A DNA stretch of 64,000 bases from Polytrichum commune (taxonomy: Eukaryota; Streptophyta; Polytrichopsida; Polytrichales; Polytrichaceae), in assembly GCA_950295325.1 (NCBI GenBank), contig OX485808.1, positions 21,722,527 through 21,786,526 of the forward strand. Direction: 5' to 3'. The notes beneath the pieces were generated by a model. That model ran no database searches and was not told the origin of the DNA. It was given only the letters and a program-made list of their open reading frames with translations. Position 1 is the stretch's first letter; the number at the start of each line of letters is the position of its first letter. Shown here piece by piece: positions 1-64,000 of the stretch. A program made the position numbers and the translations under genes.

Positions 1-13
1 CCTCCCTTGAAAA

Positions 14-791
14 ATATACTAGTAAGTGTTATATGTTAACTCTGTTATAAAAAAAAATACTCCCTTCCTTGTCAATTTACATTGTACAACTATTATTTGC
101 ACCCAAATCCATGAAACATATATATTGCAATGATTTGAATTTAAGACCACTGCTAAGTGACAATGGTAGAGGGTGGGGAGTGTGGGCCACCCTCCACCCT
201 TTACAATGAAGGAGTGGAGAGTGGTGGAGAATGAACCTCGCCAATTTGATTATCCAAATTGATTTGCATGTAAGCTTTTCATTGGGTGGTGAGGAGTTTT
301 ATTGTTGAGTCTTAAAAAAAATTGGATACTTAAGAATCTATTTGGTGAGTCATTGGTATGTTCAGCAATGTTTGTTTCTTATCCTAGTTTCTCTTCTTAT
401 GTATTATATACTAGTAAGTGTTATATGTTAACTCTGTTATAAAAAAAAATACTCCCTTCCTTGTCAATTTACATTGTACAACTGTTATTTGCACCCAAAT
501 CCATGAAACATATATATTGCAATGATTTGAATTTAAGACCACTGCTAAGTGACAATGGTAGAGGGTGGGGAGTGTGGGCCACCCTCCACCCTTTACAATG
601 AAGGAGTGGAGAGTGGTGGAGAATGAACCTCGCCAATTTGATTATCCAAATTGATTTGCATGTAAGCTTTTCATTGGGTGGTGAGGAGTTTTATTGTTGA
701 GTCTTAAAAAAAATTGGATACTTAAGAATCTATTTGGTGAGTCATTGGTATGTTCAGCAATGTTTGTTTCTTATCCTAGTTTCTCTTCTTA
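14..791. repeat. 392-bp tandem duplication, two near-identical units
   Basis: Two head-to-tail copies with a period of 392 bp (about 14-399 and 406-791). Each contains TACTAGTAAGTGTTATATG near its start and TTTCTCTTCTTATG near its end. I saw a single clear difference (ACAACTATTATTTG versus ACAACTGTTATTTG), so the duplication is recent. The short frames within it do not resemble a protein. Confidence 0.9.
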
Positions 792-3700
792 TGACTTTCA
801 TTCTTATGATTGCACATGTGTCAAGTGCTCTTCGCTTGGTTCATTGTATACTCCACATCAAGTCTTGCAACTACAAGTTACCACGAAATTTTTTTGTAAG
901 CCTTGATTTTGTCGTGAGATCAAGAAGGGTTGAGTGCCAGTGTTTGCGTAGATCAACCTTTTCACCCTACCAACACTAACGGAGAATTACGTTTCCCAAT
1001 ATTGGCCTATCATAAAGAAGAAGGGGACACGTAAAATCATCGCGCCCCTACATATTCGTTGTCGATTCATTCAATTTGAACTCACTAGACTAATTGGAGC
1101 CCTCTAACCTTGATTTCGATGTTTGTTTCGCTAAACACAGAAGGCACGAAGGCTCTTCATAGTGATCAGCGCCTTCACGCTCCCTAGAGGGCTGGGGCAA
1201 ACCAACCCGTACACTGGTTCCTTGGAGGCAAGGGTTTAGACATCCAACAAAGAACGAGTGTATGGCTTATTAATTCGCCCAAATCTCCCCTCGAGGCGGT
1301 AGGTGGTGTGAACGAGGACCCACAAACTGGCAATCGACACAAGATAGGCTGAGATCAAACGCCGTGCCAACCAGATCCTAGAGATCATGCACACAAATAT
1401 CTCCAACTAGAAGTATGATCATAGTGTAGAGTACCATCTCTCTCACCACGCTTTAAAGACGTTGCTGACCTCCTAAACCCTAGTCACCCACAACGTCACG
1501 ATTGACCCATGAACGAGGAGGAACCCACCGCTCGTCGCAAATGAACTGACCACTCAAAGCTCCAAGACTCCAGGAAAATTACCGAGTATTTTTTTGAGGA
1601 ATGTATAAAAACACGGCTCGAGTTACTGAAGAGAATCCGAAAGATCCCAGCATGCGACCAGTTGGAGTTGGAAACCCTAGAATCTCCCAGGACACTGCGC
1701 TTGATGCCTAGCTACGCTCACACATCTGTCCTCCGATTAAACAGACTTAAGTTTACAGCTAACTTAACTTGATGCATTTGTCTCATCAGCTGCTGAGGTG
1801 AGGGCCTGTCTGTCTCCTTGTCTCAGGACTACACATCGTCAGTTTGTTTGTACAAATGAATTCAAGTGTGACCGGTCCTTCAATTCACATCTAACTTAAT
1901 TGAATTTCTTCAGCCTTGGCCTTGGCCCTTCACACTGCCCACAGTAGTAGTGTTAGTAGTCGTCGTAGTAGTAGTAATAGTACTTCATCACAGTCACCTA
2001 GATTTCATGAATCCAATTACTTCAAAGTCCATAAACGTTAGGAGGACAGTCCTTCCCTACGCGTTCGTCCCTATCAAACCTTGTATCAATAGCACTAGTA
2101 CCCCTCTCTCGCTGGTGAAGACATTCAATAGCACTGGCTAGTACCCCTCCCAAGTCTAAAACATTTAGCACAAGGAAAAGAGAAAGAAGCACTAATGGGA
2201 GTGATTGAGATGATAGTATTGTATTTCAGTGTGCAAGAGGAAGGGTCACTATATTCGTTAATTGGAGACTTTGGAAAGTCTCAAAATCAAATTTACTCAT
2301 AGTTTGGGATGCAATATTGTGAACGTGGGGAACTTTGGTAACGAACTTTCTACATATTCATGCATGAGGAGTATATATATTTCTAATTATAATAAGTATC
2401 TATATCATAATCAAAGCATGCACTAAACACGATATCAAACTTGAAGTCCTTGATTAGTCTCCAAATCATGAAAAAATCTCCAATTAACGAATATAGTGAT
2501 AAGGTATTGTTGTGCATGCTAATGTCAAGTGTTATGTGTTACAAATTTGGGACAGGTGAAAAGAGGAAGTAGTAGCCTGTAGGGAAGTTGGTAAGTCTAA
2601 GTTAGCATTGAATTTTGGCTAGAGGTGGATGAGTTGAATTTCTTGTTTTATGAAATATATCTTGTGGTGGATGAAAACATGAGAAGTCATAGTAGCGTGC
2701 TTTGTATGCTCTCCAGTTGGGTTTAGATATGCGCCGTTAAATGTTGGTGGGGTTATGTGGTGTTCATTTTTGTTTTGGTTCAGCCTAAATAGGATCCAAA
2801 TGTGAACATGACTTCATATGAATTAGAAAAGTCCATCTAAGTAAGTATGAATAGGCTATTGTCTCGAGATTCCAGAAAATAAAGATAAGAAAGACCATAG
2901 CTTGATAAGAACGGATCTAAACATTGATATCTACACATGGCTAGAGAATTCAAGAGATTGGTGAACTCGAGAATCAAGCTGAAGTGATAGGGCGGGACTT
3001 GTAATTAAGTGTGTCAATAGGGAGTGATTCATTGATGATTGACTATATCACTATTTATAGAAATTTTTGCTCAAGCCATAGTCTCTCTACCAGTGAATTG
3101 ACAGGCAAAAAATCATTGGTGTAATAATTTTTTAATGAATTTTCTTTTAGGGGGGGAGCTATAGATACAATGGTGGCTCATTTTTATTACGTACTAACAT
3201 TATACTTTGAAACTATGGTTTTTTAAAAAAAAGGCCGTTATTTGCAACATTCTCTCATTTCTCTTGCATCCCTATTTTGGCATGGTTTGAATAGTAGTGT
3301 GCCAATTATTTTTCTTTAAAACATGGAAGGATATATTGTTGATGAGGAGTCACATAGAGAGTCGTAAAGAGAGTGGTTAAAAACTTACAATACATACAAG
3401 AAATGACAACTTTAATTTTCAAGAGTAACCAAACATTGATTTTTCAAATGTTGCATGGTCTTAATCTACTCCCCTCTCTTTCTAGTGCATTTTGCCCTCC
3501 TCCGATTACTACCATGTTCAATTTTTGACAAGAAGGACATTTAAAGAATTTTTTTTCAAGTGTTGGAATTAGAACTTTGTAAGGAATAGAAACAGTGGCA
3601 ACAACAACAAAGAAACAACTTGTTGGAAAGAAGAGAGGGCGTCCAGAATAAGGAGCAAAGACAATGAAGAAAACCAACAAGAAGAATGTGATTGAGGTGG

Positions 3701-5600
3701 TGAATTTGATGAAGAAAAAAAGAAATGCTAAGAATTAGGTGGAAAGATTTTGAAGTTTATCACCTAATTGCTATTTGAGGTAAGATAGACAAGGAATTTG
3801 CAAAAATAACAACCAAATAAAATAAAAAATTCAAAACATGAGTCAATTTTTTTGACAAAAAGTAAACGTGATGAATGAGGTTGTATATGGGCCATATGAT
3901 GAGGCCATAGAAGGCCTTAGCCTTGCCATAAGCTTCTATATTCTCCCCTCCTAAAACGTGAGCTTGGACTTCGGGTTTAGTTACAATATTTAAAAATATA
4001 TATGCACGAGAGGATTTGGACCCACCTCTCTTCTTTTCAAACATTTTTTTTCTTGTCCTTCTAACCACTAGTCCATCTCATGTTTTATGTCCTTGCCTAC
4101 TCATATTGCTCTCACATACAATAGCTATTTAACGTCTTTTATGCTGATTTTTCTTTACATTCATCAATTACAGGCCCTTTTTCTTGTTTTTTGGATATTT
4201 ATTATATTTTTTAATGTTTTATGTAGGTATTAACTCATATATCTAACTATAGATTTAATTGGTGGTTGCAATCAAGGTTTTCAACCGTTATAGGTTATCA
4301 TACAAGAAAAAATACAAGAGTGACAAGAGCGCTAATGAGGTTTCAAAAACTAATAAGAAACAAATGTAGGTGGTTTAATAAAATGAATGATGGCATGACA
4401 ACATGACAAGTGTGCACAACCAAATTTATGCAAGTGCTATAAAATCATAGGAAGAAGATATCATATTATCCACACCTACTTCATGTCAAGCAACTATCGT
4501 TATACTACCAACTACCACACATCTTGAAATTTCAAAATCCCAAATGCCTTTTCTACACATATCTTAGTTGAAGAGTCAATAAATTTCCAATTTGCCTTCT
4601 TCCCAAATAATATAGTTTTTCCACTTTTAAATGGATTGTACAACCAATGTCTTATCAAATTTGCAACGTCTCCTATACGGCTGAAAACTACCTTCTATGC
4701 ATCTACATTCAATTCTTGTAACCTAAAAAACAGTCCAGTCATGAAGACTTCCTGCCCGAACAAACTTATAATCCCATAACATACAGTCTGGTTCAATAAT
4801 TGCCTGTAGAATTGTTGAATGAAAAGACTTTCTGCAATAGTGGTCTATTCCGCCAATTACAACAAGAATAAATACCGACTATTATTATAACTAAAACAAA
4901 AATATGTAACCCAGCTATTATTCCTATGATGTAAGGTATGTCATGCAATTACTCAAACCTTGAAGCTAAAATTCTAAACTGCAATTCACTTGGATTTTGC
5001 ACAAAAACTCGTTGAACATCTCCTTAACAACTCCACAAAACCTCCTCAATAATTTTTACAATTTGTTCTTGTAGATTTCATACAAGTCTCCTATGCTTTG
5101 CAATTCATCACCACTATCCAATCTATGCAAGGATATTGCTACCCTCTCTTGCACCGGCACAATAATCCTAAAACATGTATCATCTTTCTTCAAATAGGGG
5201 CCCAACCTCTTACACAAAAATCTAAATGTAATGTACTTTATTCGGTTCGTGTCCTAACCTCTTTCTCCGTCCACAAACCCAACAATAAGCAGTCTATAAA
5301 TCCGTACATCCATTCTTGACTCTATATGTTCCTCTCTCTATGCCCCATACTATCATAAACCAAGCTCAAAATTACAAACTCCTCTCATCCTCCTTGCAAA
5401 ATCCATACTTGAATGTCTACAATATGCTTCACAAACATGTATAAAAACATGTATAATCTTAAGAGTAATATAAGTCTCCTCCTCTCCTCCTCCTCTCCTC
5501 CATTGCAACCATGCTTGCTAAAATTCAAAGTGAGAATAATAAGAAGAAGAAAAAAGTGAAGACAAGAGAGGACAAGAGAATGGTCAAACTTGAAAAAAAA
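792..5600. other. Gene-poor stretch, no recognisable coding region
   Basis: No ORF here resembles a known family and I found no chain of exons. At about 1,508-1,583 is a stretch (GAACGAGGAGGAACC ... CCAGGAAAATTACC) that recurs in diverged form at 35,895-35,967, so it is a dispersed repeat. The rest is AT-rich sequence with T and A runs. I see no other feature. Confidence 0.5.
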
Positions 5601-5602
5601 AA

Positions 5603-5771
5603 TTCAAAACTACCCTTTTTGGGCATATAATTAAAAACTCAACACGTTCACTTTTTGATGCATGGTCATTCATTTTGATCTACATTCAGTTTACACCTAG
5701 TGAGGGGCCCAAAGGCTTTGTAAATCAGTTTTTTAAGAAATTGGACCATGGAAAAAGGCCATCTTTCATGG
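5603..5771. repeat. Dispersed repeat, copy 1 (second copy at 35,271-35,454)
   Basis: About 170 bp aligning with 35,271-35,454. Shared blocks in the same order include CCCTTTTTGGGCATATA, GCATGGTCA, AGTTTACACCT, TGAGGGGCCCAAA and ACCATGGAAAAAGGCCAT. The superfamily is unknown, and I saw no terminal repeats or coding capacity. Confidence 0.75.
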
Positions 5772-6318
5772 TCCAATGGTGTCAACCAGCCCTAACCTTT
5801 GGGAAGAGATTACCATTCAAGTTGAAGAAGTTTTGTGAGCCAAAGAGGCAGAGTAAAGTGCATTGATATCGACAAAAGACAAGTTTTATTTGGCAGATAC
5901 CGAATCCTTGGATGCACTACTTTGTGGTTCTAAATAAAATTTCATGACCATGTTTATTGGTTAGTTGTTGTTGTGCATGTCAACCGCAATTGCTTAGTAG
6001 TTGATGGCTCTTTGTTATTTTGCAGATGGTAAACTAATCTTGATGATATAAGGACGGTGGGTGTGTCCAAAATGGCTCCGAAAGTCCATCTAGTATTAAG
6101 CACACACCAAATTACAACCCAAAATAGGTAGCCCAATAAAGGTGTTGGCCGAATTAGCATCCTATGCCTTCCTTTAGTCCCCCGGAATCCCTTGCCAATT
6201 TCTAACAATAATCATTTACAACCTTTTAAGCGTATCAAGATAATGTCATTTAACCAACATACCAATGCTCGGCGTTGGAAGTAATAATTTTAACACCATA
6301 TTCCTTAAGGTAGACCCT

Positions 6319-7366
6319 GGGGTGGACTCTTCATACCACATATGAACTAACGTGAGTGTAAGAAGAGGTATTATTTGAGGCATTAGCGTACATGGTATAC
6401 ATGAGGGAGAGGTATTATTTTTCTCTAGTGTGTACATTTTAAACTCGGGGGGGGGTAGTCATTGGTTGGAGTAGCAATATATGTGCGAACAAATGATAGG
6501 GTATTTTAAAAACATGGGAGCAAAAAATTATAAATGGACTTACGAGTAATATAGGGTATCAAAAATGGCACTGGACATCTTTAAAGTACTATAGGGTATG
6601 GAATAATAGGTAATTTGGAATTATAAGTAATGCAAGCCATTTTTCTATTAACCCAAAGTAGAAATTTACATAATGATAGCATGTGAAAAAAAGAAGAGAA
6701 TTGAAAGTAATACCCCCCTATAAAATAGTGTTTGTTCGCACCTATATCCTTAACTTTTTAACACACTGCCCCCCCCCCCCCCCCCGAGATTTTAAAGGAT
6801 TATCTATTAAGAATGTTGAAGTAAAGGTATATGTACAATAGGGGGCCCTAGGGTTCAGAGGAAAATTTGACAATACATGTGCTAGTTTCATCCAATTCAT
6901 GTTTTCATTCATTATTGTTAGTCCTCAATGAGTACCTTTGTCTATTATTGTTGGGGTTTGAATTTGGGTTCTGGTTTTTTTTTAATTAGATGTTTTTGGA
7001 GCTCTTGTGGGCTTCCTTGGGTTTTTCTCTTTAGATTATGGCGAATTTTTTGTGCTCTTGCCTTTGTTTGCTTGATGCAATCGTTGAGTTACATGCTACG
7101 GATGAAACAATGTTCAACGACACTCTCATTGAAAAGTGAACATGGATTTTATATGTATAATGCTTATTTATTTCTAGATTTAGATTTTGTATATTTAGTG
7201 GAGTTACATTGAAAATCTTAGTTTAAATACAAGTCTCAACTCTCTAGCCTGCCATTAGTACATACATATTTGTTTCCTCTCTATAAACTTCTCGTATATA
7301 GGGGGGTTGATTTCATTGTGACCCATGCACGTCATTTAAGTTCCCAATGAAGAGTCCACCCCCCGG
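6319..7366. mobile_element. DNA transposon, about 1.05 kb, TIR GGGGTGGACTCTTCAT
   Basis: The left end GGGGTGGACTCTTCAT (6,319-6,334) is matched by its exact reverse complement at 7,347-7,362. Sequence just inside both ends recurs in two other places in the window: 41,615-42,145 (same orientation, right end missing) and 61,395-61,638 (reversed, only the two ends kept). No transposase is recognisable, so the element is probably non-autonomous. The interior holds a run of 17 C (6,769-6,785) and a 94-codon frame without a recognisable domain. I could not define a target-site duplication, so the superfamily is open. Confidence 0.75.
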
Positions 7367-7367
7367 G

Positions 7368-8250
7368 AAGTAGACGTGCCTAATTTGGTTGATTATCTTA
7401 ATTAGACACCTATATTTAAGCGGTATGTGGTCAGGTGTGGCTCCAGTAACATATACCAAAATGACATATAAACTACCTGTTCAAAACATGAAAACTATTC
7501 TAGACTTGACAATCAACATAATTGGAGGACCTATATGATCATTTATTGAGGACTTTGGATATGATTAAGATATTCATAAGAGCTCCAAAAATTGTGAGGA
7601 AAGTGACTATGACCTTGCTTTGGATTTGCTAACCATCTCATACTAATTACATGTTTCATATCCCATGGAAAGTGGGCTAATCAGAAGAAGAAAAAAAGTA
7701 ACCATTCAAGACCCATCTACCTGATGTATTTTGAGGAGATATTGGGATACTTGAGGCTCATCTCATTGTCATGCAACGCACCTACCATGCCAACCACTAA
7801 GAGTATTGTGCTTACCTTACCACCTCCATTGATCATGCCAACTACACTATATTACATTCCAGATGCTTCAATCTTCCCCACACTTTTAGTGATTGAATCC
7901 AACTCCGAAGGTGCAACCGCATCACACAGCCACCAAGGGATCAGGTCATTCGAACCAGCTCAATCCCCATCTGAAAATGATGGGAGTGGAGGATAAATAA
8001 TGTGAGCTTTGTGATGGGTTCAGAGAGACAAATTGGCCTGAGCATGCTAACTTAAGCTAGACGTGCGTTATTCAGTTACTTATCTTATTCGGAAACCTAT
8101 ATTTGAGTGGTGTGTGGTTACATGTTCATCGTAGAACAGACACCGAAAAGACGTGTGTTTAGAAGAGATTGGACTGTGTGTGTATGTATTAGTTGATCGT
8201 TCTAGGTTTAACAGTCGACGTAATTGGGGGGACTGACCTGATTGTTTTAT
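7368..8250. repeat. Direct repeat pair (7,368-7,545 and 8,057-8,250) and shared repeat
   Basis: The stretch beginning GTAGACGTGCCTAATTTGG at 7,368 recurs in diverged form from about 8,057 (TAGACGTGCGTTATTCAG). Shared downstream blocks include ACCTATATTT and GTAATTGGGGGGACT / CATAATTGGAGGACC. Between them, 7,581-7,725 aligns with 46,449-46,577 (TGGATTTGCTAACCATCT, AAGACCCATCTAC). These are decayed dispersed repeats. The 90-codon frame at 7,724-7,996 has no recognisable domain. Confidence 0.6.
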
Positions 8251-9520
8251 GGCTCTGGCACTCTTGACGTTGAAAAGTCATAGCAACAAAAGGGAAGATC
8301 GTAGAATTTCAAAAATTGTTGTTTAAATCTCGTATCACATCCACAGAATTCGGATCTAAGAATTTTTTTGATTCTGAATACTAAGCTGAGAATCATGGCA
8401 TACATCAAAAATCAACCATAAAGCCACAAATTTGTCAAGTGTTCTCCATTATTTGCACATCGTACTGTATATTCTCACTAACTTTTATAAACACTGATGG
8501 AATTCTCAGAATTTTCACATAAACCATACCAGTGTCTGAGGGAGATTTTTGGGCATAATTGGTCATCTTTCGGTTTTCCTTTATTGATTTGAGGTATATT
8601 CTATAAATTCATCTAAAATAATTGGCAGTTTTCCTAATATCTTGACTTCAACCAGTTATTTCTCAAACTCGACAGGCTCATCTGTAACTAGTAGTCGGTT
8701 TCCCCCATTCATTGAATCTTACAGATCTGTAATTCAAATATTAGTCACACTAGCCATGAACTAGCATTACTCCTACAGAAATTGATATTGACTCAAGATA
8801 CATTCATGCAATGAAATGAGATTTCCACTTAGAAGTAGTATGGATTGCCATCTGGGATCACATGATGATATAAAAAACACAAAGCGTACATATATACACA
8901 TCCCAGCATCAATGAATGTCACAGATCATGGGGCATTGAGAAACTTGAGAAACACATGCTTCGTAAGAGGAAATGAATAATTTGGATCAAATATTCGGAT
9001 AATGGATTTGAGATAGTACACATTGCATATCTTCAACTGTGAAATATCCCAATGAAGTCATTGGAGGCCCATCCACAAAGGAAGTTAAGTGGTTGTCAAC
9101 TTTCGTCCTACTAACACATTATCAGCTCATGGAGGAACTTTGCTTCGTACAGAAACACAACATTGGGTTCTCCACGACAGTTCTCCAAACGAGGTGCAGA
9201 GCTTCATACTAGAACCCAATATTCCTACCATCATAATTTTGAGCAATGTGGGAAGCGGGTATGTGCCTTAAAATCACCAGGGGTGAAAATACTTTAATCA
9301 TTGTTACCAGGTGGGACTACTACCAGAATCATGTGTGCCTGTTGCTACCTACACTATACGTCCACTGAGGACCCTGAACAAGCTCAAGAAGTCATTGCGA
9401 CAAGCACTTTAGTGTGTTTTTGGACAGTATGAACAGACAATCAGAATAAGAAGGGAAAGAAAAAAAACCCCTCTTTGTACAGAACAAGAGAACAAGGATC
9501 ATCTAGACCCAATTAATGAG
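8251..9520. other. 3' flank of ARP3, no gene seen
   Basis: The sequence between the repeats and the ARP3 stop codon. No frame longer than 60 codons resembles a protein. The part nearest 9,523 presumably contains the ARP3 3' UTR, which would be read on the minus strand. Confidence 0.4.
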
Positions 9521-9523
9521 GCA

Positions 9524-12500
9524 TCAATACATGCCCTTGAACACAGGATTTAGACGGCAAATACTCGAACCATATTCCTCGTATTCAGCTTTGGTGTGGC
9601 AGGCCTGCATAATAATCAGATAAGTCAAAGTAAGAGGTACTGTCTGTTATATTCCATAATAAGTAAAACACCCTACAAAGAATGCGAAAACCTCTGAAGT
9701 AATCAAATTTTGCTCAAGTTTGGGAAGCATCAAATTGTACTGTGGTGTAGAAAGGCATGGCAGCAAAACTTTTAGAAATGACAAGAATTGCAGGAGGCAA
9801 GGGTAGTAAATACATTATAGAAGTCTGGTGTAGAAGCAAGAAGAGAGCCTCCAAACCACACGGCAAATCGTTGCATAGGATGCCCCACCACATTCACATC
9901 AACTGCCTGAGACTGCAATAAGAACATATCAACAAACAATAATTTTGTAAGGATTTCTCAAGACCACCACACTGCCCCAATCATTCTGAAGAAAAAGAGA
10001 GCATACAAATATAGATTTGCTGATGCTAAAGAAACTACTCACTTTTAAGTCACCCCCACTTCTGGTGTCTGAAGCTAGAGTGCGGGCATCTACAATTTTC
10101 TTAATATCGCGCTGAAGTCTTCTTTGAAAATCCTTGAACATCGTGGATCCACCAGAAAGCACAATATTCTGATAAATGTGATACAATTTACACGTTAGAA
10201 ATCATACTGCAGGTCAACAGCAAACACTCCAGGTCAATATTTGATACAAAACCAAGTCCCGTGGCTCTAGTCCAACTGCACATCAAATTGGCTTGATTGT
10301 AGTGTCATATGAACTGGTTATGGACTACAATAAATCTGCAGCTGTAGGAAACTAAGAGAATTTTTCTTTTGATTAGTATTTAGCACAAAAGGGGGATGTG
10401 GATATATTGAAGACAGGAGAAGGATAAACCTTGTACAAGGCCCGACGTGTATCTATTGGTGCCGACTGTATACACTTGTCAACCACCTCTGGCAAAGGTA
10501 CAGTGAAGTCACTGCTGTAAATCTCAGGAGAGAAGAAAACCTATGAAAATCATTGTAAAAATCAATCGTCAGCATCTTTAAAGTGGCAAGATTTTGAATC
10601 AAATGTATCACACTGTCTGCACTACCCATTATATCCCCTCAGTTTGTTAAAATAGGATCCTTCCCAACTTTCCCCCTCCAATGCAAACAACATCTGACAT
10701 GCACAATGTCATAAACATACATTTTCTCCTCACAAGCTGACAATAGCTGATAAGAAACAGTGTATGCAGCATGAGATTACGCCAAACCTCAGGAGCTAAG
10801 AATCTCTCATATCCAACATCACAAGAAAAAGGTGCTCCAGTTCTGGAGTTGTTGCCTGTCCACTGCTTGATGAATTTGGCAGGCTCCTTATCATGCTTTC
10901 CAAACTCCTGCAGCCATATTGTGCCAAGTTCAACAATTTCACTCTCATTTAGAAATGGTGTGTGCAAGAATTTGGAAAGAAAGATTCAAACCCAAAGATC
11001 AGTCCTGTGGTCCATTATAATATAGGCAGAACAACAGTCCAGTGCAAAGATCTTTGTTGTTCCAAGATTCTTATGCTTTTACTTGAGCCACTTGTTCGTG
11101 AAACAAGCAATGCATGAATTTAACATGATTGAATCGTGTGATGACCAGATATAGATATAGTACCTTAACAATATCAGCACATGTGTAGCAATACATCTCT
11201 TTAACTCTCCTAGCCACATCCAAAGAATCCTCAGGTGGTACAGGCTCCCCCCGTTCCTGAAAAAAGAAAGCATATGGAACTGGTCATTCAACAAATTCAA
11301 TAAACAAAAAGCTAAGTTTCTTTCAAATAATGGGACACTAAGGACCATAGATTGTCAGACGAAAATAAGACAAGAATACAACAACCCACATATCAAAACA
11401 AACCACTCAATAGGTGCAAGCATTGCATGAACAACTTGAAGGACAACGAAGATGTGTGTCCATGAGCACATCAGAACTCTGTTTCAGATACCTTGATAAA
11501 TATCATAGGTGAAGCTGATTGTTTCTGAGTTTAAGTTACTGCATATTAAAGTTATCCTCTAACTTAACATGGATATTGGTTGGGAGTTGGTTGTTTTGCA
11601 GATAACACCTTCCATATTTGGTAAGTTTTTGGTGCACATTTGGAGGCAGTGTGGAGGTTTGAACAAAGAACATTCTATATCAGTCATTGAAGGTTAAACT
11701 CCTTTCGGCATGCCAAGAGGTGCTATAATGAGGTTGGCCCTCAACGAACCGAAATAGGTTACTCTTCATTCAAATTCAAGCACTACCTCCAAGGATGCAC
11801 CACAAGTGGAAGAAGTTATTCACTTTGTATGCAAAACAACCAATGGGAAATCACAGGGGACCAACTCCCAACAAAAAGTCCCATTGAGTTAAAGGATAAC
11901 TCTATAATACTTAATATAAAGGCATTTTGCAAACCAAAAAAATGCTTCAGAGGACAAGGTTTCGACTGATACTCGCATCAGCTGTTGAACAAAGTTGGAG
12001 AGGTCGCGGCCTGCAACAGGAATTGACTTGATGCTGCTGCCAATCACATAACCATCCGCCACTGGAACAACGTGTGTCATGCCATCCCCAGCATCCACCA
12101 CCACCCCCGTCATTTCCAACTGCATTCATCCCCCAACATTTCGTCATGCCCGCAATGGCCCCCACACTCAGCCATTTCCACACTACACCTTCACTTGCAC
12201 ATCCTAATTTTTGCTATGCTTCAAAGAATCCATGACAAGAGCACTATAATGATCTTTGATGAATGTGCAACTCAAATGCTACAACATCAAGCCAATAGCT
12301 TGAACAATTGGGACTCATCTCCACTCATTTTCCACTGAGCCACGCTAGTGCTACCCATTATGGTCCACCCAATCAATGTGGGGGTCACCAGGTCAACCAG
12401 TCATCTTAAAAGCTGTGGGAACCAAGGGCTTGACAAGCCTAGTAGGGGAGGAAAAATGGGCAATCAGTTGCCCCCGTTACAGCTGTTCGAAAGAGTCGAC

Positions 12501-15078
12501 CACCTAATTGAGGCAGTAGCCTGCAGCAGAACAGACTATGCTACCATTGGCAAACATGGACGTGATCCTTGTTTCTTTTCTTCTGCAAGCCATACTGTCT
12601 ATGTTAAGAATTATGGGTGATAGATGGTCACAAAACAAGAAGGTGTGACCTTATGGAGCAGAGCAGATACCTTAGATGTTGTGTATCCAGCAGCTAGAGC
12701 CAAGACTGCTTGTGTTGCAATGTACAATCCTGGCACATTGAAGGTTTCAAACATAATCTCTCCCATGTATTCCCGATTCTCTGGTGCTGTGAGGGGGCTT
12801 TCAGTGAGCAACATATAGTGATCCTCTGGGTCACACCGCAGGTAATTGAAGATGCATTGCTGCCAAAACCTCTCCATCGTATCCCAGTTTTCAATCTGAA
12901 AGAGTGGAATATAACCCTTGGTTCAATTAAAATTTGTGCTTCACAGAGAACAAATACCCAAACATATAGTACAGTGCATTCCGCCAACAAAAGTGAAAAA
13001 CACAATCTGGATAATAGCTAGAGGATATACCTGCCCTTGTCGGATAGGATAGCTAAGAGTGTAAGCACTTGCGTGTTGTTTAGCAAGTGCCTCCTCACCA
13101 ATAAAAAAGTCAAGGTCAGCCATCACTCCCGCACTGTGGTAGGCAGCAGTTCCTGTTTTCTGGCTGACTGCTTGACCTAGAAATGACTCATTGACAGCCA
13201 CCACTGTTGGGATAATGAAACAAGGCTCCACATTTCCTGCGAAGCCCATCTTTGTGTACCTATACACCCATCGCACAAGCATTGATGATCCCTAAAATAT
13301 CCAGGTCTATACCAATGTTGGACCAGTATATAGATGAATGCATGGTTTCAATCCACATATCAATAATGGTATCAAAGAACCAACCCAACCTATATTAAAA
13401 TTGTAATACCAGTCACATATTGATACTTGGTGGGTTATCACAAGATGAGAAATCTTTGCTTACCTGGATCAATACCATCGTGAAACCATCTTGATACTAG
13501 GGTAATTTAACCCAGGTAAGAAAGGTTTTCGGATGATTTATAGACCCGAATGGTAACAAAAAGTTATAGATACTCAAATATTCTTACCCTACTGGTATCA
13601 AAAAAAATTAAGACCAGTCTAACACTGGTCTATACCTACATCATATGTCCTTCATGCATCAGCAATCCCCATTTTGAGCCAAGAAATCCTGGACAAGCAC
13701 CCTCTTGTCCAGATTTCAAAATATGGCTACTGAGAATCCAACTGCGTGAGAAACTGTGTCAACCAAGAACATTTTTGGAGGTATTGTGCAAAACATGATA
13801 CTAACATGTGAATGTAACCAGGCAAAAAAAAAATTGGAGATCATCATTGCACAGACTTTAGAGCTACAGTATCGGTCATCAGTCACACAAACAACAAAAA
13901 CTGAACAAAAATATTGAGAAGGATTCTATTGAGTGAGGTCATGGTTCAAAATTCTTCAACCTGACACCTTCAAGCAGGGAAGGGACAAGAATTTGAAAAT
14001 TAGTCTTTCAAGCTGGTAGCACAATAGAAGAAAAAAAAGCACTCCTTCCCAAGAAACACGAACATATCCATTCTTTGCTTCCCTCAAGCATTCTCTTTTG
14101 GAACATGGCACTACTACATTTCAAAGGCTGAGAGGGAGGAACAGCAAGTTCCAGCTTTGTCAGCTCACTTATGAAACAACTTCTTTTGAGAATATCCACA
14201 ACCTTGCATATTCTTCATTTCAAAATGCAAGTAACCCACGTTTGATGTGAATCAACTGTTGATACATGCCCTTGATGGTTTAATATCTCGTTCAATATCT
14301 TCTAAGAGCTAAAGCATAGAAACAAAAGACTAAAACTGCAACCATTCATTCAGTCTTATAGTTTGATGTGATTGAATCAATATGCATTCAATGTTGATCA
14401 TATATAAATTTAGAGGTTTGTGATGTTATCAACAAGTACAGAAACCACTAGCAAGACACCGAATTGCAAGCTAACTCTCAAGGAAAAACTGTGACCAGTG
14501 GTAAATTCACAACACTTTTCCAATAACACAGACTCTGCACTCATCCAAGGGCACACTCCAAGTGGGAGAACGCATCCAAATGCGAGTGACTCAACAGATG
14601 CACTCCTCTGGACACCGAATTGCAAGCTAACACTTGAAGAAAAATTGTCACCATTGCAAAATTGGCAACACAATTCCTTCAATTACACAGACACTGCACT
14701 CATCCAAAGCCACATTCCAAGCGGGAGAATGCATCCAACTGCGGATGATTAAACAGATGGCCATCCGTCATAACCCCCATCGATGGCCGTCCATCATCCC
14801 TCGTTTCTTGCTACCCTAAGTTGTGAAATGCGAGTCAAAGTGTGTAGTAAGTGGCAATCCGGCAGCTAAGTTCCATCCAGCGGAGGAATAGCATGTGATC
14901 ACCCTGCAGGCTCCAGAGCGGGGCCGATCGAAACTCATATTAAAGAAGCATTAAAAGTGGAAATTGAGAGACAGAATGAGCGAGAGCGAGAGAGAGAGAG
15001 GTGGAGGAAGAAAGGGAAGAAGGGCGCTAACCCGGTGCCATTGTCGATGACAACAGCGGGGCGGCCAGTGGCATCCAT
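9524..15078 (-). CDS. ARP3: Actin-related protein 3 (Arp2/3 complex), complete, 10 exons
   Basis: ARP3 is one of the two actin-like subunits of the cytosolic Arp2/3 complex, which nucleates branched actin filaments downstream of SCAR/WAVE. Minus-strand exons: 15078-15032, 13259-13031, 12895-12671, 12119-11973, 11256-11164, 10907-10788, 10540-10430, 10168-10043, 9912-9814 and 9604-9524. All joins keep frame with GT/AG borders, giving 425 codons plus TGA, close to the 427 residues of the Arabidopsis protein. Visible actin-fold landmarks are [11 protein letters not shown] at the N terminus (phosphate loop), [10 protein letters not shown] (second nucleotide loop), [11 protein letters not shown] (adenosine loop), RFAVWFGGS, and the C-terminal NPVFKGMY typical of ARP3. 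The start is the only ATG in exon 1. Intron 1 is 1.8 kb and carries repeats. No inactivating change was seen, so it is probably functional and widely expressed. Confidence 0.95.
13303..13638. mobile_element. MITE-like insertion inside ARP3 intron 1
   Basis: AGGTCTATACCAATGTTGGAC at the left end is mirrored imperfectly by the reverse complement of the right end (AGGTATAGACCAGTGTTAGAC). This gives terminal inverted repeats of about 28 bp around roughly 335 bp with no coding capacity. No clear target-site duplication was found, so this is a tentative call. Confidence 0.4.
14455..14760. repeat. 156-bp tandem duplication in ARP3 intron 1
   Basis: GACACCGAATTGCAAGCTAAC occurs at 14,455 and again at 14,611, and the two following stretches align along their length (ACACAGACxCTGCACTCATCCAA, GGGAGAAxGCATCCAA) with scattered differences. 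The duplication is older than the one at the start of the window. Confidence 0.85.
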
Positions 15079-15330
15079 GCTCGCACGCCCCGCGACCAAA
15101 TCGATTCGATTGAGCGATTGAGCGATTGATCGATCTATCGCTCGCTCGCTCGCTCGGGCGCTGGCTCTAGCTCCTTTGCGTCCTTGTCCCTTTTCCTACC
15201 CACCTCATACCCGCCGAGTTTACCGGATGGGTATCTCTAAAAACACATACCCATATCATACCCTCCCGGGCTTCTCGGACGGGTATCCCCTAAGCACGTG
15301 TTTAACCGGCGATGTGCGTCCACGTAATTA
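15079..15330 (-). promoter_or_regulatory. ARP3 5' UTR and promoter region with simple repeats
   Basis: Upstream of the ARP3 ATG (minus strand) is a GC-richer stretch with GAGCGATT repeats and a TCGC/GCTC microsatellite (about 15,134-15,165). A GA-rich run lies just inside intron 1 (14,978-15,002), which is CT-rich on the transcript. No TATA box could be assigned. GA/CT-rich tracts near the start are common in broadly expressed plant genes. Confidence 0.4.
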
Positions 15331-15379
15331 GGGCCACGCGGCTATGGAAGGTGAAGATGAAAACTACACTGATTATCCC

Positions 15380-15707
15380 AACTACACTAAATAGGGTATT
15401 TAGTGTTTGATTATATTTAGTATTGTTACCACTCTACCCTGCTCAACACTAATTTTCAATTCTTTGATAATTAATGTTAGAAGATATGCTAGAAGATATG
15501 TTGGAATTCTCCTTTTATCATTGTTATTTATTTTTTCATATCCTTACTAACACTAAATTCAAACATGTAACTTCCACATATGACTATAGTTGATATTTAG
15601 TGTTTGAGTTTACATTTAATGTTACTTACTTTCATAGGGTTATTGATATTTAGTGTATGTGTTCGTATTTAGTGTATCAAACACTAAATATCCTATTTAG
15701 TGTAGTT
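15380..15707. mobile_element. MITE A, 32-bp TIR
   Basis: AACTACACTAAATAGGGTAT... (15,380-15,411) is the reverse complement of 15,676-15,707 with a single mismatch. The element is about 328 bp, AT-rich and without an ORF. It shares the TATTTAGTGT core with MITE C nearby. Confidence 0.8.
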
Positions 15708-15711
15708 TAGT

Positions 15712-15888
15712 GTGTGTTACCATTCAGAGTAACGTAGTGCTAACACTATTTATTGATAATATAATATTTTACCAAGAAAATCCATACATGTTCTATAATG
15801 TCTTAACAACTTATTGAACTTTTGTTAGTAAAAAATAAACTCGTGAGTAAAACATTATCGCATTGTGTAACTCCAATTAGTAACACAC
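15712..15888. mobile_element. MITE B, 22-bp imperfect TIR
   Basis: GTGTGTTACCATTCAGAGTAAC (15,712-15,733) matches the reverse complement of 15,867-15,888 at about 17 of 22 positions. The element is 177 bp, without coding capacity, and lies immediately beside MITE A. Confidence 0.6.
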
Positions 15889-16075
15889 TAAGTGGGATGT
15901 TGTAGTACTTTACCACTTCAGCATTTTTGGAGATTTAATTTTTACAATCTCAAAAATTAACATGGAATTTTATTTTATTTTCCTTTCAATCCGGATTGCC
16001 GAATCTATAAATATTAAAAAAATCATAAGTATTTCTTATAAATAGCACGAGTGGTAAGGTAGAACAGTAATTAAT

Positions 16076-16300
16076 CTACACCATTTATGGTATTTAGTGT
16101 CACTTACTATTTGGAGTTACGTTGTGCTATATATTTTTACTATGGATCTCAATTTTTTTGCCAACAAAGGTCAACTTAGTTGTTTGGATACTCTATAACA
16201 TTGACATATTTACTTGGTAGAAATTTACATTAACAAAAAAATATTATACCAATATGTAACTCCGAATAGTAGGTGACACAAAACATCAAAAACGGTGTAG
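16076..16300. mobile_element. MITE C, 45-bp imperfect TIR
   Basis: The left arm 16,076-16,120 begins CTACACC and ends GGAGTTAC. The reverse complement of 16,256-16,300 matches it at most positions, including the GTGTCAC and TACTATT blocks. The element is 225 bp without an ORF. Its inner ends share GGAGTTAC with MITE B, so B and C are probably one family. Confidence 0.75.
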
Positions 16301-17820
16301 TGTGCTATAGTGACTCTCATAATTGAGTTAGTACTCGCTACTTCAATTTGCACACACAATGCCATGCGAATAAAAACATGAACATACAAACTTTCACTTA
16401 TGTAAGTTAATAGTCATAGTATAGTGCATCATTTCCAAAGTCTTGTGTTTATTGCAAAACTACAAATGGAGAAATAGTGATTTGAAGAGAATTATATACA
16501 TTGACTCAGTTTTGTAACCTACATCTACCTTTGATCAATAATTTGTCCACCCTCCTTTTAGAAGCTAAAACAACTTGGGTACAATTGGGCATGCTATGAT
16601 AGAACTTTGGGCATTGCTCAAGAGTGATGGAATGGAAAAGAGTTTGCACATGCTCTCATAATTGAAGCATTCCTTTGGTTGGTGTTGGATATTCATTTAA
16701 TTTCCAAATCACTAGTGCTTACACATGCTTCATTCAAGTGATTGAGGAGACCAAGTAAGTACATAAAAAATTTGCATTGACAATGCTACTGGACTAATTT
16801 GGCAATATGTTTAGAATCATTTTTATGTCAAAACATGACCAAAAAGGGTTGAATCAATACCATTCAATTATCTCCGTGACCCCATATTGAAGAATGATAA
16901 GATACAAAGCTTGTATCATCTTCCCCAATATCTTGCACATAATAACCCATGCCATGAAAAGTCATACAACCCCACACACAAAAATGCACCACCTCCATGT
17001 TGAATTATTTGACTCACATGACGAGCTTGTGATTGAGATTCTCCATCCTTCACCCAACACCGAGAACGACCATCAGACTAAAATCAATTGATCTTAGTCT
17101 CATCCCAAAAAACACTCTATACCAATCATGGATAGTCCAGTCTTGATGACATTGAGCATATTCCAACATGCGACGCGCATTTTTGGTTGTGAGCAACAAC
17201 TACTTCTACTTCTCAGATGACCCAAGACTTGCTTCATGAAGTGCACATCTCATTGTGTTGGTTCTCAATACCATATTTAAAGTGCTCACTCAAAGCATTC
17301 ATCGCATCTACAACATTATCTAGTTCACCAATTGTGATAGCTCTTACACATGTTCATTGTTGAGTAGGGGTGATGCTTCTTTGGCGCCCTCTTCTTGAAG
17401 GCTCCACATGAGGAACACACTCTCCACAAATCCTAGAGCATGTAGATTGAGAGATATACCTAACAATTTTTGGCACTTCGCATGTGCTACGCACACCCAT
17501 GGTGCAACAAGGCTTTAGCATTCAACCTCGTCTCCTTTGGTAATGATCTCATGGCAAAGAAAACCTTCACAATTATAAGAGATAGATAGATAGAAACTCC
17601 GGTCCCTTTTAAGGGGGGCCGGCGTGAATAAAGTGTCCGTTCGTAATGCCAATGACCCGATGCCCACAGGACAAGGGGACATTGGGACAAAACTACTCTC
17701 CCCTTTCGAGGATGGACACTATAGTAGCCAGGAGAACAAATACGGTGACCCATCATATCTTTTAATCAGTAGTAATGTTTGTGTTGCCGCATAAGATGTG
17801 ATGTTTTTGTGTTGGTGATC
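16301..17820. other. Intergenic stretch, no gene recognised
   Basis: The frames at 16,894-17,091 and 17,487-17,756 have no recognisable domain or splice context. A short TAGA repeat lies near 17,580. I see nothing else that can be named. Confidence 0.4.
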
Positions 17821-17828
17821 GCTAAGTC

Positions 17829-18021
17829 ACGATTCCTTGGTTGGTTGAAGGAGGATGTTAGCATTAAGACGTTCCGGGTTCGATTCCCGTTGGGTCCGTC
17901 CGAACGTTTAATGTGTAGTACGTGGTTTAGTTCTGCTAGTGGTTAATAGGCAGGAAATTTGTACCAACCAACCGGCACCTACCCATCTTCCTGAGCTAAT
18001 GGTGTTTATTATAAATAAAGG
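17829..18021 (+). mobile_element. tRNA-derived SINE
   Basis: GGTTCGATTCC at 17,877-17,887 is a perfect Pol III B box. It is preceded at tRNA-like distance by an A-box-like TTGGTTGGTTGAAGGAGG and surrounded by a T-arm-like CGGG...CCCG. The acceptor stem cannot be closed, so this is not a functional tRNA gene. About 110 bp of unrelated body follows and ends in ATAAATAAAGGTCTTC and a T-rich tail. That tail abuts the A-rich 3' end of the large retrotransposon, which lies on the opposite strand. Confidence 0.55.
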
Positions 18022-18698
18022 TCTTCATTTTTTTATTATTTTATTTTATTTTTTTATTTAAAAAATAAATAAAGTTGTTGGGATTGTATTCATTGGTCAT
18101 TAGGTATTGTTTGGTTATTCTCTATTCTCCTTTTGTGTAGTAAGATTGACCCGGCATGTTGGATGGCTGATGTGTTAATTGATTCGAATGTGTTTTTGAA
18201 GGCGTTTTCTGGTAGTTGGAATGTTGTTATGAGTTGGTTCATTGAGGGGGCATGCGTTGTACCTCTAGCTCCAGCCGTGATAACAATAATCGGATCTACT
18301 TTCCAACCTTGTTGTCTGATTTTATCGATTAGTGGCTGGTATTTTTGGACTTTATTGTTTATGGTGCCTTGGGAGAATCTGTCATTAGTATATGTGAACT
18401 CGATAAATTATACAGTGAGGTGGTCTGTTGGGTTTGACGGAGGGGTGCTTTGGTATGGCATTCCTTTAATACATAGTATGTCGGGTTTAAGCCGAGCATT
18501 GCAATGACACCTTTGTTGAACACATATGCAGGGTAGTAGCCATGAAGGAACTGTGTTTTCTTGTGGGTTATTGTTGAAGGTTCCTGCATTCATAAGAATA
18601 TAGCATCTAGATTTTTGTGCAGATAATATTAGCTTTCTTATTTCCCGTACTGCTTTATTGTGTCTTTTGATTCTAAGGGCGTGTATATGGTGTTGATT

Positions 18699-18755
18699 GC
18701 ACTTTAGGAGTACATGTAGCCATGTATCTGCGTCGGGGGAGTTACAAATTGGGCA
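18699..18755 (-). other. C-terminal zinc-knuckle motif of ORF2
   Basis: C-x2-C-x9-H-x4-C within CPICNSPDADTWLHVLLKC, followed by a basic helix. Such Cys/His motifs near the C terminus of ORF2 are typical of non-LTR elements and are thought to bind RNA or DNA during target-primed reverse transcription. Confidence 0.7.
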
Positions 18756-19111
18756 TGTTATCGATGGGAATCTTTGTATGCCAAAAAATAGTTGTTTTCG
18801 AGCATTACCCATATATTGGCCAGTGCGGAATTTTAGAAGGGTTGTTTTTTGTGGGTCTGTTATCGTCGGATTAGACTAGAATTTGTTGGATAATTCATTG
18901 TCTATTTGGAAATGTTCGGGAATCTTTGTGCCATTATTTCTAGATTTTTTTCTCGGTCGTGTTTTTGGATGTATGTTTCCAGGCATCTAATTGGGCCTTT
19001 GTCTGGTCTTTTTGTTGGTCCTGGCCATATGTCTTTATGGAAGTAGTAGGGGGTGGTATGTGCAAACTCGTGTGGTTTTGAGGCAAACTTGTATAACTTT
19101 TTAGTGCCGGT

Positions 19112-19528
19112 TTTTGCGAGTGCATCTGCTTGTTCGTTCCCCTTGATGTTGATATGGGCTTTGACTTTATAGATGGTGGTTGGTTGTGTACGTTTTTGTA
19201 ACATTTCTACCATTTCTGCCAGTATAGTTTTGTCGGCGTGGTTGTTGTGATGTGTTGGATGTTTTATTTGTGTGTTGATTACATATAGGCAATTAAGGCA
19301 GTCCGTGAAGATGTGGGCCGGTTCGTGTGAGTATTTAGTAGTAATTATTCTTAGTGTTTTGTGTATGGCCATTAGTTTAGCTCTAAAGCTGGTTTGTAGG
19401 CCGGATAGTCTTTTTGATATTTGTATATCTGGTTTTGTTGGGTTATATATTCCGTAACCTGCTTTTTCTTTTTTCCAGTGTCCCTCTCTGTCTTTTTTAG
19501 GTGGGATGAAGGAGCCATCGGTGTAGTA
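19112..19528 (-). other. RNase H domain of ORF2, catalytic Glu replaced by Lys
   Basis: YYTDGSF (19,508-19,528) is the first catalytic Asp strand, IFTDCLNCLYVI the second Asp, and VKAHINIKGNEQADALAK the C-terminal His/Asp motif. The expected Glu in the R-A-E-L helix is Lys here (FRAKLMAI, codon AAA at 19,376-19,378), a single G-to-A change on the sense strand. The domain is otherwise typical of LINE RNase H and lies 3' of RT. Confidence 0.8.
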
Positions 19529-19768
19529 GCTATATTGAGGTGGGAATTTTGGTGTAGTATTTATTTCAAAGTTTGGTATGGGTGGTGTGTGTGTATTTGA
19601 TTTATCGTTATGTGGTGGATATGATATAGTATTCTATTTGGTACTTTTGTTTACATGTGTGTTGGGGGGTGTGGGCTGGGCTTTTTGTATGTAGTATTGT
19701 GTTATTTGCAAGTTGTCAATAGTTGTTTTAAGTGTGTTTATTTGGGTGTTTGTGCCAAAGTTGTAGTT

Positions 19769-20161
19769 TTGGTGGTGAATGCATAGTATGTGAATGGCTA
19801 GTGGTTCTATTATTGGTTTAGGTGTACCTTGGGGGGTTGTTGGTTCATCGTATGTGATGGTATCTGCGGCGAAATGGGCAATGACATGTGTATCCGCGAA
19901 TGGTCCATTGTGTGGTGTTTTGTTTTGGTACCAGTTAGTGTCTGGTATGACTAGTAGGGTGATGGTGGATGGGTCGTGTTTGGCTGCTAGTCTTGCCCAG
20001 TGTATTGCTTGGTGGGCCATCTCTTCGTTGTGAGGATGTGCATATCCTATTCCTTTCCATTTGTATTGTAGGGCTGTACCAAGTGATCCAAATATTTTAT
20101 CTCTAGTGTGAGGTGAATAAAATTGTGATATTTTGGTAGAGCATGTTATTGGTGATGAGAA
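19769..20161 (-). other. Candidate Dam/PCIF1-like N6-adenine methyltransferase-fold segment
   Basis: Residues about 380-510 of the 554-codon open stretch 21,298-19,634. The pattern FSSPIT...YSPHTRDKIFGS, then WKGIGYAHPHNEEMAHQAIHWA and TITLLVIPDTNWYQN, resembles Dam-type and PCIF1-type adenine methyltransferases. Those carry a D/N-PP-Y/F motif after a W-x-G or FGS-type strand, then a helix and a hydrophobic LLxP-xxxW strand. Here the catalytic position reads AHPHN rather than NPPY/F, so activity is doubtful or the resemblance is only structural. Dam-like domains are known from DIRS-type retroelements. The lack of internal stops in this 554-codon stretch suggests recent constraint. The assignment is an inference from pattern only. 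Confidence 0.4.
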
Positions 20162-22030
20162 GTAGGAGTTTGTGATGTTAAATGTTGTTGTGATGAAGTC
20201 TAGTAGATTAGTTGGGATAATGTGGTGTGACGTTTTAAGGGGGTCCTTTTTATGGGTTTTGTTCTTGTATCTTTGATAAAGCCATACTATTTCCGTTTCG
20301 AAGGGCTGTATAGTGGGTACTAGGTTTTGTATATTATAGGCGTATTTGTGGTATTGTTGCCAAAGCCATTTTAGCCTAGTGGTTGGGATGGTAGTTAGGT
20401 ATCTTCCAGTATCTTCGTAGATATGCGTTTCTTCGTTGTTGGTTTGTATAGTATTTTTTGTGGTAAGTATGTCTTTTTCGGGGTTACATTCGGTTATGTT
20501 GATGTGGGTATGTGGTATTGTTAGTGATGGGGGTATAAATCTGGTATCCCTATTTTGTGCGGGGATGAAGTGTACATCTAAGATGTTTTTATAGTATTTG
20601 TGTTGATATTTTGTGTAATATATAGTTAGTAGATTGGTGTTGTGTGTTATTACTAGTGGTAGATTGAATGGGAAGAGTTCTCTTTGTGGTATCCATTTGT
20701 AATATGTTGTGTGGTTTTGTAATGTCCATTGGCATAGATATGTATTGTAATTTTTTGTAATTTTATATTTGTCTTTAGTTTCTTTTAGTTTGTGGTCTAT
20801 TATGGCTTGTATTGGGAATTTGTTTGGGTTGTTTGTGATATTGGAGGGTGGGTGTGGTTGTTGGTTTCGTTGTGGTGTTGGTGGGTGTAATGGTCTTTCA
20901 ATTGTTCTTGGGTGTAATTCTCTATTTTCCGATATGTATTGTGCTTTGAGTGTCCGGTTTTGTGTGTGGTTGGGACATGGGGTGGGGCAGTTTTGGTTGC
21001 ACACTTCATTGCAGAACAGTTGTGTTGCAATGTTTAATGCACTTATTTCTAGTTTAGTTGGGGTTTTATAATATATTTTGAAGTCTTCTACTGTCATTAG
21101 GTTTGTACCATTGGGGAGGGAGATTTGTTTGATTGTATGTATATTGAGTGTTAGAAGTTTATGTAGTAATTTAAGGGATAGCTTGGGGTTTAGGTTTGGT
21201 AGTTCGTTTGTGGTTCTCCATTCACGTTCTAGTTCGGTTTTGTTGAGGTGGAAATCTGCTTCTATGCTTTTAAGATGGGCCCCACCTTCTGTTTTCATAA
21301 GGAATAATGTTATGGTGGTTGGTGATCTAATACAGTCTTGGTATTTTATTCTAGGTATGTCTTTTGCACCTCCATGTTTGGATAGTATATGTTGTACAAG
21401 TCCTTTATATATTATACCTAGTCTTCCTTTATCGTTTAAAGCATTTCTAAGTTATTCGCTGATACATCTAAGGTAGGCGTTTTTTAGTGAGAAGGCTTTT
21501 AAACCAAATAGGTCATGTGGTAATTGTGTTATTACATTTGCGGTGCATTTTGGTAGCCCACATATTGCTTTTTGGATTCCGATGATTTTCTTATCTAATT
21601 TTTTAATAGTAGGTAGTGAGTAGGGTACTGCGTAGAAGCTGTAAGCTATGCCAGCTCTGATAACGGTGTCTATCATTTTGATTTTCTGTTTGATTGTTGC
21701 CGGGCAGTGGATTAGTTGTTTACATTGATTTATTACTTTAGTTGTGGTGATGTGTGTTTGGAGTTGCCATTTTAGTGATGGTACTAGTTGAATGCCTAAA
21801 TATACGTATGGTTCATTTTGATGTAGTATAGGAAGTGGTTCGTTTCTGTATGTAATGTTTTGGTCTTGAATTTTTGCTTTGAATGTATTTGGTTTTAAGT
21901 TTGATTTGTTAGGGCAGCTTGTAATGGCACATTTTGGGACGCCTAGGTCCATTCATGCCCATTCACAGTATTTGTCTAGTTTATTTAGTTGGGTTTGTAT
22001 TTATTGGAGTTTGTTTGTGATAACTGCTAA

Positions 22031-22566
22031 GTCATCCGCATATGCTGCGGAGCTTATGGTTTGTTTAGACGTACCGAACGTGTATCCATTTCTACCTCTT
22101 TGTAGCCATCTTAGTAATGGTTCTAGGAATATTAGGAATAAGTAGGGACTGAGTGTGTCTCCTTGTATGGTTCCTCTTTGTATAGGTATTTGTTTCGTTC
22201 TACCAAAGTGTTCTCCCGTGAATATGGTGTTAGAGTGTGAGTAGATGTTCCATATAAGTGTTATTGCATTCTCTGGATATCCTAAGTCTTTTATTACGGC
22301 GAGGAGTCTTGCATGGTCAAGGGATCCGAATGCATTTTTTAAATCTATATATAATATATATATATATATATGTCTTGGTTTGTGTATCTTGCATCTTCCA
22401 GCGTGGTTATGAGAAGCTGGAGTTGTCTGGAAGTGCTCATTTCTGCCCGGAATCCTTCTTGGCTATCATGTAGAATTTGGTGTTTTTCACCGTATGCCGA
22501 TAGTATAGATGTTAGTGTACTAGTGAAGAATTTGTATATTGTGTTTGCGAGGGCTATTGGTCTGTG
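22031..22566 (-). other. Reverse transcriptase core, interrupted by (TA)n
   Basis: RT motifs run in order from HRPIALANTIYKFF (starting at 22,566) through QEGFR and motif A (YIDLKNAFGS, 22,350-22,321) to motif B (QGDTLSPYLF) and YADD at 22,031-22,042. All catalytic aspartates are present. The upstream part is in one frame, and motif A onward is in another. The switch falls exactly on the TATATA stretch at 22,345-22,371, where the reading becomes DIYIYIYYI and a stop. Confidence 0.85.
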
Positions 22567-25075
22567 ATTTGTTAGGTGTGAGGGGTCACTTTTTTTGTAT
22601 AAGAGTATGGTTAGACTTATTTTCCATGATGCTGGGATTTGTTGTTGTTTATAACAATGGGAGAAGAATAGAAAGAGTAATTTATGGAAATCTTCCGGCA
22701 TGTTTTTTAGGATTTTATTGGGAATTTTGTCGGGGCCGGGTACTTTATTATTTGCTAGGTTCTTTAGGCATATGTCATATGTTGCTTTGTCGAAGTATGT
22801 ATGTAGTGGAGTTTGTGGGTCCCCTCTTTTATTTAAGACTAGTCCTTCTAGATCGTGCCATGGGTATTGTCTTACCCCACATGTGCAGTTTACTATGTGC
22901 TCAGGTTGTTGGTAGCATGTAGGTACTGTGGGGCTGTTGCTGCTTGATTGTTGGATGTGTATTTCGTTGGCTATGTCTAGGGGGTTTGTGAGTATATTGT
23001 TATATCTGTCCGTAATGCAATCTAGGGGCGGTGTTTCTTGGTTGTTGAAGACTTTCTTGTGTATTCTTTTTGGGTTTTGTTCGTATAGCTGTTTATATTT
23101 GGATATGGCTTTTCTAATACAATCTCTGGTGTATTTTGTGGTAATTGTTCGGGCGAGGGTATTTGCTATTTTAGCAATTGACGCTATCTTGATGAGCCAT
23201 TCTTGTTGTAGAGGTTCGTGATTTGGGAGGGGTGGTATGTTGGCATGTTTATGGTTTATAAGTTGCTCTATTATGGGGTGTGTTTGCCATTGCATGATGT
23301 GTTTTGCTATGTAAATTGTTTTTCTAATTAGGTGATATGTGGAGAGATGTTTTTTCCATTGTTTTTGGATTTTTCTAGGCAGGAATCCACCCTGTTGTGA
23401 TGTTTGGTTTGTTAGTGTAGGAAGGGGGGGGTGCGTTACAAGTTGTTTGTATTTTGTTTGAGATTTCTTGTACTAGTTGTTCTAGTTGTATGCATGCTAT
23501 TTGCCATTGGTTGGTGTCTAGTTGGTCCTTTAATAAGGTGTTCGTAAGTTCATTTATTTGTATTGCGTTTTCCTCGTAGAATTCCGTTTTGAGTTTTTCG
23601 ATGTTTTCTTGTGGAATGGGGTTTAGGATTCTATTTGTTTTGGTTGTTACTGGAGGGGATTGGCGGGCTAAGAGGGTGTTTGGTGGTATGTGCAGGGATA
23701 CTGGTGAATGATCCGAATTTAGGTTATGGTCGTTGTTTGTGCTTGATGTGTAAAGATTGATGTTAGGTGATTTGATATAGTATCCATCTATGAGGCTTGT
23801 TTGTGTGTAGTTTTGGCCTCCTTGTCTAGAGTACGTGCTGTTTGTTGGGATGTATGTAAGTTGTATGGATTCTGTAAATGCTCTCCATTCTATGTCTTCT
23901 TGTTGTGGGGGTGTGGTATTATTGTCACTTTGTCGGCCTATTAGGGCTATGTCTATGTTAAAGTCGCCGCACAAAATGCATATATGGTTTGGATGTGTTA
24001 CCATTTGTTGTGCTATATTTTGTTTTATTGTTGGTATATGTCTGGTGTCTTCGGTATGTGTGGGCATATACATATTCATTATTAACCATGATTGTTGTGG
24101 TTGATTTTTTAACGTGATTATTTGTAAGTAAGGTGAAATGTCTATTGGGGTTGGGATTTTGGTAATGTTTCCTGGGTATGCGTAGTCTTTATCTATGATT
24201 GTGAGCAGTCCGCCTCTTGGTGGTGTATATTGTCGCCTTTGTTACACGCAGTTGGTTAATGTGTGTGTGTTGTTAAATATTAATTTATGTTTTGGAAAAA
24301 GATTTTGTATATATTTTGTGGATTTAGTAGCAGTTAGTTTGGTTTCCTGTATTGTAATAATTGCTGGTTTAAGTGTTAGGAGTTGGTGTATGTTCGGGAG
24401 GGCTGTATTTAGGGATGCGGCATTCCAGGTGGTGATGTGTGTTTGGTGGGTTGTTATATGGGTGTTATGGGTGTCTGGTACAGGTCTGGTAGGGGGAGGC
24501 GGGGGGTGTGAGTATTCCTTTATTGGTTCTTTATGTTTTAGTGTTTCTTTAAGTAGGTTCTCGGGTAGGAATGGGAATTTGTTTGTTAAGATGTCTAAGG
24601 TAATGTTTTGGTTATTTGCTTCTATGAAGTTGTATATTTCTTTATGTATGGAGTTGGGCGGGTTGATAAGGTTTTGGTTATTTTGTGTGAATAATGTGTA
24701 TGGATGTGTGTTGTGAATGTGTCTTTCAGGGGGATTTTGTAGGAGCGTCATTCGTTCCAATAGTGATGTTGTCCAGTCAGGAGTTGGTGTTTGAATTAGT
24801 AGGTGGTCACATGTTTCTAATGATGGGCTGATGGTAGTGATGAGTGCGTATAACATTCGAGGTGGTGGGTGGTGTTGGTTTTGATGTATGTAGTTTAAAA
24901 GATGCGGATATTGTGCTATTGTGTTTTGGTGTCCTGGGTGTGTCAAGTTTATGGTAGGAGCGAATTTTTTGGCTAGATGTTGATATTCTGGTTGTAGCTT
25001 GATTGTGCTTGGTATAAAGTACATTTTACATCTATTTTTGTGTGGGGGTGGGTGAGTTTGTAGTAAGTTTGGCAT

Positions 25076-25117
25076 GGGCCCTGGGTTGGATTCAATGTCC
25101 CCGCTTAACATAAGTAG
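25076..25117 (-). other. 2A-like ribosome-skipping motif at the ORF2 N terminus
   Basis: Residues 50-63 of the frame starting at 25,264 read LLMLSGDIESNPGP. This matches the 2A consensus D(V/I)ExNPG|P, with the hydrophobic LxLSG upstream that active 2A sequences show. Skipping would fall between Gly62 and Pro63 and release a 62-residue basic leader. 2A-like sequences at the N terminus of ORF2 are established for several animal and trypanosome non-LTR elements; in a plant element they would be unusual. The motif is intact, although the ORF downstream is broken. Confidence 0.8.
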
Positions 25118-25684
25118 GAATTGAGTTGAGTGCATTTTATTATTGGCTTTCTTTTGTTTATAGTTTTTTCTTTTTGTATGGGTTTTGGTTTTATGTGTTT
25201 TTTTTGAGTTAGTGTGTTGTTGTTGTTGTTTTTTTTTTCTTATTTTTGTTGAGTATAAGGGCATGTTTTTAATGTGATTATTATTTTTTACTTGGTATTG
25301 TGTTAGGTTAGTATGCCAAGTTTGGTTGAGATTTTTACTTGGGGTTATTATTATTTTATTATTTTTATGGTTTATGTGAGTGTTTATTTGGTTTGGGTTA
25401 TATTCTTGATTTTCGGAGGATTTTAGGGGGGTTATGGAGTGAATATTTGTGTGTGTTTTTGTATTGGTTTTTTTGTTTTTATATTGTATGGGTAGGTATG
25501 TTAGGTATTTTTTGGAGTAAGGTGTTTTTCTTTTGTGTGTTTTTAGTGTTCTTATATTGTTTGTTACTTTTTTTTTCTTTTTTTTTGAATAAGTGTTGTG
25601 TTATTTGAGTTTATGTGTTGTGATTTATTTTTTATTGTTAATGTTGATATTTTAGATATTTTATATCTTTTTTGTCTTTTTTTT

Positions 25685-25708
25685 GGGCGAGGCCGGTAGG
25701 CCGAGCCC
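25685..25708. other. GC-rich hairpin in an AT-rich setting
   Basis: GGGC-GA-GGCC-GGTA-GGCC-GA-GCCC is an almost symmetric stem of two 4-bp GC helices separated by tandem G/A mismatches and a four-base loop. It lies in sequence otherwise poor in C on this strand, upstream of ORF2 in the sense direction. Its role is unknown. Confidence 0.45.
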
Positions 25709-26698
25709 GTTTGAGGTTTGTTTGGTTTGGTTTTTTAATTCTTTTTGTTATCCTTTTGAGTTTTGTTTGTTGTGGGTTGTGGTGTTTGTTTTGAATTGAT
25801 TTGAAAATAGTTTTGATGGGTTGGTTGATTTGTATTAGTTTTTTTTGGGTTTGTTCTTGTGTTTGTAGGTGTTGGGTTTCTTCTTCTTTCTTTATTATTT
25901 TTATTTTTATTTTTATTTTTTTGGTTTGTGTTTGTTTTAGGAGGTTTATTTGTTTGGTGTTTTTTTTGTTTTTTGGAAGTGATATATTATTTTTGTATGT
26001 CATGTTTGGATTTTGGTTTATTAGATATTTTGTTTTAATTTTGTATTTTGGCATGGGATGTTGGCTATGTTTAGTGTGGTAATATGATGTGTTATGGAGG
26101 GCTTTGTTTTGTGATTTATAGTGCCTAGTTTTATGTTTGGTAGTTTTGGTAGTGTTATATGTAGGGGTTTTATAATTGGTTATGTCTTTAGGTGTGGTTT
26201 TTGTTGTGTACTTGGTATTTGGTTGTGTGTTAGTATGGTTAAGTTTTGTATATGTTTTGTTTGTTTTTTGGTTTTGATGAGGTGGATGTTTGTCTTTTTT
26301 GGTGGTAGACTTATTGTGCGTGGGTGTAATTGTGGGGAGGGTCTTTGGTGCGGTATTTTGTTGAGTATAGGGTATGGTATTAGTGGGTTTTTGAGTTTTT
26401 TTTTATATCATGATTTCTTTTTTGTAGAATGTGTGTTGTATGTGTAGAGCAAAGGGGATATTTTTATTGATAATTTGACAAAGGATACATGTTCTCATAA
26501 GAGATGACGTAGATAAACTAGTAAAGTTTTTTTGGTAGAGTATGGCATCCGTCTTCCTATAGGATGCTAACAAGTATAAAGTATGAGCAATATACTTGTT
26601 TTTATCTAGAACACAACATTGATAAGACTTAATACATGATTTATGATGCGGTACTAAGTAAGAGCAATTGGGTTGAGCAATGGGTTTGTTTGTAGCTA

Positions 26699-29116
26699 CT
26701 AGTTTGGTTGTTGACTAGATGGATCGGAGGAGGGGAGGGTGGGTCGCACAAGGTTCTTCACCACTTGCATGCTTTGACCTAGTACTTGCTCAAGGTTTGC
26801 GAGGGCACTTTGGAGTTCAAAGTTGATTTGGTCGGCGTAGTTCTTGGCTTCGGTGCGTACATCCGTTCGGAGTGCTGTCATGTCGGATTTGAATTCCGTT
26901 CTTAGTTTGTCATTCTCCTTTGAAACGACGTCTTGCACAAGTGTTGCAATGTCATTCTTGTTGATGGGAGGTTGGCTTGGGCCGGGTGCATTCTTCAATG
27001 CCTCAATTGTGTCGGCTAAGGCGTTGTTGACGTCCGTGAATCCAAGTTTCTTCAATGTGGCATCGTCCGGCTGTGCACTTCCATCAAGTGAGTTTGGGTG
27101 AGGATGGAACACCACCCATTTGTTTTGAAGTCTTACCGATTTTTTCAAGTGTTGCTTGTACACCACCGAGTTCAAGCATTCCACATTTGCTATTCCATGA
27201 TGGATTCTACCTGTTGCTCTAGGGTAGAATACTGATACAATGTTCTTTGTACCAAAGTGTGCATGTAAACTAGCGGTAGTTGGCTCAATGAGTTTGGTGA
27301 GGTTGAGACCTTTGGCAAGTAAGACTAAGCAATTACGGCGAATAACATCATCATGAGTAAGTTGATCACCTGAGGAGATCACCGGGGTGAGGAGTTCGCC
27401 GAGGATGGGTATTTTGTTGCGGCCAATTTTCTCAACTTGCTCCGGCGATGTTGTGATGAGCCATCCATATGCTTCCCCCGCCGTTTTTTGCACTTGTGTG
27501 AGTTCAAATTCGTGGCCTCGCTTGAAGCTCTCTTCGACAATTGCTTTGAAGAGTTGGTGAGCTACAAGGTCACGGATGTTGTCCGTGTTGATCTTGATTG
27601 TTAGCAAGTTGCTTGAGGCGAGGGGGTCGAATGATTTGGCAATTTTGGCGACGGTGAGGGTGTCATTATCCAATGTGATGGCAAAGATTCTCCCTCCTCT
27701 CAAAAGGGCCATAGCATCCTTGCTTGGGTGTTTGAGATGTACTTTGGCCAATCCCGACCATACTCTAGTTGTTTTAGGACCATGGCATAACACAGCTATT
27801 GGTTCTCCTATAAGGTCCCCTAGTTGAATTTCCATGTTTTGAAAGCGTGTCAATAGTTTCTTCATGATTTGATCTTGGCTAAAGGGAGTAGTGGGTTTTT
27901 CGAAGTGGAGTAGGATATGGTAATCCAATGAGAGGTAGGTCTTGGGGTTTACCTCAATGTCAAATGGTAGTTGTGTAATGTTGACGTGTTGACCTTCTAT
28001 GCCATCCGGTCGCGTTGTAGGCCAAAGCTTTTGTTGTACCCGGGGGAATGACATGCTTGCCGAGTGTAACTCGGCCGCTTCACTTGCAACATATCCTGAT
28101 GCTATGAGCTCATCAATTGGTGTAGTGATGGAGATGGGGGGCAAGCCGGCCTCCTGCGCAATGGTTTCCATGGTCGGGTATCCATACCAAAATTCTATTT
28201 GAGATGGGTCTCGGTAAAGGGATATGATGGTGTTGCTCTTGTTCCTCTTGTGTGATGTTTTGGTGGGGTTCGGGGAGGTCTGTTTGCTATTGGGTGTTAT
28301 GTCCTCCATTACCACCTCAGTGGTGGTGTTGGAGCTGTGGTGACGAGCATTGGATTTTGCGGTTGTGACCATGCTGCTTGACCTGCGGTGCCAACAAAAG
28401 TGAGTTAAGTGTGTAATTTCGGGATATATGTGAGGTATGCTTGGTTTCGGAGCTAGTTTTGGGAGTTGGCATGTGGGTGGAGCTGGAATGAGTTTTTGTC
28501 TATACTGTGGTTCGGGACTCTTGGCAATGTGTGCAGGGGCCCTCCTGGAAGCATATGGCCCCCAGGCATTACGCGGGTTGCACAGATTGCTCAAGGTGTT
28601 TGAGTGGTTAGTGCATATGTAGAGGAATTTTGAATTGAAAACATTGAAATTGGGGGAGTACATACCTGGATGGTTGGTGCCGAATAGGTGCCGAATTGGT
28701 GGGGTCGGAGTCGCTTGCTGGGGGGTGTGAATGTCGAGGCTGCTCTGCAAATTCTTGAGGCTGGGTGGATTGACACTGCAAGGATTCGGTGGTGGGTGGC
28801 CTTGTCGTTGTGCTGCGCAATTCACCTTGTGAGTCGGTGCAGTGCTGCTTCCGACTCCGGCTTGTGTTTCGGCGCTGGGGTGCGGGGTGCGGCTGCCTCC
28901 AGCCGGTGCGGGGTTGTGTTGTGCTTCGGTGTTGAAGTGCAGCCTGTTGGTGGGGGTGTCTGTGTGCTTCTTCCTTCTATTGCGGGCAGAGAATGCCAGT
29001 CCAATGGCTTCGGCTCTCGTGAGTCTGTCTGTGTTCTTCGACTTTTGGTGGTGCGGTTGGGCTATTGCCCGGGTTGCGAGGTATCTTCGAGGAAGTATGT
29101 GGACTACCGAGCTCAC
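26699..29116 (-). CDS. ORF1-like protein, C-terminal coiled coil, likely start at 28,372
   Basis: The open frame is 805 codons. A strong intron signal (donor at 28,675, acceptor at 28,383) lies in its N-terminal part and would not keep that part in frame. The likelier start is therefore ATG 28,372 (MVTTAKSNARHH), giving 557 residues with a spliced 5' UTR. Visible features are a basic Ser/Thr/Asn-rich N terminus, a central alpha/beta region (IVSVFYPR ... NKWVVFHPHP, which could be an RRM-like or other RNA-binding fold) and a C-terminal heptad-like helix from about NDIATLVQDVV to the end. That layout fits a retrotransposon ORF1 chaperone, and the frame lies 5' of ORF2 on the same strand. Against it, the gap to ORF2 is 1.4 kb and base composition changes near 26,450. 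No exact family was recognised. Confidence 0.6.
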   Translation of the reverse strand: MSSVVHILPRRYLATRAIAQPHHQKSKNTDRLTRAEAIGLAFSARNRRKKHTDTPTNRLHFNTEAQHNPAPAGGSRTPHPSAETQAGVGSSTAPTHKVNCAAQRQGHPPPNPCSVNPPSLKNLQSSLDIHTPQQATPTPPIRHLFGTNHPGMYSPNFNVFNSKFLYICTNHSNTLSNLCNPRNAWGPYASRRAPAHIAKSPEPQYRQKLIPAPPTCQLPKLAPKPSIPHIYPEITHLTHFCWHRRSSSMVTTAKSNARHHSSNTTTEVVMEDITPNSKQTSPNPTKTSHKRNKSNTIISLYRDPSQIEFWYGYPTMETIAQEAGLPPISITTPIDELIASGYVASEAAELHSASMSFPRVQQKLWPTTRPDGIEGQHVNITQLPFDIEVNPKTYLSLDYHILLHFEKPTTPFSQDQIMKKLLTRFQNMEIQLGDLIGEPIAVLCHGPKTTRVWSGLAKVHLKHPSKDAMALLRGGRIFAITLDNDTLTVAKIAKSFDPLASSNLLTIKINTDNIRDLVAHQLFKAIVEESFKRGHEFELTQVQKTAGEAYGWLITTSPEQVEKIGRNKIPILGELLTPVISSGDQLTHDDVIRRNCLVLLAKGLNLTKLIEPTTASLHAHFGTKNIVSVFYPRATGRIHHGIANVECLNSVVYKQHLKKSVRLQNKWVVFHPHPNSLDGSAQPDDATLKKLGFTDVNNALADTIEALKNAPGPSQPPINKNDIATLVQDVVSKENDKLRTEFKSDMTALRTDVRTEAKNYADQINFELQSALANLEQVLGQSMQVVKNLVRPTLPSSDPSSQQPN

Positions 29117-29930
29117 TCCGTGGGTGTTTGTGCCTTCAATTTGACTGTCTATGTGCCACTTTTTGTGTGCTACCGAAGTGGGTTTCGGTGCCGGAGTTGC
29201 TGGGGCGTGGGCTATTGATCTGTCTTCTCCGCCTTCCGCGTTGTGTCAGTGTCTGTGTGTTGCTGCACTGGGCTTTGGTGTGAGCGTTGCTGGGGCGTGG
29301 GTTGTTGATCTGTTTTCGCCTTCTTTCGTGATGTGCCAATGCCTGTGTGCTGCCGAAATGGGTTTCAGTGTCGGAGGTGTTGTGCATGGCGATTCGGGGA
29401 GGGTGGTGGGAGTCTTTGGTTGCCGATGGTGTCTGTGTTCGGCGAAGTCTCGGTGAAGGGGATTTGTGAGTGTCGGTGTTGTGTTGCGACCCGGTGGCGG
29501 GAATGCTCCCTGCGTTGCTCTCGCAATGTTGGTAGCTATGGAGTGCAGTAGCGACGATTGAGTGTCGAAATAGTAACAGGAGTTGTAGCTGGTCAGAGCT
29601 TGCTTGGGCGAAGATCTGTAACTTGCTATCTCGGAGTTCGAGTACCTTCTGATTGCCGGCCCAGCGTGCTCAGTATCTGGCGATCTCAGATCCAACAGGT
29701 ACCAGATCTACTTTCAGATATGCGAGGACTCCGTTGTTTCAAGTTATCGATCTATGACCAAACTGCTTGTGACCTTGCTACAAATGGTGGTACATCATTG
29801 CATGTCTGCAATGTTGCCGAGTATTCACCACAGACGCCCAGCCATACTCGTCTCTGCCTGTTCTTTGTCGACACTCGTGTTCGCTACCGGCTAGAGCTTA
29901 CGCCATCCGAACTCCTCTGTCCGATCCTGT
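28676..29930 (-). promoter_or_regulatory. GC-rich 5' leader of the ORF1-like unit with 90-bp tandem monomers
   Basis: An island richer in G and C than its surroundings. Units starting at 29,165, 29,255 and 29,345 align with a 90-bp period (GTGTGCTACCG / GTGTGTTGCTG / GTGTGCTGCCG, then GTTGCTGGGGCGTGGG and TTGATCTG). Tandem monomers upstream of ORF1 recall the promoter monomers of some LINEs. Short frames on either strand here have no recognisable domain. Confidence 0.5.
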
Positions 29931-31153
29931 GAGCATCACTTTATAAGAGATAATCTCCTAAGAGACCACACTATTATCTAGAAGTAAGAGGAAGAACCCT
30001 AGGCAAAGCTCTGAACTTAATTTTGCAATTCAAGGTTATGAAAAAAGTTCCAAAACTGAGTCGATAGACCTAAGTTCATTTGAAATGCAACTTCTCTCTT
30101 GTTGCTACAATACTCAAGCTGAAATTTGGAAAGATGATAACTAGTTTTGGTTGCGAATTTCATCCAATTTATGGTTTGGAAAAAAATATCAACACTCTTC
30201 TAGATATGGCTTCCCAATATTTGTTGTTTTGATGATTGGCTCAATTTTAAGAGTTAGTGTATCACCTACACTATTATATGGTGAATCATGTGGCGGGCCA
30301 CACTAAAAAATACATGGGATCATACTTGGGGTGCACACTATTCACCAACTTACATTGTATAACATTGGAAGACCCAAGAAAGAAATCTTGTTATCTTTTT
30401 CAAATCTTTCCCATTTCTCAATAAATAAGCATGCTATTTTATAGAACTTCTTGTGCTCTAATTAAGACACCAAGATCGTCTCGAAACTCTTAGCCATTTA
30501 AGCATGGTGATCGTTCAAAGATCAATTGCATATACCTCAAGAAACGCATGCATCTTGCTTTTTATGCTTTCTCCCTCAATTCTTGAACTTAGGAAGCTTA
30601 TCTTATGCTCTTTGAATTCATATTCTCAATGACTTTCATTTTATACCTTACCCACAACTATGTAACGTAGTCTTTTTATCCATACGAGTGTATCAATTGT
30701 CAACATGAGGCTATTTGTCAATCTTGGTAACTTTGGAATTGAGTGATTTTTCTCATTTTGATATTTGATATAAAGAGTGAGAAACAAGGAGTGAATCAAG
30801 AAGTGAGGTGGACCCTATTTTGATAGTTTGATGACCTCAAGATCATAACAAGGAATGACAAATAATGTTGGGTTAACATTTAGTGTTGGTGACACTAAAT
30901 ATCATATTTATTGTGCTAAGGCCTTTAAGCGAGTGGGTAAAAGGTAGGAGAGTGCAGGTAATAAGCACGGTGATAGGGGGAGATTCGCCATAGCCAGTTG
31001 TGCGAGGCTCAGAAACCCTAACGAAGAGAGAACAGAAGCGAAGAGACGAGACAAGCGAAGGGAAGAGAACAGGAGGGAGAGAAGGTGGGATCGACAGACA
31101 AACAGACAGACAAACAGGGATCAGGTATCACAGCAAGAGGAGCAGGAGCAACG
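29931..31153. other. Intergenic stretch upstream of NDUFA8
   Basis: AT-rich sequence with no gene. At 30,878-30,900 is a small palindrome (ATTTAGTGT, 5-base spacer, ACACTAAAT) that resembles the ends of the MITEs at 15.4-16.3 kb. A similar one (TGTAGTGTC-ACC-GACACTACA) is at 45,745-45,765. GA-rich sequence from 31,020 to 31,110 is probably the NDUFA8 5' UTR. Confidence 0.45.
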
Positions 31154-32211
31154 ATGGGGGAAAATGTGGTGGATGCGCCCATCACCACTTCGGCCGTCTT
31201 GATGTCGGCCTCCAAGCACATTACTTCCAAGTGTGGCGCCCATAACAAGGCGTTTTTGGATTGCAAGAGGAACGACCCCAACCCCGAGAAGTGTTTGCAG
31301 CAGGGCCAGAATGTTACACGATGTGTCATTTCTCTGTAAGTACACATTGCTTTCCAATCCTATAGGCATTATGAGCCTTCCCTTGCAGCAATGCTATGTT
31401 CGGTTGATTTGATTTTCGGTGCACCCTGCCACTATGGTCCACCCAATCAATCAATCATAGCGGGGTATCAGGTGAACTGAATATTTTCAACCAACCCTGT
31501 GCGAACTCAGGGGCTCGCCTCTGGGGAGATAGGTGCTTATATGGGCTCAATGTTCAAGGTGTTCACCTTTGAAAGGAGGCAGTAGTCTTGAGGGCCCTCT
31601 AATTCTTGTGATGGCCGTTTCGGGATTACATATAGACTTGGACCAGCTCGAAGACGAAGCAACACTATAATTCACGTCGGCAGCAACAGAGTCACCTCCC
31701 CTTCCTCTCTTTTTGATGTGTCGTTGCCATTGAGCCTCGGACTAAGATTAGGGTTAGCAGGAAAAGAGAAAGATCGAGGATTGGTGTGGGCTGGCTTGTC
31801 CACGCCCATTCTGTTAAAGGTGTTCGCCGTTAAAAGGATGCAATAGTCTTTGGGGCCCTGTAATTCTTGTGATGCGCATTTTGGAATTACACATTGACTT
31901 AGACCAGCTTGAAGATGATAATTCACCATAATTCACGTTGGTGGCAACCTCGGAGTTGTCTCTTCTTCCTTTTTTTGCTGTGTTGGTGCCATCGAGTCTC
32001 AGACTAAGATTAGGGTTATTGAAGAATCAGGAAGATTGGGGATAGGTGTTGCTTATGGATGGATTCATTTCTCCACCGCAGGTTGAGGGAGCTGAACACC
32101 AAGTGCCCTAAGGCGATGGAGGCATACACCAAGTGCATGGACTACTACAGCAACGAGTTTGAGATGTGCCGCAAGCAACAACAAGAATTCGAGGCGACCT
32201 GCCCACTATAG
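31154..32211 (+). CDS. NDUFA8: Complex I subunit NDUFA8-like (19 kDa CHCH protein), 2 exons
   Basis: An accessory subunit of mitochondrial NADH:ubiquinone oxidoreductase, located on the intermembrane-space side. Exons 31154-31335 and 32082-32211 join in frame (CT|G) to give 103 residues, about the size of plant orthologs. The cysteines form twin CHCH pairs: C27-x9-C37 with C47-x9-C57, and C69-x9-C79 with C90-x10-C101, suited to Mia40/Erv1 oxidation. The stretches KRNDPNPEKC, VTRCV and the C-terminal FEATCPL are typical of the plant subunit. The start is the first ATG after a GA-rich leader. The intron holds a 261-bp tandem duplication that leaves both splice sites intact. Confidence 0.93.
31556..32060. 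repeat. 261-bp tandem duplication within the NDUFA8 intron
   Basis: AAGGTGTTCACCTTTGAAAGG...GGGCCCTCTAATTCTTGTGATG (from 31,556) recurs as AAGGTGTTCGCCGTTAAAAGG...GGGCCCTGTAATTCTTGTGATG with a period of 261 bp. The copies diverge by many point changes and small gaps. Both include GACTAAGATTAGGGTTA. Confidence 0.8.
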
Positions 32212-34120
32212 ATGCTCAAGGGAACCGAATGTAGAACTGGAGCATGCGAATGAATGAATGCATGTCGAATCACAAATTTTTGTGGCCTCAGCGTGCTTTT
32301 TGCTTCAAGTTTGTGAGATCCTCAAATAAAATTCGTCACGTTGTGGCCTATTTATTCAATTGTACTCGAGCAATATCTCAAGAGGAGATAATTTGAGAAA
32401 GATCATCCATGTTCCAGAATACCACTCCTTAATGAAACCTCCCTGCAAAAAAGTCATTCCTGGGAGAGAGTCGTGTAGGACATTGGGGGTTGAACTGGAC
32501 TATTGGCATCATGTTCTATGTGAATCGATCATCCCTGTGGAACTGAATTGCAAGTCAGGTTTTGTTATCAGATTCTGATCTGATGTCATAAATCAAGGTA
32601 TCTGCCAGTCTTACTGGTGAGAGAGACCTCACCAAGTCTGCACTGCTTCATTTTGACTCACTCATTGTTTCTAAGCTTCATGTTGTTAGTTCCTGATCTG
32701 CATTTTGACATCTTCTGTGCAATTTTAAGTCTCTGTCTCTCATTCTCATGCTACATGTGATCTTTCCAGTTCTTTGTTCCAGACTAAGTCACCTTACTTT
32801 AGGGCGACATTCTGATGCATTCTAGGTGATCCTTCTGATGTTTTATGCATCAATCTGGATTATCCACCCATTAGACAAAACGCCCAACCTACTGTTCTGT
32901 AGCCTTTGATCAGTCATGTCATTTTAAGTCTTTGTTAGTGTGAAAGCGGAGCTCTGCAATGCTGAAGCAACTTTCGACAATTGTTGATTTGTCATCCATT
33001 CATCAATGCATTTATCAGGAGTGGAATTCATTACATTTTTGGAAGGTGGAGATTTGCACACAAGCGCACTGATCTCCAGGCTGGTAAGGCAAGAACAACA
33101 CTTCAGGGTCTTGAAGTTGAGATTGAGTATGCAAGAGTCCTTCAGAACAATTGACTTCACTGAAGAGGAGTGGCTGCAGGGAGGTTGCCATTTCTTTAGA
33201 ATCATCTCCGGAGGTGTTTCTTGCTATGGGACCACATTGGAGGTTTTACTGAAGATTTGTGGCATAGCAAACAAGGAAGTTACAATTGGCTGTTACTACC
33301 AAGACAGTCACAGATATTAAGTTGAGTTTGAAGCATTCAACAGGATTGGAAACTTAGCATTCCAGATTGTTAACTCTAATTTATATTTTGTATATTGTCT
33401 GGTTTTCTGGGGTCTAACAACCTCTTAAGGATGTCATTTTGCAGCTCTATCCGATTGGGAAACTGGCCCAATTACAACGAGCCACTCTTACTTTAATGCA
33501 TGTGTGGGAGGATTCCTAACTCCCTCCTGTCTTTCGTTCCTTTGCTGCTACTTGGAATATTCGTCCCTTGCTCTACTGAGGTTGAAACCTAATGAAGGAG
33601 GCAATATGCTGTGATAATGCATAGTCAGTGTAAGATCTGGGAAAGTCTGCTCAAAAATTTAAATTGGGTATAGCCAACCTGTGAGGCTACAGAAGTGATG
33701 ATATTATGTATAATCTCTGTAATCTTTTTTTGACAGATCCATCCAAACTTTAAACATCTTCTTGTGAAGTAACTGATACCTTCAGGTTACAAACATGTCT
33801 TCAGATTATTATTGGTCTTTATGTGCAACTCTGACAACTTCCCCATATTCCTTGCACCACTGTTGTCTCTCTTTGAGACACAACAGATCTATAAGCATTG
33901 GGAGGTTAAGGATTACTATGTGAGGCAGGCTAGAACTAGAGCTGAAGACCTGCAGAAATTGTATGTAAAGGGCATATCTGTAACTTCAAAACTGGAGTTA
34001 AATAAAAACACTGCAATTTTAAATCAGGGTGCACAGTGATGGCATAGTTCTGTGTGCTAAGGACTGACAGGTGTGTGGAGTGTGTTTGAATTTAAGTTTC
34101 TGAGGCATAGACCAATGGTC
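32212..34120. other. 3' flank of NDUFA8, no gene recognised
   Basis: The frames at 33,006-33,320 (104 codons) and 33,812-34,039 (75 codons) start with Met but have no recognisable domain. Composition is more balanced than in repeat regions, so an unrecognised or decayed gene is possible. Confidence 0.35.
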
Positions 34121-34124
34121 TGTA

Positions 34125-34265
34125 GGGAAGTATTCATACTTGGAGATTGAGCTTGGCATCAATGACAAAATATCCAACCTTGTGGACACTGGCAGTGAGT
34201 TGAGTTGGGTGCACAGTAATCAGCCTGCACTCATTGCCCTCAAGTGTTGCAGCAGTAAAATATAG
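34125..34265 (+). pseudogene. Fragment of a pepsin-type (A1, nepenthesin-like) aspartic protease
   Basis: A 46-codon stretch reads GKYSYLEIELGIND, then NLVDTGSELSWVHS, before a stop. This matches the start of plant A1 aspartic proteases: a G-x-Y strand, then the catalytic DTGS followed by x-L-x-W. The sequence before it ends in TGTAG, a possible old acceptor site. I could not recover the second catalytic motif or other exons nearby, so this is treated as a gene remnant. Confidence 0.5.
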
Positions 34266-37200
34266 AAAGTAAGAAACAGAGGATTAGATGTTTTATCTTT
34301 CTGAATGTAAGAACATTGTAATCTGAATTTTGAAGCATTTGACCTTCAAACTGATTGATGTTGAATGTGGCACTAAATTAATTTAATCAATATGTGGGAT
34401 TCATAAATCCTAGGCAAATTGGAAGCAATGACCCCACAGTTTTTTTGTGCAACAACACATGTGGTTCATCCTGGTCAACAATATTTTGATACATGCAACT
34501 TGGACAAAATGGTTTGTTTCAAACAATGACATGCAAATCACTCCTTCCTCAAGATTCTGACATTGAAATTCATGGTGGATGATAGATGTTTTGGGAGGGG
34601 AAGCAAGTATTAATCTGACTCAAGTTTGACACTCAGATTTACTGACCAAAGAGAAGATGACTCGACCCCAATATACTTGGAGTTGTATGAATTTCCTTGG
34701 TTGCAAAATGCACAATGTATGTAATCGTATGCTTCAATGATGCTTTTTGTTGAATTCAGTAGTGTTTCAACTTGAGCTTCATGGGCATGCAGTTGCATCC
34801 ACAGTGTGTTTAAGAACATAACATTCAGCTGGCTGTAATATCATCCTACACATTCACAACTCATTCTGATGCTTGGGGGCTTTGTATCAAGGGTTGTTTA
34901 CATCATGGACCATGAAGTTATCCCTTGCTCCCCTAAAATATGTGATTGGTTGTTGAACTCGTCTCGGGACCACTTTGGTTCACATCAAAGGCAAAATGGT
35001 AAGAGTGACCATGGCTTGAGGTCTCCAAAAGGCCTAGTTTCAAACCTACCTTATCCACTGTCATGGTCCAATGGGTTTTACGGTAACACATGCAAAACAT
35101 GTTCTCTCATTGCAAAAGTCAGGGGACCATGACAAGAAAATGTTGTTTTAATATTTTCAATCTTCTTTTTTCTTTTTCTTTTTCTTTTTCCTACGCCAAA
35201 TGTTATTGTAGTTAAGAGGAAGGAAGGGATGAGAAGGGGGAGAAGGTAAAACACATGGGGGGGGGGGGAAATCAAAATTGCCCTTTTTGGGCATATATTT
35301 AAAAAAATCAATACTTCCATTTTTTGGTGCATGGTCACTCCTCTTGGTCCACGTTTAGTTTACACCTCATGAGGGGCCCAAAAGCTTTAAAATTTGCATT
35401 CTTTATAAATTTGACCATGGAAGTGTGACCATGGAAAAAGGCCATTTGACATGGGACAACTTCGTGATCCACGATGTAAACAACCCCTCAAGGTTTTATG
35501 ATTCATGTATCTATGAGAGTCAATGACGACATTGGGAGGGTGGCCCAACGATGTATATAAGGTGTGGAAACTTCCAACCCACATACATTTCTATTTGTTG
35601 GATTGGCTCAACAATTGTCTCATTCAGTTTCATACTCGAGGTAGAGATGCAAAAATTAAAAGAGTCCAAAGTGAAGAGTCTCTTTCTTGTGAAAAGCTCT
35701 CCCAATTATGTTAACCATCGTATCTAGAGTGCTATCTATAATCCAAGCACATAGTCCAACCTCATCATAACACATGTCTTTGTTTGGTGTCGTTCATAAC
35801 CACTTAGATATAAGCGTCCAATCAAGAAAAGTGACCACATAAGGCCCACACAACTTAACAGAAAATCCCAACCAAAACATGAGTCACAACCAATGAACGA
35901 GGAGAACCAACTGCTAGTTACAGGTGAACTGGTTGAGTTTGAGAAATGACTTCAGAAAAATTACCCATCCCAAAATCTCCCCGGACACTGGTCACAGCAG
36001 CAACAGCCGAAGCTATTTACAAAGAGGCATATTTGTATATGTATGTGTGTGTAGATATATATATCCCATACTGTTAGGGCGAGGCGAAGCTCGGTCAGGC
36101 TATAGAGTCTGGGAGAGCAAATGGTGCAATTACTCGGCCTTACGAGGGTAGCAGGCAACAGGTCAATGATCGTTTAGAGACGGTCTGTTGTGCTGACACC
36201 CCAGCCTTTGAACACACACTCTCATGCGGGGCTCCAGCGGTCCTACTTTTGGCCGCTCCCGCTGAATTTTTGGAAGCCCTCTGGGCACACCACCAATCAA
36301 TCAATACTCATTCTGCATCCTCACATTCATCGCAATTCCGCAATACCATGACATGATCCCCAAAATCGCTTCCTTCTGCTCTACGCAAGGTATGTGGGCC
36401 TCAATTAAAAACGTAGTATTGACTTGGTACATGGCAAAACTTGTGGTTACGAACAGACACTCAAGAGACAGGTTAAGTTGAGGTGAAACGATGTGCTCAA
36501 AGTTTAGACCATTTTATGCAATTGGGAGGGTCTGTGTGAAAACTTTCAAGAGGATGAGAAATCTTCACTTTTGACCTTGAAATGAGAGTCTTTGTGATTT
36601 GCGATTGCTAGTCATAGGAGGCAATTCCCAATCCATTCTAACAGCCAAGATTGTTTGTGGAATCGGAAGTGCCCACAGTAGGGCCACATGCCTTATCATG
36701 GCTCTGTGAGGAGATGTTGGGTCCTCATCGGAAGACACTGTGTTGACGAGCTGAAAGTGTTTTCTGGAACATAACAGAAGGAGGCTCTGACACCGTACCG
36801 ATTCCTTACGAATTTTTGGCTATTGGGTACCATTTGGGTACTCATCGGAAGGTACACAAACGTTTGTGGAAAGGTGTTAAAAGTTAACATACAATATGTG
36901 GTCTCGCACAGGGGCAATGTGCCAAATCAAGTGTTTAAAGATTTCTTGTGCGAAGGGTTCTTAGTCAGGGTAAGATCGGGGAGCCTCTGAGTTTCGTTCA
37001 AGCAACGTAAGGCAAATGGAAATGTGGAACGCTCTGTTGACAAGTTGAGAATGTTTTCTGGAGCATGATAGACGAAGCGTTTCATCAAGGTATGGAGGCC
37101 TCTATACTGTACCAATTACTCAAGGATTTGACAAATATTGTAGGAATCCCGCACAAATTTGTGCTTTTAAGTACAAGTAATTTGATCACAGGTCAACGTG

Positions 37201-37580
37201 CAAATCTTCTAACTATGTGCACAGTTTGGCATGCCAATGTTATGCACAACAGGAAGGAAGTTATATTTGGCTGTTGAGAAAACCTATCTAACCCTACCCA
37301 AGATAACAGGGTATCAGGACCGTTGAATATGACCAACCCACCTCACACTCAAGTCATGGATGGATGAATTGGATACTGTTATACAAAAGTTGAATTGCTC
37401 CAATTGAACATCACAAAGAATGCCTGCAACTAATCAAAAAAGTGTTGTGACCATATCCTGACCACTCAACCAACCAATCTGAATCGGAGTGATGGTGCAC
37501 AACCACCCAATGTTTCCTGACTACTCTGCACCTAACTTTCTCTGTGTGACCTTCTGAAGGACCAATCCGGAAAAAGAGCC
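34266..37580. repeat. Repeat-rich intergenic stretch
   Basis: Contains the second copy (35,271-35,454) of the repeat at 5,603-5,771, a copy (35,895-35,967) of the repeat at 1,508-1,583, and about 35,745-35,830, which aligns with 46,741-46,830 (GTCCAACCTC, TTTGGTGTCGTTCATA). A stretch around 37,310 (GGGTATCAGGACCGTTGAATAT) resembles 31,470-31,500. No gene was recognised. Confidence 0.5.
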
Positions 37581-40164
37581 TCATGCAGATGGGAAGGCCA
37601 GCTTCTCCATATGCTCTTTTCTGGGAAGCTTCACCTTTGTTGCTAGACCTACAGCTTCTAAACCGCAAATCACCCACCAAGTTGGGTCTAGCTGCCACCA
37701 TTCAAGGCCGTGGCGTGCAGAATACTCAAAAGCATGGTGATTGTTGTGCCAACCCTCCCCAAATGCAAGCATTGCCACCCACCTGAAACAAAATGGACAA
37801 GACATGCTGCTGTGAGTAATAAGGATCTGAATCAAGGTAGTTGCCACATACGTAGATAGGCACTGTGAGGTACAAATTCTGTGACGTTATGTACTACACT
37901 GGTAAGTTAAACAGCGTCATAGCTATGATATCTGATTCATAAGGAATTTGGCAAAGAAATGAAACATTCGTAGAAACCTTACCAATTATTTCTAGATAAG
38001 TCACCAGTGTTCCATTTTTGGGAACCCCAAACATGAGATGCTGAATTCACAAACCATGTAATGTGGTACACCCATACTGTCCTCACAGCCTGCAACCATC
38101 AGAATCCAGTACTTTTGTCAGAACAACTTCTCTATGGCAAAAGAATTGCGATTACAAATGCAGTTTGGTTCAACACTCAAGAATTAGGTGTTGCTCTTCA
38201 ATCTGAGAACAGGACCATCAGGAACAGTCAGGTAACTAGGAGATACATTAAATATAATGAAAATGCGAAGAAAGGAGCAAATTGTCTTGTGTGCAGCTTA
38301 CCATGCCCCAAACAATGTAGGGAAACCCTCCTAATGCGTACAATGCGATAGCCATCATAATTGGATGGATAGGATATGTCTTCTGAATGAATTGATAAAA
38401 TGTGTCGTTCTCCATATCAGCGACGTTGTTCCTTGCTCCCACCTGCAACAAATATGCTTAGAAATCACAAACAATTCGACCAATACCTGTAGTATCGGGG
38501 GATCAACTACATCTCAACTGCCTCTTCAGACTCACCTGAATCTATAGCAAAGTTGTTGAAAATGCCTGAAAACCAGAGAAGGCGTCTTTCACTCACTCTT
38601 TCTTGTGTTCTGCTGTCATCAAGCAACCATCCCATGTGGCTGTGCCAGAAACCCTCATACGGAGTGTGTGGATCCTTTTCTGTGTCACAATGTTGGTGGT
38701 GGTACCGGTGTGAGCTGACCCACTCCGTAGGATCACCCTGCGACAAACAGCCTCCGTTATGTTAGGTCCAATAAGTACCTTCTTTTTGAGAATCCACATT
38801 ATTTGGCTCGCAGACAATAACAATCCCCTTCTTCAAACTGACATTGCAGAAAGAAAAGAAATCTACCGGTTATTCAGTGTTACAATTTGCTAAAGAATAA
38901 TCACTTGCCAGTGACAAACACTCCAAATTCAATTGGTAAGCACAAGCTTCGAATAATAAAAGTAACTAATCCGATCCAGCTCCAATTATCATCTCGTTGG
39001 TCCCATTCTTATACATGGACATAGTATACTTAATAGGAATAAACTCGCACAGTCCAGCGGAAGAGTCATATTAGTGTTCGCACAAGAATCAGTGACAAAA
39101 TGCCATTTACTGCTGCATGCACCCCCGCGTTCCTATCTAGAAAGGTTATCTCTTTGAAGCTTTATGCAAGAGACTTCAAAGTGGCCCATAAACGTGCAGA
39201 TGTAGACCAAGTCAAAATTCTATGATCAACACAAATGCAACTCGTCATTCAAGAAACCATCCACTTTGTGCAACATGGGCGGAGGCGTTATCATCCGTCT
39301 CACATAGCCTTCCAATATATGCTTCAAAGCCAAGTGCCCGAGGCAAACCATAATAAAATGCCAGACACCTCACCAACACAATCCAGAAACGATAAAATGG
39401 CGCCACTATGTCCCAGCTGAAAATATCTTGATGGATTTGACTCGTTCACCAACAAACGAAGGAGCTCCAGTTCTCCAAGAAAATTCCAGCAACACATTCC
39501 AAAAAAAAGGGCGCCATTATGGTCCAGCTGAAAATACCTGAACAGCTTGAACCCCGCAATACGCAAAAGTATACTCCAACCACTTGGGGAGCTTAAAGCT
39601 TTTATGCGAAAGGTTACGGTGGAAGGAGAGCGTAATCCCCAGCATTCCAGTAACAACATACAACCCCAAGAACACGCCCACCGCGTTCCACGAGAACGTC
39701 GCCGGTGCGAACAAACACAACCCGTGCATAAACGTCATGAACCCCGCATACGTCAAATCCTTCGCTGTCCACTCCCGGTTCTTGAAATAATTTCGCTTCC
39801 TCTTCACCACAACATCCGACATCCAAATGGTCGACGAAGGGATGTTCTCAGCTTCAACAGTCTCTGCCAATTCCTCCTCCACAATTCCTTCCTGCAAAAG
39901 GCAGCTCACTCCATCTCTTCCTTCGGGCAGGGCTCTCGCCGGTTTCTGCTTTAAACCTTTCACAGACGTCCCGAAGAGTGACCTCTTTAGCTTTGATATT
40001 GCCCGCAGGGAGGAGGAGGAGGAGGAGGAGGAGCAGAAGCGATGGTGAAGGCTCATATGTGCCATTGCGGCATTGCGATGCGAACTTCTAAGAGAGAAGA
40101 ATGACACAGCTTGCAAGCTGCATGGAGTGGTGGCTGCCATGGTGATGGTGGCCGCCAGAGCCAT
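37581..40164 (-). CDS. Plastid acyl-lipid desaturase, FAD5/ADS type, 5 exons
   Basis: A membrane di-iron desaturase of the ADS/FAD5 family. In Arabidopsis the plastid members act on palmitate bound to monogalactosyldiacylglycerol (delta-7) or on related acyl chains. Minus-strand exons: 40164-39538 (border uncertain by one base), 38737-38597, 38442-38302, 38089-37983 and 37782-37581, about 405 residues. All three histidine boxes are present: HRNLSH in exon 1, HRYHH in exon 2, and EGWHNNHH in exon 5. Hydrophobic segments around TFMHGLCLFAPATF and ALYALGGFPYIVWG are membrane spans. The first 60 residues are rich in Ala, Ser and Thr with few acids and include a run of eight Ser, as in a chloroplast transit peptide. 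The exact regiospecificity cannot be read from sequence. Confidence 0.92.
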
Positions 40165-41600
40165 CCTCTACATGCAGCCTCCTCAATTGCCTCCACTCTG
40201 CCCCCTAAATCCAAAATCCAGTCCACTCCCACTTCCTCGGAAAACAACCAATCCTCCAGAACCACCGACCAATGCAATACAATGAAATGAAATGTAATGC
40301 AATGATTTGGAATATATTGGAATGTATTGGAATGTGATGTATTCCTCGCTCCCCAGGGCAGAAATCCCGCTAAGCAATGTGACTCTGTGACTTGCAGATT
40401 TGCGTGCTTCTTCTGCTCTTCTTGCCTTTGCGAATGCGAATGCGGATTGACGCAGGGGCGAGGATGCGAGAGGAGAATGTGGTGTAGATTTGTTGGCCAC
40501 AAAAGGGGATTTTGAGTCTGCAAATCTCTCGATTCTCGCTTGCCTTTGCGGCAGCGCGCAGGAGACCAGAGTAGACGATGAGGAGCACCGGAGTTGTGGA
40601 CTGCGGTCATGAGAGAATGTATGTGGATTTCCATCTTGGATGAATGTATGGATGATAGGCTACCCATTCGTAGTTCCGCCACGTGGCATAACTCTGGGTG
40701 TGGCTCGAGTCTGTAAATATCTTTCGGACTTACTCTTTCCCTTTCTGGTCCCGCTCTTGCCGCCTCCTACTTAGCTCCATCATGGCCTCGGAGGCTCAGC
40801 CCATTTCCCCTTGCCACCTTCAATAGGTAACTTCCCTTGCCTCCGCACTTACCTATACCTTAGGGTTGATTTGGACTATGGTGAAGAAATGCACCACTCA
40901 AGAATTTTAGGGGAATGGAGCAATATGATTGGCTACAAAATGGGTTTTTCGTCAGCTGTAGTTTACACTGATCAAGACTTCTCCAGTCATGAACTTCAAG
41001 CATGAATGAAAAAATGACATGAATGTCGACATGGTAACACGTTTTGCTAGGGGAGTTCTCTGGAGGTTAAAGTTTCTTGGGCAACCTCAAACCCCTTGGA
41101 CAAGAAACTTGGCCTCAAGAGAACTCCAACTTGAGGCATTCTTTTGATTATTTTTCCAGTTTGTCCGCCATACCAATCATTGACTCAAATAACCTTGTCT
41201 GGGGTTGAAATTTTTCACCAACTATCGCACTTCTTCACCGTAGGCTAAACTGACCTTTATGACATGTTTACACGAAAGCCATTAGGCCATGGGTCCTTGA
41301 GAATCCCTTAACTCTCATTGGTTGAGAGCATCACAAGCCCCAACTTTAGGTTTACATGAGGGCGGTGTGGGACTACATTCCATAGCATTTGCACTGGATG
41401 AAAAATCCACATGGAATCGCACATGGCAAGTTTGGATAAATGTTGGCCAAGATTGTAGGGGAGGTTTTCAGGACAACTCTCGAAGGTAGGTGTGATAGAA
41501 TGTGCCGCAGGAATTTGGGTTTATACACTAAAATCTTGTGACCTCCAAATGGCTTTGGACTATATTCCATGGACTTCTCTATGCTCTCGTCCAAGAAGTA
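40165..41600. other. Upstream region of the desaturase and intergenic sequence
   Basis: The first 500 bp (to about 40,700) are GC-richer and probably hold the desaturase 5' UTR and promoter, read on the minus strand; AATGNNATG-type short repeats lie at 40,270-40,340. Beyond that no gene is visible. The overlapping short frames here are not supported. Confidence 0.4.
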
Positions 41601-41614
41601 GGGTACCATCCCAA

Positions 41615-42145
41615 GGGGTGGACTCTTCATACAATGTACAAAGTAACGTAAGTGTAAGAAGGGGTATTATTTGAGGCATTAGCATACATAGTATACATAA
41701 GGGAGAGGTATTATTTTCTCTAGCTTGTACATTTTAAAATTGCTATTTATAATTTTGAAGCAAATGTAGATGTAAAAAAGGGACCTTAAGATTTAGGGAT
41801 TTTTTTTGACAACAAATGGGTTAGTTTCATCCAAATCACATTTTTATCCATTGTTGTCAAATTGGTAATAGTTCTCAATGACTACCTTGTCCATCCTTGT
41901 TAGGGTTTGCATTTAGATTTTCAGGTTTTCACAAACTAGAGGCTCTTGAAGTGCTCACGGGTTCTCTTGAAATTTCCTCTCCATATTTGGTTAAGTTATT
42001 GTGCTCTTGTATTTGTTTGTTTGATGTAATCATCGAGTTACATGATATGGATGAAGATATGTTCAATGACTTTCTAATTGAAAAGTGAAAGTGGATTTTA
42101 TATGTAATTAAGTGCCATATAATTCCTTATTTATATTTTGTATAC
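41615..42145. mobile_element. Copy of the GGGGTGGACTCTTCAT transposon, right end lost
   Basis: Begins with the same terminal GGGGTGGACTCTTCAT as the element at 6,319 and follows it closely (GAGGTATTATTTTCTCTAG, GTACATTTTAAA, then the ATTGTGCTCTTGTATTTGTTTG block). It lacks about 350 bp present near 6,440-6,790. No right-hand inverted repeat is found after 42,145, so this copy is truncated. Confidence 0.75.
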
Positions 42146-42200
42146 GTAATGGAGTCATTTATGAGAAAATGAGCATCTTGACATGTTTGAATTTGACCCA

Positions 42201-43733
42201 ATGCTAATTAATTTTTACAAATGAATAGCCCAAGGTTTTTTTCTTGAATGCCCGCCTTTCGTTTACCCCATCTCTTCTCCATTCCTCTACAAGGTGGACC
42301 ACACTATTTCTTACATCATCATAAATTAGCATGCATTTTAAATCAAAATAATAATATTAAAATATATTTCCAAAGTTTAACTTTAGATTTTAAGAATAAA
42401 TTTTTATCTAATAATTAAATACTTGATATATTTAAATCATAACGCAACACAAATAGTGTGGGCTACATAAGTAGTGTCATGTTCAAAACTTGAGCAAGTT
42501 GAGCAAAACTTTGGTTAGTCAACCCGAACTCCTCTCTCAAGGGTCCAACCGTACCACCTAGTTAAGAGAATTAGCTAACTTCAGAGTCAATGAGGATTAG
42601 CTAACCAAAATTCTAGCTAACTAAAATCACAGATGCATCACCTACCTAGGATAATTAGCTAACAATGTGAGTGAGTCAAATCAACTACCATAGAGGTCTC
42701 TCTATTCCAATACAAAATAATGGATTTTTCCTCAAATTTTGCCACGTGTCATGCTCACATTCGCCATGATCCACTTGTATCCCAAGTGGAAAACGCACTC
42801 CAACACATGCAAAGATGAGACATGGAGCCCTTTGTGGTAACTCATATGCGAGCTAACTAATTGCACAACCAAACATCCCAATTACCACTAACCAAAAGAT
42901 CGACCAATTTGAGAGAGGAGTTAAGGTTGACCGACCAAAGTTGTGCTCAACTTGTCAAAAGTTTTGAACATGACACTAATTATGATACATTCTAATTTTG
43001 TGGTTGACACCATTTTGTGTTTCATTATGTTCTCTAAATTTGAGCATTGGATGTATATATTATATTATTAGCATTTGATTAAAAACGTGTGCTAATTTAG
43101 GATGATGTCAAAATTAGTGTAGTCCACCTCATAGCATAATGGAGATGAGATGGGGGAAATGACAGGCGGGCATACAAGAAAAAAACTTGGGCCACTCATT
43201 TGTAAAAGTTAGCTAGCACAAGCGGTTGGGTGAGTTAAGATTTTTTCACAAAAGCAAGGTCCCAAAAGTTAGTTGGCTTTTATTTTAATAACTTTTACTC
43301 ACATCCTAAATTTAATTAGGTGGTGTGGCCATGAGATAGATTAGTTCTCACATAGGTTAGCCACCTCATAAGTTAGCTAACTCTCTCAACTAAGCAGTGT
43401 GGGCACAATATGAGTGGATACTTACTCTAAACGGAGCCTTACTTGGGATGTGCGACCATGCAACCGGTTAGCTCACATATGAGTTACCATAGAGGGCTCC
43501 CTATGCCATCTTTACATGTGCTGGAATGTAGTTGCCATGTGTTGGGTCGTGGTGAACGTGAGCATGACACATGACAACTTTTGAGGGAAAAAAATTATAA
43601 GTTTGTGTTGAAACAGAGAGTCCTCTACAACAGTTGATTTCACTAACTCACATTATTAATTGATTCTCCTAGCTAAGTGGTGTGGCCATGATTTTAGTTA
43701 GCTAATTCTTTTAACTAGGTGGTGTGGCTGGAC
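42201..43733. mobile_element. Nested foldback (inverted-repeat) element, order A-B-A'-C-B'
   Basis: Arm A (42,201-42,540) is the approximate reverse complement of A' (42,909-43,220); for example GTGTCATGTTCAAAACTTG versus AAGTTTTGAACATGACAC. Arm B (42,545-42,883) is the approximate reverse complement of B' (43,444-43,733), with AACTAGGTGGT, GTGAGCATGACAC and CATATGAGTTACCA shared. The arms overlap, so neither pair simply encloses the other. No ORF of note. This looks like two long-arm foldback or MITE-type insertions, one interrupting the other, or one duplicated arm. Confidence 0.75.
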
Positions 43734-44549
43734 CGTAAGTAGGTCATGTTAGTGGACAAGTAAAGCCCACCACAACCAAAATAGTGTGGACTTAGATGAA
43801 AGGGGCCCACCATGTAATCCGGTGGCCTGGCTCCACAGCCCCTTGATGGTTTGTGGCCCACTCGCCCTCTTCAATCCTCTCTTTAACTTAACTGATATCA
43901 CTTTTGGTATGCTGGCCAATACCTATTACCGGTTGTCCCTTGTTGGTATGCTTGGAATATTGACTAACGTATCGGTGTGAGCCTACTAGGATAAAATGGG
44001 TCCCATCACACTATGTAGACTACAAAATCCTAACCTCAATCAATCCACACATGAAAAGTAAGTGAGATTGTTCTTTTATCTATCCCATGCCTTACTTCTC
44101 TTGTCATGGATGATAGAAGGTTGCATATATTATGTACGAACGAATGAATGAAACGTTGGTCTCTGTATTTGCCACAAAAGAAGATTTATTGTCGGAGGAA
44201 AAATGCCCACATACCAAACTTTGTTACAATAATTGGTATTTGGATGAACTAGAAGTAAGTTGGGATGACGACACTTGTAAATTCAATCGTAAGAATTTTC
44301 ATTCAGAAAAAAGTTACCAAAGGGACATAAAACATCATTTGATACTAAATACAATGTTTAGTGTAGTGTGGTGCTTTGTGAAGGATGTGCCAGTAAATAG
44401 GGCGGCGTGATGTGGGCAAAGGAGCAAGCAGTCTTGATATGTGCAAAAATACATGAGGACGATGAGACAAAAAAAAATCTCACCTTTCCATATAAAACCT
44501 TCTTGTTAAACCTATTTGGTCTAAATTAACTCATCGATGGAATTATGGA

Positions 44550-45379
44550 TTGGTGAATGTTTGTGATTTGGCTATAAATCTGCAATGGTCCAACCTATTA
44601 TGGGATGCCCCTTGGATGACAAATGCACAAATCACACAAACCCTTAAAATACGATATGGAATATACTTAGGTGACTTTTGCAAAAAAAAAAAAAACATAT
44701 CCTCAAACATGACATATCTCCACTTGCACATCCCAACAAATTGACACATGCCTCCACCTACTTTCATGTTGCAAAAACTAACACATAAACAACCTATGAA
44801 CTAGCTGACACAATAAAGCGGTACATGCATTGGCAAACACATTACTAGCACACCCCACGATGCAGCGCTTCACCTCAATAATCGCCAATAATTTCCAAGA
44901 CCAAACATTGTATAATACCATACCCTCTTGGTTATTACCATGCATATGTTACTTGCCAAGATGCATGTGCCCTGCTCGACTAAAACCATGGATACTATGT
45001 ACCATAGGAGCACCACCTACAATCAAACCACCTTTTCCAACCAACCCAACCCTTAAAAGTATAGACACTTGATTTCACCTATTGTAGCGACAAATTCTCT
45101 ATGGAGGCAACAACTCATACACTACATGATCTTGCCATACTCCATCCAATCCTGACCCAAAAGGGATGGGAAGTATTACCACCCGTCATCTTGACGACAT
45201 GTTTAAGAGGGACTTTACACACAACAACCACGGAACTCCTACAAGAATTGTGTATTTTCACCAATAGAATCCACAAACTCATGAAAACCTTCTCACAAGT
45301 AGCCATAAAATACTGAACACATATCATCTCAAACAAAAGAAAACTAGAAAATAAAAAAGGCCCAGTCCCACTAGACTAA
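44550..45379 (+). pseudogene. Second copy of the 2A-LINE family: 3' end of ORF2, decayed
   Basis: Read on the plus strand, several frames together align with the C terminus of the 18-25 kb ORF2: LKIRYGIYLG with LKFRTGQYMG, PSWLLPCIC and PARLKPWILC with PSWLLPCIC and NARLKPDILC, and DFTYCSDKFS...GWEV with EFTYTNDRFS...GWKV, ending KRKLEN with KRRIEN. Identity is moderate, and the reading jumps frame several times with internal stops (e.g. TGA at about 45,314). This is an old, 5'-truncated insertion in the opposite orientation to the larger copy. The 5' limit is not sharp. Confidence 0.75.
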
Positions 45380-47015
45380 AATAACTTACTAACATTGAAC
45401 TCTATAACTCACAATAGATATTGTAGAACCAACACTCACATAAGATCCCCATTTCAAAACAATCATTAAGCCACCCTCATAGAGGATGGTGAACAAACAT
45501 CACATGTCGAGATATTAAAATACCAACATTCCTTTTTCTTTTCTTTCTTCACCAAGTCAACTTTTGCCATTAAAAGGCTCCACTCCAATTTGTCATTGCT
45601 CGACTTCACAAAGGCTACTATTTTTCATATTTTCTACTAATTTGTGCGGGGCTTAAAATGAACCTATATTTGATACATCTCTTACATTGAATTTAGTGTC
45701 ACCAAGTCTACTTGTTTTCTTCGATACTGATTGTAAACTACCCGTGTAGTGTCACCGACACTACATGTAAACCTAATACTATTTGTCACTCCTTGTAAAT
45801 CTTTTTGAGCATTATAGGTTTACAATGTTACATCTTGGGGGGGTTGCACCTTTCATAACATGTATGAGTATATGTGAATGCACATAAGGGGTATTAGTTT
45901 GAATATTATGTATATGTATGCTACACAAATTATAACTTGTAGTTATGTATATGTAAGAAGGGCCTCTAAAGAATATACAACATTTGTATTTATATGGTTG
46001 TGATCACTGGACTTTAAGGGACAAGTATTTAATATTGATGAAACTAGGATAAATAATTTTCTCATTTTCTTATCTCATCCATGCATGTATAGAAGAGAGT
46101 GCGGTGCCTCTTGTTCCTCCATAATTAATTACAAGATCAAACTATGGAATTTGCAAAATCTCGGAGCAAGGAGGATGAAATCTTGGGAAATTCTACCTTT
46201 GATGTAAGTGGAGCGACAAACTAATTGCAATGTTATGATGTCTACGTGTATTTTAAAGAAAATTGCTTATTTTCAATGGATTTTCTAAAAACTTGTGATG
46301 AATGTTTTAGTATTTTTGGTGGAGCCTTATGAAACGCTTTCATCCAAATAAATGAATGATTTGCCACTCTAGTTTATTTTATTTATATGACCATTTGGTG
46401 AGCATGAGAGTCTTCACTTTGTTAATAAATAAATATATTCATTCGAGCCCGGAAATGATGAGGGAAGTGGCTATGGCCTTGGTGTGGATTTGTTAACCAT
46501 CTTGTAATAATTGCTTGATGCACACCCTTGGAGAAGTGGGCTAGTCAGAAAAAAGTAACCAATTAAGACCCATCTACTTTAGTAGGTTGTGTCCCCGTTA
46601 ATTTACATTGTAAAATCATCTAAATGGATTTATCTCATTCATCACCAAAGTGAAGATTCTTGTTTTCATTAAGTGGTCCTACAATTCGCCCCCAATCATG
46701 CTGACCATTAAACCAAAAATGGTTAGCTTAATTTGAGCATGTAGTCCAATCTCTTTTGAGCACATGTCTATTTGGTGTTCGTTCATAGATCCACACCTAA
46801 CCACATACCACTATATAGGTGTCCAGAATATCGTTACACTTATTCTATCCTCATATGATTCTCGTGTGAATGAGATGAATGATAAACTGTGGGTGAAGAG
46901 GTCATTGGGGAAGAGAGGTAACCGCAGCCTTACTGGGGCTCCCTTGTACCCATTGGTTCTCCACAAGCTCTCAAGCTCTCTAACTTAGGGTTTCGGCGAT
47001 GACATCGAGCCTCGC
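45380..47015. other. Intergenic sequence upstream of the PRPP synthase gene
   Basis: Holds the small palindrome at 45,745-45,765 and repeats shared with 7,581-7,725 (46,449-46,577) and 35,745-35,830 (46,741-46,830). The last 100 bp are likely the 5' UTR of the downstream gene. An upstream ATG at 46,998 opens only nine codons. Confidence 0.5.
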
Positions 47016-49837
47016 ATGGCATCCTTAGTGCCCGCGAGCGCCTCGATCCACGACCGTCCCTCGTGGATCATCTCCCCGTACACGGCCACCTCTCCAACGA
47101 CCATCGCCGTCAACAATTTCATCCACAATCGCCCCAAAACAAAGCTCAGGGGTTTCCAAACCCTCGCGGGAAGCAAACCCTCGCGGCCCAGAGCTGGACG
47201 GACTCGTGCACACTCAGAGGTGATCGATACAATGCCGCAGGTGTGCGAGGGTGAGGCCTCTAGTTCCGTAATGCAGCCGCCGTCGGAGAAGGCAGACATT
47301 TATGCGAATATTTCAACCATTCCCATTAGCGCTTCCTTGATAGGGTCAGGAGTTGACGCAAGCGAGCTCACTGGACGCGTTTGCAACATCGCGGACAGAC
47401 CTCACAAGAAGCAGGTGCAATTTCCTTCATAAAATATATTGATGGCTTTATCAAAGAATGGTGGCTAGGGGACATGGCAACAGGAATTGATCGAAAATAA
47501 GCAATTTCTTGCAGGTATGTCTGTTCTATTGTGATGAGACGGAGGATTTGGCTCGACGCATTGCTGCGGAAACTGACTCAATTGAGTTGAGCACTATCAA
47601 ATGGGGGTGCGCTCTCTTACATAACCTCAAACAAATTCACCTGCATACTAGGGTTTTGGGCTTTGGGTTTAGTCCAGTCGGACAAGTTGCAGAGAATCTT
47701 GGCATATAAGCAGTTTATGGTTCTTACTCTCCTCCTTCAAATTTGTTAAAAGAAGGTGCATTCCTATGAAGTGTTCTGGTTCACCCAGGTTTATGTGAGT
47801 GGATGGTCATGCAAAGTACATCTGAAAGCAATCCAAGTCAGTCACGGAAATATGCTAACAGAAATGCTTTACATTCTTACCTTGCACGTGTTAGTAGCAG
47901 TTGAAAGATTGATCTCTTGAAGTTCTTTTTTGAAACTCTATTCAACTGTCACATCAAATGGACTTTGTGTCATGTTCTACTTGTGAATTTCTGGCTGCCA
48001 TCTTCTTCTGATGAGTTTCTGTAATGCTGTGGAGCAGGACATTTGCAGATGGATTTCCAAACGTGTTTGTGCCTAATGCACATGGCATTCGTGGTCAGCA
48101 TGTAGCCTTTTTGGCGTCATTCAGCTCACCAACAGTAATTTTTGAGCAGCTGTCAATCATCTACGCCTTACCCCGTATGTTTGTTTCGTCCTTCACTCTT
48201 GTGTTGCCATTTTTTCCTACGGGGACATTAGAGCGCATGGAAGATGAAGGAGACATTGCAACAGCCTTCACTTTAGCCCGGATACTTTCAAATATCCCCA
48301 TCTCAAGGGGTGGGCCCACAAGCCTTGTTATTTTTGACATCCATGCCCTCCAAGTAAGGCTTTGGCTGGTCTTTTGTATTTCTTCATCCTCTAATTCTTG
48401 CCTCTTGTTCTGTATTCTATGGCATAGTTGATGAAGGACTGTTTGCTTTGTGAGGCATGATTATCATCTGATTGAATACTTCTTTGTCAAAAGAAGTATT
48501 GTTCAGGTTGCTAATTGCATGTATCTGTTTCTAAATTTCTCACTATGCAGTTTAGTTTAGTTTTTGGAAGGACCCCATGCACTTACTGCCACTTATTTCA
48601 TCTTCTTTATTGTACACTTATATATGTGTCTCCGTTTACCAGTTTGAGTGATCAATGGGTTTCAGGAAAGGTTCTACTTTGGAGATAATGTGCTGCCTTG
48701 CTTTGAGAGTGGCATTCCATTGCTGAAGCATCGCCTCCACCAGCTTCCAGATTCCAATAATGTGAGTGCTCTCTTCATTTTCGGAAGCAATTTGCATTAG
48801 GAAGTTGTCCTTTTGATTGATGATACTGAATTGCACTATTATTGTTGGATGATAGGTGAGCATTGCATTTCCAGATGAGGGAGCATGGAAACGTTTTTAC
48901 AAGCAGCTCCAGCACTTTCCTATGGTATATTGACTAATTGCTTCTATCCTTGGAATGCTGCAATTAAATTTTGTTCAAGTTGTTTGAAGAACCTTGAAAC
49001 TCTATCAATTCCTATATCCACCATATCCTTGTTGATTGACCACTGGTCTGACTTGGAGATTTTGAACTGGAAATAGATCATCTGTACAAAGGTCAGGGAC
49101 GGAGATTCCCGGATAGTGCAGCTGAAGGAGGGAGACCCAAAAGGCCGCCATGTTGTAATTGTAGATGACTTGGTGCAATCCGGAGGTACTTTGATCGAGT
49201 GTCAGGTATGTGAGCTGGATCCCTTTGCCTACTCTTGAACCATGGTTGCTAGTCACTCTGTATTGAAATTGTCATGTTTTGGGAAGTTGTGGCAAGTTTA
49301 AGATTATCGAGGATTTTTGTTTTTCTTTTCTTCTTATTCCTTATTTTAAAATTAAAATCATTAGTCAGTGCTTCCAGTTACTGATTAAGATTATCATGAT
49401 ATTAACTGTTTGTGGGGCAAGGATTATTGCAGAAGCTCTTAGCAACCATGGGAGCTGCTAAAGTAAGTGCTTATGTCACACATGGGGTCTTCCCAAATAG
49501 GTCATGGGAGCGATTCAAACACGACAATGGAGGTGAGAATGAGAATTCTACAAATTTTTTTATGCTGAAAGCAATTGGAATTTAATCTTTGGAACTGGTG
49601 AATCTAATGTCTTTAGTGCAAGTAGCTGGACACTGTCCAGCTGGGTATTAGTTATTGGGATGCAGCAGTTAAATAACTCTTCTTGTTTTGTCTTGCTATG
49701 CAGAGGGTGCAGGGAATGGGTTTGCTAATTTCTGGATTACCGATTCATGTGCCCAAACTGTGAAACAGGTGATGGGAAAACCACCTTTTGAGGTTCTTAG
49801 TCTAGCTGGATCCATAGCTGTGGCTCTTCATATCTAG
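47016..49837 (+). CDS. PRS4: Ribose-phosphate pyrophosphokinase (PRPP synthase), PRS3/4 class, 8 exons
   Basis: Makes phosphoribosyl pyrophosphate from ribose 5-phosphate and ATP, the precursor of purines, pyrimidines, His, Trp and NAD. Exons: 47016-47414, 47515-47606, 48038-48353, 48666-48761, 48856-48924, 49077-49205, 49433-49532 and 49704-49837. All junction phases fit, giving 444 residues. Landmarks are [44 protein letters not shown], the PRPP-binding loop [26 protein letters not shown], and [14 protein letters not shown] at the C terminus. These mark the plant phosphate-independent class II enzymes (PRS3/PRS4). The first about 130 residues are not conserved and begin Ser/Thr/Arg-rich, so an organellar targeting peptide is possible. 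Whether it equals PRS3 or PRS4 is not decided. Confidence 0.93.
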
Positions 49838-52800
49838 GAAATACTGTTTAATCAGATTACCTTTGCAATTGAGACTGGCAAGGAAAGAGCAAATCTCTTG
49901 ACTTGCCCTCTTAGCAGAAATAGCCTTCATGGCAAACAGGATAATGCCTGTATGGCCTGAGGTGCTCATTAGATTTAGAGTTCTGTTTTGTTGATGGGAA
50001 GGTTTCCCCAGTTGGCCATCATGTGTGAGTTCCCCTCCAAAACTCAAGTTCACTGTGGTCTCCACTCAAAAGTCAGGATGGCAATCACCAAGAATTTGCG
50101 ACCAGGTTTCCATTCCTGCTGGCTTAGTCCTAACTACAATAGGGCGAGGTGCCATATGTTTTCCTGCACAATCTAATGCAAGGATCACCTTACATTTCAA
50201 ACTTTGTGGGTAGTGAGTGTCACATCCATCTGCAGTAGCTCTTATATGGCTTACCTGCATCTAGATGAATTGCTCACTGAGAACGAAACACAATCATCCA
50301 ATTGCATTCAGGGATTGTGAACTCTCAAACGTTCCTCGTTTGGTAGCAATGTGTTCTATTAGAAGCTCAATATGTTTGTGCTCCATTAATGTTTGCAAAT
50401 GTACTTAAAACATGAGTTTTGATTTGTTCAAGATCTGGTGTACATATCCAGGTTCTCTACATGTAGACCATGAATAACCCACTTGCAAACGTGAATGCAT
50501 CTGAACAAAAATGTTTGGCAAAAAAGTCAGGAAAATTGACCATTCGACCACATAGTTATACTTTGTGGCATCTTTGATCATACTTTGTGTTGCTAGAGTT
50601 ACATGAATTAATAGGTACGAAGAATATGATACTTATGAAATGAAATGAAATTGAGTGTGGACAGCCAAATGGCTAATTCCCTAGAGTAATGGAGTGTGTG
50701 TGCCTTCATAAGGTAGTGGTTGATATCAACTTGATGATCTATAGTAAAGGTGCCTATTCTTGATCAGGACCCCATCAGCAATCTATAGGTATTGGAATTT
50801 CGATCAGGTTGGGATTGAATTTCAAGTAGACTGGAACCAATAGTGTCATAACACATGTCCTAGGTTTGAGTGAGGAGGAATGAGTGGTTATGGCAGACTC
50901 TATGTTCAGGCCAACTTTTGGCTTAAAAAAATTGCAGTAATTTCAATTTAAAGAATAAAATTACCAAAAAGTGTACAATCCTCTTGATTTCAATCTTCCT
51001 ACTTGGGAAAAAATTGCACTCCCTTAAATTTCTCCAAATCTAGTGAAGAATCTCTTAAGTGATTGGTTATGGGTGCCTCTACTCTAGTTGGAAGAAAAAC
51101 TTGAGATTGCCTAACACTAAGGTAGGCAAGTCTTAAACATATACACTTTTTCTTTGCACCCACTTCTCATGTGATATGAAACATATAATTAGTGCAAGAT
51201 GAGCAAATCCAAATTGTTCCCTTAGCCACTTTCCTCATAATTTTTGGAGTTTGTATGAATATCTTATTTATTGTCAAAGTGAATATTCTTTGAGTCATGA
51301 CACGCGGGTCCTTACGCATGATAAGATGGAATAAATCAACGGTTGTGGACATTTGGAGTGCCATGGTCTCTCGGTTTTGTGTTAGGCCTACCTCCAAGAG
51401 GTGGTTTTTAAAAATAGTCCAAGTGACCATGTAACATGATCCATTTGATGCCATGTAGGAATCCATGTAGACTTTACATCCATTTTGCATTCCCTTACTC
51501 CGTTGGTCTCTCAAGCATAGTGTGAAGCGAACTTGGACCAGCTCTGCCTTTTCCACCAATGGGAGTGCTTGAAGTGTAATGGTCACGGGCTCTCAGTCTC
51601 GTGTGAGAAGTGGCCCTTAGAACACAACTCCCATCGTTGGAGAACCGCTCATCTACTGGATTTGAAACTATCGTTGGGCCCACGTGGCGGAATGATCTAT
51701 CATCCAGATTCCATCCAATTGATGAGACTCCTTCCTCGAACCAGAACGGGAGAAATCATAGGATTAGATTGTCGGTCGATTCCGCCGGAGGGTTTCTTCT
51801 CGCCGAAGCTAAGAACTCTTCCACATTCTACATTTGCAGATAACACAGGAACTGCTCATAAGCAGCGGAATTGAGCTTTGAATCTCCACTGTTTTTTTTT
51901 TTCTTCTTTTTCGCGAAAACGCGGTTTTATGAGGTTGCACAGGTCGTTCTTTGTTTGGCGTTTGTCGATGTCTTCAATTTGCTAATAATTGCACTTGTGT
52001 TTGAAGCGCATGGCATGGAAGAGAGTGCTTCCTGGCCTGTTTAGCTGGCGACGTCTACCGAGGGGTAGAGAATGGAGTTTTGAGAGCATTAGGGTTTTGA
52101 GTGCATGTGGGGTTCAAGGTGCATTTAAGTTGTCCGGTATATATTAGATTCTTAAATTTTTTAAGGTGCGTTTATACACATAACCGCCGCGGGTGGTCAA
52201 GTTGTAGTTCGGCCCACTTTCGCTCACACCTACGATTTTTCATTCGTTTTCACATTAGTGCTGCTCTTGATGTGCAGTTGAAGTTTGGAATTGACCTCAA
52301 CGATCGTTCCCCCTATTGGTGCAATCCGTGGAGTGGAGACAAACAATTCATGGATGGATTGTAGTGGAAAGGTTGTCTAAGAGTAAGTGCGTCCTACAAA
52401 TCGTTTTCTCCCATGCTTCCGTGAAGTTCTCTCCCGGTCCCAGATGGGAACTACAAACAATATAGAACCAAAACACGTAAATCACAACCATCGTCGGAGC
52501 TTCTCTCAACTACACCTTGTATTATAGTTGGACCAGTGAGAGTAGTTGTGGCTCTCTCCTGTGCCACTACAAACAAAATAGAGCCAAAGAACGTCAACTT
52601 CAACGCAACTACTTCCAAGTACACCTTATACTGTAGTTGGGGAAGTTAGAGTAGTTGTTGTGATGGTTGTCATCGTTGCATCTTTCCTTTCTTATCTCTC
52701 ACAAATAGAACCAAGGAAAGTAAACAAAAACCATCAACCATCCGCCATCCGCCATCAACCACCGAAGCGGTGATAGTGTGTAAACATACACCATGAGTGT

Positions 52801-52840
52801 GTGTGTGTGTTAGTTAGGGTTAAAGTTTTTAGGATCGAGG
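49838..52840. other. Long intergenic stretch between the PRPP synthase and STK19 genes
   Basis: No gene recognised. 51,355-51,540 aligns with 63,300-63,485 (CTCTCGGTTTTTGTGTTAG-type block, GCCATGTAGGA, AGTGTxAAGxGAA), a dispersed repeat. From 51,640 to 52,350 the sequence is less AT-rich and has several short overlapping frames with no domain. 52,400-52,800 has two diverged copies of a block (AATAGAACCAAxxxACGT ... GTAGTTGGxxxAGTxAGAGTAGTTGT), a short local duplication upstream of STK19. Confidence 0.5.
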
Positions 52841-54259
52841 ATGCATCGACGGAAGCCGCAACCGCGGGCTCCGAGCAATCACACCGCTCTCGTTTTGTTA
52901 CCAAATGTCAATGACATCGTAACGCCCGCATCAGGCTCCGGAGCCCACTCAAATTCGTCCATCAGCAAGAGGAAATTCTTAAATCTCTACACTTCGACTG
53001 TCAAGAAAACTAGGGTTAGGGCTACGAGCAAGCGTCCTCGACGAGATGGAGCAACGGATTCAGGAAGCAATGGTGATGGTGACGAGAAGCTGTTACAGAA
53101 GATTGAAGTAGTTGATCAAGGTACAGATGGTAAGCCTGACGAGCCTATTACGGTTACTGCAGGGGGTTTGGCCTCTTATGATGTGCAACAAATCCATGAA
53201 AGCAATTCAGTCGATTTGTAAATCTCGAATGAATCCAATGCCATAAGAATGAGATTATGGTGACTAAACCTCAAATTTTAAAGTGAAGATATGCAGTCTT
53301 CTTAAATGATTATATATGCGTGGCTGAAGTGGTTAGTGTTGAGTGGGCGTTGAGCATTGACATTTTGGGAATCCCAATCTATCCGCCGTCGTATTAATCC
53401 CTAAATAATACTAGAAGTGTTCATTTTAGGGGAATGTTGAACCATTTTGCGCCCAAGAGTAGATGTGGCCGAATGTGGCCGAATGCTGGTGTTTGAATTA
53501 AGACCTGTCTACATTAATGCAGAGGCATGCCTGGAGCAGAGCTCTGAGGAGTGGAGTATGCCAACAGACACGAAAATTGCACTGGAGTTGATGTGTTCGC
53601 AGTTCCCGAAATTGGAGAAGGCTAATGTGAGGCCATTCGTGTTGAGGTCCCAGCTGTACAGTAGCGTCAGCGACCGGACACTTGTAGACAGAGAGCTGGA
53701 GGGTTTGAAATTACAACAGGTGGTTCGGTTATTTAAGCTCAATACTGGCCAAGACGACTATGCTGTCATGTTTATGGCTGATTACCTTGCGCAGATTGAA
53801 TCAGGCAGAAAGAGGCTGGCCTTGAAACAGTCAGAAGACGAGATGGCGGTTTTTGACTGGTTTACAAAGCATGTGATTCCTTCTCATGTGGATGCGGGCA
53901 TCACGAATGAGAAGTTAGTAAGTCTCTTGTCTGAAGGAGGTGAGGTCAAGGATAGCCATATCTCACTCCTAATGAATGCAGGGATCTTGACACGGCAGCT
54001 GGTTGATGCAACTGCTTATTGGTTTGCAATCCCAAATGTTGGGTTTCTGCTGAAGAGTGTAACAAATGGGCGGAAGGAGATCTTATCATTTTTGGCAAGG
54101 CGTAAGTACAGAGAAATCCTGCAGGTTCCTCTTGAAAGACGAAAGTTGCAATATTCTGTGCTTGGTATGCGGTTTCACATCCGTGATCTCTTAGGCTCGG
54201 GCCACATTCACGTCATTCCCTCTCCATCTGGCCCTTTGGTGCGCCTCACTCGTGACTGA
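52841..54259 (+). CDS. STK19: STK19 homolog (winged-helix nuclear protein), 2 exons
   Basis: Related to human STK19. That protein was long listed as a kinase but is now described as a DNA-binding winged-helix protein that helps transcription-coupled nucleotide excision repair. Exon 1 52841-53129 (donor GTAAGC; a GTACAG donor 9 bp earlier would also keep frame) and exon 2 53523-54259 give 341 residues. The C-terminal 245 residues carry the family blocks RPFVLRSQLYSSVSDRT, FKLNTGQDDYAVMFM, KDSHISLLMNAGILTRQ, YWFAIPNVGFLLKS and MRFHIRDLLGSGHI. Residues about 40-70 are very basic (SKRKFLNL ... TSKRPRRDG), a probable nuclear-localisation and DNA-contact region. No kinase motifs (no VAIK, HRD or DFG) are present. 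Confidence 0.92.
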
Positions 54260-54766
54260 GAGCATGAGTTGAAGGAAGTTTTCATCAAATTTGGAGTATG
54301 GAGAATATTGTGAGCGAAAGTCCCTCATCTGCATCAACATATCCACATTGGGTGTGCAGTCTTTGAGGCCTTCATAAGTTGGAGGGATGAAGGATTCTAA
54401 AGGCAAACGATTCAAATATCACTATCATATCTCCCTCACATGCCCACCACCAAATCAACTGATTGTGGGTGTCAGAGCTGTCGTGGTAGGAATATCATAG
54501 TTGGAAATATTGAAATTATTGAGGGATTGAAGCTTGTAGAGCTATTGATGATTCATCTTAGGATCCGCATGTGGACAAATGTCCCTTATCAGGATCTTGT
54601 AAAATTTATATTTCAGGGATTCAATACATATTCTGATTTGAAGCATGTCTCAGGTTTTTGATTGTTGGATTTCTAGTAATTGTTTGTTTTTCAGTTTGGT
54701 GTTTCGAAGCATATTTAAGATTTGTAGGCAGAAGATTGCATTGTTTCTGGTCTAAAGTGTCTCTCA
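54260..54766. other. Sequence downstream of STK19, possible exon
   Basis: Probably begins with the STK19 3' UTR. A short stretch after a good acceptor (TATATTTCAG, then GGATTCAATACATATTCTG to CTCAG/GTTTTT, ending about 54,652) looks like a small exon, but its phase does not fit the frame at 54,767. The 73-codon frame at 54,440 has no domain. Confidence 0.3.
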
Positions 54767-55063
54767 TTGGAGGGTGGTGAAATTTTTGCCGGCGAGTTCC
54801 AAACATCAAATAGATGGCTTGTGGAGGTTCTATTATTACGCTGCAAGTTAGCACAAGAAGTTGTAGAAGAATATTGTGGAAAGGCCCAATATCAGTTCTT
54901 TGCTAGTGAGCTGGAAACTTTTGATGGTCTTATGATAGAGGTCATTACTGATGTGGAAGCAGTGGGTGAAGGTGTGACCTGCATTCACAGAATTCCAGGA
55001 GGTGAAACGAAATTGCAAGGAACCTCGCAGTTCCACTTTTGGGTGCAGAAGAACCGCCGGTAA
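54711..55063 (+). CDS. Unrecognised exon-like open frame
   Basis: Open from an acceptor-like TTTGTAG just upstream through a Met at 54,767 to TAA at 55,061. It is about 116 codons if read from the acceptor. The sequence (e.g. GEFQTSNRWLVEVLLLRCK, LETFDGLMIEVITDVEA) has the look of a folded, acidic alpha/beta protein and balanced codon use, but I do not recognise the family. It may be the terminal exon of a gene whose other exons I could not find, or a decayed gene. It lies between STK19 and the DPY-30-motif gene on the STK19 strand. Confidence 0.35.
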
Positions 55064-56141
55064 TATCCTATATTTACAGCTTCAGAAGATTTTCCCTTGG
55101 TCGAGTCTTTGAAATTTTGATTAAGGATGTCGTCCAAAATCTGTGTTCCTGTGAAACCAGGGTTAGAAACAATTTCCTCGATTGCACCCACAGGCAGGAG
55201 AAACCAGGGCAGTGAAGTCGCAGTAGTGGAAGTCTGAGAGTAAGAGAGTTGGGAGATTAGGGTTTAGTGCTCGAGAGCTTTGAGTCTCTGAACATTGAGG
55301 TATGGTTATGTGATGATGACTTTTAGCTAAATTTTTGCCTCATCGTTTCGAGAAAACTCTTCACTTTTGTTGGTGAGGAAGTCATCTTATACACCCATTT
55401 GTCTGCTCATTTGCACATATGGGTCTTGCGTAAATTCACCGTATCCAAGGTCGTTCTCTCAAGGTGTAGAATTGACAACCCTAAGGCAGTCTGAGGGGCA
55501 GTTGAGTGCACCTTTTGACAGACTTAAAACCCTTGGGAAACCCATGAAGATAAGAATAGAGCTTATCCAATGGATATATGGTTTCTGGGAGCATACAAGG
55601 AGAGAAGAGACGAAGAAAGACTACTATCTTGCCAATGAATGTCATTGAGCTGAAATTTTTCTTACTCTACTGAGGTGTATGAGTGAGAACTTTACACCAT
55701 CTTCTGAGATGCCATAGAGGTGAGACTGTCTATCTCTTCAGTGTAGTTTGATTTTAGAAATTGAGTAACCGGGGACTAGTATGGTAACTTATTTATACAG
55801 TTAGTTTCAACTGTTTCTTACACTGCAAACTGGAGGGTTGTCAATAACTTACTGCTGATACCATAGATGGGGCTTTATTGAATCCTGTGATTCTTCTGGT
55901 AAGGAAGTCATAAATGTCTATATTCCAGACAAGACCAGTCAACATTGTTCCACTTTTCCTATGCTGTACAGAAATTGATATCAAAACATTTCCAGCGACA
56001 AACTGGCATTTGTATCCAAGTATATCTACTAAACATTCAAGACCGTGATGGTGAAAACAAATTATCAATTGCTTTTCATCCAATGATTTGTGGCTACTAG
56101 TTCTATAACTCTTTCTTTTATTCCTTCTTTTCTTCCTTCTG
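55064..56141. other. Intergenic stretch, nothing recognised
   Basis: Two short frames (55,367-55,648 plus; 55,841-56,167 minus) have no domain. The second overlaps the end of the DPY-30-motif gene in another frame. A TTCC/TTCT-rich tract lies at 56,100-56,160. The 3' UTR of the minus-strand gene probably lies in the last few hundred bases. Confidence 0.4.
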
Positions 56142-58824
56142 TTATTCCTTCTTTCCTCCCGGACCACCTTTCATGGGGTTCTGTGCTATTAGGTACTTGG
56201 CTAAATAATCAACTGGGTTCTCAGGCCTACATGGGCATCCCAGCCAGACTGTCAGGGTATTCATAGGATTTTGTTCTATAAGGTATTTCGCTATGTAACC
56301 TACTGGATTTCAGGTCTAGCAGAGACACCCCTAGCTATACTTGGTGAGTGCATTCCTTGATGCCTTAAACAAGTTTACTAGTTTTACCATGCATTTGGTA
56401 CTAGGGAGAATGAAACCTCGATTTAGTTTCAGGCCTCATAACACTAAATGCTCCCAGACAAGTGGAATATATTACACGATAAAATGCATTTGTACAGCCC
56501 AGACATTTCTGTAACTTCAGTTAGATCTAATGTGTAATTTGCTGCATGGCTCAAGCACACAAAAGGAACATAATGCATGTAGGATCTTATCAGTCCTCTG
56601 TTGCCAAATGTACATCTTTCTCTACACAGTGTTTATCTTCTCTACAGAGTGTATATCTTCTCAACACAACAACCTTGGATCATTACAATAACATACAGGA
56701 CTTTAACGAGTACTCTTGGACAAAGTTCTTTTGTACGACAATATCTCACACAGCTAAACCTATGCCTCTACTTGGATAAACACTCAGCTCCAGAGTAAAG
56801 CAGCTGCAAAAGAGCTAGAGGAAGAATTGTAGAAAGCATACCTCATGGATCGTGAAATCGCGTCTCTCTCAGCACATCTTTACCTCATACTTACTATTCA
56901 TTGCAAAGTTTCAATTGTGCTCTCAAAAATGAACATCAGTACCCCAAGAGAATGGAACTGGGTTAAGTAGCATAAAGTGAAGTGAACACCAAGATTTGTT
57001 ATGTAAACAGTCCGTTCAAGTGCCTTCATCAATCAAGTGTAGGAAGTAGATACAAGATACAAACTTAATTAGTTGAGTTCCACCAACTAATTTGACTTCA
57101 TTCTTAACTTTGACAGTCTAAGATTGACCACTAGTTGACAGTCTGGTAAGAATAAGAGATACATTGGTTGATATCCAGCAAGTCATCGGAGGCTGTTACT
57201 GTTCTGTGAAAGAAAATGAAAATGCGACTGATGTACGTACCTCTCAATGGCAAGTAGCTGTAATCCATGAAGCAATAATGGAACCACTGATGCCTCCTGC
57301 TCAAGAAAGTGTGAGAAGGTCAGTAAGAAGAAACTTCCTCTTCATTAGATTGATCACTTTGAATCAAGAGTCTGGGTTTTGGAGTCCATTTCAGTCCCTG
57401 GACTGCATTGACACAGAAGGTGATGGTAGATCTTAAGATTATTTCATTGATGAAAATCTTAACCCTATCTAAAAATCTTCAGTGTGTAGTGTACCAAGTA
57501 TTGCCGCACTGGCAGCGCCCGAATCTCCAACTTATCTGCTGCTTCTTTTGCTGCTAATGCTTCCTGCATGTCAAATGAAAAGTCACTAATTTCTTTTGAT
57601 TGAAGCATGTGGTTCACATGGGGTGACTATCCTACCATCCACTGCTTCACTCCTATCACCCGCCAAACTTCTTTGTGAATGACAAACAATTGGACTAGTA
57701 CATGAGAAGTTTTCCATCAAGCTCCCAGAACTCTTGCATCGGTTAGCTGCAATTTGAGGTCACAATCCGATCACGCATATGGATCTACTTGATGAACGAA
57801 ACAAGACAGTAGGCATTCTTGGCCTTTCAAATGACGAAATTGAGTGGAAGTGAACTTGCTACTTTCATAAGAATTCGGTTACTATCAACCGAAGGTTAAG
57901 AAACCAGAGTCTGTAAAAGTACAATGCCAAATTGCCAAAAGAATCGTTGGAGTGATGCAACAACATCTGATTATGGAAATGATATGCCATGATAAAGAAA
58001 GCTTATTGCAACAGGAGATACCTCCTTTGCGGGGTCAAACCATACCTCAGGAGACAATCCCAACGCAGAAGGCCTGGGTGCCGAAGACCCGGCCGCTGCT
58101 ACAGATCCTGTGCGTGATCATCACAAGAAATTTGAGTTCACACCGGTGTTCTGACAGTCCACTCAGACCACGAATTTTGACTAACAATAAGCTATTTCTA
58201 TTGTTTAGAAAGAATCAAGTACAAGCGAGGTGACCTCGAGGTGCAGCAGCAGCAGGAGCCACAGAAGCTGTGCAGGACCAAAAAAATTGGGTCAGCAATT
58301 TCTTACTAGATTTTACTGACAACCGGTTTGTTAGTTTCACAAGATCGTTAGTTGTGGAGATTGCAAAGCGGCAAGAACCAAATTGAGGAGTTCGAAGTTG
58401 CGTGCAAGACTTGTGAGAGATTGAATGTGCTACGAGGCTTGAATACCTAATAATAATGTATTTGATTAGGAATGCTACCGAAAGTCTCTTGCCTGACAAA
58501 TATCATGAACAGATCAGAGAAAGCAGTAATGTGAGAAGTAAATGTAAAGAGATGTGACCTCGAGGTCCAGCAGGAGCGCCAGATGCCGAACCTGCGGAGC
58601 ACAATAAAAATTTTCACACAGAAAGGCACATGCACCTTACATATGTTGGATATTCAGATATTTGGTTACATATGCTACACACTTCTGGATATGCAAACAT
58701 GTTGATGCTTGTGATTATGTAACAAAAGCAAAAAGAGAGGAAGATTATGAATTAATCGACAATCGGATGCAAGAGAAGAGACCTCGAGGGGCTGGAGCCG
58801 CCATGAATACAGAGGCAGGAGCGT
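56142..58824 (-). CDS. DPY-30-motif protein, C-terminal seven exons; N terminus not found
   Basis: The C terminus is a complete DPY-30 dimerisation motif spread over three exons: RALPVRQYL, SVVPLLLHGLQLLAIER, then PENPVDYLAKYLIAQNP and a Gly/Lys tail. The motif occurs in the COMPASS subunit DPY30/SDC1 and in flagellar proteins (radial-spoke proteins, NDK5, AK7), where it binds AKAP-like helices. Exons: 58824-58783, 58591-58559, 58267-58235, 58107-58022, 57563-57495, 57296-57241 and 56226-56142 (TAA). All phases agree, giving 133 residues. The first three are mini-exons of 42, 33 and 33 bp, each ending in PRG-type Ala/Pro sequence with the same phase. The first one needs an upstream exon I could not place. 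The neighbour is a divergent TEX47-like gene, which favours a flagellar role. A COMPASS subunit is the alternative. Confidence 0.75.
56262..56315 (-). pseudogene. Decayed duplicate of the last DPY-30 exon
   Basis: 89 bp upstream (in transcript sense) of the real terminal exon is a near copy of it: GCTAG then ACCTGAAATCCAG against GTAG then GCCTGAGAACCCAG, continuing with similar spacing. Read in the same frame it has three TAG stops, so it cannot replace the live exon. Confidence 0.7.
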
Positions 58825-59533
58825 CTGCGTGGCCAAAAAGGTCCTCACAAGCAAGGGATCTTGCTCATCGTCCAAGATGAAGAAAACGAAAAGTAGGAGA
58901 ACACAGAAGAGGTATAGACTAAGCACTGCAAATTTCTACAGTCGATCATTCATGGAAATGGGCATCCGAGTCAAGGAGATGGAGTACTTTTTTCATGCCC
59001 CCAATGTGATGGTAGGAGGAGGATAGTGACAAGGAGCGAGGTGGTGATGCGGATTGCACAATTTTTGGATATGGCACCCTTTGATTTCCAACGACCTTTC
59101 ATGCTCAACCGTCACATGTGAGATTCGTTTGAAGATCATCGAAGAAATTGCCCTTCAAGTTAAGTATGAATGATTCATATGTCTGGATGGACCAACCAAT
59201 AGGTAGCACACACATCATCCGGTGAGATAAAATGTGGCGGTTACAGCCATTGCCACATACAGTATTATATTACACTGCCATTCGATTTTGTTTGTGTGAT
59301 TATAAAACTCGCAGGAATGCTATGTTTTCTGCTTCCACATTTCATGTATCTGGCAATATCTGAGGATTACATCATTGACGCCAACCACTGGGGTGCATTT
59401 TAAAAACTGCAAGCACTTTGAGTCGCCTCATTTGTCGCTTGATTCTACGGGTTTCCTTTATAGACCGTGTACACAACCTTCGAGCTTTAGCTTTCGGAGG
59501 CAAGAAAAGAATCTTGTCCACAAACTAGGAAAC
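58825..59533. promoter_or_regulatory. Interval between the divergent DPY-30-motif and TEX47-like genes
   Basis: About 700 bp separate the first placed exon of the minus-strand gene and the first codon of the plus-strand gene. The missing N-terminal exon(s) of the DPY-30-motif gene may lie here. On the minus strand a basic stretch around 59,420-59,520 (PPKAKARRLC...KRQMRRLK) is open but not clearly linked. If transcription starts lie here, the two genes share a bidirectional promoter. No specific regulatory site was recognised. Confidence 0.35.
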
Positions 59534-62500
59534 ATGGACGAACTTATGATGCAGATCCACCAACCCCGGCCGAACCTGCTGGATGTAGTGGTTGAAAAAG
59601 CTGCTGCTAAGGTTGGTTGGATTAGCTTTGCCACTTCAAAATTAGCTTTGCCACTAATTGTACATTCTCCTCTGAACATCCTCTGATCTTCAGCAATCCT
59701 ACACTTTACAATGTCCAATCTACAACCAATTTTAGAGTTATGCAAGTCCTATCTAGTTGATTTTTCTTGCTGTATCTTCTATTGAAGTACGTCCTTCAAC
59801 CCGCGAAGGAGAACGTGCATAATGATTATGTGTAATATATTGCGCAGATATATTAATCCACACATGATCTACACATTAGTTTACACGTTAACCGACACAT
59901 TAATCTAGTTATAAGGTGGATTAAGGATATGTCAGGATCACAATATGATAACGTGTGGACTATGTGCAATCCATTGTGCAGAGAGGACCGAGCATAAACC
60001 GGATGCTATATATCGCCAAACTTCCTACCAAGGAGACCTCAAAGCAGCGTGTTGTAGGTAAATCCTTTTTCAAAAACTTTCAATCCAATTTCAATCTGAA
60101 GTTTCAAGGGATTGAACCTGAATGCATTGATGTAAGTGAGAAAATGCTTGAAAATATAATAGGCTAATCTAATCTTGGATGCCAAATTTCACTGACTTGT
60201 GCGTAGAGTGGCACGAGCAGACGTTGAAGACAGCCGGTCCACTGAACAAGATGTCAGGGTTTCTCATGGTGTATCCAACTTGCGTCATGCATTTTCTTGA
60301 GGTGACAAAATGTCTTCCACTTTTAGCAAAAAAATTCCTATTCAACGAAAGGAGGAAACAAAATTCTGACAGTATGCTTTCAATAGATTTTCTTTAGGGT
60401 TTTACAGAAATGTTCACATCGTCTTGCCATGTAGGCGGAGACACATCAGCTGTTTACTGTCATCAAGGCGTTGCGAGGAGAAGGCAAATTGGAGCCCATA
60501 CTGGAGGGAGTTTGTATGCTTACATTCACCGAACAGGTTAATTTGCACCAGAAACTCCTTCAGCCTAAAAAGTGATTGAAGAACTCTAATTCCTCTATCG
60601 AACAACATCCATCTGAGGGAAAACCTAACTGAGGTTGATCAATGATATTAAATCTCTGCATTAAAGTTCGCTCAGCAGACCATGATGAGTAGTAATAAAA
60701 GTATGCCAAGACATTCATATGGATCCTTTTGGTACAGGCGGACATTCGGGCATTTCCTTCGTGGATGAATGTGTTTGTGAAATCTGACAACCTTGGTCCA
60801 TATGAGTATATCTTGGAAGATTTCAACGTTCTGCACAAGGTATAAATTAACTCAACCATCCACCTGTTTGAGCGCTGGAACAATCTAGGAACTCGAGGAT
60901 CACCAATTTTGAGGGAGTGGTGACACGATTGGATGGCAACGATCAAATTCATGGCAGGTGTCGGAGATGAATATAAACATGCTGAAATGGGGCAGACTAC
61001 TCACCGTCATGGACAAGGTACTCCATCTTTCAAGCACATTCATTTTATGTAAATAGACTCACATCATGTTGCCATAGATTCAACCAACTTCTAGTCATCA
61101 CGGCAGGACTCCTGACCCGGAGCCTTCGGTCAATGGACTAGATAACCATCAAGAGGTAAGTGAGTGACAATGAGCCGCAGAAGCCACGAGTCATCCGCCT
61201 CCTTTAGCTAGTTATTGGCCATAGCCGGTTTGCTCATGGATGTAAACTACAAGTTATGGATGAGATGTTGTGTGCGTGGATAGAAAATGTAAAAGAGCTG
61301 TCGGAAGTGCCCTCTATTTGGATGAACGATCAATTATGCTCAGGAACTCCCCTCGGAGATTGACTTGGCTCATCACTCTAATTTTCATTATCACTGGGGG
61401 GGGGACTCTTCATTGGAAACCTAGATGACGTGCGTGGGTCACTATGACATTAAACCTTCTATATACGAGAGGTTCATAAAGAAAAACAAATGTATATGTA
61501 CTACCTGCATACTAAAAAATGGAATCTTACTAAGCTTTTCAACTTAATGTGATAAATGTCTCGCTAATGGTTCAAATAATACCGCTTCTTACACTTATAT
61601 TAGTTCGTAAGTGGCATGAAGAGTCCACCCTCCCGGGGCATTAGTCTAGTTGTTGTTGCTCTACCTTTTGGCTCCACTTCTCTCTCCCTTCCTTTTGGAC
61701 TACATGTATGTCTCCCCCCCCCCCTCCTCAACCTTTCGGCCCTTGTAGTGTGACTTTTGTTGACTCTGACCTCGGTGAGGTCTTCTAAGTCATCACGGTA
61801 GGGGTTCACAAACCCAACCACAACAACCCCACTAGCCACTTCAACTTGCCCACACACGCCATCAAAAACTACGACTACAACCTCACATGACTGCTATCCA
61901 ATCTTTCTTAGCAATCATCCTAAACAAGTGGAAATTGGAAAACAAACCCCCCATCCCTAGCAACCAACTCACAAGAAAACATTGCAACCAACATCGAACC
62001 AATACATAAGGCATTCCTTAGCTTTTGGTAGGGATTGCATTTCCTACTCTCACATAGCTCTTACTTGACCCCTCGGGGATCAACTTGGATCTTCATCACA
62101 CCAAGGACACACCCCTCTCCACTAATGACAACCCTAACCTAAGGTGACCATATTCCATCCTGTAAAAAATTATAAACCACCCTCATCCACAACCCCCCTT
62201 CAACAAGCCACATAGTTGACAAACATAGCCAAATCACACCTAGTAAATAAAATTTGTCAATCCAAGCTGTAGAGTCCCACCACCAACAGGTGACAACCTA
62301 ACCCTCGGGTAAAGAGACTCTCCATGTATGCTTGCCTCCTAGGGTGGCAACATATCTATCTATCTATCTATCATGTTGCCACATAAGTCATCAAATCCTC
62401 TTTAGAAGGCCTTTTTTTTTTCTTTAAATTTTTTTTTTCCTAGAAGCATAAAAGCGGTTGGTGATAATTAGGTCATGGTGTTTCTCACTGTTTTGAAATG

Positions 62501-63098
62501 TGTGAAATATGAAGAGTGTGACAGGATGAACGAGTTTTGGCATTGGAATCATTGAGGGCAAGTGCTGAGGATCTTCTACCATATGACCCTGCTGAGATTT
62601 ATGCACGTGAGTTTTTTATTTCTTTGGTTTTCAAGATACATCATCACTCACACAAACACATGATTTTGCTACAAATCACTACAAAATAACTGACTGTTCA
62701 ACTATCCACTTCATGTTAGCACAAATTCCAATCACAGTTCCTATCTTACATACTTGAACATCAAGCTAAGCCATCTGTGATCATGTCTGTGTACGAATCT
62801 TTTGAATTGTTCACATCCGTACACTGTCAGAGAGGAGTTTTGTAAGTTACCCTAAATTCCTTGTCCTTCAATCCCAGTTTTGCAGGCAGGGAAGACACCG
62901 AAACTCGATGAATTTTTGGATCTTATGACTTCCTCCATGACCATGCTGTTCGATTCAGATATCCTCATTTTGCAATTTATCTTCCATCTTCTTCACAAGT
63001 TCCCACACTCGTTCCACGTTTTGAATCTTTTTGCTGTTTCAGCGACCATTTTGAGTTCCGAAATCTGTGCCACAACTAAGGGCCACTTTACACTATGA
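59534..63098 (+). CDS. TEX47-like (BLUF-fold family) protein, 9 exons
   Basis: Resembles animal TEX47, a sperm-expressed protein with a BLUF-like fold, so a role in motile-sperm flagella is inferred. Exons: 59534-59611, 59982-60057, 60207-60301, 60435-60536, 60738-60839, 60958-61017, 61078-61155, 62525-62606 and 62890-63098. Phases fit throughout, giving about 293 residues. Family-like blocks are RMLYIAKLP, KMSGFLMVYPTCVMHFLE, GVCMLTFTEQ with ADIRAFPSWMNV, and the C-terminal LLPYDPAEIYA...LDEFLDLM...LFDSD. The third exon's acceptor (GCGTAG) was chosen because an in-frame TAA precedes the alternative ATG at 60,180. After FDSD the frame runs on for about 45 residues of lower quality into a dispersed repeat, so the true end may be earlier. 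The start is the first ATG in a good exon. Confidence 0.7.
61395..61638. mobile_element. Short deletion derivative (MITE) of the GGGGTGGACTCTTCAT family, in a TEX47-like intron
   Basis: GGGGGGACTCTTCAT at the left and ATGAAGAGTCCACCC at the right form the same terminal inverted repeats as the 6.3-kb element. The left 120 bp match the right end of that element reversed (GACGTGCGTGGGTCACTATGA) and the right part matches its left end reversed. Total about 244 bp. It sits in the 1.4-kb intron between exons 7 and 8 of the TEX47-like gene. Confidence 0.75.
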
Positions 63099-64000
63099 CC
63101 ATGAAGTTGTGAGGGCCCTTGAAACCTATCCGAAGGTTGTACCATGGAAGATTGGAATTGAATTTTGTGTGGTCATGGGCCTTCAAGTATAGTGTAAAGA
63201 CATACACAACCGGGCGCTCAACCGGATGCTATTTCAGGTATCATGTGGGCCATTCTACACAACAAGTTATGACAAGTCAAGGGTTGAAAGATTTTGTAGT
63301 GTCGCGGGCTCTCGGTTTTTGTGTTAGACATACATCTTTCAGGTGGGCTTTGACACAAAATCCGGTAGATCATGAAACATTATCCATTGCATGCCATGTA
63401 GGACTTCATGTAAGTTTTTCATGCCTTCAAACTTCCTTGAGTAGTCCCTTAGACTCTTAAGCTCTAGTGTCAAGTGAAGTGGCATGGTCACAACATTTCC
63501 CACCAATGAGAGATTTTACATTTGAATGGTCACATGCCCTCAAACCATAGTGTAAAGTGTCCCTAACAAGCCATATACTAGAACAAAAGGAAAAAAATGG
63601 AATGCCATTGTCACACACCCACATATATATAGAGAGAGAGACCACTTTTGAGACCACCCTCCAAAAGAAAGGCCATACACCTTATGCTACAAAATGGAAC
63701 ACCATGATCAATATAAGGTATACGGATTCCCATTCACATCGGTGCACAAACACCCAAGTTTCATTTTCTTTCTGTTCTTTCCACTTTTGAGAAAATGGGG
63801 TGAATCCCTTGACATGTAAGGTGTCTGAATTCACATAAGGTATGGCCCATGATGGAGCTGCCGATCAGGTTGTTCGACTAGAACAAGACACCGCACTATG
63901 ATGAAGTACGTGTGACAATGGTTCAAAAGGAGGAGGATCTTCATATTCATGCAGCGAAGTCCTTAAATTAGTGTTTACTTGTATATTTGAGCAGTGACAA
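63099..64000. repeat. Dispersed repeat and 3' flank
   Basis: 63,300-63,485 aligns with 51,355-51,540. GACCATGAAGTT at 63,098 also occurs at 34,908. A short GA run (63,630-63,641) follows. No gene was recognised up to the window end. Confidence 0.5.

Follow-up and report, generated by a model that had tools for sequence, protein, structure and literature searches.

The locus described here raises the question of why a 2A-like motif, a signal known from viruses, animals and trypanosomes, stands at the start of ORF2 of a retrotransposon in a moss, and what it may do there. In the window, by which we mean the whole stretch of 64,000 nucleotides of Polytrichum commune DNA that was analysed, the motif LSGDIESNPGP is encoded within the open reading frame at 24242-25264 (340 aa), in frame with the endonuclease, as the preliminary description had claimed; its last residue is the 63rd counted from the first ATG of that frame. 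We consider it probable that what lies here is a broken member of a large family of land-plant non-LTR retrotransposons, in which a 2A (StopGo) signal at the start of ORF2 gives the ORF2 protein a uniform N terminus. The copy and its ends are as follows.

17580-29940, minus strand: whole non-LTR retrotransposon copy, broken, about 12.4 kb (flank contiguity and 3' ends of relatives)
29941-29951, plus strand: target-site duplication, upstream copy (11-base identity; ends of the flank matches)
17573-17583, plus strand: target-site duplication, downstream copy, TTATAAGAGAT (11-base identity with 29941-29951; its last 4 bases overlap the tail)
17580-17623, minus strand: 3' end, with a GC-rich hairpin and a (CTAT)n tail (like ends in copies L001, L002, L003, L004 and L006)

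The element had previously been placed at 18022-25264; it is present there, but its true reach is about 17580-29940, including an ORF1 and a PCIF1-like domain that had been missed. Elsewhere in the genome the flanking repeat runs on without a break from one flank to the other, with 13 places matching both flanks side by side and the two matches mostly overlapping by about 7-11 bases, and 36 of the 39 other matches to the upstream flank stop at query positions 107-110, corresponding to +29944-29941. The 3' ends of relatives stop at query positions 199-215, mostly at 201 (+17580). Insertion of the window copy splits another dispersed repeat of the same genome. An Rfam scan of 17500-30500 gave a single match, far under its gathering score. 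Within these limits we distinguish the following parts.

26699-29116, minus strand: ORF1, 805 aa (at least 57 genome matches, several directly upstream of ORF2 copies)
25686-25704, minus strand: conserved GC-rich motif TCGGCCTACCGGCCTCGCC, a potential hairpin (in 84 of 100 N-terminal pieces at three or fewer mismatches)
25079-25264, minus strand: basic leader of 62 residues, running from the initial ATG through the Gly of NPG (weakly constrained in the window's group)
25076-25108, minus strand: 2A-like motif LSGDIESNPGP, predicted skip between Gly and Pro at 25079/25078 (sequence and conservation)
23375-24480, minus strand: APE endonuclease region, limits approximate (PF14529, E = 1.3e-6 on 23375-24079; QETK in the frame at 24242-25264)
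21700-22700, minus strand: reverse transcriptase (RT) region with YADD, interrupted, limits approximate (frames at 22345-23472, 22001-22462 and 21452-21952; homologous to RVT_1 of L001)
19943-20338, minus strand: PCIF1-like (cap methyltransferase family) domain, between RT and RNase H (PF12237, E = 1.7e-9; HPH where NPPF is expected)
18902-19633, minus strand: RNase H region (PF00075, E = 7.5e-8 on 18902-19372)
18699-18755, minus strand: CCHC motif CPICNSPDADTWLHVLLKC (frame at 18408-18875)
18080-18780, minus strand: C-terminal CCHC and restriction-like-endonuclease (RLE)-like region with RHN, KPD, IEFTY and KY, limits approximate (motif reading and alignment)

Pfam matches and motif reading bore out the earlier reading of APE, RT, RNase H and CCHC motifs on one strand, which is the minus strand, in an interrupted copy whose ORF2 is spread over eight segments between stops, each 150 aa or longer. 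PF14529 (APE) was over the cut-off in the window, and an APE precedes the RT in relatives (in L001 Exo_endo_phos narrowly passed the cut-off with E = 1.3e-5; in L003 it fell below). YADD and neighbouring motifs mark the RT in the broken window copy, with a Pfam match in long-frame relatives, and RNase H was found in the ORF2 of relatives (PF00075, E = 1.5e-14 and 5e-13). The PCIF1_WW profile matched L001 with E = 2.8e-12, and at least 150 genomic matches were listed, all over the cut-off; the match to solved PCIF1 is weak (profile E = 0.003). NPPF is the catalytic motif of the PCIF1 methyltransferase, and NPP[FYW] occurs in none of the 22 rows of the PCIF1-like alignment, where the position that we read as equivalent holds HPH (19 rows), HPY (2) or HPP (1). 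AlphaFold2 models had a pLDDT of 43.8 for this domain (22 rows) and 43.4 for ORF1 (6 rows), which matched no Pfam family. The CCHC motif, described earlier as a zinc knuckle, is present, but it appears to belong to a restriction-like endonuclease: CCHC, RHN, PD, IEFTY and KY are invariant in a five-row alignment and persist in a subfamily with about 41% identity. The PD-to-E gap there is about 26 residues, compared to the usual 12-14 of PD-(D/E)XK endonucleases, and a profile of the region matched neither the solved R2 chain nor any Pfam family. Together with the RLE-like C terminus, the PCIF1-like domain suggests a Dualen/RandI-like element. Dualen has a cysteine protease, and Pfam scans of the present ORF2 found none.

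Other features near the ORF2 start are less regular. The upstream GC-rich hairpin shows weak covariation, and its outer stem is broken in many copies of one large group (group B, below), so we claim a conserved motif and nothing more. We also considered that a fixed frameshift might link ORF1 to ORF2, but abandoned this because the copies compared differ in how the two frames relate. Copy L109 has one open frame that runs from the C-terminal portion of ORF1 through two 2As into the beginning of ORF2, which we take as chance.

The 2A core is both abundant and strongly conserved. A degenerate DNA pattern for the core, whose second codon also permits Met, had 143 + 130 = 273 exact hits across the 407.8 Mb of the genome; the reversed pattern, used as a control, gave 0 + 0. 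Among the 56 cores listed on contig C1, 38 tie to ORF2 or PCIF1-like places, and all six further cores that were opened (four on C1, two on C2) adjoin ORF2 relatives. Conservation of the core in intact relatives had been proposed as a check, and the result was favorable: NPGP is kept in 94 of 107 copies examined and in 17 of 17 copies whose open frames reach 1300 aa (some of the 17 being near-identical), and the full D(V/I)ExNPGP in 77 of 107. An alignment of 104 copies gives entropies of 0-0.28 bits for G, D, I, N, P, G and P, compared to 1.72 for the free x, and dN/dS of the core is 0.11-0.12. The residue at p11, just before the Asp (p12), is Gly in 101 of 102 copies, and [ASC]G occurs there in 88 of 102. 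The context is leucine-rich, the commonest hexapeptides before the core including ELLKCG, LLLLSG and LLLLCG, with at least three aliphatic residues at p6-p9 in just 53 of 102 copies. The family's 2A segments include LLLLSGDIETNPGP and ELLKCGDIEPNPGP types, and at eight of nine loci read in group C two or three 2A motifs stand in tandem, located away from the ORF2 start. The D(V/I)ExNPGP core lies in frame between two coding stretches, of which the upstream one appears to be translated, as supported by selection in group B and weakly in group A, the window's type.

These observations are consistent with the following mechanism. Ribosomes entering the ORF2 frame would translate the leader first and stall at NPG while the exit tunnel holds the leucine-containing stretch; the leader would be released and translation would resume at Pro, such that the ORF2 protein (APE, RT, PCIF1-like, RNase H and CCHC/RLE-like parts) would always start with nearly the same Pro-Met-Pro-Asn/Asp. 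The element's main enzyme is thus probably released during its own synthesis. We infer that skipping occurs in this plant, and that its benefit would lie in an ORF2 N terminus that is uniform whatever the start site and leader, rather than in a useful leader peptide. 2A is reported to be active in plant cells (PMC11512398), and in viral StopGo the stretch before p12 = D is described as a leucine-rich motif whose last two residues are (A/S/C)G (PMC12846837).

Several other explanations have to be weighed. Contamination from an animal or protist has next to no probability, and we found no point in its favor. The window lies inside a 44.7-Mb contig, the window copy interrupts a dispersed repeat of this very genome, and listed copies occur on all seven chromosome-sized contigs (42-78 Mb), a number that suggests n = 7. 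NAC is a plant-lineage family, and 28 NAC-domain exon matches were found, all on contigs C1-C4; together with the copies on all seven contigs, these make contamination very unlikely and place a non-LTR retrotransposon with a 2A-like motif, as first proposed, in a land-plant nuclear genome. It is also conceivable, but unlikely, that the 2A frees a leader that is itself a useful product, such as a basic RNA-binding peptide. Group A leaders are indeed basic, but they are hardly constrained (dN/dS 0.65-0.95, against 0.65-1.61 in shifted frames), and at E 1e-4 they have no similarity to the leaders of the other large group, group B, yet the same 2A follows. The preliminary idea that the 62-residue Lys/Gln-rich leader is a conserved RNA-binding product therefore finds no support in the group A leaders. 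In group B, constraint is seen over the final 50 residues of the leader (dN/dS 0.16-0.56), and parts of these leaders show a weak similarity to those of group C, at 27-40% identity, indicating that leaders of these two groups may have a role of their own.

Somewhat less probable still is that the motif is an inherited N-terminal sequence of ORF2, kept for folding or another reason after skipping was lost. The variants speak for it: the Glu of ExNPGP is replaced by Lys in 11 of 106 anchored copies and by His in 4 of 106, both in copies with long frames, and the Lys form is found in the near-identical long-frame copies L002, L004 and L006, a young subfamily that counts against strict necessity of the canonical core. 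Some further points weigh against the favored reading itself: HPGP is found in two relatives, and the canonical octapeptide occurs in three of eight copies with frames of at least 1800 aa, compared to 74 of 99 shorter ones (Fisher p = 0.038), with no difference at 1000 and 1300 aa (p = 0.47 and 0.56), and NPGP itself shows no Fisher association with long frames (p = 0.12-0.59) and a weak one by rank (p = 0.042). Against a loss of skipping, it is mainly the residues required for StopGo that are fixed while x varies, the group C tandem motifs lie away from the ORF2 start, and the Gly at p11 and the [ASC]G preference match functional viral StopGo. Dual targeting, in which the hydrophobic stretch and the 2A would act as a signal on the fraction escaping skipping, is very improbable; 2A-like signal sequences of this kind are reported for sea-urchin NLR proteins (PMC4981915), and a leucine-containing stretch does precede the core, but that stretch is short, and group B has ELLK instead of a long hydrophobic run. 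We favor the 2A as a device that gives ORF2 a uniform N terminus.

In known 2A-bearing APE-type elements the 2A is N-terminal, and in 2013 Odon et al. reportedly described animal non-LTR elements that carry it. Such elements include L1Tc of trypanosomes and animal elements (PMC4981915, PMC11512398); like them, the moss element has its 2A core in frame with an APE-RT protein, but it differs in its land-plant host, separate ORF1, tandem 2As, and PCIF1-like and RLE-like parts. Among the papers listed by our literature search none reported 2A in plant LINEs or PCIF1 in retrotransposons, although earlier plant cases may exist in print (Odon 2013, Heras 2006, Luke 2014, Rao 2025). Dualen/RandI elements are described as having both an APE and a PD-(D/E)XK-like endonuclease (PMC3636483), RNase H (PMC4640811) and, in Chlamydomonas, partner SINEs and microsatellite tails (PMC3747384). 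In the present element we see APE, RT and RNase H, a C terminus that looks RLE-like, a tail of (CTAT)n and, probably, a partner SINE, but its host is a land plant, whereas excerpts of PMC4438587 list Dualen/RandI from green algae only. With the land-plant LINEs L1 and RTE it shares the non-LTR, APE-RT plan, and some plant L1 carry RNase H (PMC4640811); flowering-plant L1 tails are mostly (A)n and RTE tails TTG-type repeats (PMC3747384), unlike (CTAT)n. The L1-type RT and poly(A) tail of the plant L1 clade were not found, the RT profile scoring 105.8 bits with R2 compared to 62.9 with L1 ORF2p, and a single-sequence RT search not recovering L1 at E 0.01. An RT scan of viral contigs and a tblastn search of phages with the ORF2 N-terminal piece found nothing. 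The LLLLSG-like hexapeptide and the [ASC]G before p12 = D resemble viral StopGo, but here the 2A sits in a plant retrotransposon, and a 2026 survey of viral StopGo found no natural use in plant viruses (PMC12846837).

Tentatively, we suggest that land plants harbor a LINE of the Dualen/RandI type, possibly with two endonucleases, in which the 2A would act as start-site-independent trimming, yielding the same ORF2 protein from any leader, and in which a captured PCIF1-like domain that has lost its catalytic motif may bind capped RNA or polymerase. Such trimming would account for leaders that change fast ahead of a fixed motif, and for the tandem 2As. If true, this abundant element would provide an example of StopGo used naturally in a plant; the survey cited above found none among plant viruses. 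The many natural 2A variants evolved on plant ribosomes (E, K, H or Q at one position, HPGP, and tandem arrays) could be useful for plant co-expression tools. Through this family, LINEs of the Dualen/RandI kind may prove to reach from green algae into land plants, and a PCIF1-like domain is added to a LINE.

The preliminary description placed the element at 18022-25264; its target-site duplication, the flanking sites without the insertion and its 3' end show instead that it extends over 17580-29940, about 12.4 kb. Its parts, and one host gene exon in the window, are:

17573-17583 and 29941-29951, plus strand: target-site duplication TTATAAGAGAT, by identity of both flanks
19943-20338, minus strand: PCIF1-like domain within the LINE ORF2, catalytic motif replaced; at least 150 places in the genome
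24242-25264, minus strand: ORF with a basic leader, then LSGDIESNPGP, then the start of the endonuclease protein, by ORF translation
25076-25108, minus strand: 2A-like motif LSGDIESNPGP, in ORF 24242-25264
26699-29116, minus strand: ORF1, by genomic repeats, several directly upstream of ORF2 copies
53441-54259: Stk19 gene exon (PF10494, E 9.8e-29)

Among the matches listed for the upstream flank, 36 of the 39 others stopped at query 107-110 (+29944-29941), and 13 places adjoined a downstream-flank match, mostly overlapping by about 7-11 bases. These 13 places are sites of the flanking repeat that lack the element, so the window copy is a true insertion, and its duplication is of about this length. 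Of the 40 listed upstream-flank matches, only the window's own covered the first 490 bases of the element. The LINE sits inside another dispersed repeat (17330-17579 and 29941-30050), whose halves are contiguous at no fewer than 13 places. The 3' end, a GC-rich hairpin with a (CTAT)n tail, recurs at other loci of this genome (L001, L002, L003, L004 and L006). ORF1 has at least 57 genomic matches, several adjoining ORF2 copies on the upstream side, and no Pfam family reached its cut-off against it. In one subfamily (locus L117) the ORF1 frame runs for 1792 codons or more, starting with short tandem repeats (NKHRRHNSEKETNNFAD).

The 2A-like motif does open the ORF2 frame behind a basic leader, as had been described, with the endonuclease start directly behind it. 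The window copy is broken: its ORF2 is split into eight segments between stops, each 150 aa or longer. Pfam matched endonuclease, PCIF1_WW and RNase H in the ORFs downstream of the 2A ORF. A single frame of the long-frame relative L001 carries, in this order, Exo_endo_phos (1.3e-5), RVT_1 (3.8e-27), PCIF1_WW (2.8e-12) and RNase H (1.5e-14). The order is identical in L003, where the endonuclease falls below its Pfam cut-off. The claimed succession of APE, RT and RNase H thus holds, with PCIF1_WW between the last two, while the supposed zinc knuckle, a CCHC, reads as part of a restriction-like endonuclease-like C terminus. All 150 scored PCIF1-like places (of 698 candidates) lay above the Pfam cut-off, and a profile of 22 copies gave weak matches to solved PCIF1 (E 0.003, 0.023). 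None of the 22 has NPP[FYW]; the site read as its equivalent is HPH in 19, HPY in 2 and HPP in 1, making methylation via the usual motif unlikely.

The RT profile scored 105.8 bits with R2 vs 62.9 with L1 ORF2p. The C terminus shows CCHC, RHN, PD, IEFTY and KY, retained in a subfamily of about 41% identity (two loci), a series which we take to resemble an R2-type endonuclease; neither profile search nor Pfam confirmed such an enzyme there. Since APE together with an R2-type endonuclease marks Dualen/RandI (PMC3636483), we regard the element as Dualen/RandI-like rather than as a proven member. PMC4438587 lists Dualen/RandI from green algae only, and the review PMC9033089 gives only L1 and RTE as plant LINEs. 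A partner SINE is reported for Chlamydomonas RandI (PMC3747384), and here too a SINE-like family (L146-L151) shares the LINE's 3' end, with 94-97% identity to its last ~145 bases (17580-17725). Of 40 matches scored among 1893 candidates, 37 of the 39 others begin at the identical base, and in five of six fetched loci the shared end follows one common head, in which tRNA-like A and B boxes can be read by eye; ARAGORN found no tRNA. The family resembles a partner SINE that was mobilised recently.

Contamination, raised in the preliminary description as a possible refutation, is very unlikely, because plant NAC-domain genes (28 exon matches) lie on large contigs C1-C4, the window holds the Stk19 exon, and listed element copies occur on all seven large contigs. 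Two copy pairs of equal match score and frame length, C1:70164442/70183448 (19 kb apart) and C3:10652513/10736346 (84 kb apart), appear as if locally duplicated.

The degenerate DNA pattern for the core D(V/I)ExNPGP, whose second codon also admits Met, has 273 exact matches in the 407.8 Mb genome, and the reversed pattern none. Among 56 cores listed on C1, 38 could be linked either to a scored ORF2 N-terminal match or to a PCIF1-like domain lying 3.5-7.5 kb downstream, leaving 18 without such a link; ORF2 homology lay beside all six further cores opened (four of those 18, and two on C2). Alignment of family members, the proposed check, bore the core out: NPGP is kept in 94 of 107 copies and the full octapeptide in 77. 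These copies comprise 100 of 110 pieces from the ORF2 N-terminal match list, six longer loci and the window; the core of one locus (L028), not anchored by script, was read by eye. The query for this list included 2A, but each score derives mostly from the 277 residues that follow, and we infer that selection bias toward 2A is small. Of the 13 losses, five read NLGP, two NPRP, two HPGP and one NPGS; one copy has a stop within the core, and in two no core could be recognised. Across 104 aligned copies, entropy is 0-0.28 bits at G, D, I, N, P, G and P, 0.79 at the E position (E 88, K 11, H 4, stop 1) and 1.72 at x. NPGP occurs in all 17 copies whose frame reaches 1300 aa and in 77 of the 90 with shorter frames (p 0.12 by Fisher's test, 0.042 by rank). 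From 1800 aa upward the canonical octapeptide occurs in 3/8 vs 74/99 below (p 0.038), with no such difference at 1000 or 1300 aa. Three long-framed loci (L002, L004, L006) carry K in place of E and are more than 99% identical to each other, so a recently spread subfamily bears a variant that is only a putative 2A; this variant and the scarcity of the canonical octapeptide in the longest frames count against the 2A reading. According to PMC12846837, E14Q is partially active and D12N and N16H modestly so; its main text does not mention E14K.

In viral StopGo sequences, leucine-rich upstream motifs end in (A/S/C)G ahead of p12 = D, and these motifs matter for activity; the same account found no natural StopGo use in plant viruses (PMC12846837). 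Among 102 copies the commonest hexapeptides before the octapeptide were ELLKCG (22), LLLLSG (10), ALLQCG (9) and LLLLCG (7), with G at p11 in 101 and [ASC]G in 88; only 53 have at least three aliphatic residues at p6-p9. Of nine group C loci, eight carry 2A-like motifs in tandem, three per fetched stretch in L005, L107, L108 and L110 and two in L109, L111, L112 and L113, and L114 has a single one. Many have the form YYTWNNSxxILLxGDIxxNPGP, several have Q, H or K replacing E, or GAI replacing GDI, and in L108 a stop lies between motifs. In L109 (2-3100) the C-terminal part of ORF1, two 2A motifs and the ORF2 start share a single open frame. A GC-rich motif, TCGGCCTACCGGCCTCGCC, lies upstream of 2A in the window (25686-25704) and in 84 of 100 N-terminal pieces, sometimes as two copies ~300 bases apart; its frame differs among groups, and it could be an element acting as RNA or DNA.

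By Nei-Gojobori counts, uncorrected for multiple hits and from non-independent pairs, core dN/dS was 0.11 in group A, which includes the window (49 copies), and 0.12 in group B (47 copies), and that of the residues behind the core 0.30 and 0.16, respectively. Group B leaders gave 0.16 at -14 to 0, then 0.56 and 0.46 as far as -50, with 0.77-0.91 beyond, indicating translation of, and constraint on, some 50 residues of the leader in that group; they are weakly similar to group C leaders, so these leaders are not independent of each other, which also counts against the main reading. Group A leaders, including the window's, gave 0.65-0.95 vs 0.65-1.61 in shifted frames. The leader peptide is thus scarcely conserved in group A, which lends no support to the 62-residue leader as a conserved RNA-binding product.

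In 33 of 106 copies, reading back from the core to the last stop or to the edge of the fetched stretch revealed no in-frame Met, so translation may begin at varying sites or at a more distant one upstream. The 2A directly precedes the conserved part of ORF2, the leaders differ between the two large groups, and the residues after the predicted skip are PMPN or PMPD in most copies. The simplest reading of this position and of the differing leaders is that 2A would give the ORF2 protein one fixed N terminus, whichever start codon or leader serves.
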